From Clostridia bacterium (GTDB taxonomy: Bacteria > Bacillota > Clostridia > Oscillospirales > Acutalibacteraceae), in assembly GCA_017935325.1 (NCBI GenBank), contig JAGBHV010000058.1, positions 1 through 47,874 of the forward strand: a stretch of 47,874 nt of DNA, read 5' to 3'. The position numbers and the translations under genes are program-made. The notes beneath the pieces were generated by a model. That model was not told the origin of the DNA. It was given only the letters and a program-made list of their open reading frames with translations, and ran no database searches. This document shows positions 1-47,874 of this stretch, one piece after another. Every line of letters begins with the position of its first letter. Positions within the stretch are counted from its first letter, which is position 1.

Positions 1-47
1 AAGACGGAGGGATATTATTACATTGATTTCATTAAACTTTTTTGCAA

Positions 48-102
48 TATCCCCCAGTCAAAACCTACGGTTTTGCCAGCCCCCTTTAGGCAAGGGGGCC
101 AT
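48..102. repeat. REP-like double-hairpin repeat
   Basis: Two adjacent hairpins are visible: CAAAACC (59-65) against GGTTTTG (69-75), and GCCCCCTT (79-86) against AAGGGGGC (92-99), preceded by CCCCCAGT. G/C-rich elements of this kind are, from memory, common between genes in gut Clostridia. The element lies just past the stop of the minus-strand ligase gene and could also help end its transcript, although it lacks a clean U-run. Confidence 0.6.
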
Positions 103-130
103 TTTCAACTTTTCACTTGACACATATAAA

Positions 131-2401
131 TTATAATTTATTTCTCTGGATTTTACCGCTGATTGTTTTGGGAAGTTCGTCTTTGAAAACAACGATTCTG
201 GGATATTTATAGGGTGCTGTTTTCTCTTTAACGTAGTTCTGGATTTCTTTCTTAAGCTCTTCTGTGCCCTCTGTGCCTTTAGTAAGAACAATGCTTGCCT
301 TGACTACCTGGCCGCGGAGTTCATCGGGTGCTGCTGAAACACCACATTCAAGAACATAGGGAAGTTCCATAATAACGTTTTCGATTTCGAATGGTCCGAT
401 ACGATAACCTGAAGACTTGATAACATCGTCAGCACGGCCCACATACCAGAAGTAGCCGTCTTCATCTCGCCATGCAACGTCGCCTGTGTGATACATACCA
501 TCGTGCCATGCTTCTTTTGTTTTTTCTTCATCGTTGTGATAGCCGAGGAACAAACCGTTGGGCACGTATTTATCTGTGCGTACAACGATTTCACCGTTTT
601 CACCAACACCTACGGGGTTGCCGTCAGAGTCAACGATGTCGATATCATAAAGAGGAATGGGTTTACCCATTGAGCCGACTTTAGGCTGCATACCTGCAAG
701 GTTTGCGATTGTAAGAGTTGTTTCTGTCTGACCGAAGCCTTCCATAATACGAAGTCCTGTTATTTTCTCAAATTGTTTGAAAACTTCAGGGTTAAGTGCT
801 TCACCTGCTGTTGTTGCGTGAACGATTGAGCTTAAATCGTACTGTGAAATATCCTGCTTGATTAACATTCTGTACATTGTGGGAGGTGCACAGAAGGTTG
901 TGATGTGATATTTTGCAAACATAGGCAAGATATCTGCAGCATTGAAACGGTCAAAGTCATAAACAAACACTGCACCTTCGCAGAGCCACTGACCGTAGAG
1001 TTTACCCCAGAGTGCTTTACCCCAGCCTGTATCGGAAATTGTGAAGTGAACGCCATCTTCACGTACACAGTGCCAGTATTTTGCTGTGATAAAATGACCG
1101 AGAGGATATTTATGTGAATGTGCTGCGATTTTGGGATAGCCTGTTGTACCTGATGTAAAGAACATAAGCATGGGGTCGTTACCGCAGGCTGTGTCTTCTT
1201 CTCTTTCGTATTTACGGGTAAAGAGAACACTTTCATCATCAAAGTTGTGCCAGCCTTCTCTGTGACCTCCAACGATGATTTTCGTCTGGAGTGAAGGTGA
1301 ATTCTTTGCTGCCAGATCAACCTGTTCAGGTGTGTTATCAGTTGCAGTACAAACGATTGCTTTAACATCTGCTGCGTTGAAACGATATTCAAAATCGTGG
1401 TCTTTAAGCTGATGTGTTGCAGGAATTACAATTGCGCCAAGTTTGTGAAGGCCGAGAATTGACATCCAGAACTGATAGTGACGCTTGAGAACAAGCATAA
1501 CCTTGTCGCCTTTTTTGATGCCCAATGATTTGAAGTAGTTTGCAGCCTGTGCAGAACCGCGCTTCATATCGTTGAAAGTGAATCTTCTTTCTGTTTTATC
1601 AATGCCGACGTGAATCATTGCAAGTTTATCGGGGTTCTTATCAGCAATAGCATCAACAACGTCAAATGCAAAGTTGAATTTATCGTCATCTGTAAAAGAG
1701 ATTTCCTGAAGAACTCCGTTTTCATCTTCTGTTGTGTGAATGAATTTTTCACAGGTGAGATTTTTAGTAGTTCTTGCAGTAACAATGCTTGAAAGGATTT
1801 CTTCTTCCTCAACATCTTCGTTACCTGCAAAAACAACTGCGAGGAAAGTACAGTCTTCACCGCCTACGGCAATCATACCGTGAGGCTCTGATGAATTGTA
1901 GAAAATACTGTCACCTTCGCGGAGAACTTCAGTATTGTCACCGATCTGCACTTTAAGAGTACCACTCAGAACCATATCAAATTCCTGACCTGAGTGAGTT
2001 GTTGTGTGGATAGGTTTTTCCTGCTGTTCAGCAGAATATTCATATTTAACAAAGTAAGGCTCACCGAGTTTTTTCTTGAATCTGGGAGCAAGGTTTTTGA
2101 TTTCAATGCCATCTTCGCTTGCAGTTACCTGGCCTTTGCCTTTTCTTGTAACTGTGTAAGAAGTAAGGTTTGCACTCTGACCTTCAAGAATATCTGAAAG
2201 TTCGATACCAAAAGCGAGTGAACACTTATGAATGAAAGTAAAGGGCAAATCTGTTTCACCCGCTTCATAAGTCTGATACAGTTCTGCAGAAATGTCAGTT
2301 TTATCAGCCATTTCTTCCACAGAATAGCCTGCGTCAAGACGCATCAGTCTGATTCTCCTGACGATTTCCATAAGTTGTTTGTCTGATGAATGATTTTCCA
2401 T
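131..2401 (-). CDS. XRE-cupin-AMP-forming acyl-CoA synthetase fusion
   Basis: Three modules are read in order. An XRE helix-turn-helix covers about residues 10-70 and a small cupin barrel about 110-190 (H-T-T-x-H-S-G-Q-E-F, then SSEPHG). An ANL-family adenylating domain fills the rest. Its P-loop is FFTSGTTGYPK, its core motif GFGQTE and YHTGD, and its C-terminal catalytic Lys lies in PKTISGKIQR. The family activates a carboxylic acid with ATP and CoA to acyl-CoA, AMP and PPi; the ligase part resembles medium-chain (ACSM-like) enzymes. Start 2401 is preferred over the ATG at 2407 because GGAGG then sits 8 nt away instead of 2. The gene is preceded by a T-box leader reading AUC, so expression should rise when tRNA-Ile is uncharged. 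The HTH and cupin may let the enzyme sense its acid or a related ligand, which is inference. Substrate unproven; 2-methylbutyrate is a good candidate. Confidence 0.9.
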   Translation of the reverse strand: MENHSSDKQLMEIVRRIRLMRLDAGYSVEEMADKTDISAELYQTYEAGETDLPFTFIHKCSLAFGIELSDILEGQSANLTSYTVTRKGKGQVTASEDGIEIKNLAPRFKKKLGEPYFVKYEYSAEQQEKPIHTTTHSGQEFDMVLSGTLKVQIGDNTEVLREGDSIFYNSSEPHGMIAVGGEDCTFLAVVFAGNEDVEEEEILSSIVTARTTKNLTCEKFIHTTEDENGVLQEISFTDDDKFNFAFDVVDAIADKNPDKLAMIHVGIDKTERRFTFNDMKRGSAQAANYFKSLGIKKGDKVMLVLKRHYQFWMSILGLHKLGAIVIPATHQLKDHDFEYRFNAADVKAIVCTATDNTPEQVDLAAKNSPSLQTKIIVGGHREGWHNFDDESVLFTRKYEREEDTACGNDPMLMFFTSGTTGYPKIAAHSHKYPLGHFITAKYWHCVREDGVHFTISDTGWGKALWGKLYGQWLCEGAVFVYDFDRFNAADILPMFAKYHITTFCAPPTMYRMLIKQDISQYDLSSIVHATTAGEALNPEVFKQFEKITGLRIMEGFGQTETTLTIANLAGMQPKVGSMGKPIPLYDIDIVDSDGNPVGVGENGEIVVRTDKYVPNGLFLGYHNDEEKTKEAWHDGMYHTGDVAWRDEDGYFWYVGRADDVIKSSGYRIGPFEIENVIMELPYVLECGVSAAPDELRGQVVKASIVLTKGTEGTEELKKEIQNYVKEKTAPYKYPRIVVFKDELPKTISGKIQRNKL

Positions 2402-2448
2402 TTTCATAACCTCCGATTGTAATGGGTTCTGAAACTCTGAAGCAATAA

Positions 2449-2723
2449 AAAAGCCGCCTCAAAGCTTCTTTGAAAACTTTGAGACGGAATAAACTCAATC
2501 CGCGGTACCACTCAAATTGCGCCACTTAAGACGCCCCTCTGCAGAGCCTATCAGCTCCTTCGCACTAACGCAGCGTACACGTAAGACACTACTCGGTTAA
2601 CCTTTTGCATCTTCAGCTCGGAAGTGATAGGACCTGAAAAGCCACACTGCAGTTTCACACCAGCCAACTGCTCTCTGAAAGTCTGAACAAATCGTCCGTC
2701 TTCGTCATCGCTTTTAAAATATT
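2449..2723 (-). promoter_or_regulatory. T-box riboswitch, predicted isoleucine specifier
   Basis: Read on the minus strand, the leader has a Stem I start (GATGACGAAGAC), an AGAGAG/GGTG apical region, a canonical T-box segment GAGTGGTACCGCGG (2500-2513) and a terminator (stem 2454-2487 followed by TTTTTT). The specifier is read as ATC (2626-2628) in ATC-ACT-TCC-GAG. This aligns column for column with TGG-ACT-TTT-GAG in the Trp T-box of trpB in this same window. The UGGU of the T-box bulge would pair with an ACCA tRNA end, that is discriminator A, as in tRNA-Ile. Confidence is high for a T-box and moderate for the Ile codon. Confidence 0.93.
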
Positions 2724-2729
2724 GAAAAA

Positions 2730-2758
2730 ATTATAGCACTGTTTTCAGGGTGTGTCAA
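2730..2758 (-). promoter_or_regulatory. Consensus sigma-A promoter of the Ile T-box leader
   Basis: TTGACA (2753-2758) and TATAAT (2730-2735) on the minus strand with a 17-nt spacer, placing the start of the T-box RNA near 2723. Confidence 0.9.
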
Positions 2759-2776
2759 TAGTTTTTTCTAAAAAAA

Positions 2777-3874
2777 TTACACAAGAGTAAGAAGCAAATT
2801 AATACCAAGAAAAGCAATATTCACCAAAGTGAATACCATAATATACTTTTTGACATTAATCCCCTCTTTTGCTACAAGTTTAAATGAAATAAGACTTGCC
2901 ATTGAAGCTATAAGTGTGCCTAAGCCCCCCAGGTTTACACCCACCAGCAAATCTTTAACATTATTTGTGAAATTCGAAAGAAGTATTGCCGCAGGTACAT
3001 TAGAAAACACCTGACTTGAAATTATTCCTACGGCAATTTCTTTATCTGCAACAATATTTTTAAGGAATGAATTCACTGCAGGAATGTTGCCTAAATTGCC
3101 GATGAAAATAAACAGAAAAACAAATGTAAGCAAAAGGCTGTAGTCTATATTTCTAAGTACTTTTCTGTCAAAAATCAAAACAGAAACAAGTGTTACACCT
3201 AAAAGCACAAGAAAATGCACAACTCTGAAAACACTTAAAAGTGCCACCACAAAAAGAACAGAATAGATAATTATTCTGATATCAAAATTAAACTCCGTTT
3301 TTTCGTTTGCTATTTCGATTTTTTCCTTGCCTGTGAAAAGTGCTGAAACAACAATAAGTGCAAGCGACAATCCGGCATAGGGAAGAATGGCAGAAAAGAA
3401 ATCAGGCATACTCATTTCATACTTTGAAAAAAGATACAGATTCTGCGGATTGCCTATAGGTGTTGCCATACTGCCTAAGTTCGCAGCAACAGTTTCAAGC
3501 GTTATTAAAATTATCGCTTTATCTTTTTTTTCGGTTAAATTAAGTATCAGAAGAGTAAAAGGCACAAACGTTATAAGTGCAACATCGTTAGTTATAAGCA
3601 TTGAAGAAAAGAAGCAGAGAAGACACAGAACAATGCTTAATGAAGAAAAACTTTTCACAAATTTCAGGAGTTTTTCCGCAAGAAGTTTAAACACACCGAT
3701 TTTGTTAAGACCCGCAGTAACTGCCATTAAACTGAAAAGCAATACAAGTGTTTTGAAGTCGATATAATCAATATATCCTTTATTCGGCACTACCAAAAAA
3801 CAAGAAATTACCGCCAGAATAAAAGACAAAACAAGCACTATTTCATTTTTGATAAAACTTTTTACATTCTGCAT
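2777..3874 (-). CDS. SLC13/ArsB-type anion permease
   Basis: A 365-residue, highly hydrophobic protein with about ten predicted membrane segments. Two pseudo-repeated signature loops are visible: GSMATPIGNPQN near residue 135 and SSQVFSNVPAAILLSN near residue 285. The second resembles the S-N-V/T-P motif that binds substrate and Na+ in the divalent anion:Na+ symporter (DASS/SLC13) and arsenite/citrate permease superfamily. The role is import or export of an anion such as a di- or tricarboxylate across the cytoplasmic membrane; the substrate cannot be read from sequence. It is a little short for SLC13 but both halves are present. Its ATG is preceded by AGGTG. It has its own unit: the T-box promoter of the next gene lies just downstream and the REP-transposase promoter diverges upstream. 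Confidence 0.82.
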   Translation of the reverse strand: MQNVKSFIKNEIVLVLSFILAVISCFLVVPNKGYIDYIDFKTLVLLFSLMAVTAGLNKIGVFKLLAEKLLKFVKSFSSLSIVLCLLCFFSSMLITNDVALITFVPFTLLILNLTEKKDKAIILITLETVAANLGSMATPIGNPQNLYLFSKYEMSMPDFFSAILPYAGLSLALIVVSALFTGKEKIEIANEKTEFNFDIRIIIYSVLFVVALLSVFRVVHFLVLLGVTLVSVLIFDRKVLRNIDYSLLLTFVFLFIFIGNLGNIPAVNSFLKNIVADKEIAVGIISSQVFSNVPAAILLSNFTNNVKDLLVGVNLGGLGTLIASMASLISFKLVAKEGINVKKYIMVFTLVNIAFLGINLLLTLV

Positions 3875-3928
3875 AAAATCACCTGTTAAATTTTAGCACA
3901 TAACAACGGAAAAATAAAGACATATTTA

Positions 3929-3957
3929 TTGATTTTTATTTTCAGTTCTTGTATAAT
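3929..3957 (+). promoter_or_regulatory. Sigma-A promoter for transposase gene and tex
   Basis: TTGATT (3929-3934), a 17-nt spacer and TATAAT (3952-3957). It lies 30 nt before the transposase start. Because the tex start region is duplicated on both sides of the transposase gene, this was probably the original tex promoter. Confidence 0.75.
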
Positions 3958-3970
3958 TTACTATATATTG

Positions 3971-3993
3971 TATAAGGCAGGTATAACATGGAT
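3971..3993 (+). repeat. Left copy of 23-nt direct repeat flanking transposase gene
   Basis: This stretch (TATAAGG...ACATGGAT) contains the ribosome site and start codon of the transposase gene. It matches 4466-4488, which holds the ribosome site and start codon of tex, at 21 of 23 positions. Confidence 0.8.
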
Positions 3994-4470
3994 TTACACA
4001 ATCGTAAAAAAATACGTCTTGCAAATTACGATTATTCATCCGTTGGTGCTTATTTTGTGACTTTGTGCATCAAAAACAAAGAGCACAATCTCTCACAAAT
4101 CATCGTAGGGGACGGGTTTCCCGTCCCTAAAAACACAGCCTATGGAGATATTGTTGAAAAGTATATAAATCAAATAAAAACAAAGTACCCCAACGTATCC
4201 GTTGAGAAATTTGTTATTATGCCAAATCACATCCATATGATTATTGTGATTTCCCATAACTGGACGGGAAACCCGTCCCCTACGATAGGAAATATAATGG
4301 GATGGTTTAAATATCAGACAACAAAAATGGTAAACAACATAAGAAATTCTCCTGCAGAAAGCCTTTGGCAAAGGTCTTATTTCGACCATATCATCAGAGG
4401 ATTGCAGGATTATGAAGAACAATGGCGATATATTGACGAAAACCCTGTAAGGTGGGTATACAAAATATAA
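3988..4470 (+). CDS. REP-associated tyrosine transposase (IS200-like, Y1_Tnp)
   Basis: A 160-residue Y1 transposase. The HUH metal-binding motif is in V-I-M-P-N-H-I-H-M-I-I (about residues 72-82), and the conserved WQRSYFDHIIR and YIDENPVRW blocks follow. These match the RAYT/TnpA-REP family, whose members nick single-stranded REP hairpins through a catalytic Tyr and are often domesticated, present once and not flanked by classical IS ends. Two copies of a palindromic REP-like sequence lie inside the coding region in opposite orientation (4102-4126 and 4262-4286) and are translated in frame, giving the G-D-G-F-P-V-P and T-G-N-P-S-P stretches. The gene sits 12 nt before tex and would be cotranscribed with it. 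Confidence 0.9.
   Translation: MDLHNRKKIRLANYDYSSVGAYFVTLCIKNKEHNLSQIIVGDGFPVPKNTAYGDIVEKYINQIKTKYPNVSVEKFVIMPNHIHMIIVISHNWTGNPSPTIGNIMGWFKYQTTKMVNNIRNSPAESLWQRSYFDHIIRGLQDYEEQWRYIDENPVRWVYKI
4102..4126 (+). repeat. REP-like palindrome inside transposase gene, copy 1
   Basis: A G/C-rich palindrome (GGGACGGG-TTT-CCCGTCCC core) inside the reading frame. It is an exact 25-nt reverse complement of 4262-4286. Confidence 0.85.
4262..4286 (-). repeat. REP-like palindrome inside transposase gene, copy 2 (inverted)
   Basis: The exact reverse complement of 4102-4126, 135 nt downstream in the same gene. The two could form a long-range stem as well as two local hairpins. Confidence 0.85.
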
Positions 4471-4488
4471 GGTAGGTAGAACATGGAT
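4466..4488 (+). repeat. Right copy of 23-nt direct repeat at tex start
   Basis: Matches 3971-3993 at 21 of 23 positions. It includes the TAA stop of the transposase gene and the ribosome site and ATG of tex. Confidence 0.8.
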
Positions 4489-6651
4489 ATTATTTTAACT
4501 TTATGTGATGAATTCAAGCTTAAAAACTGGCAGGTTGAGAATGTTGTTAAACTCATTGACGAAGGCAACACCATCCCCTTTATCGCCCGTTACAGAAAAG
4601 AAGCACACGGCACTCTTGACGACCAGACTTTACGTGCTGTTAACGACAGACTTGAATATCTCCGCAATCTGGACAAGCGTCGCGAAGAGATTTACGCTTC
4701 AATTGAAAAACAGGAAAAAATGACAGAAGAAATTGCCGCAGATATTGAAAAGGCAATGACACTCGTTGAACTTGAAGATATTTACCGTCCCTTCAAGCAG
4801 AAAAGAAAAACACGTGCATCTGTTGCTAAAGAAAAAGGTCTTGAGCCGTTGGCACTTGATATTCTCGAGCAGACAGAAGACTTCCCTGCTCCCATTGAAG
4901 AAGCAGAAAAATACATTGATTCCGAAAAAGGTGTTGAAACCGCAGAAGACGCTCTTAAAGGTGCAATGGATATTATTGCGGAAATTATTTCTGACAATGC
5001 CGAAATCAGAAAAAGACTGCGTAATCTTTTCACAGTATGCGGAAAAGTTATTACTGTTGCAACTGATGAAAACGCAGAAAGCCCTTACACACAGTATTAT
5101 GATTATAACGAGCCTGTTGAAAAAATTGCAGACCACAGAGTGCTTGCAATTGACAGAGCTGAAAGAGAAGGCTTTATAAAAGTAAAACTTGAACTTGATA
5201 TTACAAAGGCTCTCGGAGTTATCAACAGAATTTATCTAAAAAACACAGGTTCACCGGCAACCGACGTTGTACGCGATGCCGGCGCAGACGCATATTCACG
5301 ACTTATTGAGCCAAGCGTGCAGAGAGAAATCAGAAACATTCTTACAGAAAAAGCTGATGTTTCTGCAATCAAAAATTTCTCAATGAACTTAAAACAGCTT
5401 CTTCTTCAGCCACCCGTTAAAGGCAAAACCGTTCTCGGTCTTGACCCGGGTTACAGAACAGGATGTAAGGTTGCAGTTGTTGATTCTACAGGACGAGTGC
5501 TTGACACAGGCGTTATTTATATAACACATTCAGAGGCACAGAAAGAAAGTGCTAAAGTTACAATCAAATCTCTCATAAACAAACACAAGGTTGACACAGT
5601 TTCAATCGGTAACGGTACTGCATCAAAGGAAACGGAAATTTTCACTGCAGATTTGCTCAAAGAAATCGACAGAAAAGTTTCTTACATGGTAGTAAGTGAA
5701 GCAGGCGCATCAGTTTACTCTGCATCAAAACTTGCAGCAGAAGAATTCCCCCGGTTTGATGTTTCTTTAAGAAGTGCTGTTTCTATTGCAAGACGTTTGC
5801 AGGACCCCCTTGCAGAGCTTGTTAAAATTGACCCGAAATCAATCGGTGTTGGTCAGTATCAGCACGATATGCCACAGAATGAACTTGGCAACGCTCTTGA
5901 CGGAGTTGTTGAAGACTGCGTAAACAATGTAGGCGTTGACCTGAACACCGCTTCCCCCTCACTTCTTTCAAGAGTTTCGGGCATCAATTCAGGTGTTGCA
6001 AAAAACATTGTAACTTACCGTGAAGAAAACGGTGCTTTCTCAGGCAGAAACGAACTGAAAAAAGTTCCCAAGCTTGGTGCGAAAGCATTTGAGCAGTCAG
6101 CCGGTTTCTTAAGAGTTTCCGAAAGCAAGAATGTTCTTGACAACACAGGTGTTCACCCTGAAAGCTACAAAGCAGCAGAAACGCTTCTTAAAGTTTGTTC
6201 ATATACTCTTGACGATGTTAAAAATTCAGCTATCGGTGAACTTGCGGACAGAGTAAATCAACTTGGCGAAGAAAAAGTTGCAGAGCATATCGGCGTAGGT
6301 GTGCCTACACTTCAGGATATTATAAAAGAACTTTCACGTCCCGGACGTGACCCACGTGATGAGCTTCCGCCGCCCTTACTGCGTACAGATGTTATGGAAA
6401 TGAAGGATTTAAAACCGGGCATGCAGCTCAAAGGTACTGTAAGAAACGTTATAGACTTCGGTGCATTTGTTGACATTGGTGTTCATCAGGACGGACTTGT
6501 TCATATTTCACAGATTACAAACAGATTCATCAAGCATCCTTCAGAAGTGCTTAAAGTGGGCGATATTGTAACTGTATGGGTTATAAGCGTCGAAGAAGCA
6601 AAGAAACGTATTTCTCTTACAATGAAAGAGCCTAAAGCTCAGCAAAAATAA
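4483..6651 (+). CDS. tex: Tex-family RNA-binding transcription accessory protein
   Basis: A full-length (722-residue) Tex protein. The N-terminal helical region runs to about 310. A YqgF/RNase H-like domain begins at VLGLDPGYRTGCK (about 321). Helix-hairpin-helix segments follow near 480-560 (NTASPSLLSRVSGI, LKKVPKLGAKAFEQSAGFLR), and a C-terminal S1 domain begins near 645 (LKPGMQLKGTVRNVIDFGAFVDIGVHQDGLVHIS). Tex binds nucleic acid and affects transcription and stress tolerance. It is a core gene. Its original leader appears to have been split by the transposase gene, so it now depends on readthrough from that unit or on the duplicated ribosome site GGTAGGTAG. The alpha-mannosidase starts 29 nt after its stop with no clear terminator between. 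Confidence 0.97.
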   Translation: MDIILTLCDEFKLKNWQVENVVKLIDEGNTIPFIARYRKEAHGTLDDQTLRAVNDRLEYLRNLDKRREEIYASIEKQEKMTEEIAADIEKAMTLVELEDIYRPFKQKRKTRASVAKEKGLEPLALDILEQTEDFPAPIEEAEKYIDSEKGVETAEDALKGAMDIIAEIISDNAEIRKRLRNLFTVCGKVITVATDENAESPYTQYYDYNEPVEKIADHRVLAIDRAEREGFIKVKLELDITKALGVINRIYLKNTGSPATDVVRDAGADAYSRLIEPSVQREIRNILTEKADVSAIKNFSMNLKQLLLQPPVKGKTVLGLDPGYRTGCKVAVVDSTGRVLDTGVIYITHSEAQKESAKVTIKSLINKHKVDTVSIGNGTASKETEIFTADLLKEIDRKVSYMVVSEAGASVYSASKLAAEEFPRFDVSLRSAVSIARRLQDPLAELVKIDPKSIGVGQYQHDMPQNELGNALDGVVEDCVNNVGVDLNTASPSLLSRVSGINSGVAKNIVTYREENGAFSGRNELKKVPKLGAKAFEQSAGFLRVSESKNVLDNTGVHPESYKAAETLLKVCSYTLDDVKNSAIGELADRVNQLGEEKVAEHIGVGVPTLQDIIKELSRPGRDPRDELPPPLLRTDVMEMKDLKPGMQLKGTVRNVIDFGAFVDIGVHQDGLVHISQITNRFIKHPSEVLKVGDIVTVWVISVEEAKKRISLTMKEPKAQQK

Positions 6652-6680
6652 TAATTAATATTCCTTAAGGAGGGAATTTT

Positions 6681-9600
6681 ATGGCAACATACAATGCACC
6701 GTTCAGAGATAAAAACTCCGAGCGCTACATGTATGCAGGAAGAATCGAAAGAATGATTGAAACCGTTGAACAGAAACTTGTTATCCGTTCACTCGTTCTT
6801 GATGATTACTATTTCTGCGAAGGGCAGGAAACTGTCGAAAATAAAGACAACGGAAACTGGGAAGCTTTTCCCGAAGGCAGACGTTGGGGTTCACCCGAAT
6901 ACTACTGCCGTTTCAAGCACAGCTTTACTGTTCCTGAAGAATTTAAAGGTGGTAATGTTTTCTACGAAGTTATGCCTACATACGGTTCAGGCAGAGACGG
7001 CTGGAGAACAAGCGATACACAGTTTATTATCTTTGCTAACGGCAAACTGATTCAGGGTTGTGACTCAAACCATAAGGATGTCCTTCTTCTTGAAAACGCT
7101 GAAGGCGGAGAAAAATACGATATGCACCTTAACGCATATCTTGATAAACACGAATACAGAGGTCAGAGAGTTTTCAAAGCAAGAATCAAACAGATTGACC
7201 CCGTTCTCTGGAAACTTATTTTCGACCTTAAAACTCCCCTTGAAATTGCTGAACAGTACGGTCCTGACGATATGGACCGCGTTGATATCATCAAAGTTCT
7301 CAACGCTGCTGTTAACCTTCTTGTTATTGACTCCACACACGAAGAACTCGTTGAAAGTGCAAAGGCTTGTATGGATTACCTTGATGCTAATCTTTACGGC
7401 AAAATGACACTTGACGTTACAACTTCAGGTATCGGTCACACTCACATTGACGTTGCGTGGCTCTGGAGACTCCGTCAGACAAGAGAAAAAGCAGGCCGTT
7501 CTTTTGCAACAGTTTTAAAACTTATGGAAGAATATCCTGAATATAAATTTATGTCTTCACAGGCTCAGCTTTACGAATATGTTAAAGAAGATTACCCTGA
7601 AGTTTACGAAGGCATCAAAAAGATGGTAAAAGAAGGCCGCTGGGAAATCGAAGGCGGTATGTGGGTTGAACCTGATACAAACGTACCTTCAGGTGAATCT
7701 CTCGTACGTCAGTTCCTTGTCGGTAAAAGATTCTTCAAAAAGGAATTTGACGTTGACTGCAAAATCATGTGGGAGCCTGACGTTTTCGGTTATTCTGCAG
7801 CACTTCCGCAGATTATCCGTAAGAGTGGTTGCGACTACTTTATGACAACTAAAATTTCATGGAACGAATACAACCGCGTACCCTTTGACACATTTATGTG
7901 GAAAGGTATTGACGGCACTGAAGTTCTTTCTCACTTCTCACCAAGCCGCAGCGGTGACGACGTAGGCACACGTTTCATGACTACATATAACGCATATCTT
8001 TCACCTTCTGATATGATAGGCGGTTGGCACAGATATTCACAGAAAGACCTTAACAACAATGTTCTTATGACATTCGGCTGGGGCGACGGCGGCGGCGGCC
8101 CTACAAGAGAAATGCTCGAATACGGCAGACGCCTTAACAAAGGTCTTCCCGGTTGCCCGAAATTCGTAAATGAACCTTCACTTGATTTCTACAAACGTCT
8201 TGACGAAGAAGTCGGCTCATCAGACAGACTTCCCACCTGGGTTGGTGAACTCTATCTTGAGTTCCACAGAGCAACACTTACTTCACAGGCAGCAAACAAG
8301 AAGAACAACAGAAAGAGTGAAATTCTTCTTCACGACCTTGAAACAATCGCTTCAATCGCAAACATTGAACTCGGCGACGAATACCCGAGAGATGAATTCA
8401 CTGCTGATTGGAAATGTATTCTTCTGCATCAGTTCCACGATATTCTCCCCGGTTCTTCAATCAACGAGGTTTATGAAGATTCTGATGTGGCATACGGCAA
8501 TCTTCTCAAAGAAGGAAAAGCAAGACTTGACAGAACACTTCAGCTTATTGCCGAAAACGTTGCGACTGATTCAGATTCACTTGTTGTTTTCAACACTCTC
8601 GGCAAAGTAAGAAATGATGTTGTTATTGCTGATATGCCTGAAAATGAAAACTTCATTATCGTTGATGAAAACGGCAACGAAATGAAGTGGCAGAAAACTT
8701 ATGACGGCAAGCTTTGCTTCTTCGCTCAGAATGTTCCTGCAAAAGGTTATAAAGTTTTCTCAATCAAAGACGGTGAAAAAGCAGATAATTCTGTTATCGA
8801 TGCAACTGCGACAGGCTTTGAAACAAAATATCTCAAAGCAGAATTCAACGCTGACTACAATATCACAAGCCTTATTCATAAAGAAACAGGCAGAGATGTC
8901 GTACCTGCAGGCGAAGTTATGAACAGACTTATTGCTTACGACGACAGACCCCACAACCACGAAGCATGGGATGTTAAAGCATACTACAAAGAAATTTCAT
9001 GGAACATTGACGACGTTCAGTCTGCTGAAATTATTGAAAACGGTGCAGTACGTGCAGTTTATAAAGTTGTAAGAAAGTTCAGAAATACAATCTTCAACGT
9101 TTACTTCATAGTTTATGCAGATAACGACAGAGTTGACGTGGCTTACGACTTTGACTGGAAAGAAACTCATATTCTTATCAAAGTTGACAACCCCGTTGAT
9201 GTTAACGCTGCAAAGGCTACATTTGACATTCAGTTCGGTAACATTGAAAGAAATGCTCACGATAATACTCTCTGGGAATTTGCACAGTTTGAAGTAAGCG
9301 GTCACAAGTGGATTGACCTTAGTGAAAACGGCTTCGGCTTCTCACTTCTCAACGATTCAAAATACGGTCACGACATCAAAGACGGCAGAGTAAGAACATC
9401 TCTTATCCGTGCATCAATGGAACCCTGTGTAAACCAGGATAAAGGACCGCAGTATATTCTTACTGCTCTCTATCCTCATGCAGGACTTGTTTGCGAATCT
9501 GACGTTGTTGACCAGGCGTTCTCACTTAACGTACCTCTCCATTGCGTAAAAACTTCTGCACACGCAGGTAAACTCGAAAGCGTTTACTCACTTGTTTCAT

Positions 9601-9845
9601 GCGATAAATCAAACGTTATCATCGAAACAGTCAAGATTGCAGAAGACAGCGATGAAGTTGTTATCCGTGCATATGAAACATGGAATAAGAGAACAAACTG
9701 CACACTTTCTGTGAAGGGCGACATCAAGGAAGCTCACATCACAAACCTTCTTGAAGAAAATGAGGAAGAAATTACTGCAGTTGACGGTAAGCTGGGTCTT
9801 ACATTCCATCCCTTCGAAATCAAAACAATCAAGATTAAACTTTAA
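6681..9845 (+). CDS. Alpha-mannosidase, GH38
   Basis: A 1054-residue GH38 enzyme. The zinc-binding G-H-T-H-I-D-V-A-W-L-W motif starts near residue 252. The catalytic nucleophile Asp is in W-E-P-D-V-F-G-Y near 364-371, and a second metal-side motif L-H-Q-F-H-D-I-L-P-G-S-S lies near 580. The C-terminal beta-sandwich region extends to the end. The N-terminal extension of about 240 residues (lectin-like) is typical of the ~1000-residue bacterial and fungal Ams1-like group. No signal peptide is present, so it probably acts in the cytoplasm on imported manno-oligosaccharides. AAGGAGGG precedes its ATG. A terminator closes the unit after it. Confidence 0.96.
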   Translation: MATYNAPFRDKNSERYMYAGRIERMIETVEQKLVIRSLVLDDYYFCEGQETVENKDNGNWEAFPEGRRWGSPEYYCRFKHSFTVPEEFKGGNVFYEVMPTYGSGRDGWRTSDTQFIIFANGKLIQGCDSNHKDVLLLENAEGGEKYDMHLNAYLDKHEYRGQRVFKARIKQIDPVLWKLIFDLKTPLEIAEQYGPDDMDRVDIIKVLNAAVNLLVIDSTHEELVESAKACMDYLDANLYGKMTLDVTTSGIGHTHIDVAWLWRLRQTREKAGRSFATVLKLMEEYPEYKFMSSQAQLYEYVKEDYPEVYEGIKKMVKEGRWEIEGGMWVEPDTNVPSGESLVRQFLVGKRFFKKEFDVDCKIMWEPDVFGYSAALPQIIRKSGCDYFMTTKISWNEYNRVPFDTFMWKGIDGTEVLSHFSPSRSGDDVGTRFMTTYNAYLSPSDMIGGWHRYSQKDLNNNVLMTFGWGDGGGGPTREMLEYGRRLNKGLPGCPKFVNEPSLDFYKRLDEEVGSSDRLPTWVGELYLEFHRATLTSQAANKKNNRKSEILLHDLETIASIANIELGDEYPRDEFTADWKCILLHQFHDILPGSSINEVYEDSDVAYGNLLKEGKARLDRTLQLIAENVATDSDSLVVFNTLGKVRNDVVIADMPENENFIIVDENGNEMKWQKTYDGKLCFFAQNVPAKGYKVFSIKDGEKADNSVIDATATGFETKYLKAEFNADYNITSLIHKETGRDVVPAGEVMNRLIAYDDRPHNHEAWDVKAYYKEISWNIDDVQSAEIIENGAVRAVYKVVRKFRNTIFNVYFIVYADNDRVDVAYDFDWKETHILIKVDNPVDVNAAKATFDIQFGNIERNAHDNTLWEFAQFEVSGHKWIDLSENGFGFSLLNDSKYGHDIKDGRVRTSLIRASMEPCVNQDKGPQYILTALYPHAGLVCESDVVDQAFSLNVPLHCVKTSAHAGKLESVYSLVSCDKSNVIIETVKIAEDSDEVVIRAYETWNKRTNCTLSVKGDIKEAHITNLLEENEEEITAVDGKLGLTFHPFEIKTIKIKL

Positions 9846-9858
9846 TAATCAACACATC

Positions 9859-9893
9859 AAAGGTGACAGCGTTAACCGCGGTCGCCTTTTTAA
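9859..9893 (+). terminator. Intrinsic terminator after alpha-mannosidase
   Basis: AAAGGTGAC (9859-9867) pairs with GTCGCCTTT (9881-9889, one G-U pair), followed by T-rich sequence. Confidence 0.85.
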
Positions 9894-9921
9894 TTTTCTT
9901 TAATTATTTTTAATAATTATA

Positions 9922-9950
9922 TTGACTATAGAAAAAACAAGTGGTAAAAT
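9922..9950 (+). promoter_or_regulatory. Sigma-A promoter of the interrupted phosphodiesterase gene
   Basis: TTGACT (9922-9927), a 17-nt spacer and TAAAAT (9945-9950). Confidence 0.8.
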
Positions 9951-9981
9951 GTTTCATATTGTTAAAAGAAGGTGTCGTATT

Positions 9982-11097
9982 ATGAAAAGATTTGTCTCAT
10001 TACTGCTTGCAGTTATCATGGTATTCAGTTGCTTTGCAGTAACTACCCTTGCTGAAGAAGGAACAACTGAAGAAACAACAGGTGGCACGGGTGAAGTTGT
10101 ACCTACACCCGATGTGCCGGAAGAAGATAACTCCATCACAGTTTAAATGATGAACTACAACGTTGCAGGTATGCCGAATTTCAGCGGAAAAGATGTACCC
10201 CTGTGTCAGCAGATTATCGGCAACTATATTGTCGAAAACGGTTTTGACATTGTTGCAACACAAGAAGATTTCGGTTATAACAGAAAACTTTACCAAAGCA
10301 TGACCGGCTATGATTACCGCACATGCCACACAGGCTCAATACCCGGTGGTGACGGACTTAACATCTACACAAAAACAATGCCCATTTACAATGAAAAACG
10401 TGAGCAATGGTTCAGGGCTTACGGCTCAATTTCAGAGGGTGACCTGCTTACCCCAAAAGGTCTTTTGTATGCTGCAATTGACATCGGTGATGGTATTATC
10501 GTAGACTTCTACAACATTCACGCAGATGCTTTCGATACAAAAGGTTCTCAGGAAGCACGTTACAGCAACTATATGCAGCTTGCAACTCTTATTGAGCAGA
10601 ATTACAAAAAGAACAACCGCCCTGTTATCGTAACGGGTGATTTCAACCACTATCTGCACGCTACTGAAGTAAACTCTGACCAGTACAAAATCTTCCATAG
10701 ATTCTGCGGCCTTAAAGATGCCTGGGTTGAAATTCACAACGAAGGAAATTATACTGATTTCTCAAAATGGACTTCAACAGGTATCAGCCCCTGGGGCAAC
10801 TGGGACTCAGTTGAAAAATTCCTTTATAAAGATGGTGGTGGTGTCACCGTAGAAATTCTTGACCAGAAATTTGTATGGCTTAAAGATGATGCAGGCGCAG
10901 ACCTTTCAGACCACGCAGCAGCAGAGGTAAACTTCAAATTCACAAAAACAGAATCTTTTGTAGAAAACACAGGCAAACTTGAAGTTAAGATTCTCACAAA
11001 CCCCCTTTCAATTTTCTTCAATATGATTCGTTGGGTTTTCAAGGATTTAGGCTATATCTTATCTCACATCAGTGAATTAGTAGAATTCCTCGGATAA
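9982..11097 (+). pseudogene. Secreted EEP-superfamily phosphodiesterase split by an in-frame TAA
   Basis: The first 54 codons encode a signal peptide (MKRF then LLLAVIMVFSCFAVTTLA) and a Thr/Glu/Pro linker ending N-S-I-T-V. A TAA follows at 10144-10146. The same frame continues with M-M-N-Y-N-V-A-G-M-P, which is the first strand of endonuclease/exonuclease/phosphatase (EEP) folds; intact homologues read like I-T-V-x-x-Y-N-V. Catalytic features come later: T-Q-E-D, Y-N-I-H-A-D, V-T-G-D-F-N and L-S-D-H-A. The family includes neutral sphingomyelinases and secreted phosphodiesterases. The C-terminal 40 residues are hydrophobic and amphipathic. One substitution would restore a 371-residue protein. 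Options are a recent pseudogene, readthrough, reinitiation at 10147 (which would give a protein without export signal), or a sequence error. Promoter and terminator are intact, which suggests recent loss or function. Confidence 0.8.
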
Positions 11098-11113
11098 ACC
11101 AAATATATTACAG

Positions 11114-11158
11114 CTCCGTAAGACTTTACAAAGTATTGGTCTTACGGAGTTTTTATTT
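11114..11158 (+). terminator. Intrinsic terminator
   Basis: CTCCGTAAGAC (11114-11124) pairs perfectly with GTCTTACGGAG (11139-11149), followed by TTTTTATTT. Confidence 0.9.
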
Positions 11159-11174
11159 ATATTTATTATTTTTC

Positions 11175-11183
11175 TGCTATAAT
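11175..11183 (+). promoter_or_regulatory. Extended -10 promoter before sigma gene
   Basis: TGCTATAAT, an extended -10 with no good -35. An imperfect palindrome (ACGGA...TCCGT, 11187-11207) lies in the transcribed leader before the ribosome site GAGGAGG. Confidence 0.55.
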
Positions 11184-11232
11184 AGTGACGGATAGAAAAA
11201 TTTTCCGTTTATATGTATGAGGAGGTTTTTGT

Positions 11233-11796
11233 ATGAATGATGAAAAAATTGTAGAATTATATTGGCAACGAGATGAAACTGCAATTACAGAAACAGACAA
11301 AAAGTACGGAAAATATTGCTATACCATAGCATATAACATTTTGGGAAACCGAGAAGACTCCGAAGAATGCGTAAACGATACTTACACCAGAGCATGGAAC
11401 AATATTCCACCGAAAAAACCTTCCGTGCTCTCAACATTTCTCGGAAAAATCACAAGAAATCTTGCACTTGATATTTACGATAAATATTCAGCACAAAAAA
11501 GAGGCTCTTCTCAGGCAAGTCTGGTTTTAGATGAATTGAAAGATTGTATCCCCTCACCTGATACAACGGAAAAAGAAATAGATAACAAAGAACTTGCCGA
11601 AAAGTTATCACGATTTTTAAAATCACTTGATAGTGAAAGCAGAAATATTTTCCTGCAAAGATACTGGTACCTGTTATCTGTAAAAGAAATTGCAAGAGGT
11701 TTTCTCTTTACGGAAAGCAAAGTTAAAATGAACCTTATGAGAACGAGGAATAAACTGAAAGCTTTTTTAGAAAAGGAAGGTGTAGAATATGAATGA
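11233..11796 (+). CDS. ECF-type RNA polymerase sigma factor
   Basis: A 187-residue sigma-70-family protein with region 2 (about 20-75, with N-I-L-G-N-R-E-D-S-E-E-C-V-N-D-T-Y-x-R-A-W) and region 4 (about 120-180, helix-turn-helix in V-K-E-I-A-R-G-F-x-F-T-E-S-K-V-K). No region 3, as in ECF sigma factors. It would direct RNA polymerase to a private promoter set. The next gene overlaps it by 8 nt and encodes a membrane protein built like an anti-sigma factor. A close paralogue lies at 46794-47348 and shares NxLxNxEDSEECVNDTY. Confidence 0.93.
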   Translation: MNDEKIVELYWQRDETAITETDKKYGKYCYTIAYNILGNREDSEECVNDTYTRAWNNIPPKKPSVLSTFLGKITRNLALDIYDKYSAQKRGSSQASLVLDELKDCIPSPDTTEKEIDNKELAEKLSRFLKSLDSESRNIFLQRYWYLLSVKEIARGFLFTESKVKMNLMRTRNKLKAFLEKEGVEYE

Positions 11797-12823
11797 ATTC
11801 GAGATTATTCAGGCATTAAATGAAATCGATGATGATTTAATTGAAAAAGCAAATCCGAAAAGAAGCAAGCAAAAATATTTCAAATTAATTCCGGTTGCCG
11901 CCTGTTTTGTTATAATTTGTACGGCAATTAACTTTTATCAAAACCCCAAGCCTTCTGCCCCGCCAACAGGCACACCTGTTGATGCCATTCGCGAATCAAC
12001 AACGCAGACAGTCGGAGAAAATGCAACTGAAATAGTAGTTATACCTGAAGGAACAAAAGTCGACTCTGCAACTGAAGTATTTGTCAAGGAGGAGTTTGAA
12101 AAATATCCGTTTTACAGTAAATACGGAATTTTAAGATTCAACTCCAAAAAATATTCTGTTCAATATGGTGGTGATTGCGACAAAAAATACATCGACAAAA
12201 AAATAGCAAATGCAACTGTTGAAAGTTTTTATGAGGTTGAATCCGAAATAATGAAAGCTGAAATTTCAGTATACAAAATCAAAGGAATCTCAACTGATTG
12301 CGCTGTTGCCGTTAAAGATGAAAAAGCAGATAAATACTACTATTATGCAGACCAAAGATTTAAATTTAAATCTTTGAATGATATGGAGAAGAAACTGAAG
12401 CTGAAAACGAACATGACATTCAGTTATGCCCGTTATGATGACAGAAAAGCTTCTGTTACTAACTATTTAAATCTGAACAGCGATAAAATTATGGAGATTC
12501 TGTTCGACAACAGCAACGCTAAAGCAGTAAATGATCCGGGAATTAAAACACACTTTGACTTCGAGCTTAATGTAGTAATTCCTTGCTTATCCTCACAGAA
12601 AGATGTACATTGGATTTGTATTTCTGAAGATGGTTATCTCAGATTTCACATTTTTGATGATTACAAGTTTTTCTTCATCGGCAAAGAAAAAGCCCAAGAT
12701 ATAATTGAATACGTAAAGAACAATCATAAATCAGAAAAGAAGTTTTATATTACTCAGACAGACAAGCACGAGCAGCTCGTTACCGAAGTTATCTCACAGG
12801 CTGCTCAAAGGCCAAAGAGCTGA
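11789..12823 (+). CDS. Putative membrane-bound anti-sigma factor
   Basis: A 344-residue protein. The short N-terminal cytoplasmic segment holds the motif A-L-N-E-I-D-D-D-L-I-E-K-A (residues 9-21), and one membrane helix follows (about 31-48, LIPVAACFVIICTAINFY). A Pro/Thr-rich linker (about 50-90) leads to an extracellular domain of about 250 residues of unrecognised fold. The gene starts inside the sigma gene (8-nt overlap), indicating translational coupling. The second sigma unit in this window encodes a protein with the same start (I-G-H-I-D-D-D-L-I-N-S-A) but a different outer domain. The short conserved segment is the likely sigma-contacting part, and the outer domain the sensor; this is inferred from layout, not from a named anti-sigma family. 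Confidence 0.7.
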   Translation: MNEFEIIQALNEIDDDLIEKANPKRSKQKYFKLIPVAACFVIICTAINFYQNPKPSAPPTGTPVDAIRESTTQTVGENATEIVVIPEGTKVDSATEVFVKEEFEKYPFYSKYGILRFNSKKYSVQYGGDCDKKYIDKKIANATVESFYEVESEIMKAEISVYKIKGISTDCAVAVKDEKADKYYYYADQRFKFKSLNDMEKKLKLKTNMTFSYARYDDRKASVTNYLNLNSDKIMEILFDNSNAKAVNDPGIKTHFDFELNVVIPCLSSQKDVHWICISEDGYLRFHIFDDYKFFFIGKEKAQDIIEYVKNNHKSEKKFYITQTDKHEQLVTEVISQAAQRPKS

Positions 12824-12865
12824 ACAGTAAACAATCAATAAAATTAAAATTTATTACTAAAAGAA

Positions 12866-12903
12866 AAATAACCATACAGACAAACAAATCTGTATGGTTA
12901 TTT
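12866..12903. terminator. Bidirectional terminator between convergent genes
   Basis: A perfect 15-bp stem, AAATAACCATACAGA (12866-12880) with TCTGTATGGTTATTT (12889-12903), giving U-runs in both directions. Confidence 0.9.
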
Positions 12904-12905
12904 AA

Positions 12906-14297
12906 TTATCTGAAAAGTTTTTTCATTTTTATTTTAAGTTCGGCTATCCATTTTATCCCGCCGTATTCTGCTGACAAATCAGGGCGTTCAGTCCATTTAT
13001 AACCCTCACCTAATCGGTAATCAAGCCATTCTTTTGTAACTTTTACGAAGTAAAAATCTTCACTTTTAACATAGCCGTAAGGACCTGTTTCCTGGTCGTA
13101 GCCGTAAACGGTTATAATTTTTGCGTTACCTAAAAGGCTTTCTTTGAAATACTCTCTGCAGACTTCTTCATTTTCATAATGAGCATAACCTTCTGCATTT
13201 GCGTATTCATTTCTGCCGTTCTGCGCAAGATGGAAATAAAGTGTATCTAAATCATAAGGACAGGTTTTGGGGCTCATCGTCCAACCGGGAGTACAATAAT
13301 CGTTTATACAAACCCATACGGGAGGTCTTGTCGTGCTGTATTCCTCCGTATATGAAGAAAGTGACACAATGTGAGAAAAGATCTTATGTCTTTCAATACC
13401 TGCATCATAGAATATTTTACAGGTAAACTCAATATAATCTGCAAGCACACCGTACAGAAGCTCTTTTGTAAGGTCACGCACACTCATAAAACGTTTGCGT
13501 GCTTCTTTTTTAAGGCTATCTTCTGTGTAACCTAAATTGTGAAGTGCATGCATACCGTATTGTGCTCTTTCAAAATCTTCCATTGAGGCATAGTCTGAAC
13601 CTGTGTAATCAGGAATCTGCGTTTCCCATCCTGTGTTTACACCTGCAAAGAGATAACTTTTGCCCGCTTCCTTGAGCCTTGAATAATTTTCAAGTAAAGG
13701 TTTTATAAAACCTTCTTTTACCTGGTTGGAATACCACGCAAGATATTTTTCCGAATTAAAACACGGGAAACCGCCTGCAGTTGCAAAAGGAACACCGCTC
13801 CAGTCGCAATGCCAACGGGGTAACATTCCGTATTTCTCCCCGCCCCAACTTTCGTTTCCGTCAGGGAAAGCAACCCATTCGCACATTTCAGGGTCATTAT
13901 AGAATTTGCTGCCTTTATCGTCAGTTGTTGCTCCGTCGCCGAAGTGTGTGGCATAATTTGTGCAGTCATCCATCTGGAAGAAAACAGGAACATTATATTT
14001 CTCTGCAAGAGAAAACACGTGATTTACTTCTTCGTTCATCTGTTCAATTGACTGTGTAAGGCACATAGGTCCTATAACACCGAATGCATACATTCTTTTT
14101 GATTCAGAGTCAATTTCACCGTGAAGCTCCACCATCTGTTTTACGTAGGGTTCAAGATTATTATAATGAATATTTGTCACCATAAACACAACGTACTGCG
14201 GGTCGTCCTCAAAGTAATTATCCTTTTGGGGAGGAGTGCCGGTCCAGGAAAAGAGAAAAGTTATTACCGCCAGAAAAAAGCTTAAAACCTTTTCCAT
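12906..14297 (-). CDS. Unrecognised exported protein, possible TIM-barrel glycosidase
   Basis: A 463-residue protein with an N-terminal signal or anchor (MEKVLSFFLAVITFLFSWTG). The body reads like an alpha/beta barrel: V-V-F-M-V-T-N-I-H-Y, a V-F-F-Q-M-D-D strand with acidic residues near 95, then long aromatic-rich stretches (SWGGEKYGMLPRWHCDWSG; FAGVNTGWET). I do not recognise a named family. The gene is translationally coupled to the GPH-family sugar symporter upstream: the symporter stop and this ATG share base 14297. That supports a role in the same sugar or glycan pathway, perhaps releasing the sugar outside the cell. Candidate catalytic acids are D-D near 96-97 and E in NTGWET, but this is a guess. 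Confidence 0.6.
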   Translation of the reverse strand: MEKVLSFFLAVITFLFSWTGTPPQKDNYFEDDPQYVVFMVTNIHYNNLEPYVKQMVELHGEIDSESKRMYAFGVIGPMCLTQSIEQMNEEVNHVFSLAEKYNVPVFFQMDDCTNYATHFGDGATTDDKGSKFYNDPEMCEWVAFPDGNESWGGEKYGMLPRWHCDWSGVPFATAGGFPCFNSEKYLAWYSNQVKEGFIKPLLENYSRLKEAGKSYLFAGVNTGWETQIPDYTGSDYASMEDFERAQYGMHALHNLGYTEDSLKKEARKRFMSVRDLTKELLYGVLADYIEFTCKIFYDAGIERHKIFSHIVSLSSYTEEYSTTRPPVWVCINDYCTPGWTMSPKTCPYDLDTLYFHLAQNGRNEYANAEGYAHYENEEVCREYFKESLLGNAKIITVYGYDQETGPYGYVKSEDFYFVKVTKEWLDYRLGEGYKWTERPDLSAEYGGIKWIAELKIKMKKLFR

Positions 14298-15832
14298 TAT
14301 TTCACCTCAAGTGTTTCTTTATTCATTTCATCAAGTGTTTCCTGACGACGTACATTAAGCTCCTCTACCATTTCTTTCTGCATTTTTCCGTTCAATTTAT
14401 AAAACAGCATCGGTAAAATAGCAAGAATTGATGATACTGCAGGGAAAACTGCGAACAAAGCGACAAGCCATTGTTTTGTATCGGTTGTGATATTTGCAAC
14501 CTCTGTGCCGTTCTGAACATAGCCGATAAGAACAAGGCACCATGAGGATGCGTAGTTACCGAGAGAACCGACAATTTTTGATAGCGTTGATTTCAAAGCA
14601 CTTACAGTAGCCTCATTACGCTGACCAAACTTGTATTCACCGTAGTCATAAGCCGTAAGCTGAAGCATATTTGGCACAACTGAATAAAGACCTGTTGTAA
14701 TTCCGTGCAGAGCATACCAGAATGTGATTCTCCAGAAAAGCTGTGTAGGTGTGAAATTTGTTATGGGGAAGGTTGTTACAAACATACCTGCATAACAGAA
14801 AAATGTCCAGAACTTTGTGAATATGTAAAGGGGTTTATCTGCAATCCATTTTCTGATTACGGGAGCTAAGAAAAGCGATGCCGCTGTAGGCACAATTGTT
14901 GCAGCAGAACAAGCTGCCATAATTGCCTCGTAACCCTGAAGCTTATCGCCGATATTGAAGCCCAAAACTGAAATCTGCAATGTAACATCTGAGAAACAGG
15001 CTCTGAAAACATAAATTAAAAATCCGTAACCGATCGACATACCTGAACCGAGCACATCGGCAATTGTAATAAGTACAAGCGGTTTGTTTTTGAGCACCTG
15101 CGAATACACTGAACGAAGGGGTGGTATTTCCTGCTTTTCAGGCTCTACAATTCTTTCCTTTGTAACTGCAATGTTAAAGAGTGTTGCAGGAATTGCAATA
15201 ATGCTGAAGAAAAGCATACCGTAAAAGTATCTTTCAGCTTCGTTGATATTCGGAAGCACTGCCGCAACAATTGCCGCAACATATGTACCGCTGCCGCCGA
15301 TAACAGAACCTAAAATTCCGCCTATACCTGAAAGGTATCCACGTTCGGTATTATCAGCCGTCTGTCTTGCATTAAGCGCAGTAAGAGCTGCATTATAGAA
15401 AGTAGAAACCATGTCATTGACAAGGTAAAGTATTACAAGATAAACCACCTTGAAAGTGTCGCCCAGTTGCGGAAAAAATTCCTTAAGAGGAACTGCGCCT
15501 GCAATTGAAAGAAAGGCCGTGGGAATAAGAAGCCACAAAAGAATCGGCTTGAATCTGCCCCAGCGTGCATCAGATTTTTTTCTTCTGTCGATAATATTAC
15601 CAACAAGCACATCGTTGAAAATATCCCAGAAGCTTAATATGAAAACAATAGTTGTGTAAGTAAGATATGCCTGGTCACTTAAGCCGAGATAGGTTGAAAC
15701 AACAAGCCCGCCAAAAGTGCCCGTAAGAGCAGATTTTAAATTCTGACCTACCTTATCAATTGAAAAAGCAGCATATTCCACAAGAGTAAGCTTTTCCCTG
15801 ACATCAGTTGCTCTGGAGTTTCGCAATTTCAT
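14297..15832 (-). CDS. GPH-family (MelB-like) sugar:cation symporter
   Basis: A 511-residue, 12-helix transporter of the glycoside-pentoside-hexuronide family. The diagnostic early loop has D-I-F-N-D-V-L-V-G-N-I-I-D-R-R (about residues 70-84), followed by W-G-R-F-K-P-I-L-L-W near 92. A second GPH landmark, Y-D-Y-G-E-Y-K-F-G-Q-R-N-E-A (about 395-408), lies in the C-terminal half. It imports a sugar or uronide with Na+ or H+; the substrate is not readable. It starts 26 nt after der and overlaps the next gene by one base. Ribosome site CGGAGGCGG precedes the ATG. Confidence 0.9.
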   Translation of the reverse strand: MKLRNSRATDVREKLTLVEYAAFSIDKVGQNLKSALTGTFGGLVVSTYLGLSDQAYLTYTTIVFILSFWDIFNDVLVGNIIDRRKKSDARWGRFKPILLWLLIPTAFLSIAGAVPLKEFFPQLGDTFKVVYLVILYLVNDMVSTFYNAALTALNARQTADNTERGYLSGIGGILGSVIGGSGTYVAAIVAAVLPNINEAERYFYGMLFFSIIAIPATLFNIAVTKERIVEPEKQEIPPLRSVYSQVLKNKPLVLITIADVLGSGMSIGYGFLIYVFRACFSDVTLQISVLGFNIGDKLQGYEAIMAACSAATIVPTAASLFLAPVIRKWIADKPLYIFTKFWTFFCYAGMFVTTFPITNFTPTQLFWRITFWYALHGITTGLYSVVPNMLQLTAYDYGEYKFGQRNEATVSALKSTLSKIVGSLGNYASSWCLVLIGYVQNGTEVANITTDTKQWLVALFAVFPAVSSILAILPMLFYKLNGKMQKEMVEELNVRRQETLDEMNKETLEVK

Positions 15833-15858
15833 TCAGACCGCCTCCGTTCAATATTTAA

Positions 15859-17196
15859 TCAAGTATCGTTTTTGTCACGTTCTCTTATTACATAATTTGT
15901 GGGAGTGCCTTCAAGACCGAAGATTTCTCTTATCTGATTATCGAGATATCTCTGATAACTGTAATGGAACAAATCCTTACGGTTAACAAAACATACAAAC
16001 GTGGGCGGCCTTGTTGAAGCCTGAGTCATATAATAAATCTTTAATCTTCTGCCTTTATCTGTAGGCGGCTGAACACGTGCTGTTGCTGCTGCAAGAACAT
16101 CATTTAACTTACCTGTTGAAATTCTCATTGCATTCTGCTCGTCAACAAACTTGATAAGCTCATAAAGTCTGTCAAGGCGCTGACCTGTTTTTGCTGAGAT
16201 AAAAATAATCGGTGCATAAGGCATAAATGAGAAATCGTTCATCAGTTTCTTTCTCTGGACGTCCATTGTTTTGCCGTCTTTTTCCACTGCATCCCATTTA
16301 TTTACTGCAATAATGCAAGCCTTACCCATTTCGTGAGCAATACCTGCAACCTTTGAATCCTGCTCAGTAAAGCCTTCTGTTGCATCAATCATAATTACAC
16401 AGACAGTTGCTCTTTCAACTGCCATTTTTGCGCGGATAACGCTGTATTTTTCAATAGCATCGTCAACACGGCTTTTTCTTCTCAAGCCTGCAGTATCAAT
16501 AAAAACAAACTTGCCGTGTTCGTTTTCAATTATTGTATCAGTAGCATCGCGTGTTGTGCCTGCAATATTGGAAACGATAGCTCTCTCCTCTCCTGAAATA
16601 GCATTGACAAGAGAAGATTTGCCTACATTGGGTTTGCCGATAACGGCAACCTTAATATATTCACTGCCGAATTCGTCGTCTTCTTTTTCTTCTTCTGTGG
16701 GGAAATATTTGCACACTTCTTCGAGCAGGTCGCCTGTGCCATGGCCGTGTACTGAAGAAACAGCAATAGGCTCATCAAGGGCAAGATTGTAGAATTCGTA
16801 AAATTCAGCAGGCATATCACCTATACTGTCGCATTTATTTACGCACAGAACAATAGGTTTACCTGATTTACGGAGCATTGCAGCTACCTCTTCGTCAGTT
16901 GCAACAACACCTGTTTTTACATCTGTGACAAAAATAATTACATCTGCACTGTCAATGGCAAGCTGTGCCTGACGGCGCATCTGCACGAGAATTATATCGT
17001 CTGAAGCAGGCTCAATACCGCCTGTATCTATTAAAAGAAAGTTATGTCTCTGCCATTCGCAATCGCCGTAAATTCTGTCCCTTGTAACACCGGGAGTATC
17101 ATCAACAATTGAAAGGCGCTGACCTATAAGTTTATTGAAAAGCGTTGATTTGCCAACATTAGGACGTCCTACAATGGCAACAATCGGTCTTGACAT
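15859..17196 (-). CDS. der: Ribosome biogenesis GTPase Der (EngA)
   Basis: Two tandem GTPase domains: G1 motif GRPNVGKS at residues 10-17 with DTPG and NKCD, then a second GKPNVGKSS near 185 with DTAG and NKWD. A C-terminal KH-like domain ends the protein. Der acts in 50S subunit assembly. Start 17196 is chosen because AAAGGAG (17204-17210) lies 7 nt upstream; the ATG at 17202 would have only 1 nt of spacing. The DUF512 gene ends 3 nt before. The DUF512-der pairing is commonly conserved in Clostridia. Confidence 0.97.
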   Translation of the reverse strand: MSRPIVAIVGRPNVGKSTLFNKLIGQRLSIVDDTPGVTRDRIYGDCEWQRHNFLLIDTGGIEPASDDIILVQMRRQAQLAIDSADVIIFVTDVKTGVVATDEEVAAMLRKSGKPIVLCVNKCDSIGDMPAEFYEFYNLALDEPIAVSSVHGHGTGDLLEEVCKYFPTEEEKEDDEFGSEYIKVAVIGKPNVGKSSLVNAISGEERAIVSNIAGTTRDATDTIIENEHGKFVFIDTAGLRRKSRVDDAIEKYSVIRAKMAVERATVCVIMIDATEGFTEQDSKVAGIAHEMGKACIIAVNKWDAVEKDGKTMDVQRKKLMNDFSFMPYAPIIFISAKTGQRLDRLYELIKFVDEQNAMRISTGKLNDVLAAATARVQPPTDKGRRLKIYYMTQASTRPPTFVCFVNRKDLFHYSYQRYLDNQIREIFGLEGTPTNYVIRERDKNDT

Positions 17197-17198
17197 TT

Positions 17199-18500
17199 TC
17201 ATTCTCCTTTCATTTTTTCAAGTAAATCATAGCCGTCGGAATTAACAGGTGTAATTTTACATCCCAGAATTTCTTCCGCTTCGGCAAGTGTCATACTGTC
17301 AAGGAACATATCACCCTCGCTTCTTAGCATGGTTGATGAAATAAGAAGCTCATCAAAAGTGTATTTCCCTTTCAACTGGTCAGTTAAATCCTTTCCCGTC
17401 ACAAGACCGCTTACTGTGATAGTGTGGCCGAAAAAGTCATTTTCTATTTTAACAACGGGGATTTCTGTCTGATATTTTTCATAAAATAAATCCGAAAGCT
17501 TTTTCATCAGCGGATATGCCGCCTGACCCGTTGCTATCAATTTTTTGTTATTGCTTAATACGCTGTCAGAATCTTCAAGAGCCTCTTTGAAGGTATATTC
17601 AAGGTCTGTCCACATTCCAACACCGTTTTCAATCTGGGGATAATCTTCATATTCATCATTCTGCGGCAAAGGAAGACCTGCCTTGAGATAAAACTCATCA
17701 GATGCGTACACAAGACGCGTCCCGAATTTCTTTAAAAATTCTTTCTGATAGCCTTCAATTGTGTCAACAACCTCTTTTGCAGTTTCTTTTGTGTAAGTAT
17801 TAAGCTCAGGCAGATTTTCGCGGTATTTTGTAATTCCTACCGGTACTGCTGCGATTGACTGCACTGCAGGATAAAGAGATGCTAATTTTTCAATGCTGAA
17901 TTTAAGTTCATCTCCGTCATTTATCCCGGGACAAAGAACAAGCTGTGTGTTCAGATGTGTGCCGTGGTTTGCCAGAATATCAACATATTTCAGCACTTCA
18001 CCTGCGTAAGGATTTTTCATCAATTTCACGCGGAGTTCAGGATTCATTGTATGAACCGAAATGTTTACAGGATTGATGTGCATTTCAATCATACGTTCAA
18101 TATCGCGGTCCGTAAGATTAGTAAGCGTAATATAGTTACCGAAAAGGAAGGACATTCTTGAATCGTCATCTTTGAAATAAAGGGACTCCCTCATACCTTG
18201 GGGCAACTGGTCTATAAAACAGAATATGCATTTGTTTTTGCAGGTTTTCTGTTTATCCATAAGGTAGGTATTGAAAACAAGACCTAAGTCTTCGTTTTCT
18301 TCTTTTTTGATTTTTTTGCGGACTGTTTTGCCGTTTGGTTTCTGAAGTTCAAGCAAAACCCTGCATTCACTCGCATAAAAGTTATAATCAAGGATATCGT
18401 TTATATCGTGAGAATTGATTTTTTCAAGTATCCAGCCTTTTTTTATGCGTTTTTTACCTGACGGTGATTTTTTTTGAATATCAATAATTTCCGCTGACAT
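17199..18500 (-). CDS. DUF512-family radical SAM-like protein
   Basis: A 433-residue protein with a PDZ-like start (S-P-S-G-K-K-R-I-K-K-G-W-I-L-E-K-I-N). A cysteine motif C-K-N-K-C-I-F-C (Cx3Cx2C, about residues 87-94), as used for the radical-SAM iron-sulfur cluster, follows with F-I-D-Q-L-P. The central region N-I-S-V-H-T-M-N-P-E-L-R and G-I-N-D-G-D is typical of the family. The C-terminal DUF512 region includes D-E-F-Y-L-K-A-G and the end V-N-S-D-G-Y-D-L-L. The function of the family is unknown. It is the first gene of a DUF512-der unit. AAGGAGG precedes its ATG. Confidence 0.92.
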   Translation of the reverse strand: MSAEIIDIQKKSPSGKKRIKKGWILEKINSHDINDILDYNFYASECRVLLELQKPNGKTVRKKIKKEENEDLGLVFNTYLMDKQKTCKNKCIFCFIDQLPQGMRESLYFKDDDSRMSFLFGNYITLTNLTDRDIERMIEMHINPVNISVHTMNPELRVKLMKNPYAGEVLKYVDILANHGTHLNTQLVLCPGINDGDELKFSIEKLASLYPAVQSIAAVPVGITKYRENLPELNTYTKETAKEVVDTIEGYQKEFLKKFGTRLVYASDEFYLKAGLPLPQNDEYEDYPQIENGVGMWTDLEYTFKEALEDSDSVLSNNKKLIATGQAAYPLMKKLSDLFYEKYQTEIPVVKIENDFFGHTITVSGLVTGKDLTDQLKGKYTFDELLISSTMLRSEGDMFLDSMTLAEAEEILGCKITPVNSDGYDLLEKMKGE

Positions 18501-18549
18501 AACGACACCTCCTTATGATTTTATAACATTATACCATAAAAAAATAAAA

Positions 18550-18576
18550 ATGGGTAGAGTTTTTTCCTCTACCCAT
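18550..18576 (-). terminator. Terminator after rpmF
   Basis: ATGGGTAGAG (18550-18559) pairs with CTCTACCCAT (18567-18576). Read on the minus strand it is followed by TTTTTATTTTTTT. Confidence 0.9.
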
Positions 18577-18593
18577 TGTTTGTTATAAGAGGA

Positions 18594-18776
18594 TTAGTCC
18601 TCAACTTTAACAACTTCTACGCCCTTATATTTGCCACAAGCTGTGCAAACTCTGTGAGGTCTTGTGTATTCACCGCATGAGGGGCACTTGATGAGTTCAG
18701 GTGCTTTCATCTTCCATACGTTTGAACGTCTTTTATCTCTTCTTGCTTTTGAAACTCTTCTCTTCGGTACTGCCAT
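18594..18776 (-). CDS. rpmF: 50S ribosomal protein L32
   Basis: A 60-residue protein starting M-A-V-P-K-R-R-V-S-K-A-R-R-D-K-R-R-S, the classic L32 start, with four zinc-ligand cysteines in two CxxC pairs (C-P-S-C and C-T-A-C). The zinc-binding (C+) form is present. It follows the DUF177 gene as in most bacteria and is closed by a strong terminator. Confidence 0.98.
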   Translation of the reverse strand: MAVPKRRVSKARRDKRRSNVWKMKAPELIKCPSCGEYTRPHRVCTACGKYKGVEVVKVED

Positions 18777-18811
18777 TTTTTAGTTCCTCCTTATAAAAAT
18801 TCAATAAATTA

Positions 18812-19309
18812 TTAATTATCTTCCAGTAATTGCTGAAGAATTGCCAAGCGTGGGTCAATTTCTTTTTTGCAATCACAAACGCCGTGATTTAAATTCTTGC
18901 CGCATTGCGGACAAATACCGGCGCAATTTTCACTGCAGAGAATTTTCGTTGGTAGCGAAAGAAAAATATCCTCAATGACAAGCGGATCAAGTTCAAAATG
19001 CAAGTCCTCAATAAGCATCAAGTCGTCATTTTCCTCGTTATTAAGCGATAAAACCAGAGTATGGTCAAATTTAAAACAGAAATCCTTTGCAATTTCTTCC
19101 GCACAACGGTCACAAAAACTGTCAAAACGGAATTTCACATCAGTCTCCAGAGTGACTATGCCTGACGAGTTTTTAACGACACCCGCTACCACTACGGGCG
19201 TTTTGAATGGAAAAACTCCGTCAAATTCTTCACCTGAAAGGTCAATGTTAAAATTGAATGATTTTTGTTCGCCTATGTTATTAAAAATAGGCTCAAGCTC
19301 AATAAACAT
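18812..19309 (-). CDS. DUF177/YceD-family protein
   Basis: A 165-residue protein. The core holds a C-x-x-C (F-C-D-R-C-A-E-E), and the C-terminal zinc-ribbon-like segment has C-S-E-N-C-A-G-I-C-P-Q-C and C-D-C. This fits the DUF177 (YceD) family that precedes rpmF almost universally; members are linked to 23S rRNA accumulation. It has a consensus promoter of its own and forms a two-gene unit with rpmF. The usual downstream plsX is absent here. Confidence 0.9.
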   Translation of the reverse strand: MFIELEPIFNNIGEQKSFNFNIDLSGEEFDGVFPFKTPVVVAGVVKNSSGIVTLETDVKFRFDSFCDRCAEEIAKDFCFKFDHTLVLSLNNEENDDLMLIEDLHFELDPLVIEDIFLSLPTKILCSENCAGICPQCGKNLNHGVCDCKKEIDPRLAILQQLLEDN

Positions 19310-19335
19310 AATTCACCTCAGTTACACGCTTAAAT

Positions 19336-19364
19336 ATTATATACTCCAAGTCACTTTTTGTCAA
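19336..19364 (-). promoter_or_regulatory. Consensus promoter of DUF177-rpmF
   Basis: TTGACA (19359-19364) and TATAAT (19336-19341) with a 17-nt spacer on the minus strand. Confidence 0.9.
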
Positions 19365-19408
19365 GCGGTTTTTGAATATTTTAAATATTTTAACTATTCT
19401 CCAAAAAA

Positions 19409-19435
19409 GCCCACCGTACACGTGATACAGTGGGC
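19409..19435 (-). terminator. Terminator after P-loop protein gene
   Basis: GCCCAC (19409-19414) pairs with GTGGGC (19430-19435); a TTTTTT run follows on the minus strand. Confidence 0.8.
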
Positions 19436-19458
19436 ATTTTGTTTAATTTTTCTTCAAC

Positions 19459-19875
19459 TTATGCTTCTTTGCAGTATTCAAAAATTTCTGCGGGAAGTTC
19501 TTCTTTATCAGCAGATACTGTGAATAAGAAATTATTACCTGTAAGAGCTGAAAGTTCTTCAACTTTTTTAAGGAAAACTGCAAGTTCTGCATAGTCACGT
19601 GAACCGATGCGAAGTGTTGCATCAACAAGGATATCTGTGATATCGTGGTCACCTGCACAGATACCGCTGAGGAATCCGTAGAAAGAATCAAAACCTTTTA
19701 TTGAATATTCATTAGCAGAAACAAGACGCGCACGGTAGTTAACTTCTGTTCTTAACTGTGTGCCCTGTTCAATGCATACTACATTTCCGTTTGAACTTTC
19801 GATAGCATCGTTGACAGCCTGAATCAATTTCTTTGTTTTGCCTGATCCTTTGTGTCCGATTATCAATGTTACCAT
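19459..19875 (-). CDS. Small P-loop NTPase-like protein
   Basis: A 138-residue protein that starts with strand plus Walker A: M-V-T-L-I-I-G-H-K-G-S-G-K-T-K. A possible Walker B strand with acidic residue follows (D-I-T-D-I-L-V-D-A-T-L-R-I). The rest is a small alpha/beta core with E-L-S-A-L-T-G-N-N-F-L-F-T-V-S-A. No family name is certain; it looks like the short clostridial nucleotide-binding proteins with only the core of an ATPase. The ATG at 19875 is preferred because GGAG lies at a usable distance; an upstream TTG would have almost no spacing. It follows pgi by 55 nt. Confidence 0.7.
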   Translation of the reverse strand: MVTLIIGHKGSGKTKKLIQAVNDAIESSNGNVVCIEQGTQLRTEVNYRARLVSANEYSIKGFDSFYGFLSGICAGDHDITDILVDATLRIGSRDYAELAVFLKKVEELSALTGNNFLFTVSADKEELPAEIFEYCKEA

Positions 19876-19930
19876 AAAAAACAACTCCTTTAAACTTTAT
19901 GTAAAGATTCCCTGAGGAATCCTTATTTAC

Positions 19931-21271
19931 TTATTCTCCGAGCCTTGCTTCAAGCTCTTTTTTCATTTCTTCATATCCCGGTTTACCGAGAAGTGCAAAC
20001 ATATTTTTCTTGTAGCTTTCAACACCGGGCTGGTCAAAGGGATTAACGCCTAAAACATAACCGCTGATTGCACAAGTTTTTTCAAAGAAATAAATAAGTT
20101 CGCCAAGTGCACATTCATTCATTCCGTCCAGTGAGATGATGTTGTTCGGAACAGAACCGTCTGTGTGAGCAAGAAGTGTGCCTTCAAATGCTTTTCTGTT
20201 GACAAACGACATTCCCTTACCTGCAAGGAAGTTAAGTCCGTCAAGGTTTTCAGGGTCTGTGCCGATGATATATTCCTGCTGAGGCTTATCGAATGTGATA
20301 ACTGTTTCCATCAGCATTCTTTCGCCTTCCTGAATATACTGCCCCATTGAGTGAAGGTCAGTTGAAAAAATGACAGATGCAGGGAAAATACCTTTATTAT
20401 CTTTACCTTCACTTTCACCGAAGAGCTGTTTGAGCCATTCGTTCATCATTGCAAATGAAGGTTCATAGCTGACAAACATTTCAACTTTTTTGCCCTTTCT
20501 GTAAAGCAGGTTTCTGATTGCTGCGTATCTGTAGCAGGCGTTTGAATCAATATCAGGTGACATAAAAGCTTCCCTTGCTTCCTGTGCACCTTTCATGATA
20601 AGGTCGATGTCAATTCCTGCTGCAGCAATAGGAAGAAGACCAACTGCTGTAAGAACAGAATATCTGCCGCCTACGTCATCAGGGATAACGAAAGTTTTAT
20701 ATCCCTCTCTGTCTGCAAGGCCTTTAAGAGTGCCTTTTGCTTTGTCAGTAGTTACATAGATTCTGCCTTTTGCTTCTTCTTTGCCGTATTTATCTTCAAG
20801 CATTTTCTTGAACACGCGGAATGCAATTGCAGGTTCAGTAGTTGTGCCTGATTTTGAAATTACGTTAACTGAAAAATCCTTGCCTTCACAAAGAGCAATG
20901 ATTTCGTTAAGTGCAGTGGGGCTGATAGAGTTACCGGAGAATAAAATCTGCGGTGTATCCGAAGCCAGAAGATTGTAATTAGCGCTCTTGCAGAATTCAA
21001 TAGCAGCGCGTGCACCGAGGTATGAACCGCCGATACCGATTACAACTAACACATCGGAATCCTTTTTGATTTTTTCTGCTGCTTTTTTGATTTCTTCAAA
21101 TTCAGCTTTGTCGTAATCCACAGGTAAGTCCACCCAACCGAGGAAATCGTTACCTTTACCTGTTTTTGAATGCAAAGCTTCGTGAGCGGCAGCAATTTCG
21201 CCACGTATTGCCTCAAGTTCTTCTTTTGCGATGAAACTTTCGGCATATTTGCTGTTAAAGTTCAAGTTCAT
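19931..21271 (-). CDS. pgi: Glucose-6-phosphate isomerase
   Basis: A 446-residue enzyme of the shorter Firmicutes type. It has [14 protein letters not shown] (about 77-90), the sugar-phosphate loop [11 protein letters not shown] (about 137-147), and [12 protein letters not shown] near 200. Q-Y-I-Q-E-G-E-R lies near 310. It interconverts glucose-6-P and fructose-6-P in the cytosol. It has its own promoter (21301-21329) and ribosome site AAGGAGAG. Confidence 0.97.
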
Positions 21272-21300
21272 TTGAGTCTCTCCTTAATTTTTACATTTCA

Positions 21301-21329
21301 ATTGTACAATAAAAGCTGCAATTTTGCAA
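21301..21329 (-). promoter_or_regulatory. Promoter of pgi
   Basis: TTGCAA (21324-21329) and TACAAT (21301-21306) on the minus strand with a 17-nt spacer. Confidence 0.75.
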
Positions 21330-21359
21330 TAGATTTTTGAGATTTTTCACAAAAATTTA

Positions 21360-22508
21360 TTAAATCAGCTTCATAAGAAGCCGTTTGAAAGCAAGCGGTA
21401 GTTTTAAAGTGTCAATATTTTCAGGGGAAACGAGATTATACTTTGCTAATTTTTCTGAACCTATTGAAAACTCCACTGTTCCGAGAGTCTGACCTTTTTC
21501 AACGGGAGCATGGACTTTAAGCGACAGAGTTATTGTCTGCTTTATATCTCCTGCCCTGCCCTTTTTTATCAGAACAGGTTCTGTTTCAGGTATTGCAGGC
21601 ATTACTTTATCTTTTTCGCCTTTCTCGACAAGCACATCTGTGATAAGTTTTTTATCAATTACGGGTTTTACACTTTCATAATTTGAAAATCCCCAATTGA
21701 GCATTGCTTTTGCCGTCTCAAACCGGTCAGAGCTGTTATCACTTCCCAGAACTACCGCCACAAGATGAAGTCCGTCGCGTTTTGCCGTTGCACTCAGACA
21801 ACAACCTGCTTTTGAAGTTGTACCTGTTTTCAAGCCCGTTGTGCCGGGATAAAACCTTACTAATTTATTTGTGTTTACAAGCTCAGTTTCCCCGTCACGA
21901 AGCTCATCCATCCAGATCGTTGTATATTTTGTTATAATCTCTTCATATTTCATCAGTTCGCGGGACATCAGGGCAATATCGTAAGCAGATGTGTAATTAG
22001 TTTCGGTATCATCAAGACCGCTGCAGTTGACAAACGTTGTATCGTTCATGCCAAGCTCTTTTGCACGGTTGTTCATAAGCTGAATAAAAGCCTTTTCACT
22101 GCCTGCAATATATTCTCCCAACGCACAGCACGCATCGTTGGCACTTGCTACTGCAACTGCTTTCAGAAGCTCATCAACTGTCATTTCCTCATTTTCTTTA
22201 AGCCAGATCTGCGAACCGCCCTTTCCTGCTGCATAGGCAGACGTTTTCACTTTATCGCTCAGCGAAATTTTTCCCTCTGCAAGTTTTTCAACAACCAACA
22301 GAAGCGGCATGATTTTTGTAACTGATGCAGGCGGTAATTTTTCGTGTTCATTCATTTTCATTAATATTTTGCCCGAGGTACAGTCCATTAAAATAGCAGA
22401 TTTGGCTTTGATTTCGACAGGATATTCTTCCCCTGCAGCAAACGATGTCAGCGAGAACAAGAAAACTGCCGACATAAAAAAGCTTAAAAATTTAATTAAT
22501 TTTTTCAT
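21360..22508 (-). CDS. D-alanyl-D-alanine carboxypeptidase (DacF-like, PBP5 family)
   Basis: A 382-residue low-molecular-weight penicillin-binding protein. A signal peptide (LIKFLSFFMSAVFLFSLTSFAAG) leads to the S-x-x-K motif in P-P-A-S-V-T-K (about 62-68), then S-A-N (A-S-A-N-D-A) and K-T-G (L-K-T-G-T-T). The PBP5-type C-terminal beta domain follows, ending in an amphipathic anchor helix. It trims the terminal D-Ala from peptidoglycan stem peptides outside the membrane. Start 22508 is chosen from the 7-nt distance to AAAGGGG. Between promoter and gene lies a transcribed leader with a terminator-like hairpin. Confidence 0.93.
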   Translation of the reverse strand: MKKLIKFLSFFMSAVFLFSLTSFAAGEEYPVEIKAKSAILMDCTSGKILMKMNEHEKLPPASVTKIMPLLLVVEKLAEGKISLSDKVKTSAYAAGKGGSQIWLKENEEMTVDELLKAVAVASANDACCALGEYIAGSEKAFIQLMNNRAKELGMNDTTFVNCSGLDDTETNYTSAYDIALMSRELMKYEEIITKYTTIWMDELRDGETELVNTNKLVRFYPGTTGLKTGTTSKAGCCLSATAKRDGLHLVAVVLGSDNSSDRFETAKAMLNWGFSNYESVKPVIDKKLITDVLVEKGEKDKVMPAIPETEPVLIKKGRAGDIKQTITLSLKVHAPVEKGQTLGTVEFSIGSEKLAKYNLVSPENIDTLKLPLAFKRLLMKLI

Positions 22509-22570
22509 CAAAAAACCCCTTTCACAAGTAATCTATGAGAAAAAGTTCTTTCAGATACCTGTTTTGGGCG

Positions 22571-22664
22571 TAAAAAAACACCATCTGCGCAAAAACAGAT
22601 GGCTTTTTTTGAAAAACAAGGCACCGCTGAAAGGTATCACGTGCAATGCCTTTTGATATGGGGT
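22571..22664 (-). promoter_or_regulatory. Leader RNA with terminator-like hairpin before the carboxypeptidase gene
   Basis: On the minus strand, transcription should start near 22664. A hairpin CCATCTG...CAGATGG (22581-22602), followed by GTTTTTTT, then lies 73 nt before the start codon, with no gene between promoter and hairpin. The upstream segment GATACCTTTCAG (22632-22643) can pair in two ways with downstream AGGTATCTGAAAG (22548-22560), on either side of the hairpin. No known riboswitch class is recognised and no leader peptide was found. Confidence 0.5.
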
Positions 22665-22670
22665 ACTTGA

Positions 22671-22699
22671 ATTATATATTTTATTCTGACTTTTTTCAA
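22671..22699 (-). promoter_or_regulatory. Promoter of the carboxypeptidase leader
   Basis: TTGAAA (22694-22699) and TATAAT (22671-22676) on the minus strand, spacer 17 nt. Confidence 0.75.
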
Positions 22700-22732
22700 T
22701 ATGTGCAGTAATAAAAATTTTTATTTTTTCCG

Positions 22733-22761
22733 TTGCACAGTTTTTTCTTTTATGCTACAAT
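22733..22761 (+). promoter_or_regulatory. Promoter of the XRE-family gene
   Basis: TTGCAC (22733-22738), a 17-nt spacer and TACAAT (22756-22761); divergent from the carboxypeptidase promoter. Confidence 0.75.
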
Positions 22762-22797
22762 AAAATTCAAACTATTTCTATAATCAAGGAGTCAGAA

Positions 22798-24252
22798 ATG
22801 AATAAATTTTCTAAAAAAATATCTGAAATTATAAAATCAAAAAAGCTCGCTGTATATTCTGTTGCAAAAAACTGTAATATAGAAAGAACTTATCTTTCAC
22901 GCGTACTTTCAGGTGAACGAACACTCCAATATGATAAACTTGATGCTCTTTTGCGTTTCCTTGACCTTTCACCAAGCGAAGAAGTTGAGCTACGTAAAAT
23001 TTATGTTGCTGATTTTTTCGGAAACGAGAGATATGAAAAATATATCGATTTCATAAACAAAATAAGTCAGCTTGATACTCCGGATGAAGCACCGACGCTT
23101 AATCCGTCAATAAAAATCACACTTGACCTTGATAACGATTTCGTTTCTTTCAACGGACTTCTCGACACTGCAAACGTAGTTGATTTTGCCGTAGGAAATG
23201 AATTTTCAAAAGAAGGCGTCAGCACACGTCTTTATACAAACCTTCCGTCAAAATCCATATTCCCGGTTATCCGTAAATATATTGACACTATACCTGACAC
23301 TATGGATTTCAAGCATATGATTTCCATAAATCAGAACGACGAATTTGCCCTTGATGCTATTTTTGACATTGTAAGTTTCCTGAAATTCGGTTGCTTTACA
23401 CTGTATCATAACTCAGATTCATCAAGCCTATGCACACCCGACACTCTTTTCCCTTATTACGTAATAACAAAAGAATTGTGCATTTTTATAAACGGCAGTT
23501 TCGACAGTTGTCATATTGTAAGAAACAAAGCTCTTGCAGATATCCAGGCGCACGAGTTTCTCAGAAAAAGTAAAAGTGCCAAAAAATATATTACCATATA
23601 CGATGATATTTTGTCCTGCAAAGAGAGCTGTCAGCAGATTCACTCCGTAGGATATGACAGAATGTACTCTTTCGGCACTTTCTGCGCAACACTTTATATG
23701 ACTGCAGATATGTGGGAGCAGATTGCAAAAGAAGAAATACCCAGCAGAGATTACCTTATTAAATCAACTTATGAATACTACAGTAGCTTTGCTGAAATTT
23801 ATAAAGACAAGTATCAAATATATCTTAAAGACAGCATTGACGACTTCATAAACCACGGAATTGTAAAAAACATACCATTGGAATATACAAATCCCCTTAC
23901 CCCGAAAAACCGTCTCAGGGTGCTTGAAAACTTCAAAAAAAGCCTTTTAAAAACAAAGCGGCAATTTCTTCTTGTCAAAGACCCACGCATAGAAAAGCTT
24001 AAAGATGTTTCAATTGAGGTTTTTGAAAAATCAGATAATGAAAAAATCAAATTCCTTTCTTTCTACTCTATGACAGAGGCTGCACCTATGCGTTATCTCG
24101 GTAATATCAACTGTAACATTGACGAGCCTAAAACTATAGAGGAGTTTCTCCAGTTTACGAAATATTTCTCAGTTTCAGGCGCTTGTTATACTTACGAAGA
24201 ATCCATGGCAATTCTCGACGATGCCATTGAGCGTTGCAGAGCTATGAAATAA
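22798..24252 (+). CDS. Large XRE-family DNA-binding protein
   Basis: A 484-residue protein with an N-terminal helix-turn-helix of the Cro/C1 (XRE) type: I-S-E-I-I-K-S-K-K-L-A-V-Y-S-V-A-K, then I-E-R-T-Y-L-S-R-V-L-S-G-E-R-T (about 8-45). The remaining 420 residues have no family I can name; they look helical and globular without membrane segments, and end with E-R-C-R-A-M-K. Large XRE proteins with a C-terminal sensing or protein-contact domain are common in gut Clostridia. The targets are unknown. The gene stands alone, with its own promoter and ribosome site AAGGAG. Confidence 0.8.
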   Translation: MNKFSKKISEIIKSKKLAVYSVAKNCNIERTYLSRVLSGERTLQYDKLDALLRFLDLSPSEEVELRKIYVADFFGNERYEKYIDFINKISQLDTPDEAPTLNPSIKITLDLDNDFVSFNGLLDTANVVDFAVGNEFSKEGVSTRLYTNLPSKSIFPVIRKYIDTIPDTMDFKHMISINQNDEFALDAIFDIVSFLKFGCFTLYHNSDSSSLCTPDTLFPYYVITKELCIFINGSFDSCHIVRNKALADIQAHEFLRKSKSAKKYITIYDDILSCKESCQQIHSVGYDRMYSFGTFCATLYMTADMWEQIAKEEIPSRDYLIKSTYEYYSSFAEIYKDKYQIYLKDSIDDFINHGIVKNIPLEYTNPLTPKNRLRVLENFKKSLLKTKRQFLLVKDPRIEKLKDVSIEVFEKSDNEKIKFLSFYSMTEAAPMRYLGNINCNIDEPKTIEEFLQFTKYFSVSGACYTYEESMAILDDAIERCRAMK

Positions 24253-24337
24253 TTTAAGTATGCATTATTTTCTTGATTTTTAATATAATATTTGGTAGAA
24301 TAAGCCTATATCATTTTTTGAAGGTGGGATAACGCAA

Positions 24338-25549
24338 TTGAAAAAGTTCTCAGTAAAACTCTTTTCTTTTTTCTTCGCATTATTTATTGTAAGCACAACA
24401 CTTTTTGTTGCAACAGCAGCAATGTCCGAAACATTGACCGGGCAGAAAGCTCCTGCATTGCAGATGGTTGACGCAATAACAAATGAATCTTCAGCAAGAC
24501 TTGATTCAAGAAGCAAGGCCGGTGACAACATTAAAATCACCATTTCCAGCGAACATCTTACCGTTACGGTAAACAGAAGAATAAAACTGACAGCTGTTGT
24601 TTCAGGCACAGATGAAATACCTGAAATCACATGGACCTCTTCTGATGAAAAATTCGCTAAGGTTGACCGGAAAGGCCGTGTAACAGGCGTAAAAGCAGGT
24701 GAAGTTATTATTACTGCTTCAGGTGTTATCGGCGGAAAGACATACAAAGGGCAATACTCTCTCAAGATTGTTACAAGCAGCAATCTTATCAAAGACCTTC
24801 TTGAGAAAAATCAGGTTTTAAGTTATCAGTACAGTTATGAAGATGACTATTACTACACAAACGACAAAGAAGCATGGCAATACAATTTCGGCTACGGAAA
24901 GCTTTATGATATTGCAGCTCCCTATGTTCTTCTTGAATACGACTATGTAAGAGTTTTTTTCACATATGAAGAAAAAGACTGGATGATTCAGATGTGGAAA
25001 GGTCAGTACGGTCTTGTGTTCTACGGAAGTGAAATAGGTGTTTATAACAAGCCTCATTCTGACGAAGAAGATACCCTGTTTACTTTCTATAAATGCCCGC
25101 CTGAAGAAGACTGGCTTAAAATGAGCATGACTCTTTATCATCAGGACCTGAGCGGTGAATATATAAGAGAGTTTACACGTCCTTATGACGATTACTGGTG
25201 GTGTACAGGTTTCAAAGACGGACATCTGAGAATTGAAGAACCTGCGGATGAACTTCGCATGTACAGCAGAATTACACTTAAAGATAAAGAAATGGCGGAG
25301 CTTTTCACTCAGGGACTCAGAGACTGCGGTTTTACCCGTACAATGGATCCCGGCGATATTGACGTTGACGAGTTCTATATGAAAGACAACGATGTTTACG
25401 TTAAATGGCAGAATATCAACGAAGCAGAAAACACAATGCCCATTAAAGTCGGAACAGGATTTATAATTACAACTAATATCATTACTTTCCTGCTTTCTAT
25501 CCTTTCATTCTTCTCACTTTTAGGCTTAGGTGCATTTTTCTTCATCTAA
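24338..25549 (+). CDS. Exported BIG2-domain protein with C-terminal membrane helix
   Basis: A 403-residue protein. A signal peptide (KKFSVKLFSFFFALFIVSTTLFVATAA) leads to a bacterial Ig-like (BIG2) domain (about 67-150: T-V-N-R-R-I-K-L-T-A-V-V, W-T-S-S-D-E-K-F-A-K-V-D, G-R-V-T-G-V-K-A-G-E-V-I-I-T-A). Next comes a Tyr/Asp-rich region of unknown fold (150-370), and a C-terminal hydrophobic helix (about 380-403) with no sorting motif. It is probably surface-bound through that helix. The start is TTG: AAGGTGGG (24321-24328) lies 9 nt upstream and no better ATG is present. A terminator shared with the convergent kinase gene follows. Confidence 0.8.
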   Translation: MKKFSVKLFSFFFALFIVSTTLFVATAAMSETLTGQKAPALQMVDAITNESSARLDSRSKAGDNIKITISSEHLTVTVNRRIKLTAVVSGTDEIPEITWTSSDEKFAKVDRKGRVTGVKAGEVIITASGVIGGKTYKGQYSLKIVTSSNLIKDLLEKNQVLSYQYSYEDDYYYTNDKEAWQYNFGYGKLYDIAAPYVLLEYDYVRVFFTYEEKDWMIQMWKGQYGLVFYGSEIGVYNKPHSDEEDTLFTFYKCPPEEDWLKMSMTLYHQDLSGEYIREFTRPYDDYWWCTGFKDGHLRIEEPADELRMYSRITLKDKEMAELFTQGLRDCGFTRTMDPGDIDVDEFYMKDNDVYVKWQNINEAENTMPIKVGTGFIITTNIITFLLSILSFFSLLGLGAFFFI

Positions 25550-25560
25550 AACAGTAAAAA

Positions 25561-25588
25561 CCTCGTAAGTTTCAGACAACTTACGAGG
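25561..25588. terminator. Bidirectional terminator
   Basis: CCTCGTAAGT (25561-25570) pairs with ACTTACGAGG (25579-25588), with A-run and T-run on the two sides, between convergent genes. Confidence 0.9.
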
Positions 25589-25594
25589 TTTATT

Positions 25595-26467
25595 TTATCT
25601 GACTTTGTTAAGCAGTTCCTGTGTATATTCAGGAATTGCTTCCTTGCACGACACAACATAAGCTCCCATTATGTTTGCCCTGTCAAGGCATGTCTGCAAA
25701 TCACATCCTGACATATAGTTATAAAGGAAACATGCGCACATACTGTCACCTGCTCCTACAGATGAAACTTCTTCCGTTTCAACACCCTCGGACACATAAG
25801 TTTTATCTTCATTAAAATCGTACAGTTCTGCACCGTCCTTATCAAGTGTCAGCAAAACTTTTTCAATGTTATATTTTTCGCAAAGGTTTTTCACAGAATC
25901 ACAAAAACCTTTTTCTTTCAGGAAATTGAATTCGTCACGGTTTATTTTAAGTATATCTGTTTTCTGAAGACTGAAGGTCAGAACTTCATCGGAATAATAA
26001 TGTTGCCTTAAATTCATATCGCAGAAAACTTTTCCGAAAGACACGTTTTCAAGAACTTTAAAAAGTGAGTTTTTTGATTCATTTTCTCTCTGTGCAAGAG
26101 TTCCGAAATATAATATGTCAAAATTTTCTTTCTTCATCTCTTCAAGCATTTCGTCACTTACGCATATATTGTCATAGGCGCCGATTCTGCTTAAATCATA
26201 GCTGGGCTCACTACCGTTGTAAGTCACATTACAGACACCTGTTGACTTATCGTTTAAAATTATATATTTTTTGTTCACATTGAATTTTTCAGCTGCCTCA
26301 AGTGCTTCATTGCCTGATTCATCATGACCTACCGAACTTAAAATATAACCCTCTGCTCCGAGTTTTGACAGATGCGAACAGAAATTCATCGGTGCACCGC
26401 CGAGTTTTCTCTCGTTTTTCTTTACATCAACATCAAAAAGTATTTCTCCGAAAGCCAAAATTTTCAT
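25595..26467 (-). CDS. PfkB-family sugar kinase (fructokinase-like)
   Basis: A 290-residue ribokinase-fold enzyme. It begins M-K-I-L-A-F-G-E-I-L-F-D-V-D and has G-G-A-P-M-N-F-C-S-H-L near 24-34. The catalytic C-terminal motif V-G-A-G-D-S-M-C-A-C-F (about 238-248) carries the Asp base. It phosphorylates a sugar with ATP; the G-G-A-P-x-N start is most like fructokinases. Start 26467 is chosen over an upstream in-frame codon at 26518 because GAGGGTAGG sits directly before it, and 26518 lies in the -35 element. Own promoter at 26490-26518. No sugar transporter is adjacent. Confidence 0.9.
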   Translation of the reverse strand: MKILAFGEILFDVDVKKNERKLGGAPMNFCSHLSKLGAEGYILSSVGHDESGNEALEAAEKFNVNKKYIILNDKSTGVCNVTYNGSEPSYDLSRIGAYDNICVSDEMLEEMKKENFDILYFGTLAQRENESKNSLFKVLENVSFGKVFCDMNLRQHYYSDEVLTFSLQKTDILKINRDEFNFLKEKGFCDSVKNLCEKYNIEKVLLTLDKDGAELYDFNEDKTYVSEGVETEEVSSVGAGDSMCACFLYNYMSGCDLQTCLDRANIMGAYVVSCKEAIPEYTQELLNKVR

Positions 26468-26489
26468 TTTCCTACCCTCTTTCACAAAC

Positions 26490-26518
26490 ATTATACTAAA
26501 AGAGATAAACTTTTTCAA
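26490..26518 (-). promoter_or_regulatory. Promoter of the PfkB kinase gene
   Basis: TTGAAA (26513-26518), a 17-nt spacer and TATAAT (26490-26495) on the minus strand. Confidence 0.85.
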
Positions 26519-26539
26519 TCATACATTCTCAAAAAAATA

Positions 26540-26568
26540 TTGACTTTATCAAAACTGTGTGATAAAAT
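26540..26568 (+). promoter_or_regulatory. Promoter of the trpB T-box leader
   Basis: TTGACT (26540-26545), a 17-nt spacer and TAAAAT (26563-26568). Confidence 0.85.
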
Positions 26569-26575
26569 CAATTAA

Positions 26576-26817
26576 AAGATAAACCTATGAGAAAGAGAAG
26601 TATCCGTCGCGGATTTCAAAGAGAGTGGTTGTCCGGTGCAAAACCATAATGATACGGCGGTGAATGGACTTTTGAGGGCAGCCCGAAATTTTCGTTATAA
26701 AGTAGGCGCTGACGGCAACCGACCGTTACCACGGGAGCGTATGATGGTACGCGTAAGCACAATATGGGTGGCATAGCAAGAGTTACGTATCTTGTCCCTG
26801 TTGGGGCAGGATTTTTT
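26576..26817 (+). promoter_or_regulatory. T-box riboswitch, tryptophan specifier
   Basis: Stem I begins with GAGAAAGAGAAGTA; AGAGAGTGG and an apical GGTG follow. The specifier TGG (26665-26667) lies in TGG-ACT-TTT-GAG. The T-box segment is TGGGTGGCATAGCAAG (26765-26780), a variant of the usual GGGTGGNACCGCG. Its UGGC would pair with GCCA, that is discriminator G, as in tRNA-Trp. The terminator stem CTTGTCCC/GGGGCAGG (26791-26810) has TTTTTT after it. Uncharged tRNA-Trp should allow readthrough into trpB. Confidence 0.93.
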
Positions 26818-26837
26818 ATTTTTATAAGGTGATTTAT

Positions 26838-26876
26838 ATGTTCATTATGTCAAAACGATGGCGAAGACTAAAATAA
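26838..26876 (+). CDS. Leader peptide [12 protein letters not shown] before trpB
   Basis: A 12-codon reading frame with its own ribosome site AAGGTG (26826-26831) 6 nt before the ATG. It lies after the T-box terminator and ends 43 nt before the trpB ATG. It has one Trp codon (TGG, 26859-26861) inside R-W-R-R. T-box leaders followed by a Trp-codon leader peptide are known from the rtpA (anti-TRAP) operon of Bacillus subtilis. The peptide also resembles the methyltransferase leader in this window. No second terminator follows it, so any effect would be on trpB translation or RNA stability. Confidence 0.65.
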
Positions 26877-26919
26877 TACCAAACACAGAAATTATATACT
26901 ATTCAAGGAGATTTTTATT

Positions 26920-28164
26920 ATGAACAAATACAGAGATTTTGATAATTATTTTAAAGAAATGCCCGATGAAAACGGATACTTCGGCGAATACGGCGGTGCT
27001 TTTCTGGACCCCGAGCTTGTACCTGCTTTTAAAGAAATCACAAGTTCTTATCAGGCTATCTGCCATTCAGCTCAGTTTATAAACGAGCTTCGCAGAATCA
27101 GAAAAGAATTCCAGGGCAGACCTACCCCCGTTTATCATTGTGAAAGATTATCTTCACTCTTCGGCAACTGCCAGATTTACCTCAAACGTGAAGATTTAAA
27201 CCACACAGGTGCACATAAACTTAACCATTGCATGGGCGAAGGCCTTCTTGCAAAATATATGGGTAAGAAAAAAGTTATTGCTGAAACAGGTGCAGGTCAG
27301 CACGGCGTTGCACTCGCTACCGCAGCAGCATATTTCGGACTTGAATGCGACATTTACATGGGCGAAGTTGACATTGCAAAACAGCACCCCAACGTTATCA
27401 GAATGAAAATGCTTGGTGCAAACGTTGTTCCTGTTACTCACGGCCTTAAAACGCTCAAAGAAGCTGTTGACGCGGCTTTTGATGCATACAAAAGAGAATA
27501 CCACGATGCTATTTACTGCATCGGCTCATGCCTCGGACCTCATCCCTTCCCCATGATGGTAAGAGATTTCCAGTCTGTTATCGGCATTGAAGCAAGAGAA
27601 CAGTTCAAAGAAATGACAGGCAACATGCCTGATGCAGTCTGTGCTTGCGTAGGCGGCGGTTCAAACTCACTTGGTATGTTCACACCATTCCTTGCTGACC
27701 CCGTTGATATTTACGGCATCGAGCCCCTCGGCAAGGGCGGCAACATAGGCGACCACGCTGCAACAATGAAATTCGGCTCAAAAGGTAAACTTCACGGTTT
27801 TGAAAGTTATCTCCTTCAGGACGAAAACGGTGAACCCCTCCCCGTTTACTCAATTGCAAGCGGTCTTGACTATCCCGGTGTAGGCCCTGAACATGCATAC
27901 TTAAAAGATGCAAACAGAGTTCACTACGATGCAGTAACTGACGAAGAAGCAATGGAAGCATTTTTCCTTCTTTCACGTTACGAAGGTATTATTCCCGCTA
28001 TTGAAAGTTCACACGCAGTTGCATATGCTATCAAATATGCAAAAGAAAAGAAAAGCGGTTCAATCCTCGCTTGTCTTTCAGGACGTGGCGACAAAGACAT
28101 TGACTATGTTTATGAAAAATACGGCTGCGGTGAGCAGTTCAACGTTGATAAATACAAAAAATAA
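26920..28164 (+). CDS. trpB: Tryptophan synthase beta subunit, solitary
   Basis: A 414-residue TrpB of the TrpB1 type. The PLP lysine is in [12 protein letters not shown] (K100). The catalytic Glu is in A-E-T-G-A-G-Q-H-G (E122), phosphate binding is in G-G-G-S-N-S-L-G, and the C-terminal G-R-G-D-K-D-I-D is present. It joins indole and serine to form tryptophan. The usual H-K-I-N-N after the lysine is H-K-L-N-H here. No trpA or other trp gene is nearby, so it probably salvages free indole, which gut bacteria release. The Trp T-box upstream supports tryptophan supply as its role. The ribosome site AAGGAG precedes ATG. Confidence 0.95.
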
Positions 28165-28173
28165 AGATTTCTC

Positions 28174-28204
28174 TCCCCTGACCAACAAAATCAGGGGATT
28201 TTTA
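28174..28204 (+). terminator. Terminator after trpB
   Basis: TCCCCTGA (28174-28181) pairs with TCAGGGGA (28191-28198), followed by TTTTTATT. Confidence 0.9.
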
Positions 28205-28233
28205 TTGCCATGTAAAATTTCTTATGGTATAAT
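28205..28233 (+). promoter_or_regulatory. Promoter of the sialidase-fold gene
   Basis: TTGCCA (28205-28210), a 17-nt spacer and TATAAT (28228-28233). Confidence 0.75.
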
Positions 28234-28259
28234 GATAAAAAAATCAAAAGGTGATGTTT

Positions 28260-29552
28260 ATGTTTGGTTTCAAGAAAAACTTTATAAAAAATGTACCTTA
28301 TTATTCAATACCCCAGATTGACCTGACTGTCAAGCCTGAAAACACAAAGAAAGAATTTGAATATCTTTACGAAAACACAGTGGTGGACGATTCTTCAAGT
28401 TACCTCGGCCATCCTGATTCAGTGCTTCTCAATAATGGTAATATCCTTACTTTCTATCCCGAGGGACACGGTAAAGGCAGAATTATTTCAAAAATTTCCG
28501 TTGACGGTGGTAAATCATATACGGAAGAAATTAAAAACCCGCCTGTTTCATGGAAAAAATCCCTTGAAACACCTACTGTTTACCGTCTGAAATTTTCTGA
28601 CGGTAAAGAAAAATTAATTCTCATTTCAGGCAACCCCAAATGGCCTAAAATCCCTACTCCCGGCGGATTCAACTGTTCAATAAGTGATGACGAAGGCGAA
28701 ACATGGTCCGAATTTAAGCTTTTCTACGATAACAATTCCGATTACCCCGTAATCCCCGTAGTTTCAATGGCATCACTTACACAGCTTAAAGAAAACGGCA
28801 AGTTTGTTGATAAATGGATGGGACTTTTCCATAACAGTAAATTTGAAAACTTCAAAACAATTCTCACCTTTGATGAAAATGGTGATTACCATTGGTCCAA
28901 GCCTGAGAAATATTTAAAGAAATACCGTAAATATGAAAAATACGCAGGTATCTGCGAAGTCGAGGCAGTACGCTCTGATATGGGCATGGGCGACGAAATC
29001 TGCCTTATTGCAAGATGTAATAAAAAGAGATGTACAAGTTTGCTTATCTTCTCAAAAGACGAGGGTAAAACCTGGTCAACACCTGTTGAAGCGCCCGTTT
29101 CATTAAACGGTGAAAGACACAAAGCAGACTACACACCGGACGGCAGACTTTTCATAACTTTCCGTTCAATTGAGAGAAATAAAGAAGCATACAAGAAAAA
29201 TAATGTTGAGGCAGTTAAAAGAAACTGGTATTCCGAAGGCTGGGTTGCATGGGTCGGTACTTTTGATGACCTAAAAAACAACAAGGAAGGTCAGTACCGT
29301 ATTAAAGTTGCTCATACATATCTTGACAACCAGGACGCACCTCAGCTTGCTGCCAATGGTGACACAGGTTATTGCGGAAATGTTGTTTTACCTGACGGCA
29401 CAGTTGTTACATCTTCTTACGGAATTTTCTCAACAGAGAAAAAGGAAAAAGGCACATATAACACTGATAAAGGCAAGCAGAAACGCAAAACATCAATCGT
29501 TTCAAAACGCATAAACCTTAAAGATACAGATGAAATTCTGAAGACTCTTTAA
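28260..29552 (+). CDS. Sialidase-fold (BNR/Asp-box) glycosidase-like protein
   Basis: A 430-residue six-bladed propeller candidate. At least three Asp-boxes are visible: S-V-D-G-G-K-S-Y, S-D-D-E-G-E-T-W-S and S-K-D-E-G-K-T-W-S. Arg-rich strands (I-A-R-C-N-K-K-R, F-I-T-F-R-S) may hold the acid-binding Arg residues of sialidases. There is no signal peptide, so it is cytoplasmic. The family covers exo-sialidases and related uronidases/phosphorylases; sialic acid is not certain and no nan genes are nearby. Start 28260 is preferred by AAAAGG 7-8 nt upstream over the GTG at 28251 and ATG at 28254. A terminator separates it from the convergent phosphoesterase gene. Confidence 0.78.
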   Translation: MFGFKKNFIKNVPYYSIPQIDLTVKPENTKKEFEYLYENTVVDDSSSYLGHPDSVLLNNGNILTFYPEGHGKGRIISKISVDGGKSYTEEIKNPPVSWKKSLETPTVYRLKFSDGKEKLILISGNPKWPKIPTPGGFNCSISDDEGETWSEFKLFYDNNSDYPVIPVVSMASLTQLKENGKFVDKWMGLFHNSKFENFKTILTFDENGDYHWSKPEKYLKKYRKYEKYAGICEVEAVRSDMGMGDEICLIARCNKKRCTSLLIFSKDEGKTWSTPVEAPVSLNGERHKADYTPDGRLFITFRSIERNKEAYKKNNVEAVKRNWYSEGWVAWVGTFDDLKNNKEGQYRIKVAHTYLDNQDAPQLAANGDTGYCGNVVLPDGTVVTSSYGIFSTEKKEKGTYNTDKGKQKRKTSIVSKRINLKDTDEILKTL

Positions 29553-29558
29553 GAAAAA

Positions 29559-29592
29559 ACCTCGTAAGGATTTTTAAATCCCTACGAGGTTT
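29559..29592. terminator. Bidirectional terminator
   Basis: ACCTCGTAAGGAT (29559-29571) pairs with ATCCCTACGAGGT (29578-29590), one mismatch, with U-runs for both converging genes. Confidence 0.85.
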
Positions 29593-29597
29593 AATTT

Positions 29598-30725
29598 TTA
29601 TGCATTGATTGTTTTGTCAAGAAGTGTGTTGCCTGAATTGTCGATTGTGAGCATATGGATTTTTCCGTCTTTGAGAGTCATCATTGAAGCTGCCCAGCAG
29701 CCGTTTGTACTGTTGATTTTACCACCATCGAAGAAAATGGGAAGTTCACCCTCGACGAAGTCAGACTTATGATAATGACCGCCGACTATAAGGTCCATAT
29801 CGAGGTTTTTAAGCGGTTGGGTCCAGTCTTTGCCGAAATGATTATCCAATTTGGGATGATGGCTGAAAACAATTTTGTATTTTCCGTTTTCAAACTCGCT
29901 CTTATCAAGACTTTCTATCCAGTTATAATGCTGTTCACGATAAGATGCAAAATCTACAAGACCGCTGTACTCTACGTGGTCGTCTTCTTTGTCTTCACCC
30001 GGGTCAAGAACAATTGCGCTCAACGGACCAAACTCAAAAGTATAATAAAATTCATCTGTTTCCATTGCGAAATAGTCAATAAGCTGTGCAGCAAATTCAC
30101 CTCTTGTTTCGTGGTTACCTCTTGTATAAACAACAGGAATTTCACCGCCCGACAAATCGTGTGCGTCTTTAAGAATATAGTCCGCAAACTGATCTTTGGT
30201 TGTAAGTTCTGAAGTTATATCGCCCATATATGCAATGAGGTCGGGTTTTTCCGTAAAGTATTCAAGAGATTTATACATCTCTTTTTCCATGTAGTGGATA
30301 TCAGAAATGCAGAGAATTTTAATATCATCTTCTTTTTCAATACCGCCGAAATTGTATTCTTCACTTTCAACAGTCTGACCTTTTGATGCAGAATAACCGT
30401 ACTTGAAGCCTACATACTGTGAACCGACTTTATAAGCGTTACCCTGAAGTTCTTCTTTAGGAACTACAACTTTATGCACGGTGTCGTCAGTCCTGATAAC
30501 ACCTGATCTTTCATCCCATAAAACCTTTTCTTCACCGTTATATGTATATTTCACATATCCGCTGCCTTTTGTTGATGTTTCCCATACAATGCAGTACTTG
30601 TCATTTCCGCACTCAAAAACAACAGGTTCAACAGAAATGTCAATAAGACAAAACGGAAGAAAAGAAGTTAAGATTGACCATAAAGCTACAAAAAAGCCTC
30701 CGATTGCTGTGAAAAAAGATACCAC
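29598..30725 (-). CDS. Membrane-anchored metallophosphoesterase
   Basis: A 375-residue calcineurin-like phosphoesterase. An N-terminal membrane helix (V-S-F-F-T-A-I-G-G-F-F-V-A-L-W) and a beta-rich domain (about 30-130, purple-acid-phosphatase N-domain-like) precede the catalytic motifs C-I-S-D-I-H, Y-M-G-D-I, R-G-N-H-E, F-S-H-H-P and V-G-G-H-Y-H-K. These are the metal ligands of the family. It hydrolyses a phosphoester or phosphoanhydride outside the membrane; the substrate is unknown. The start is GTG with AGGAGGGG 7 nt upstream. It lies 43 nt after the GH3 gene and may share its transcript. Confidence 0.9.
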   Translation of the reverse strand: MVSFFTAIGGFFVALWSILTSFLPFCLIDISVEPVVFECGNDKYCIVWETSTKGSGYVKYTYNGEEKVLWDERSGVIRTDDTVHKVVVPKEELQGNAYKVGSQYVGFKYGYSASKGQTVESEEYNFGGIEKEDDIKILCISDIHYMEKEMYKSLEYFTEKPDLIAYMGDITSELTTKDQFADYILKDAHDLSGGEIPVVYTRGNHETRGEFAAQLIDYFAMETDEFYYTFEFGPLSAIVLDPGEDKEDDHVEYSGLVDFASYREQHYNWIESLDKSEFENGKYKIVFSHHPKLDNHFGKDWTQPLKNLDMDLIVGGHYHKSDFVEGELPIFFDGGKINSTNGCWAASMMTLKDGKIHMLTIDNSGNTLLDKTINA

Positions 30726-30768
30726 AAAAATCCCCTCCTGAAAATAAATTCTATTATTGTTTAATCAG

Positions 30769-33192
30769 TTAAATTTTGCCTGATTTTAAAATGTAAGACA
30801 GCACATTCTTTGCGCTTCTCTGCATTTCGCCGAGAGTGATACCGTCTTTCTTTCCGTAAGTTTCAGTAAGCGAGCCATCGTTTGACGCAGTTTTACTTAC
30901 GGCCGTTTTACCGCCGGGCATAAGCACATCAACCTGTGCACGCACGCGGTAAGCATTATCCTTCATTTCAGGGAATTCAGGCGACGGTGCATATCTCATC
31001 CACCAGTCGGTTATAACATTACCTTCATAACCCCATTCATTTCTTAAAACAGTGGTGCAGAGTTCATAGTTATAATGACTCCAGACACCGTTGATTTTGT
31101 TGTAGCTTGTCATAATATTCAAGGGTTTCGCTTCTTTTACACAGATTTCAAAACCTTTGAGATATATTTCGCGTAATGCTCTTTGTGACACAACGGAATC
31201 AGCATGATTTCTGTTTAATTCCTGATTGTTACAGGCAAAATGTTTGGGACATGCAGAAAGATTATGACTTTGTATACCTTTTACTGTTGACGCGGCAATT
31301 TTACCGCTGACAAACGGGTCTTCAGAATAATATTCAAAGTTTCTGCCGCAAAGCGGATTCCTGTGAATATTCATACCGGGTGCCAACAACATATCTGTTT
31401 TTCTGTCACACATTTCTTTACCGAGAGTAAAAAACATCTTTTCAACCAATTCTTCATCCCACGTGCACGCAATCGCCGTGCCGCAAGGAAGAAGAGAACA
31501 GGTAGCCATAAGACGTATTCCTGACGGGCCGTCAGTCGTGGTCATTGCAGGAACACCCTTATCACGAAGTGATTTAGTCACACCGCCTAAAGTGCCTGCA
31601 TTTCCCTCTGCACCGAGAGATGAATTCATAAGACCTTCACCGCGTGAGATTGCTTCAAGCTCATTCAAATCAAGCTGAGCTACAAAATCTTCCATTGTAA
31701 CCTTACCTGATTTTACATCTTTCAGTTTATATCCCTTATCCCCCGTCATATCTTTGCCTTCGGGGAGATTTTCGAGAATAATTTTTCTTAAATCAGTTGT
31801 GACCGTGGGAACTTTTTCTTTTAAAAGAACAATTTTTCCGTCTTTTTCTTCTGCTTTTATGCGGTCAAAAACCACTTCTTTTTTTACTGCCATAACTTCA
31901 GTAAGAGTTTTAAGAATTTCATCTTTTTCAAGATTAACAGAAAAAACTTTTTCGCATTTTTTAACACTTGTACCAAGATAAAAAGCGTATTCACCTTTTT
32001 CAAGGATATATGAATTCTTGTTGCCCGTTACTCCTGAATCATCATAAGAAGAGCATAAATACTTATCGCAGATAATCTGAATTGTTTCTGTTTCTCCCGC
32101 TTTGAGAAGCTTTGTCTTTTTAAAACCGACAAGACTCTTTTTTGCTTTGCCGAGTTTCCCCTGAGGTGCAGAAACATAAAGCTGCAATGTTTCTTTACCC
32201 GCAACTGAACCTGTGTTTTTTACTTCTGCCGTAAAAACAATCTTATCATCATTTACCCTTGCATCAGTAAACTTTACATCAAAGGAAGTATAAGATAATC
32301 CGAAACCGAATTCATAAAGAACTTTTTCAGGTGCGAAAGTTTCAAAATAACGATAACCGACAAAAATATCTTCAACGTAATTGTTGAATTTCATTTTACC
32401 GAAATTATCTGAACTCGGATAATCAGCGTAAACCTTTGCAATTGTATCGGTAAGCTTACCTGAAGGATTAACCTTACCTGACAAAACGTCTGCTGCAGCA
32501 TTACCGCTTTCCATACCGCCTTGCCAGACAATCAGAATGGCTGAAATTTTATCGCCGTAAGCTGCAATTTCTTCAAAGTCGATAATATTGCCAATATTAA
32601 GCACAAGAACGGTTTTATCAAAAACCGATGTTACTTTATCAAGAAGCTTCTTTTCTTCATCTGTAAGGTAGAAGCTGCCTTTTTTAAGCACGTTTTCTCT
32701 GTCTTCACCTGATGAACGACCAATTACAACAAGAGCAGAATCACTTGTTTCTTTTGCCTTTTTCACATCAGACACAGACAAGGGCATTTCCTTATAGCAT
32801 CTCGGCCAATGTGCCCAGAAACCCGGGTCAGGAATGTTCCTTTTTGTTTCGCACCATTTTTTATATTTTTCTGATAATTCTCTGTTGATATTCAGTCCGC
32901 TGTTTTTCAAGCCTTCGATAAGGCTGATTTTATACGGAGTTCTTACATCACCGCCGGAGCCGTTGCCTACATAAAAATAATCTCTCTGTACTCTGCCGAA
33001 AACTGCAATATTATTGTTTTTATTAAACGGCAGAACACCGTTGTTTTTAAGAAGTACAGAACCTTCTGCCGCACATTCACGCAAAAGAGGAACAAGTTCA
33101 GTATTCGCATTACCGCCCGCGACGCCTCCATGCTGGTCCTGCGCAAGCTCAGCACCTGAAATTTTACGGATTAATTTATTGAGAAGTCTCAT
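30769..33192 (-). CDS. GH3 beta-glycosidase with inverted domain order
   Basis: An 807-residue GH3 enzyme in which the usual second domain comes first. The segment A-A-E-G-S-V-L-L-K-N-N-G-V-L-P and the alpha/beta sandwich (about 35-260) are followed by a fibronectin-like domain (about 270-400). The TIM barrel comes last (about 490-780). In the barrel are T-D-G-P-S-G-I-R, G-R-N-F-E-Y-Y-S-E-D-P, C-P-K-H-F-A-C-N-N and the nucleophile Asp in N-V-I-T-D-W-W. This order is known from beta-glucosidases of rumen Clostridia. No signal peptide: intracellular hydrolysis of oligosaccharides is likely. It begins 9 nt after the GH51 gene, so the two probably work together on arabinose/xylose- or glucose-containing oligomers. 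Confidence 0.95.
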   Translation of the reverse strand: MRLLNKLIRKISGAELAQDQHGGVAGGNANTELVPLLRECAAEGSVLLKNNGVLPFNKNNNIAVFGRVQRDYFYVGNGSGGDVRTPYKISLIEGLKNSGLNINRELSEKYKKWCETKRNIPDPGFWAHWPRCYKEMPLSVSDVKKAKETSDSALVVIGRSSGEDRENVLKKGSFYLTDEEKKLLDKVTSVFDKTVLVLNIGNIIDFEEIAAYGDKISAILIVWQGGMESGNAAADVLSGKVNPSGKLTDTIAKVYADYPSSDNFGKMKFNNYVEDIFVGYRYFETFAPEKVLYEFGFGLSYTSFDVKFTDARVNDDKIVFTAEVKNTGSVAGKETLQLYVSAPQGKLGKAKKSLVGFKKTKLLKAGETETIQIICDKYLCSSYDDSGVTGNKNSYILEKGEYAFYLGTSVKKCEKVFSVNLEKDEILKTLTEVMAVKKEVVFDRIKAEEKDGKIVLLKEKVPTVTTDLRKIILENLPEGKDMTGDKGYKLKDVKSGKVTMEDFVAQLDLNELEAISRGEGLMNSSLGAEGNAGTLGGVTKSLRDKGVPAMTTTDGPSGIRLMATCSLLPCGTAIACTWDEELVEKMFFTLGKEMCDRKTDMLLAPGMNIHRNPLCGRNFEYYSEDPFVSGKIAASTVKGIQSHNLSACPKHFACNNQELNRNHADSVVSQRALREIYLKGFEICVKEAKPLNIMTSYNKINGVWSHYNYELCTTVLRNEWGYEGNVITDWWMRYAPSPEFPEMKDNAYRVRAQVDVLMPGGKTAVSKTASNDGSLTETYGKKDGITLGEMQRSAKNVLSYILKSGKI

Positions 33193-33201
33193 AAAATCAC
33201 C

Positions 33202-34692
33202 TTATTTTTTAAATCTGATAACATTGAAGCTCATTGCTTTAAGGTTTGCAGTGAAAATTCCGTCATCACTTACGGGAAGTTCATTTGCGTGCATACAAAC
33301 TGTTTCTTTACCGAAATCGTTTACAAGAAGTTTATCATAACCGTCCATCGATTCATGTGAAACAGGTTTGTAGCCATCAAAATCAAGAAGCTTGAAATCA
33401 ATAACACAGTCTTCGTCAAGTGAACGGTTAACTGCAAAAACTGCTACTTCTTCATTTTCCTCATCGTATGTTGCAATTGTTTCAAGATACGGCACATCAG
33501 TATAATCTTTCGTGTCATATTTCGGACAATCAACAATCGGTTTTATTGATATACCGCGTGCAAATTTTGACATTCTTTCGAACGGCCAGAAGGTTGTCTG
33601 ACGGAAAACACCACCGCCTGTTTTTGTAAAAATAGGGGCAATAACATTAACAAGCTGAGCAAGGCATGCAACCTTGATTCTGTCTGCATGGCGGAGAAGT
33701 GTAATGAGCATGCACGCAGCAACAAGAGCATCTTCAAAGTTATAAATATCTTCAAGCTGATTCGGTGCTGTTGACCATCTTTCAACAGGTGCACCCCATG
33801 AATGATACCATACATTCCATTCATCAAATGAAAGCATAATTTTTTTCTTGCTGCGTTTTTTCGCTTTCACGTAATCACAAGCACAGATTACGCTGTAAAT
33901 AAATTCATCAAGCTCTGTTGAGAGAGCGAGGAATTTTTCAGTATTTCTTTCCGAATTACCGTAATACTGATGAAGAGAAAGATAATCAACGCTGTCGTAA
34001 GCGATATCAAGCGCAGTTGTTTCCCATTCACCGAAGGTTTTTGAATTTCTGCTTGAAGAACCGCAAAGAACAGTTTCGATTGAGGGGTCAACCCACTTCA
34101 TAAGCTTTGATGCTTCAAGGGCTGTTCTGCCGTATTCATAAGCAGTTTTTGCACCCATCTGCCATGCTCCGTCCATTTCGTTGCCGAGACACCAGAGCTT
34201 TACATCCCACGGTTTTTCATAGCCGTGTTCTTTTCTCATATTTGCATATTTTGTATTTGTTGAAAGGTTACAGTATTCAACAAGTGCGCGTGCTTCATCA
34301 GGTCCTCTTGTGCCGAGGTTTACAGCCATCATGGGAGCAGTATTTGCTTTTTTACACCATTTCATGAATTCATTTGTGCCGAAAGTATTAGGTTCTGTTG
34401 TACCCCATGCAAGCTCAAGCCTCTGCGGTCTGTTTTCAACAGGTCCTACGCCGTCTTCCCAATCGTAGCCTGAAACAAAATTGCCGCCGGGATAACGCAC
34501 AATCGGAACATCAAGTTCATTCACAAGTCTGATAACGTCACCTCTGAAACCGTCTTCATCTGCAGTTTCGTGACCGGGTTCATAAATACCGCCGTAAACA
34601 GCACGTCCCAGATGTTCAACGAAAGAGCCGAACATTCTTCTGTCTATATCTCCGACTTTTAACTCTTTAGCAATAGTCATTTTAGCTTTCAT
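33202..34692 (-). CDS. Alpha-L-arabinofuranosidase, GH51
   Basis: A 496-residue GH51 enzyme. It shows the N-terminal F-G-S-F-V-E-H-L-G-R-A-V-Y-G-G-I-Y, R-Y-P-G-G-N-F-V-S-G-Y-D-W, the acid/base Glu in C-L-G-N-E-M-D-G (about 170) and the nucleophile Glu in S-F-D-E-W-N-V-W-Y (about 290). A C-terminal beta domain ends the protein. There is no signal peptide; it removes arabinofuranose from imported arabinoxylan or arabinan oligomers. It is the first gene of a unit with GH3. Promoter at 34724-34753. Confidence 0.97.
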   Translation of the reverse strand: MKAKMTIAKELKVGDIDRRMFGSFVEHLGRAVYGGIYEPGHETADEDGFRGDVIRLVNELDVPIVRYPGGNFVSGYDWEDGVGPVENRPQRLELAWGTTEPNTFGTNEFMKWCKKANTAPMMAVNLGTRGPDEARALVEYCNLSTNTKYANMRKEHGYEKPWDVKLWCLGNEMDGAWQMGAKTAYEYGRTALEASKLMKWVDPSIETVLCGSSSRNSKTFGEWETTALDIAYDSVDYLSLHQYYGNSERNTEKFLALSTELDEFIYSVICACDYVKAKKRSKKKIMLSFDEWNVWYHSWGAPVERWSTAPNQLEDIYNFEDALVAACMLITLLRHADRIKVACLAQLVNVIAPIFTKTGGGVFRQTTFWPFERMSKFARGISIKPIVDCPKYDTKDYTDVPYLETIATYDEENEEVAVFAVNRSLDEDCVIDFKLLDFDGYKPVSHESMDGYDKLLVNDFGKETVCMHANELPVSDDGIFTANLKAMSFNVIRFKK

Positions 34693-34723
34693 ATTGTGAA
34701 GCCTCCCCTTATGGTATTAATTA

Positions 34724-34753
34724 AGTATAACATAGCAAGGATGTATATTTCAA
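34724..34753 (-). promoter_or_regulatory. Promoter of GH51-GH3
   Basis: TTGAAA (34748-34753), an 18-nt spacer and TATACT (34724-34729) on the minus strand. Confidence 0.7.
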
Positions 34754-34852
34754 TAAAAAAGCAAAAAAGTTTTACAGCAAATGCTGACCCTATACTTACA
34801 ACAGAAAAATTAAATAAATGATAAATCAATAGTAAAATCTCAAAAATTGTGA

Positions 34853-34858
34853 TATAAT
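34853..34858 (+). promoter_or_regulatory. Possible -10 of the response regulator gene
   Basis: TATAAT without a good -35, suggesting help from an activator. The transcribed leader would be about 75 nt. Confidence 0.5.
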
Positions 34859-34941
34859 TGTTCAAAGGTTGTTTTAGGTCAAAAATGTTTTCTCTGGCGA
34901 TATTGTGAAAGTTTAGAGGTCAATTTATTGCGGAGGTTAAT

Positions 34942-35658
34942 ATGATAAAAATTGTAATTTGCGATGACAATAAAGAGTTTTTGATGCAAATTGAGAAAAA
35001 GATAAACGAATTAATTGTAGAAAGTGAATTTTCTGATTATAAGTATGAATACTTTGTGTTTAATAACTCTGAAGAGGCCTTGAAATTTTGCGAGAATTGC
35101 AAAGTGGAAATTGTGTTTTTGGACATAGACATGCCCGATGTAAATGGATTTGATATAGCAGCCGCTATAAAAAGAGCTGACAAAAACACACTGATTATAT
35201 TTATTTCCAATTATGACAACTATGTTTATTCTTCTTTAATATATAGACCTTTTCGGTATTTGAGAAAATCACACCTTGATACAGAACTGCCGGAGGCGTT
35301 GAACTCGGCGTTAAAATGCTTTATAGATGAAGGTAGGTTCTTAGAGTTAGGCAGAAAGAACCTTTACCAAAAAATTCTGTTATCAAATATAATATATATT
35401 GAAAGTAATAAAAACTATTGCACAATAGTCTCAACTGATGCAAATCGTTACGATTACAGAAGCACTGTATCTCAGTTAGAGAATGAGCTTAAGGATTCTG
35501 GTTTTCTGCGTATTCATGCTGCATTTCTTGTGAACCTGAAACATATCAGAAAGATTTATAAAAACACAGTATTTATGGATGATGGACGTCAGATAAATAT
35601 ATCCAGAAGATTCCAGGAACAAACAAAAGCCGCATTTTCGCAATATTTAAGAAAGTAG
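34942..35658 (+). CDS. LytTR-family response regulator (AgrA-like)
   Basis: A 238-residue regulator. The receiver domain (1-125) has acidic D8-D9, phosphoacceptor D61 in F-L-D-I-D-M-P-D and a Lys near 109 (Y-L-R-K-S). The LytTR DNA-binding domain follows (about 140-236: L-L-S-N-I-I-Y-I-E-S-N-K-N-Y; F-L-R-I-H-A-A-F-L-V-N-L-K-H-I). Such regulators bind direct repeats upstream of their targets, here probably the following transport operon. It directly abuts the kinase gene (TAGATG). Ribosome site GCGGAGG. Confidence 0.94.
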   Translation: MIKIVICDDNKEFLMQIEKKINELIVESEFSDYKYEYFVFNNSEEALKFCENCKVEIVFLDIDMPDVNGFDIAAAIKRADKNTLIIFISNYDNYVYSSLIYRPFRYLRKSHLDTELPEALNSALKCFIDEGRFLELGRKNLYQKILLSNIIYIESNKNYCTIVSTDANRYDYRSTVSQLENELKDSGFLRIHAAFLVNLKHIRKIYKNTVFMDDGRQINISRRFQEQTKAAFSQYLRK

Positions 35659-36993
35659 ATGTTGAATTTGTATAATTACCTGACACCTCTCGACTTAGTG
35701 TCCTGCCTGTTTGATTCACTGATTCCGATGATATTTATTATGTGTTATTTTAACGGCAGGCTTAAATTTGACTTACGCTTTTGGATTTTTTCATTTATAT
35801 TGTTCAGCGGCAACATATCTATAAGTATATTCGACTATATGCCATATGTTCTGATTATATATATTTTACCGTTTGTTTTGACATTTTCAGTATTAATGGT
35901 ATATTCGCTGACCTCTTTCAAAAGCAATAAATTGTTTGATAAAGCTGTCCTACCGTTTATTTATACGGTTCCCCATATTACCTCAAATATATTGAGTTCT
36001 ATAATTATCGGTTTGTGTTATAAAATTGATATTTTGAGCTGTATGTTTCCTGAAGGGCGCCATAAAACGGAATTTATAATTATAAGCAAGCTTATTCTTT
36101 GCACACTCGTTTCACTATTGCTTTTTATACTGAAGCGCACACACAACAGTAAGCATAGCAAAAAATTATATTTATTTATATTGCCGTTACCATTGGTATC
36201 CGCTATAGTCGTTTCTGTTTGGCCGATAGTTTCCAGTTATTTGTATGACAGTGATAATTCCTATATTATTTATTACATATCTACTGTGCTTATCAATTTG
36301 ATTTCTACTTTTGCAATTTATTATATGATATATGAAATGCATAGAAAAGGTGAAATTGAAAAAGAGAAAGAGCTGTATCAGAGCATGCTTGTTATGGAAG
36401 AAAAACGGTATGATGACATTAAGCATCTGTCTGAACAAATACTGAAAATTAAACACGATATGAAGAATATGTTGCTCTCTGTAAAATCAGATGTTGCAGA
36501 AAACAATGCAGAATCGGCAAACACCAAGCTTAAATGTATGCTTGACGATATAGGAAGTGTCGGTACAATCGTAAATACCGGCAACAGAACTTTTGATTAT
36601 ATTGTCAATGCAAAGCTTGCAAAACTTGATGGAACATCTGTTGTTGTGAATGCAGACCTATGTAGCCTTAACCAAATGGACGATATGGAGCTTTCGATAG
36701 TTTTAGGGAATCTTCTTGATAATGCCGTAGAAGGAACTAAAGGTGTTCAAGAAGCTATAATCGAGTTATCTGTTTTTATTAAGGATAACTATCGGAATAT
36801 TGTTTTAAAAAACACAATTTGTGAGTCAGTGCTTAAGGGTAATCCACAGTTAAATACGAATAAGCAGGAACACAACGAACACGGCTTCGGCATAAAATCA
36901 GTTAGAGAAATCGTAACAAAACACGAAGGAACACTTGTATTTTTTGAAGAAAGCAATAAATTTTGTGCCCATATAATGATACCAATTCAATAG
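35659..36993 (+). CDS. GHKL sensor histidine kinase (AgrC-like)
   Basis: A 444-residue kinase with about six membrane helices in the first 220 residues and a coiled-coil-like linker (about 228-262). The phosphoacceptor His is in I-K-H-D-M-K-N-M (about 271). The HATPase region has an N-box (V-L-G-N-L-L-D-N-A-V-E-G) and G-box (N-E-H-G-F-G-I-K-S-V). This is the AgrC/ComD architecture that usually senses peptides. No AgrB or AgrD precursor gene lies next to it, so the signal may come from elsewhere, for example another strain's bacteriocin or peptide. Confidence 0.93.
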   Translation: MLNLYNYLTPLDLVSCLFDSLIPMIFIMCYFNGRLKFDLRFWIFSFILFSGNISISIFDYMPYVLIIYILPFVLTFSVLMVYSLTSFKSNKLFDKAVLPFIYTVPHITSNILSSIIIGLCYKIDILSCMFPEGRHKTEFIIISKLILCTLVSLLLFILKRTHNSKHSKKLYLFILPLPLVSAIVVSVWPIVSSYLYDSDNSYIIYYISTVLINLISTFAIYYMIYEMHRKGEIEKEKELYQSMLVMEEKRYDDIKHLSEQILKIKHDMKNMLLSVKSDVAENNAESANTKLKCMLDDIGSVGTIVNTGNRTFDYIVNAKLAKLDGTSVVVNADLCSLNQMDDMELSIVLGNLLDNAVEGTKGVQEAIIELSVFIKDNYRNIVLKNTICESVLKGNPQLNTNKQEHNEHGFGIKSVREIVTKHEGTLVFFEESNKFCAHIMIPIQ

Positions 36994-36999
36994 CTATTA

Positions 37000-37024
37000 A
37001 GCCTCGGGAAACCGAGGCTTTTGT
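37000..37024 (+). terminator. Terminator after kinase gene
   Basis: AGCCTCGG-gaaa-CCGAGGCT (37000-37019), followed by TTTTGTT. It separates the two-component genes from the transport genes, so the latter need their own promoter. Confidence 0.85.
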
Positions 37025-37083
37025 TATTTATCCCAAAAATGTGCTGATTGTCCCGTTTTTATTAAAACATCAGAATTACAATG

Positions 37084-37126
37084 TATAATTTAAATAAGTT
37101 GTTGTCATGTTTTGTAACAGCAACTT
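37084..37126 (+). promoter_or_regulatory. -10 element and 5' hairpin of the permease operon
   Basis: TATAAT (37084-37089) has no -35 at the expected place, typical of an activator-dependent promoter. The predicted start is close to 37096, where a 10-bp inverted repeat begins (AAGTTGTTGT 37096-37105 with ACAGCAACTT 37117-37126, one G-U pair). The RNA would thus begin with a hairpin, which has no U-run. I searched for the LytTR direct repeat by eye and found no convincing match. Confidence 0.45.
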
Positions 37127-37174
37127 CCTGACATTCACACTCTTTGATTAATAAAAATGGAGATATGGAGTTTT

Positions 37175-37945
37175 ATGAAAATTAAATATTATTTCAACCG
37201 AATTATCAATAATAAAGTTAAGCTGACAACTATACTTCTTATCTTTTTGTATCCTATTATTGATATAGTTTTGATGTTAAAGGATGTAAGTATGGGTGCC
37301 TCAGTCCTTGAGCCAAACCTCGCATCCTTCCTTTCATCAAGAATCTTCAATTCCGCACAGTGTTTATTACTGTGGTTTTTGCCACTATATATTATTCTTA
37401 TTGTCGCGGATGACTGTATCGAGGATTATAAATCAGGATACAGAAATGTGTTAATCTCCAAATGGGGAAAAAGTTCTTATGTTGTTACAAATATGTTCAA
37501 AGGCTTTACTTTTGGTTTTTTGGTTGTTTTTATCAGTCTCGCAATAAACCTTGTAATGACACAAATCATTTTTACGGGTGGCAACTATACCGGCTTAGAT
37601 ACAGATACAATTGAAGGTATTGAGAACCTCAGACTCAGCCTTCAGCATCCCCTTCTGACAAATATTAAGTATATACTGTTAGCATCTTTGATATCGGGCG
37701 TTGTAGGTTTAGGGGCATCTTCGGTTTCGATAATACTTCATGATAGATTCATAGTTTACCCTCTTGTATTCGTAATGTGGTATATACCGAACAACGTATT
37801 TACAAGACCGATTATTCTTGCACTTCAGCCCTTTACAGAATATTCAATATCGGATTCGTCGCTGGCAATTATATTTGTATTTCTCATTAATCTGATAGTT
37901 GCTTCGGTTGCTTGTGTCAAGGAGATAAAATATGCAAAAATCTAA
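37175..37945 (+). CDS. ABC-2-like membrane protein 1
   Basis: A 256-residue protein with about six membrane helices. After the second helix comes D-D-C-I-E-D-Y-K-S-G-Y-R-N-V-L-I-S-K-W, similar in position and type to D-M-T-D-G-Y-G-K-L-L-I-I-R-H in the third membrane gene. The three genes are therefore likely paralogous permeases. With the ATPase at 39403 they should form an exporter or a self-protection transporter, as in LanFEG-type systems. The ATG at 37175 is preferred over 37157; neither ribosome site is ideal. It overlaps the next gene by 14 nt. Confidence 0.75.
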   Translation: MKIKYYFNRIINNKVKLTTILLIFLYPIIDIVLMLKDVSMGASVLEPNLASFLSSRIFNSAQCLLLWFLPLYIILIVADDCIEDYKSGYRNVLISKWGKSSYVVTNMFKGFTFGFLVVFISLAINLVMTQIIFTGGNYTGLDTDTIEGIENLRLSLQHPLLTNIKYILLASLISGVVGLGASSVSIILHDRFIVYPLVFVMWYIPNNVFTRPIILALQPFTEYSISDSSLAIIFVFLINLIVASVACVKEIKYAKI

Positions 37946-38687
37946 AACCCGCTCTTATGCTTTTATGTTTGGGCTAATACTAATCGGTCTGATCTTATCC
38001 TGGATGTTTCCTAATTTACAACAAATGAGTTTTATGCAAACAAGCGCCTTGCATCTGAGTGAGTTTGATATGCTTCTGAATATAATGGGGAGTAATACAA
38101 ATTATTTTTCTCATAACAGATTGATGGTGTTATATCTGCCCGTTGTAATTTTGGGACTTAGCTTTTTATTTTTCAAGGACAAACCAAGCTATATTATCAG
38201 ATTAAGGTCAAGAAATGCATATATCACAAAACATACATGTGATGTTTTGATTTTCTCGGCTGTTTTTTCTTTTTTAATCGAATTGGTAAATTTGATTTTT
38301 TCGTTTTGCTTTTTTGATTACGAGATTATAGACTGTTCAGGTTTATTACTATACTCGGCTATGGATTTAGTTACGCAGTTCTTGTTCTACATGAGAGCGG
38401 GGCTTGCAATTATTATCATCGGTTTACTTACAAATAAAAGGATAGCTCCGTTTATAACCTTTTCTGTATTTTATGCGGAATATTTTCTGTCCGGTTATAT
38501 ACCTCTGCTTTCAAGCATGTGGCTTCCCTATATGGACTCTTTCTCTTTGCCAAGGCTGATTATGAAAGAAATGTCATACTCGGATTTCAGCATTGTGGTA
38601 ATAAGAGGACTAATGTTAAATATACCTTTGATAATTATCTCATATTACCTATTTTCAAAAAAGGATGTTCTGAATGAAAAAGAATAA
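37932..38687 (+). CDS. ABC-2-like membrane protein 2
   Basis: A 251-residue protein with about six membrane helices. After helix 2 a basic loop (Y-I-I-R-L-R-S-R-N-A-Y-I-T-K) stands where the other two membrane genes have their G-Y-x-x-x-L-I loop. It starts inside the first permease gene (ribosome site AAGGAG) and overlaps the third by 14 nt, so the three are translationally coupled. There is no recognisable substrate signature. Confidence 0.73.
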   Translation: MQKSKTRSYAFMFGLILIGLILSWMFPNLQQMSFMQTSALHLSEFDMLLNIMGSNTNYFSHNRLMVLYLPVVILGLSFLFFKDKPSYIIRLRSRNAYITKHTCDVLIFSAVFSFLIELVNLIFSFCFFDYEIIDCSGLLLYSAMDLVTQFLFYMRAGLAIIIIGLLTNKRIAPFITFSVFYAEYFLSGYIPLLSSMWLPYMDSFSLPRLIMKEMSYSDFSIVVIRGLMLNIPLIIISYYLFSKKDVLNEKE

Positions 38688-39393
38688 GCTTCTTTTCGTT
38701 GCAATTTTTTTGGCATCTGTTTTGTTCCAGATTATGCATTTTCAAAACCATGATAATTTTTATCGATTCGGCTTTGCAATAGGACTTGATAATAATGCGG
38801 TTGGCACGGACATAGCCTTAAACCTCGTTTATGTTATTGCACCGATTTTATTTATTGTGTTTTATTCAAGCGGCTCTGTATACGATATGACAGATGGTTA
38901 TGGAAAATTGTTGATAATAAGACATTATTCAAAAACAAAACTGTATCTTAAGATGTGCTTGAAAAATCTCATCATATCAATTGCTGCAACAGCTATTCAG
39001 AGTGTAATTTACCTGTGCTATAACTACGGATTTCCCGATGTCGGGATGAGAGCTGTAAATTCTTTGTGTATGTACGCTTTTATACTGAATGCAATATTAA
39101 ATCTACAGGGCATACTTGAACTTATTGCACCGCCACATATTGTAAATATAATAGTTTTTATATTTTGCTTTTTATCGTATTACGTAGTACAGAATTTGCC
39201 GCTGTATACCGATATCATGTGGATTGAAATGATAGTTAAAGTAATTCTGTTTCCGGCCTTGCTGTTTGGAATGCAAAATGGTACGGTACACAACGGCAGT
39301 TTATATACCATTTTCTTATTGGTAACTTTAGTGTTGAATTTCTCAGCAATAAGTATAGGCATACATAGATTCAAGAAAACTGATATTTTTTGA
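38674..39393 (+). CDS. ABC-2-like membrane protein 3
   Basis: A 239-residue protein with about six membrane helices and the cytoplasmic loop D-M-T-D-G-Y-G-K-L-L-I-I-R-H-Y-S-K. The loop parallels that of the first permease. It precedes the ATPase gene by 9 nt. Three different permease subunits with one ATPase is more than the usual one or two for ABC-2 exporters. Confidence 0.73.
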   Translation: MKKNKLLFVAIFLASVLFQIMHFQNHDNFYRFGFAIGLDNNAVGTDIALNLVYVIAPILFIVFYSSGSVYDMTDGYGKLLIIRHYSKTKLYLKMCLKNLIISIAATAIQSVIYLCYNYGFPDVGMRAVNSLCMYAFILNAILNLQGILELIAPPHIVNIIVFIFCFLSYYVVQNLPLYTDIMWIEMIVKVILFPALLFGMQNGTVHNGSLYTIFLLVTLVLNFSAISIGIHRFKKTDIF

Positions 39394-39402
39394 GGTGATA
39401 TT

Positions 39403-40026
39403 ATGGTAGAAATGAAAAACGTAAGCAAAAAATTAAGTTCACGACTCGTGTTGAATAACATTAACTATAAGTTTGAGTACGGAAGGGCATACGGTCTTTG
39501 CGGTCCTAACGGCTCCGGAAAAACCATGCTTCTGAGAGCAATTTCCGGATTGATTATTCCGGATGATGGAGAGGTCATAATCGACGGCAAGGTACTGCAT
39601 AAGGATATATCTTTTCCTGAAAATGCAGGTATTGTCATTGAAAATATGATGCTGTTACCCCAATATAATGCCTTTGATAATTTAAAGTTGCTTGCAAAGC
39701 TGAAGAAAAAAGCTGATGAAAACGATATACATAATGTTCTTGAGCGTGTAGGACTTAAATCCGATTTAAAAGTAAGAAAATTTTCGCTTGGTATGAAGCA
39801 AAGACTCAATATTGCACAAGCCATCTTTGAAAAACAAAATATAATCTTATTTGATGAGCCTACAAATGCTTTAGACGATGAGGGTGTAAATTTGGTATAC
39901 AAAATTGTAAAAGAAGAAAAAGAACGTGGCGCACTTGTGATAATTGCTACTCATCACGAAGAGGACCTGCAGGAAATGTGCGACATTATTTTGAATGTAT
40001 CTGAGGGGCGGTTGTATGAAAAGTAA
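39403..40026 (+). CDS. ABC transporter ATPase
   Basis: A 207-residue ATPase: Walker A C-G-P-N-G-S-G-K-T (about 33-41), Q-loop Q-Y-N-A near 87, signature F-S-L-G-M-K-Q-R (about 127), Walker B I-I-L-F-D-E-P-T (about 146-153), H-loop T-H-H-E. The S-L-G-M-K-Q form of the signature is common in bacitracin- and lantibiotic-type ABC transporters. It powers the three membrane proteins before it. The LRR protein gene begins inside its end (11-nt overlap), tying that protein to the transporter. Ribosome site GAGGTG. Confidence 0.93.
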   Translation: MVEMKNVSKKLSSRLVLNNINYKFEYGRAYGLCGPNGSGKTMLLRAISGLIIPDDGEVIIDGKVLHKDISFPENAGIVIENMMLLPQYNAFDNLKLLAKLKKKADENDIHNVLERVGLKSDLKVRKFSLGMKQRLNIAQAIFEKQNIILFDEPTNALDDEGVNLVYKIVKEEKERGALVIIATHHEEDLQEMCDIILNVSEGRLYEK

Positions 40027-40900
40027 GCTTTTAACAAAAAAGAGTATCTTGTTAACCCTGCTGATTGTATGCTTGCTTTTGGCCGTGTCGTTTGTTGCAA
40101 ACAAAACTATTGTAAAAGACAGGCTGGAAAGAAATGCTTACATATTGGAATATTCTCCAAAAACATCAGACGACGGCTTACACGTAATAGGCTTTGAGCA
40201 AGATGAATCAGGAGAAAAGGTAGGTAATGTCATCAGCTTTCTCGGCGGTACCGATTACAATTTTGACACTTCTTATATACCGGAGAAAATCGATGGAACT
40301 AAAATTGCAAAAATATCTGACAGAGCCTATACAACTTCTCCAAGCATTAAAAGAGTGTATATACCTGAATGTATTACGGAAATAAGCAAAGATGCGTTTA
40401 GCAACAAGTCAGAACTTCAGTTTTATGTAGAACAGGGCTCTTACGCAGAAAAGTTTTGCAAAGAAAACGGACTTTCTTTTGAGTACTATGTTTATCAAGA
40501 CGCTGATATTCCCAAAGAGAAAATCGTAACAGGAAAATCTTACAAGAATTTTATTTATAACACATATTTCTATGATAACAACATTTTCTGTGTCATAACA
40601 AAGTACAATAATATGAGCGACGTTAGTGTATTGGAGATTCCCGGCGAAATTGATGGTATTAAAGTATCTGCTATTGCCAACGGAGCATTCCGGGGATGCA
40701 AAAATCAACAGACCATAATATTGCCGGATACAATTGCAACCATAGGTGATTACGCGTTTGCCGATTGTACTTCGCTGAAAGATGTATATTTCACGGAGAA
40801 TATTAAAAATATCGGATCTGATGTTTTTTCTAATTCACCTGAAGCACAAATTCATGCGCCGAAAGGTTCAGCTTCCGAAAAATATGCAACCGACAATTAA
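40016..40900 (+). CDS. Membrane-anchored BspA-type leucine-rich repeat protein
   Basis: A 294-residue protein: an N-terminal signal anchor (L-L-T-L-L-I-V-C-L-L-L-A-V-S-F-V-A) and two blocks of LRR_5 repeats, one near 95-160 (Y-I-P-E-C-I-T-E-I-S-K-D-A-F) and one near 200-290 (I-I-L-P-D-T-I-A-T-I-G-D-Y-A-F-A-D-C-T-S-L-K-D-V-Y). These repeats usually face outside and bind proteins or surfaces. Start 40016 has GAGGGG 7 nt upstream and overlaps the ATPase end. An LRR protein as the last gene of an ABC operon is unusual; it might catch the substrate or a signal for the kinase (inference). Confidence 0.85.
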   Translation: MKSKLLTKKSILLTLLIVCLLLAVSFVANKTIVKDRLERNAYILEYSPKTSDDGLHVIGFEQDESGEKVGNVISFLGGTDYNFDTSYIPEKIDGTKIAKISDRAYTTSPSIKRVYIPECITEISKDAFSNKSELQFYVEQGSYAEKFCKENGLSFEYYVYQDADIPKEKIVTGKSYKNFIYNTYFYDNNIFCVITKYNNMSDVSVLEIPGEIDGIKVSAIANGAFRGCKNQQTIILPDTIATIGDYAFADCTSLKDVYFTENIKNIGSDVFSNSPEAQIHAPKGSASEKYATDN

Positions 40901-40976
40901 ATCAAATATATTTACGGATAAAATCTTAGGAACTTCTGAAAAATCAATATTTTTCTCTTCTTATGGAGCAGATGCA

Positions 40977-41014
40977 AAAACCATCGATAACGCTGTCGCG
41001 TATCGATGGTTTTT
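40977..41014. terminator. Bidirectional terminator
   Basis: AAAACCATCGATA (40977-40989) pairs with TATCGATGGTTTT (41001-41013), with U-runs for both sides. Confidence 0.9.
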
Positions 41015-41075
41015 AACGTATTATTGTAGCGTAAGTTCACATTTTTTAGAGAAACTTCCTTGCTTATGCTCGGCG

Positions 41076-41822
41076 TTATATCTTTACTCCTTTATAGATA
41101 TAATACGGCTTCGAGAAGATATATTTACCGCTATTCTGAGCTGCTTGCAGATTACCGATGAACTCATCATATTCTTCTTTGCTGAGTGCACCTGTATTCT
41201 CTTTATGAAGCCATGCAATATCCTTGCTTAACTCATAACCGAAAGTGCCTTCATTATATTCAGTTTCAACAACATTATGAACACTGACAGTGCTATAGAA
41301 TAATTTGCTTTTATTGAAAAAGCCATACATCCTTCTTCCGATCCAACTGTCAAGGTCTTCCATCCAGGGTTGTTTTGTTACGGCATATGCGTGTATCGCT
41401 TTTGAAATCAGTTCTTTGTTTTCACCGTTATAGACAACACTGTCCCAGTCGCAGTTTACGCAAATTACAACACCACCGGGCTTTAATATCCTGTGAATTT
41501 CACCGACTAAAAAATCTTTGTCCTGTACGCATTCAAACATATCTTTAGTAAAAACAAAGTCAAAAGTGTTATCATCAAATTTAAGTTTCTTTGAGCAATT
41601 CATCACCTCAAGCTTAATCGGCTTTTTATATTTAACATCCTTAAACCATTTATCTGTTATGTCTACTCCCACAGCAGACTTGATCTTGCCGAAAAAAGCT
41701 TCCTGAAAAGCTAAAAGGAACGTTGCGTCTTTACAGCCTAAATCTGCAATCACCGCATTATCAGGTAAATCAATTTGTTCAGAAATTGATTTGAATAACG
41801 TCTTATATTTAAAATTGTTCAT
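41076..41822 (-). CDS. Class I SAM-dependent methyltransferase under leader control
   Basis: A 248-residue methyltransferase. Motif I is V-I-A-D-L-G-C-K-D-A-T-F (about 24-35), the acidic motif II G-V-D-I-T-D, and motif IV/V F-D-F-V-F-T-K-D-M-F-E and L-K-P-G-G-V-V-I-C-V-N (about 112-122). It is of the methyltransf-11/UbiE type. The target is unknown: it shows no Erm or Cfr motifs and no zinc finger like RlmA. Its control region, with a leader peptide and terminator, is like that of inducible antibiotic-resistance genes, so modification of an antibiotic or of the ribosome is possible but unproven. Ribosome site GGAGG (41832-41836). Confidence 0.88.
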   Translation of the reverse strand: MNNFKYKTLFKSISEQIDLPDNAVIADLGCKDATFLLAFQEAFFGKIKSAVGVDITDKWFKDVKYKKPIKLEVMNCSKKLKFDDNTFDFVFTKDMFECVQDKDFLVGEIHRILKPGGVVICVNCDWDSVVYNGENKELISKAIHAYAVTKQPWMEDLDSWIGRRMYGFFNKSKLFYSTVSVHNVVETEYNEGTFGYELSKDIAWLHKENTGALSKEEYDEFIGNLQAAQNSGKYIFSKPYYIYKGVKI

Positions 41823-41848
41823 TTTTAATAACCTCCAAAATAAAAAAT

Positions 41849-41877
41849 ACTGTTAACAGCTATATGCCGTTAACAGT
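41849..41877 (-). terminator. Attenuator terminator before the methyltransferase gene
   Basis: ACTGTTAAC (41869-41877 read on the minus strand) pairs perfectly with GTTAACAGT (41849-41857) around an 11-nt loop. It is followed by TATTTTTTATTTT and only then by the ribosome site of the methyltransferase gene. Transcripts from the promoter at 42022-42050 must pass it. Confidence 0.85.
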
Positions 41878-41954
41878 AATATGAAAGGTAAACTTTTCTC
41901 TATCACTATATCAGGCACATAGCACTATAAGCCTGTACCTGTTTAAGATACAAG

Positions 41955-41990
41955 CTATCTTCGTCTGCGTCGGATAGAGATAAAGAACAT
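41955..41990 (-). CDS. Leader peptide MFFISIRRRRR
   Basis: An 11-codon frame with a strong ribosome site (GGAGG, 8 nt before the ATG) at the start of the methyltransferase transcript. The last five codons are Arg (CGA CGC AGA CGA AGA), followed by TAG. The stretch coding I-S-I (41973-41980 on the plus strand) can pair with the segment at 41955-41959 by the stop codon, or with an 8-nt complement at 41897-41904. A hairpin CAGGC/GCCTG (41912-41935) lies between. R-R-R fits the basic-X-basic (+X+) motif at which macrolide-bound ribosomes stall; Arg starvation is the alternative signal. Confidence 0.75.
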   Translation of the reverse strand: MFFISIRRRRR

Positions 41991-42021
41991 ATTTGTTTCC
42001 TCCAATTTAATTTTTCTGATA

Positions 42022-42050
42022 ATTATAAACTCATCATTCAAAAATGTCAA
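42022..42050 (-). promoter_or_regulatory. Consensus promoter of the methyltransferase leader
   Basis: TTGACA (42045-42050), a 17-nt spacer and TATAAT (42022-42027) on the minus strand; both hexamers are perfect. The -35 lies inside the last codons of the beta-helix gene. Such a strong promoter for a gene of unclear need fits control by attenuation. Confidence 0.9.
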
Positions 42051-43599
42051 CAATCAGCTTGCGGATTTCCTCAATTGCAATACTGAGTGCCTGTCGGATA
42101 ACTCTTATGACTTTTTCAAGGAAATTTTCTGTTTCAAGCTCAGCATCCTCACCGTCAGCGGAATAACAGCCGATATTGTTACTTGTTATTTCATTGCCGT
42201 AGAAATCTGTCATACAATCATCCTCAACCTTAAAGCCTGCACCGATTAACGGGGAGCCTTCTGCAAGCTGATATGCTTTTGTCGGGTCATCACCGCCCAC
42301 AAAGCCCGGAAGAGTGTTCAACGCACCCTTGTCAAATGCGGGATTGAAAGTATTGTAATAGCAGTTGTTTTTAAACACATTATTTGAATTCTTTATTTCG
42401 CTGTTCACATAATAAAACTTATGTCCGTCTTTAAAAACAATAATATTGTTTGCAAACAATGAATCATAAATCTGTGTCATCTGAAATTCAGGACAATTGA
42501 TTATCGTATTGTTATAAAAACTGAAATTCCATTCACCGTCAGACACGCCGATTTTGTTTCTGCCCTGATTGTCGTTGACGGACAGACAGTATCTTACCGT
42601 GTTGCCTCTGTTACCGCCTGCAGAAGGATTGTTACACATAAAGCGCATATTATCGTGGGAATAAATGTATTCGTATGTACAGTTATATGAGCCGTGGTCA
42701 AAATCCACTGTCATTCCGTCACCGTAGTTTTTCTGACCTGCTATTTCGCAGTAGCTGAAAGTGCAGTTTGATGAATAATGAGTCCACATAGCAGCAATAA
42801 AATACAGAATTTCTCCGTTTTCATCAAGGCCGACACCCTGACAGATATCAATCGCACGGCAATGCGTTACAAGAGCACCATCGCAGCCTTCAAGAACAAC
42901 CGCTTCGCCATCCATATTATAAAATTCACAGTTCTTTACAAGTGCATTCTTGTTCAGGTCCTGAGAGCCGGTAAAAAATATTCCGTTACCGACGTCGTAT
43001 ATTTTGCAGTTTACAGCCTGAAAATCGTTAACCGGATAAGGTGAGCCACCGTAGCGTTTGATAACGATTGCTGCTCTGCCTGAAATCGGACCTTCAGTAT
43101 AATTATCACGGCAGGTTACGGTGTAGTTCTGCATATCGTGAAATTCGCAATTTTCTATTCTGACACCCTTTGATTCTTTTGTAACACCATCAACCCAGAT
43201 GCCGCCACCGTTGTGTGCCGTAATCTCAAAACCGGAAACAGTTACATAAGAGCAGTCAAAAAGCTTCATAACCGCATCCCTTGCATCAGTATTGAGATGT
43301 GGCTTTTCGCCCTCACCGTAAGATGAAATAACAATGGGATTATCCTCAGTTCCCGAGCAGGTAAGCGTAATCGCACAGTCGTATTTTCCCCCTGCCCTGA
43401 AAAGAATTTTATCCCCTGCTTCGAGCGATAAAGAGGATATATTATTAACCGTTTTCCATGCAGAAGTTTCGGACAAACCGTTGTTTGAATCGTCACCCGA
43501 CACACTATCAATATAGTAAGTTGTGCCTGCTGCAAACACTAAAGGCATTACGCTCAGGGTGATTATAACAGCCAGAATTACAGATAAAAATTTTTTCAT
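42034..43599 (-). CDS. Secreted parallel beta-helix protein
   Basis: A 521-residue protein. A signal peptide (MKKFLSVILAVIITLSVMPLVFA) leads to a DUF1565-like start (Y-Y-I-D-S-V-S-G-D-D-S-N-N-G-L-S-x-x-S-A-W-K-T). A right-handed beta-helix follows (about 110-440) with repeated short N/G-rich turns. The last 30 residues form an amphipathic helix (FLEKVIRVIRQALSIAIEE), like the C-terminal tail of the phosphodiesterase-like protein at 9982. The fold is shared by pectate lyases, rhamnogalacturonases and epimerases; catalytic residues were not assigned. Start 43599 is chosen from the signal peptide and AGGAGG; a longer frame to 43665 has no ribosome site. Confidence 0.87.
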   Translation of the reverse strand: MKKFLSVILAVIITLSVMPLVFAAGTTYYIDSVSGDDSNNGLSETSAWKTVNNISSLSLEAGDKILFRAGGKYDCAITLTCSGTEDNPIVISSYGEGEKPHLNTDARDAVMKLFDCSYVTVSGFEITAHNGGGIWVDGVTKESKGVRIENCEFHDMQNYTVTCRDNYTEGPISGRAAIVIKRYGGSPYPVNDFQAVNCKIYDVGNGIFFTGSQDLNKNALVKNCEFYNMDGEAVVLEGCDGALVTHCRAIDICQGVGLDENGEILYFIAAMWTHYSSNCTFSYCEIAGQKNYGDGMTVDFDHGSYNCTYEYIYSHDNMRFMCNNPSAGGNRGNTVRYCLSVNDNQGRNKIGVSDGEWNFSFYNNTIINCPEFQMTQIYDSLFANNIIVFKDGHKFYYVNSEIKNSNNVFKNNCYYNTFNPAFDKGALNTLPGFVGGDDPTKAYQLAEGSPLIGAGFKVEDDCMTDFYGNEITSNNIGCYSADGEDAELETENFLEKVIRVIRQALSIAIEEIRKLIVDIFE

Positions 43600-43629
43600 T
43601 ACGATACCTCCTTGGATTCCGATAAAACA

Positions 43630-43658
43630 ATTATAGCATTGAAATATAATAAATACAA
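43630..43658 (-). promoter_or_regulatory. Promoter of beta-helix gene
   Basis: TTGTAT (43653-43658), a 17-nt spacer, and extended -10 TGCTATAAT (TATAAT 43630-43635) on the minus strand. Confidence 0.75.
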
Positions 43659-43723
43659 TAAACAAACTTTAATTTGCAATCTTTTTTGTACAAAGCATGA
43701 AATAAGCGGTTTAAAAAGCAACG

Positions 43724-43743
43724 TGCCCTCACAAGTGAGGGCA
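43724..43743 (-). terminator. Hairpin after GNAT gene
   Basis: TGCCCTCAC (43724-43732) pairs with GTGAGGGCA (43735-43743). A CTTTTT follows on the minus strand only after several bases, so termination is likely but not strong. Confidence 0.55.
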
Positions 43744-43764
43744 ATCAGTTCAAAACACGCCTTG

Positions 43765-44307
43765 TTAAAGAGTTATCCAAAATCTCTTCAAATTGCGTTT
43801 TCTGTCTTTTTCATATACGGTGGATTCATAAACACCACCATTGTTAAGTATTGTTTTTTCACTTCCGATATTGCCATCAATACAAGATATAAGTATTTTG
43901 TCAAGACCGATTTCTTTGCAATAAGGAAGAACAGCTTTCAGCATTGAAGTCGCATAGCCTTTTCTTCTTTCGTCAGGTTTTATTGAGTACCCGATATGAC
44001 CACCAAACTTTGAAAGCCAATCATTGAAATAATGGCGCACCTGTATCATACCCACAAGTCGATTATCAGCCTTGCGGATATAGAAAAACTGCGTTGATAT
44101 AACCCAACCGTCAGGTAACGTTTCGGGTGATGTGAATTTTTTGCACTCTGCAATATATGTAAGTGAATCCTCGCATCTGCGAAGAGGACCGCAACCATCC
44201 ATTGATGAGTCTGCATCCAGAAAAGCCTGTTTATATTCAGCAATTTGTTCTGCATATTCCTCACTTGGCTCAACCAAGAAGAAATCGCCTGCATCTATTT
44301 TTATCAT
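43765..44307 (-). CDS. GNAT-family N-acetyltransferase
   Basis: A 180-residue acetyltransferase. The acetyl-CoA motif A is seen in G-Y-S-I-K-P-D-E-R-R-K-G-Y-A-T-S-M-L (about 118-135), followed by L-I-S-C-I-D-G-N-I-G-S-E-K-T-I-L-N-N-G-G. It resembles the RimJ/RimL-like subgroup (a long N-terminal part and N-x-x-S-x-x-x-I-x-x-x-G-G). It moves an acetyl group to an amine; the substrate is unknown. Ribosome site GAGGTG. Confidence 0.9.
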   Translation of the reverse strand: MIKIDAGDFFLVEPSEEYAEQIAEYKQAFLDADSSMDGCGPLRRCEDSLTYIAECKKFTSPETLPDGWVISTQFFYIRKADNRLVGMIQVRHYFNDWLSKFGGHIGYSIKPDERRKGYATSMLKAVLPYCKEIGLDKILISCIDGNIGSEKTILNNGGVYESTVYEKDRKRNLKRFWITL

Positions 44308-44342
44308 CTTTTGTCACCTCGTTTTATGTTTTTTTAAACATT

Positions 44343-45842
44343 CTACCACTCATACAAAACTTTTTCACCATCAATTTCCCATTGTGACGGAGTTTTTGTT
44401 TCAAAGATATCTATGGGTTTTATTGTGTGTTTAATATTATAAGTTTTGTAAGCTTCTTTTATATCATCTTTGATTTCATCATTTATTTTATCTGTACATG
44501 AAATGAAAAGAGGTGTATTTGAATAAGACAGAAGATGCAGCCATTGTCTGTTTTTCTCCCAGGGTATGTAATCATCCAGAATACCTACACAATCGGCATC
44601 GCACATATAAAAAGCTTCATTCTGTGCAAGTCGGAAAGCAAGGGTATTCACACCCATTTTCTTTGTTCTTTCCCATTCTTTTCCGCTTGTGTCGTCACCT
44701 GTCCTTGAAAGATGAACAAGCCCTGCAGAAAGATGTGAAACTGTATTGCAGCCGATAATTATCATATCGCCCACAGTATCTTTTATAAGCTTATAAAAAT
44801 CAACCGTGATTTCTGCATTAGTTTTTGTTTTGTCGTAAAAATGCCAATTCCCCATGTCAGTTATTCCTGACGTAAGGTCTTTTCCCCAACTGCCAAAAAG
44901 GTCAAAAGTAGAAAAATCATGTTTGATAAGTTCATAACCCCAACCTTTTATCCTCTTAAGGTCAGCCTTGATAAAATCCTGCACATCTTCACGTGTGGGG
45001 TCAAGATATTTCTCGTTACCGGGCTTCTGAACTTTCATTTCGTCAGTAATAGAAGCATCTTTATTACGAAGAAGTCTCACCCAGATTCCCGGCCTTGCAC
45101 CGATTTTCTTAATTTCATCAGCAAGTTTTTTCATATCGCCGAATTTCTCATTAGGAAGCCACGGACCTGCACAAGAATGAATCTGCCAACAGTCATCAAC
45201 AACTTCAAAGGGTTTATTTTCATTCGCGCAAGAAAGTTCAACCTGAAGTTTCGCATCAGAAATTATCTGTTCGAAACTACTGTCACCATAAGCATAATAC
45301 CAGTTATTGCCCCCATATACTCTTTCTTTCGGCAAAATGGGATTGTCGCACAGCTTTCTGCAGTAATCACAGAGGTTTTCGTAAACATTTCCGTTATTGT
45401 AATGTGAATAAACGAAAGTGGCAATGCAAAGCTTTCTGCCGTCAAGATGCACTCCGTTTCCGCCGTTTCTCACGTCAAGCAGGGCGGTAATTCCGTTTTC
45501 ATCATATCTAAAACATACGTATGAATTCGCCTGAGTTTTCACACCAAAGCAAAAACATTCCCTTTTGTCCGTTGCAATAAAGTACCATGGCATAAACCTA
45601 TCATTTTCAGAAATTTTTCTGAATTCAAGGTCACCGTAGCTTCTCTCCCACGCATCGCCCAGAACAAACACATCGCCATCTTCTGCAGTATTCCAATGAA
45701 GCTCAACGAATTCAGGTCTGTCCTCCTTGGCACAGAGAAAAACATCCAGCTCATTTTCTCTCGAAACAATTTCAACAACCGCATCAGAAACCTCGTTTTC
45801 ACAGATTATTTTTGTAGTAAATTTATTGATGTCAAATACCAT
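44343..45842 (-). CDS. GH36-like alpha-galactosidase-type protein
   Basis: A 499-residue protein with a beta-rich N-terminal domain (1-165) and a TIM barrel. The nucleophile-type motif is L-I-K-H-D-F-S-T (D about 309), matching K-x-D-Y/F of GH36/GH27. The acid/base region is L-S-R-T-G-D-D-T (about 379-386), matching R-x-S/G-D-D. Other barrel features: V-D-D-C-W-Q near 216, P-G-I-W-V. It is shorter than the ~700-residue classical GH36 and lacks a signal peptide, so its linkage specificity is open. It is a single gene, 35 nt before the GNAT gene, possibly cotranscribed. Confidence 0.82.
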   Translation of the reverse strand: MVFDINKFTTKIICENEVSDAVVEIVSRENELDVFLCAKEDRPEFVELHWNTAEDGDVFVLGDAWERSYGDLEFRKISENDRFMPWYFIATDKRECFCFGVKTQANSYVCFRYDENGITALLDVRNGGNGVHLDGRKLCIATFVYSHYNNGNVYENLCDYCRKLCDNPILPKERVYGGNNWYYAYGDSSFEQIISDAKLQVELSCANENKPFEVVDDCWQIHSCAGPWLPNEKFGDMKKLADEIKKIGARPGIWVRLLRNKDASITDEMKVQKPGNEKYLDPTREDVQDFIKADLKRIKGWGYELIKHDFSTFDLFGSWGKDLTSGITDMGNWHFYDKTKTNAEITVDFYKLIKDTVGDMIIIGCNTVSHLSAGLVHLSRTGDDTSGKEWERTKKMGVNTLAFRLAQNEAFYMCDADCVGILDDYIPWEKNRQWLHLLSYSNTPLFISCTDKINDEIKDDIKEAYKTYNIKHTIKPIDIFETKTPSQWEIDGEKVLYEW

Positions 45843-45933
45843 AAACTTTCCACCCCTTTAAGTGATAATATCAATATAATATTTTCAGATAATATATTCA
45901 GGTTTTTATTTGTAAATCAATTATATCACATCA

Positions 45934-45982
45934 TAAAAATAAAAACAAACCCGAACGTTTCACCAAAGAATGAAAAGTTCGG
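45934..45982 (-). terminator. Terminator of the second sigma unit
   Basis: On the minus strand CCGAAC-T-TTTCA pairs with TGAAA-C-GTTCGG (45951-45982, one internal mismatch), followed by a T-rich run (TTTGTTTTTATTTTT). Confidence 0.85.
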
Positions 45983-46136
45983 ATTCGTTGCCTGTCTGAT
46001 TTGTATGTTCAACAACATATTCTTCAGCAAGTTCTTTTTTAACAATTTAACCGGCAACTTCATCGCCGGTATTGTTCGGCTCAAGCGGTCTTATAAGATA
46101 CTCTTTAACAGAGGTTAGGTCTGCATCAGAATTCAT
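45960..46136 (-). pseudogene. Small third gene of sigma unit with in-frame TAA
   Basis: An ATG (46134-46136) overlaps the end of the anti-sigma gene. The frame reads M-N-S-D-A-D-L-T-S-V-K-E-Y-L-I-R-P-L-E-P for 29 codons, meets TAA (46047-46049), and continues open for 28 more codons (I-V-K-K-E-L-A-E-E-Y-V-V-E-H) to a TGA just inside the terminator. Base composition and charge pattern stay protein-like after the stop. It may be a 29-residue protein, a broken 58-residue one, or the eroded C-terminal part of the anti-sigma protein. Confidence 0.45.
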
Positions 46137-46797
46137 TTTGACCTTTTAGTTTTCCTAAAACAACAGAACCGCCATTCACAAGTTCAACAATCAGGATATC
46201 TGAATCTTCTTTTGTGGTATAAAGATTTCCAGCAACATCCTTAAAATATGTCTGATATGTTCCCTCATAGTCAGAAGCACTACCCAGACAAATATCGCGA
46301 GTATATCTCTCCGCATCATCGTTCCTTTGCAAATAAACCGCACCATCAATAACAACATGTCCTAACATATCATTTGGTTCATCTTTGTCACCGGTAGCGT
46401 GTGATGGTTTTTCATTATTTGAAACGGAAGTAATGTCATTCTTTGCAGGTAAAGTTGTATTATCATTCACAACATCTGTTGGTTTTCCTTTGTCAATGTG
46501 CGGAGCATCTTTGTTCTCTGTCGGAGAAGTGACAGGGCTATTATTATCAATGATTGAATTTGTAATTTCACCATTAACAGTTGTCTCTCCGACACCAATA
46601 GGAAGAGATACATTTCCGTCACCGAACAGTGTCGGAACAACAACTGCGGAAACAAATATAATTAGTGCAAAAGAAGCTGCAAGGGATGTCCACTTTATCC
46701 AAATATTCTTTTTGGATACTTTTTTACTTTTTGTTGCACTGTTAATAAGGTCATCATCAATATGACCGATAGCTTTTACAATTCTTGGTGTTTTCAT
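46126..46797 (-). CDS. Putative membrane-bound anti-sigma factor, second pair
   Basis: A 223-residue protein: an N-terminal motif I-V-K-A-I-G-H-I-D-D-D-L-I-N-S-A (about 6-21), a membrane helix (about 35-58), and a Thr/Asn/Pro-rich linker of about 80 residues. A small outer domain follows, ending with V-E-L-V-N-G-G-S-V-V-L-G-K-L-K. The N-terminal motif is shared with the protein at 11789, while the rest differs. The start overlaps the sigma gene (ATGA), so translation is coupled. Function as anti-sigma factor is inferred from order and layout. Confidence 0.68.
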   Translation of the reverse strand: MKTPRIVKAIGHIDDDLINSATKSKKVSKKNIWIKWTSLAASFALIIFVSAVVVPTLFGDGNVSLPIGVGETTVNGEITNSIIDNNSPVTSPTENKDAPHIDKGKPTDVVNDNTTLPAKNDITSVSNNEKPSHATGDKDEPNDMLGHVVIDGAVYLQRNDDAERYTRDICLGSASDYEGTYQTYFKDVAGNLYTTKEDSDILIVELVNGGSVVLGKLKGQNEF

Positions 46798-47348
46798 ATT
46801 TCAACGCCCTCCTTAATAAGATAATCTTTTAGTTTGTTTCGGGTATAGAACAACATATTTTTCACTTTGCTTTCAGAAAAAGAAAATTCAACTGCAATTT
46901 CTTTTATGGAATCGAAAAAATAGTATCTGCGAATAAATACATTTCTGACATCCTCTTTTTGCGTGTAAAGAAATTTACTTATCAGTTTTCCTATGTCTTC
47001 GTCACTTATATCAGGTGCATGCTTTTCATCAGGTAATATACCTTCAAGTTCGTGTAATGAGACAAGTACATCTGCAGACCTCTTTTCTCTTTTCAAAAAC
47101 TCCAACCGTTTCAGAGAAAGATTTCTTGTGATTTTGCAGACAAAAGACATAAAGTTATTTGGTCTCGTGGGTGGAATAGCGTTCCAGACTCCTACATATG
47201 TATCATTAACGCATTCCTCTGAATCTTCATAATTCTTCAAGATGTTGTACGCGATTCTATGACACAGTTTACCATATTTGATTTGTGTTTCTTTGATTGC
47301 TCTGTCGTCTCTCTCAAAATAGAGCTCTATAATTTTTGAGTCATCCAT
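46794..47348 (-). CDS. ECF-type sigma factor, paralogue of the one at 11233
   Basis: A 184-residue sigma factor with region 2 (A-Y-N-I-L-K-N-Y-E-D-S-E-E-C-V-N-D-T-Y-V-G-V-W-N) and region 4 (helix-turn-helix in S-I-K-E-I-A-V-E-F-S-F-S-E-S-K-V-K). Start 47348 (M-D-D-S-K-I-I-E-L-Y) is chosen because GGGAGG lies 8 nt upstream and the first sigma factor starts the same way (M-N-D-E-K-I-V-E-L-Y); a GTG at 47357 overlaps the ribosome site. A cre-like palindrome lies 25 nt upstream. Confidence 0.92.
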   Translation of the reverse strand: MDDSKIIELYFERDDRAIKETQIKYGKLCHRIAYNILKNYEDSEECVNDTYVGVWNAIPPTRPNNFMSFVCKITRNLSLKRLEFLKREKRSADVLVSLHELEGILPDEKHAPDISDEDIGKLISKFLYTQKEDVRNVFIRRYYFFDSIKEIAVEFSFSESKVKNMLFYTRNKLKDYLIKEGVEI

Positions 47349-47372
47349 GTTGTTCACCTCCCAACCATTGTT

Positions 47373-47388
47373 ATGAAAGCGCTTTCAT
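47373..47388. promoter_or_regulatory. cre-like operator (CcpA site)
   Basis: ATGAAAGCGCTTTCAT is a perfect 16-nt palindrome matching the catabolite-responsive consensus WTGNAARCGNWWNCA. It lies in the leader of the sigma gene, downstream of a likely -10 (TATAAT, 47446-47451 on the minus strand), where bound CcpA would block elongation. Confidence 0.75.
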
Positions 47389-47677
47389 CTATTAAGTACG
47401 TTTTTTTGTGCGTTGGTCTTGAAAATTTAAGTATTATTTAATTATAACATACAATAATAAATCAAACCATCTTTTATAAAACTGTAATACTTTCTGTGAC
47501 ACCACCGGACAGAAACATAAGAACCTGACCCACAACGAAATCAAAGATTTCTGTGGGTACCCCAGAACCTTGTTACTCGCATCGCTCGTAATTAGGCACC
47601 TTGCTTCCCTTGGAGCGGTCGCAATGCTCTGTGTTTCTTTAAATAAGAAAGGTTGTCTTCATCTGCAAAATAAAAAC

Positions 47678-47800
47678 TTCTTCACTATTCACTCTTACTT
47701 CTTACCTAAAATTCCGTTCACGAAAACTATTTCAGTGAAGAGTGAATAGTTAATAGTGAATAAGTAAAAAAATTCCGCCCACTCTCGTGAACGGAATTTT
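47678..47800. repeat. MITE-like inverted-repeat element
   Basis: A perfect 16-nt inverted repeat (47708-47723 with 47785-47800, AAAATTCCGTTCACGA) encloses several copies of AGTGAATAGT-like units, which also occur inverted just outside on the left (47680-47700). It is non-coding. Confidence 0.65.
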
Positions 47801-47835
47801 TTGGCTCTATGTAACGAAAATCAAACTATTAAAAA

Positions 47836-47874
47836 TATTATCAAATCCGAAGGATTTGTATATCATCAATTTCG
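47836..47874. repeat. Partial REP-like element (ATATCATCA type)
   Basis: CAAATCC-GAA-GGATTTG (47842-47858) is followed by TATATCATCA. Small palindromes separated by ATATCATCA units are, from memory, a widespread repeat in gut Clostridia. The window ends inside it. Confidence 0.5.

Follow-up and report, generated by a model that had tools for sequence, protein, structure and literature searches.

In the rumen, branched short-chain acids are carboxylated on the way to amino acids, with 2-methylbutyrate, isobutyrate and isovalerate giving isoleucine, valine and leucine respectively (PMC7356843, citing Robinson and Allison 1969; Allison and Peel 1971; Allison and others 1966). In those parts of the literature that were covered, this route was not seen assigned to any genes. 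Enzymes activating such acids have been reported from other organisms. MacsMa of Methanosarcina acetivorans (3ETC) prefers 2-methylbutyrate (PMC10455477, PMC3438747), and MbcS of Staphylococcus aureus reportedly acts on 2-methylbutyrate and isobutyrate, poorly on isovalerate and not detectably on acetate (PMC10026030).

In the window (the whole stretch of DNA that was analysed, 47,874 nucleotides from a Clostridia bacterium), an isoleucine T-box leader precedes the gene of an acyl-CoA ligase (ligase 1; Table 1); a literature search found no account of this locus. With a probability of about 85%, this T-box-controlled ligase would, together with VorBAC and IlvE, make isoleucine from 2-methylbutyrate, while a paralogue would make valine from isobutyrate. 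The earlier note on this DNA had already proposed a 2-methylbutyrate-activating ligase under isoleucine control, and this reading is supported by the computed leader, codon and terminator, the domain make-up of the protein, the gene cluster in relatives, and the match of the codon with both the ligase clade and residue 463.

Under isoleucine shortage, the leader would bind uncharged tRNA-Ile (anticodon GAU) through pairing of the anticodon with AUC and of the ACCA end with the UGGU bulge, so that the antiterminator would replace the terminator and the ligase 1 gene would be transcribed. With ATP, ligase 1 would convert 2-methylbutyrate from gut or rumen to 2-methylbutyryl-CoA, which the ferredoxin-dependent VorBAC, acting in the carboxylating direction, would turn into 3-methyl-2-oxovalerate, and IlvE would form isoleucine from it. 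The GUA-led paralogous ligase, encoded next to VorBAC, would likewise lead from isobutyrate to valine. In this scheme we infer the ligase substrate, the VorBAC direction and the tRNA binding. As MbcS takes both 2-methylbutyrate and isobutyrate, the preference of the ligase may be loose.

Table 1. Features of the ligase 1 gene and its leader, in window coordinates
Feature	Position	Strand	Basis
Promoter TTGACA-17-TATAAT, TG before second hexamer	2730..2758	(-)	12/12 consensus bases
T-box leader, Stem I to antiterminator	2477..2717	(-)	RF00230, cmscan
Specifier codon AUC (isoleucine)	2626..2628	(-)	cmscan and MAFFT alignment of 46 T-boxes, letters checked
Antiterminator; T-box bulge UGGU at 2507-2510	2480..2514	(-)	cmscan alignment, bulge letters checked
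Intrinsic terminator, 15-bp stem, 4-nt loop, then T run	2454..2487	(-)	site scan and folding
Acyl-CoA ligase 1, 758 aa, HTH + cupin + AMP-binding	131..2407	(-)	domain profiles, 3ETC best solved relative
Helix-turn-helix, residues 19-72	2192..2353	(-)	HTH_3 PF01381, 26.8 bits, cut-off 23
Cupin, residues 132-192	1832..2014	(-)	Cupin_2 PF07883, 51.2 bits, cut-off 27.2
AMP-binding, residues 254-623	539..1648	(-)	PF00501, 225.4 bits
AMP-binding_C, residues 674-752	152..388	(-)	PF13193, 74.9 bits
Gly463, codon GGT, tells Ile-led ligases (Gly) from Val-led ones (Ala)	1019..1021	(-)	alignment, codon checked

The leader matches the RF00230 model over its full length (1-219) with 99.3 bits against a gathering threshold of 93 (E-value 8.8e-21, cmscan of the whole window), and it contains a UGGN bulge, an antiterminator and a competing terminator, the stem of which is also the centroid fold (z -2.5). 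The one other promoter-like site listed within positions 2300-2900 has just 9 of 12 consensus bases; by chance, the simple scan with its looser limits would be expected to give 1.1 promoter-like and 0.5 terminator-like sites in the scanned stretch. A second T-box of the window, for tryptophan, lies at 26578-26802 with specifier UGG, and the registers of the two leaders align (AUC-ACUUCC-GAG and UGG-ACUUUU-GAG). The AUC is also in register with the eight other T-boxes of the genome, the tyrosine one having one extra base before GAG, and occupies the specifier position in an alignment of 46 leaders. A complete T-box leader with a consensus promoter, and an ATC specifier aligned with that of the Trp T-box, had been read earlier from the letters; both are confirmed, the covariance model placing the same codon, AUC, in the specifier position. 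The UGGU bulge would match a tRNA ending in ACCA. In the Trp T-box the bulge is UGGC, and the tRNA-Trp of the genome ends in GCCA. ACCA ends were found on tRNA-Val(UAC) and tRNA-Leu(GAG), and no tRNA with anticodon GAU was among the 28 tRNAs found in the 81%-complete assembly.

Ligase 1 has a second Met at 2401, which from the letters is a better-spaced start after GGAGG. Its HTH and cupin domains were absent from the earlier note. Residues S419, G420, G423 and P425, G559, Q560 and E562, and S750, G751, K752 and R755 are invariant in 36 aligned sequences; these we take to be the core motifs TSGTTGxPK, GQTE and SGKIxR of AMP-forming acyl-CoA synthetases, to which the motifs and the PF00501 score assign the protein. 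The acid pocket is presumably formed in Acs by Val310, Thr311, Val386 and Trp414; for ligase 1, the pocket geometry is taken from alignment. Among solved structures, 3ETC is the best relative (647 bits; next 357). The best NCBIfam match is MbcS (NF047394; residues 255-758), whose equivalog cut-off of 850 bits is not reached by the 451.1 bits scored; ligase 1 likely works like MbcS and is not filed as MbcS.

The window contig ends beside ligase 1. A second contig of the genome, C1, carries a GUA T-box, ligase 2 (69% identical to ligase 1), a CbiA-like ATPase, a ferredoxin, VorB, VorA and VorC. VorB scores 544.7 against the NF005507 cut-off of 399, and PF02775, PF01558 and Fer4 are above cut-off; among the NCBIfam models, those for the beta and gamma subunits stay below theirs. 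By these profiles, the C1 genes encode a VOR-type 2-oxoacid:ferredoxin oxidoreductase, including its TPP and gamma subunits, along with a ferredoxin. The putative place of C1 next to the window contig comes solely from comparison with sister genomes: in G002, G004 and G006 the two ligases stand in tandem ahead of VorBAC.

Many relatives share the order Ile T-box-ligase 1, Val T-box (GUA or GUC)-ligase 2, ATPase, ferredoxin, VorBAC, IlvE, and then Leu T-box, a LeuA-like gene and another ligase. The locus extends beyond what the earlier note described. It also occurs in Erysipelotrichaceae NK3D112 (L132), whose record is not labelled MAG. An Ile or Val T-box is present in 96 of 101 distinct related loci (Ile 80, Val 57, both 41), and a Leu T-box in 28, with all three specifiers in 16. 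The T-box-ligase pairing that the earlier note proposed to look for across related genomes is kept, with the same codon, and the VOR-type enzyme it also named is encoded in the same stretch in many: VorB in 64 loci and all three Vor genes in 58. The branched-chain aminotransferase IlvE is found in 43. Of the 37 loci in which VorB was not shown, 16 have less than 4 kb after the ligase; the other 21 have at least 4 kb of downstream sequence, so VorB is not adjacent there. The five loci without a T-box include two cut near the gene (L057 and L158) and three that are not cut (L069, L107 and L154); in the genome of L069 (G039), a GTA T-box leads a different ligase. A putative isovalerate arm would consist of the Leu T-box, the LeuA-like gene and another ligase type. 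A short LeuC-type frame, read from frame lengths, occurs in 6 of 23 genomes (G002, G004, G006, G009, G018 and G059), and no aconitase-type match was found in G000, G003 and G016, whose assemblies are 69-84% complete; where a LeuC-type gene is missing, the LeuA-like protein is without a clear role.

The relation between specifier and ligase was followed on a tree. From 190 ligase stretches, including two of the genome itself, 22 that were short or contained a stop and five that were identical were dropped, leaving 163; seven short ligases without a leader were then left out, and the remaining 156 were placed on a tree by FastTree only. The tree was used in place of the BLAST-score names LIG1 and LIG2, which mean little for the distant single ligases L069, L073, L076 and L169. 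Reading of the specifier column failed in 6 of 181 hits. Five of these are 3' leader fragments, and for them (L110 twice, L112, L118 and L127) the specifier was taken from the 5' part, read on its own. The sixth, in L169, gave the column triplet 'TCA' but reads TTC by eye and lies about 6 kb from the ligase; the specifiers of L171 and L174, ATC and CTC, were read from sequence context. Hits on L052-L076, L078 and L081 are not independent, as the 46-leader profile was trained partly on their leaders.

All 137 leaders on tree ligases read Ile or Val, so that unrelated specifiers on homologous leaders, which the earlier note had said would count against it, did not occur. Just two changes between Ile and Val specifiers are found on the tree. 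Val leaders lie on a separate paralogue clade, bar one inside the Ile clade that goes with a Val-type residue 463; for 10 of the 62 ligases in the Val clade, no leader of their own was found. Residue 463 is the best separator of the groups within the AMP-binding domain, being Gly in 80 of 81 Ile-led fusions and Ala in all 53 Val-led fusions, large counts that stand for two or three events because the split goes back mostly to a single duplication passed on to many descendants. The exceptions are L066 (genome G028), Ile-led with Ala, and the unfused L089, Ile-led with Met. Most of the best group-separating positions (45 of 60) fall in residues 1-214 of 758, the HTH-cupin part. It is conceivable, at somewhat under an even chance, that this is a duplicated riboswitch-enzyme cassette in which a switch of codon went along with a change in the acid pocket (AUC with Gly463, GUA or GUC with Ala463), such that the leader codon would tell the substrate and the HTH-cupin part would add a second, acid- or acyl-CoA-sensing control.

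With the fusion called at an identity of at least 57% and no inner stop, ilvC is scarcer where the fusion is present: 5 of the 22 genomes carrying it have ilvC above cut-off, compared with 23 of the 37 that do not (p 0.006 by Fisher's test, uncorrected for kinship); among genomes at least 90% complete, the counts were 4 of 15 versus 20 of 29 (p 0.011, likewise uncorrected). Neither ilvC nor aconitase-type genes were found in the 81%-complete assembly of the window genome, an absence that for ilvC may be a gap, since it is retained in the sisters G002 and G004; the ilvC operon of G002 is led by an Ile T-box. The genome was therefore not accepted as proving, by itself, that the standard route is missing, which at this completeness is indistinguishable from a gap. 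Nor is it supported that the ordinary route has to be absent from an organism of this kind, as ilvC is present, within a T-box-led operon, in the closest sister genome (ligase 99% identical). The first 586 bases of the sister's ilvC region (L171) match contig C52 at 94%, and C52 runs 1.44 kb past the match without further matching; the other five L171 matches are short (70-75%), two being to T-boxes.

Other roles of the ligase were weighed. Its best NCBIfam match, MbcS, has a reported role in fatty-acid priming (PMC10026030), and the ligase might similarly supply 2-methylbutyryl-CoA and isobutyryl-CoA primers for branched-chain fatty acids, the T-box only tying lipids to amino-acid supply. This is improbable, because VorB and IlvE (64 and 43 of the 101 loci) are enzymes that make 2-oxoacids and amino acids, and lipid priming would have no evident use for an Ile leader on one paralogue and a Val leader on the other. 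Slightly less probable again is activation of propionate by the ligase, followed by the 2-oxoacid oxidoreductase giving 2-oxobutyrate and the standard IlvBCD route giving isoleucine. Some acyl-CoA synthetases of the superfamily accept propionate (PMC10455477), and the Ile T-box before the ilvC operon of G002 would suit such a route. However, ilvC was not found above cut-off in 17 of the 22 genomes with the fusion, and the valine-led paralogue would be left unexplained.

VOR enzymes, known from peptide fermentation, can work in either direction, which would allow branched amino acids to be oxidised via VOR to acyl-CoA and acid. AMP-forming ligases, however, favour acyl-CoA formation. The T-box, moreover, answers to uncharged tRNA, that is, to shortage (PMC3766115), which fits synthesis and not breakdown, and the reverse pathway is the least probable of these explanations.

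If isoleucine and valine are made from 2-methylbutyrate and isobutyrate as proposed, the locus offers candidate genes for decades-old chemistry, plus a control whose codon predicts the product of each ligase. Ordinary annotation would score ilvC-less genomes as isoleucine and valine auxotrophs, even though these organisms may form both amino acids out of acids released by neighbours. The locus would also provide an example from nature in which a regulatory codon changed along with an enzyme residue.

With the isoleucine class of RF00230, the leader has in common a full-length match, the specifier, the UGGN bulge, the antiterminator and the terminator; the difference is that it precedes an acyl-CoA ligase, and words beginning with CoA, acyl or ferredoxin do not occur in Wels 2008 (PMC2494555, main text). 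Ligase 1 carries the MacsMa-type signature: by alignment mapping it shares with MacsMa (3ETC) the Trp of the KYW motif (W445), the Gly of GFGQTE that is replaced by Trp in Acs (G559), and Gly at 463; residue roles are those given in PMC10455477, with Trp259 placed on KYW by the mapping of this analysis. It differs from MacsMa in being fused to HTH and cupin domains and led by a T-box. The same acids are expected for ligase 1 as for MbcS, but MbcS serves fatty-acid synthesis. The proposed pairs of acid and amino acid are those of the rumen carboxylation route; the older works are, going by their titles, biochemical, whereas here genes, gene order and control are given.

At its left end the window carries, on the minus strand, a promoter, a T-box leader, a terminator and the gene for ligase 1, in which HTH, cupin and AMP-binding parts are fused. 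The leader described in the earlier note matches the covariance model RF00230 with 99.3 bits, and the AUC read in that alignment bears out the isoleucine specifier proposed for it. The assembly (1.97 Mb, 96 contigs, 81.5% complete), of which the window is one entire contig (C84, 47,874 bases), contains nine T-boxes at E ≤0.001, seven of them above the gathering score. Their specifiers, read by eye from the alignments, are Phe UUC, Leu CUC, Tyr UAC, Cys UGC, Trp UGG, Ala GCC, Val GUA and Ile AUC twice, once on ligase 1 and once on contig C83. The bulge is UGGC in the Trp leader, UGGA in the Cys leader and UGGU in the remaining seven. The tRNA 3' ends of the same genome, GCCA for tRNA-Trp and ACCA for tRNA-Val, tRNA-Leu(GAG), tRNA-Tyr and tRNA-Ala(GGC), agree with the codon reading. 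A CitMHS-type transporter gene (2777-3874, minus strand) shares the leader's orientation and is the near upstream neighbour of its promoter.

Features of the ligase 1 locus and of a CbiA-like ATPase gene
Feature	Position	Strand	Remark
Consensus promoter	2758-2730	-	
T-box leader	2717-2477	-	RF00230
Terminator	2487-2454	-	
Ligase 1 gene	131-2407	-	758 aa
HTH	residues 19-72 of ligase 1		
Cupin	residues 132-192 of ligase 1		
AMP-forming ligase part	residues 254-752 of ligase 1		
CbiA-like ATPase	L013 (fetched stretch) 3047-3715		222 aa; adjoins VorBAC

Contig C1 of this assembly starts with a GUA T-box, followed in order by ligase 2 (69% identical to ligase 1), the CbiA-like ATPase, a ferredoxin, VorB, VorA and VorC, the three Vor genes coding for a 2-oxoacid:ferredoxin oxidoreductase. 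In the sister genomes G002, G004 and G006 both ligases stand in tandem ahead of VorBAC, with a T-box on each, and C84 and C1 are therefore most simply read as fragments of a single broken cluster.

Sixty genomes, including this one, were searched, and 44 gave a ligase match at E ≤1e-100. The 40 stretches taken from these comprise 25 with fused ligases, 11 unfused (HTH-cupin part separate from the ligase, or the ligase by itself) and 4 in which the match crosses a stop. At least 592 stretches of GTDB contigs matched, 275 coding for a relative among the matches listed, and the best 80 of these 275 added 79 loci. After removal of three repeats, 101 distinct loci with fused ligases were obtained, some cut by contig ends; the GTDB share of this set and of a wider set of 119 loci, which joins all 40 stretches with the 79 GTDB loci, is drawn from the same best 80 of 275. 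The 119 loci hold 181 T-boxes (profile built on 46 leaders), with specifiers ATC (87), GTA (57), CTC (19), CTG (9) and GTC (3), five fragments and one misread.

The pairing of T-box and ligase recurs widely, an Ile or Val T-box being present in 96 of the 101 loci (GTDB part from the best 80 of 275). Ile T-boxes occur in 80 loci, Val in 57, both in 41, Leu in 28 and all three in 16. A VOR-type oxidoreductase, as the route suggested earlier would need, accompanies many of them: VorB is found in 64/101 loci and all three Vor genes in 58/101. The ATPase gene is present in all 64 VorB loci, and VorB in all 43 loci (of 101) with the branched-chain aminotransferase IlvE. VorB is not seen in 37 loci; in 21 of these, 4 kb or more of sequence follows the ligase, so VorB is not adjacent there, and single Ile-led and single Val-led ligases are among these 21. 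In 22 of the 28 Leu T-box loci the next gene found is LeuA-like, in one case at a distance of over 400 bases; no such gene is in view in the other six. An ATC T-box precedes 4 of the 11 unfused stretches (G007, G013, G015, G017); T-boxes are absent from the remaining seven, one of which begins at a contig end, and from all four stretches with an inner stop. An Ile T-box, ligase, IlvE and VorBAC also occur in a record titled as a Sphaerochaetaceae MAG from horse feces (L148 8001-10265), by transfer or binning error. Erysipelotrichaceae bacterium NK3D112 (L132, JNJQ01000009.1, not labelled MAG) has a CTG-led LeuA-like gene and ligase, VorBAC and IlvE, with a single ATC T-box ahead of both ligases.

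The specifier changes state twice among the 156 ligases (84 ATC, 50 GTA, 3 GTC, 19 without leader) placed on a tree built with FastTree. One change marks a 62-row clade of second ligases (support 99), with a Val leader in 52 and none found in 10; the other is L151, a single GTC-led ligase nested in the Ile clade. Between 72 Ile-led and 52 Val-led fusions, the best-separating position of the AMP-binding domain is 463, Gly in 71/72 and Ala in 52/52. Among leader-bearing ligases of at least 650 aa, Gly is found in 80/81 with ATC and Ala in 53/53 with GTA or GTC, including L151; the sole exception is L066 (G028), ATC with Ala. Fifteen ligases without leader have Ala in 10, all of the Val clade, and Gly in 5. 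Unfused ATC-led ligases have Gly (L081, L088) or Met (L089), and the GTA-led unfused ligase of G039 has Ala. Position 463 comes after the GW of a motif; its counterparts are Gly in 3ETC and Ile in yeast Acs1, and the equivalent residue of Salmonella Acs, Val310, lines the acyl pocket. Gly463 may leave space for a larger C5 acid, and Ala463 may fit a C4 acid. Most of the 60 best-separating positions, 45 of them, fall within residues 1-214, which comprise HTH, cupin and linkers.

The standard route gene ilvC is above cut-off in 28/59 relatives. It is rarer with the fusion (at least 57% identity, no inner stop), 5/22 versus 23/37 without (Fisher p 0.006, kinship ignored). Where a T-box was seen directly on such a ligase the count is 6/25 versus 22/33 in the others (p 0.0016, kinship ignored, G039 left out, ligase upstreams within the 33 examined in part). 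A simple loss of ilvC is argued against by G002 (99% identical ligase, 98% complete), G004, G009, G018 and G050, which have both, so the carboxylation route would be a second supply in some genomes and perhaps the only supply in others. The G002 operon with ilvC and a LeuC-type gene has two T-box-like leaders (L171 15499-15933), read by eye as CTC then ATC; the G006 operon, broken at a contig end and with the LeuC-type gene only, has the same order. Both CTC leaders were found by the 46-leader profile alone, and Rfam listed the second G002 leader.

On contig C24 (L014 4594-9969) a Leu T-box with specifier CUC is found with IlvE, a LeuA-like gene whose product has HMGL-like and LeuA_dimer domains, and a ligase in which a TIM barrel (AP_endonuc_2) is fused to the AMP-binding part. 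Together they may form an arm from isovalerate to leucine, in which the LeuA-like protein has no evident part. Contig C71 (L016 4794-8439) has a PaaK-type ligase, scoring below the PaaK cut-off, along with IorA and a POR gamma-domain gene, possibly an aromatic counterpart; the T-box search of this genome's contigs found none on it. The Trp T-box (UGG, UGGC bulge) leads trpB (window 26578-28164, plus strand; TIGR00263, 527.9 bits versus cut-off 392). A search of seven genomes from the genus, including two with completeness of 90% or more, found trpA (TIGR00262) in none. TrpB alone, making tryptophan from indole, could be another T-box-led salvage.

With the leader sequence, codon and gene order observed here, the chemistry and tRNA binding of a route to isoleucine can be proposed from sequence. 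Under isoleucine shortage, uncharged tRNA-Ile would be read by the leader, the terminator avoided and ligase 1 made. Ligase 1 would convert 2-methylbutyrate, the substrate put forward in the earlier note, to 2-methylbutyryl-CoA, which VorBAC would carboxylate and IlvE then aminate; the Val leader and ligase 2 would serve parallel steps from isobutyrate. No account of the locus was found in literature on T-boxes with branched acids, CoA ligases, regulons and the carboxylation route, including the parts consulted of PMC3766115, PMC7356843 and PMC2700814; the search lay mostly outside subscription journals, which bounds any claim of novelty. Words starting CoA, acyl or ferredoxin do not occur in the main text of Wels (2008). 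Three rumen conversions, of 2-methylbutyrate to isoleucine, isobutyrate to valine and isovalerate to leucine, are stated in PMC7356843, with reference to Robinson and Allison (1969), Allison and Peel (1971) and Allison and others (1966).

Among characterized enzymes, the top NCBIfam match of ligase 1 is MbcS, below cut-off (451 versus 850), and its top solved-structure relative is 3ETC (647 bits; runner-up 357). The structure match itself is labelled only AMP-binding protein; we take it to be the Methanosarcina acetivorans enzyme MacsMa. MacsMa is reported to prefer 2-methylbutyrate (PMC10455477, PMC3438747), and MbcS to use 2-methylbutyrate and isobutyrate, and isovalerate poorly (PMC10026030).
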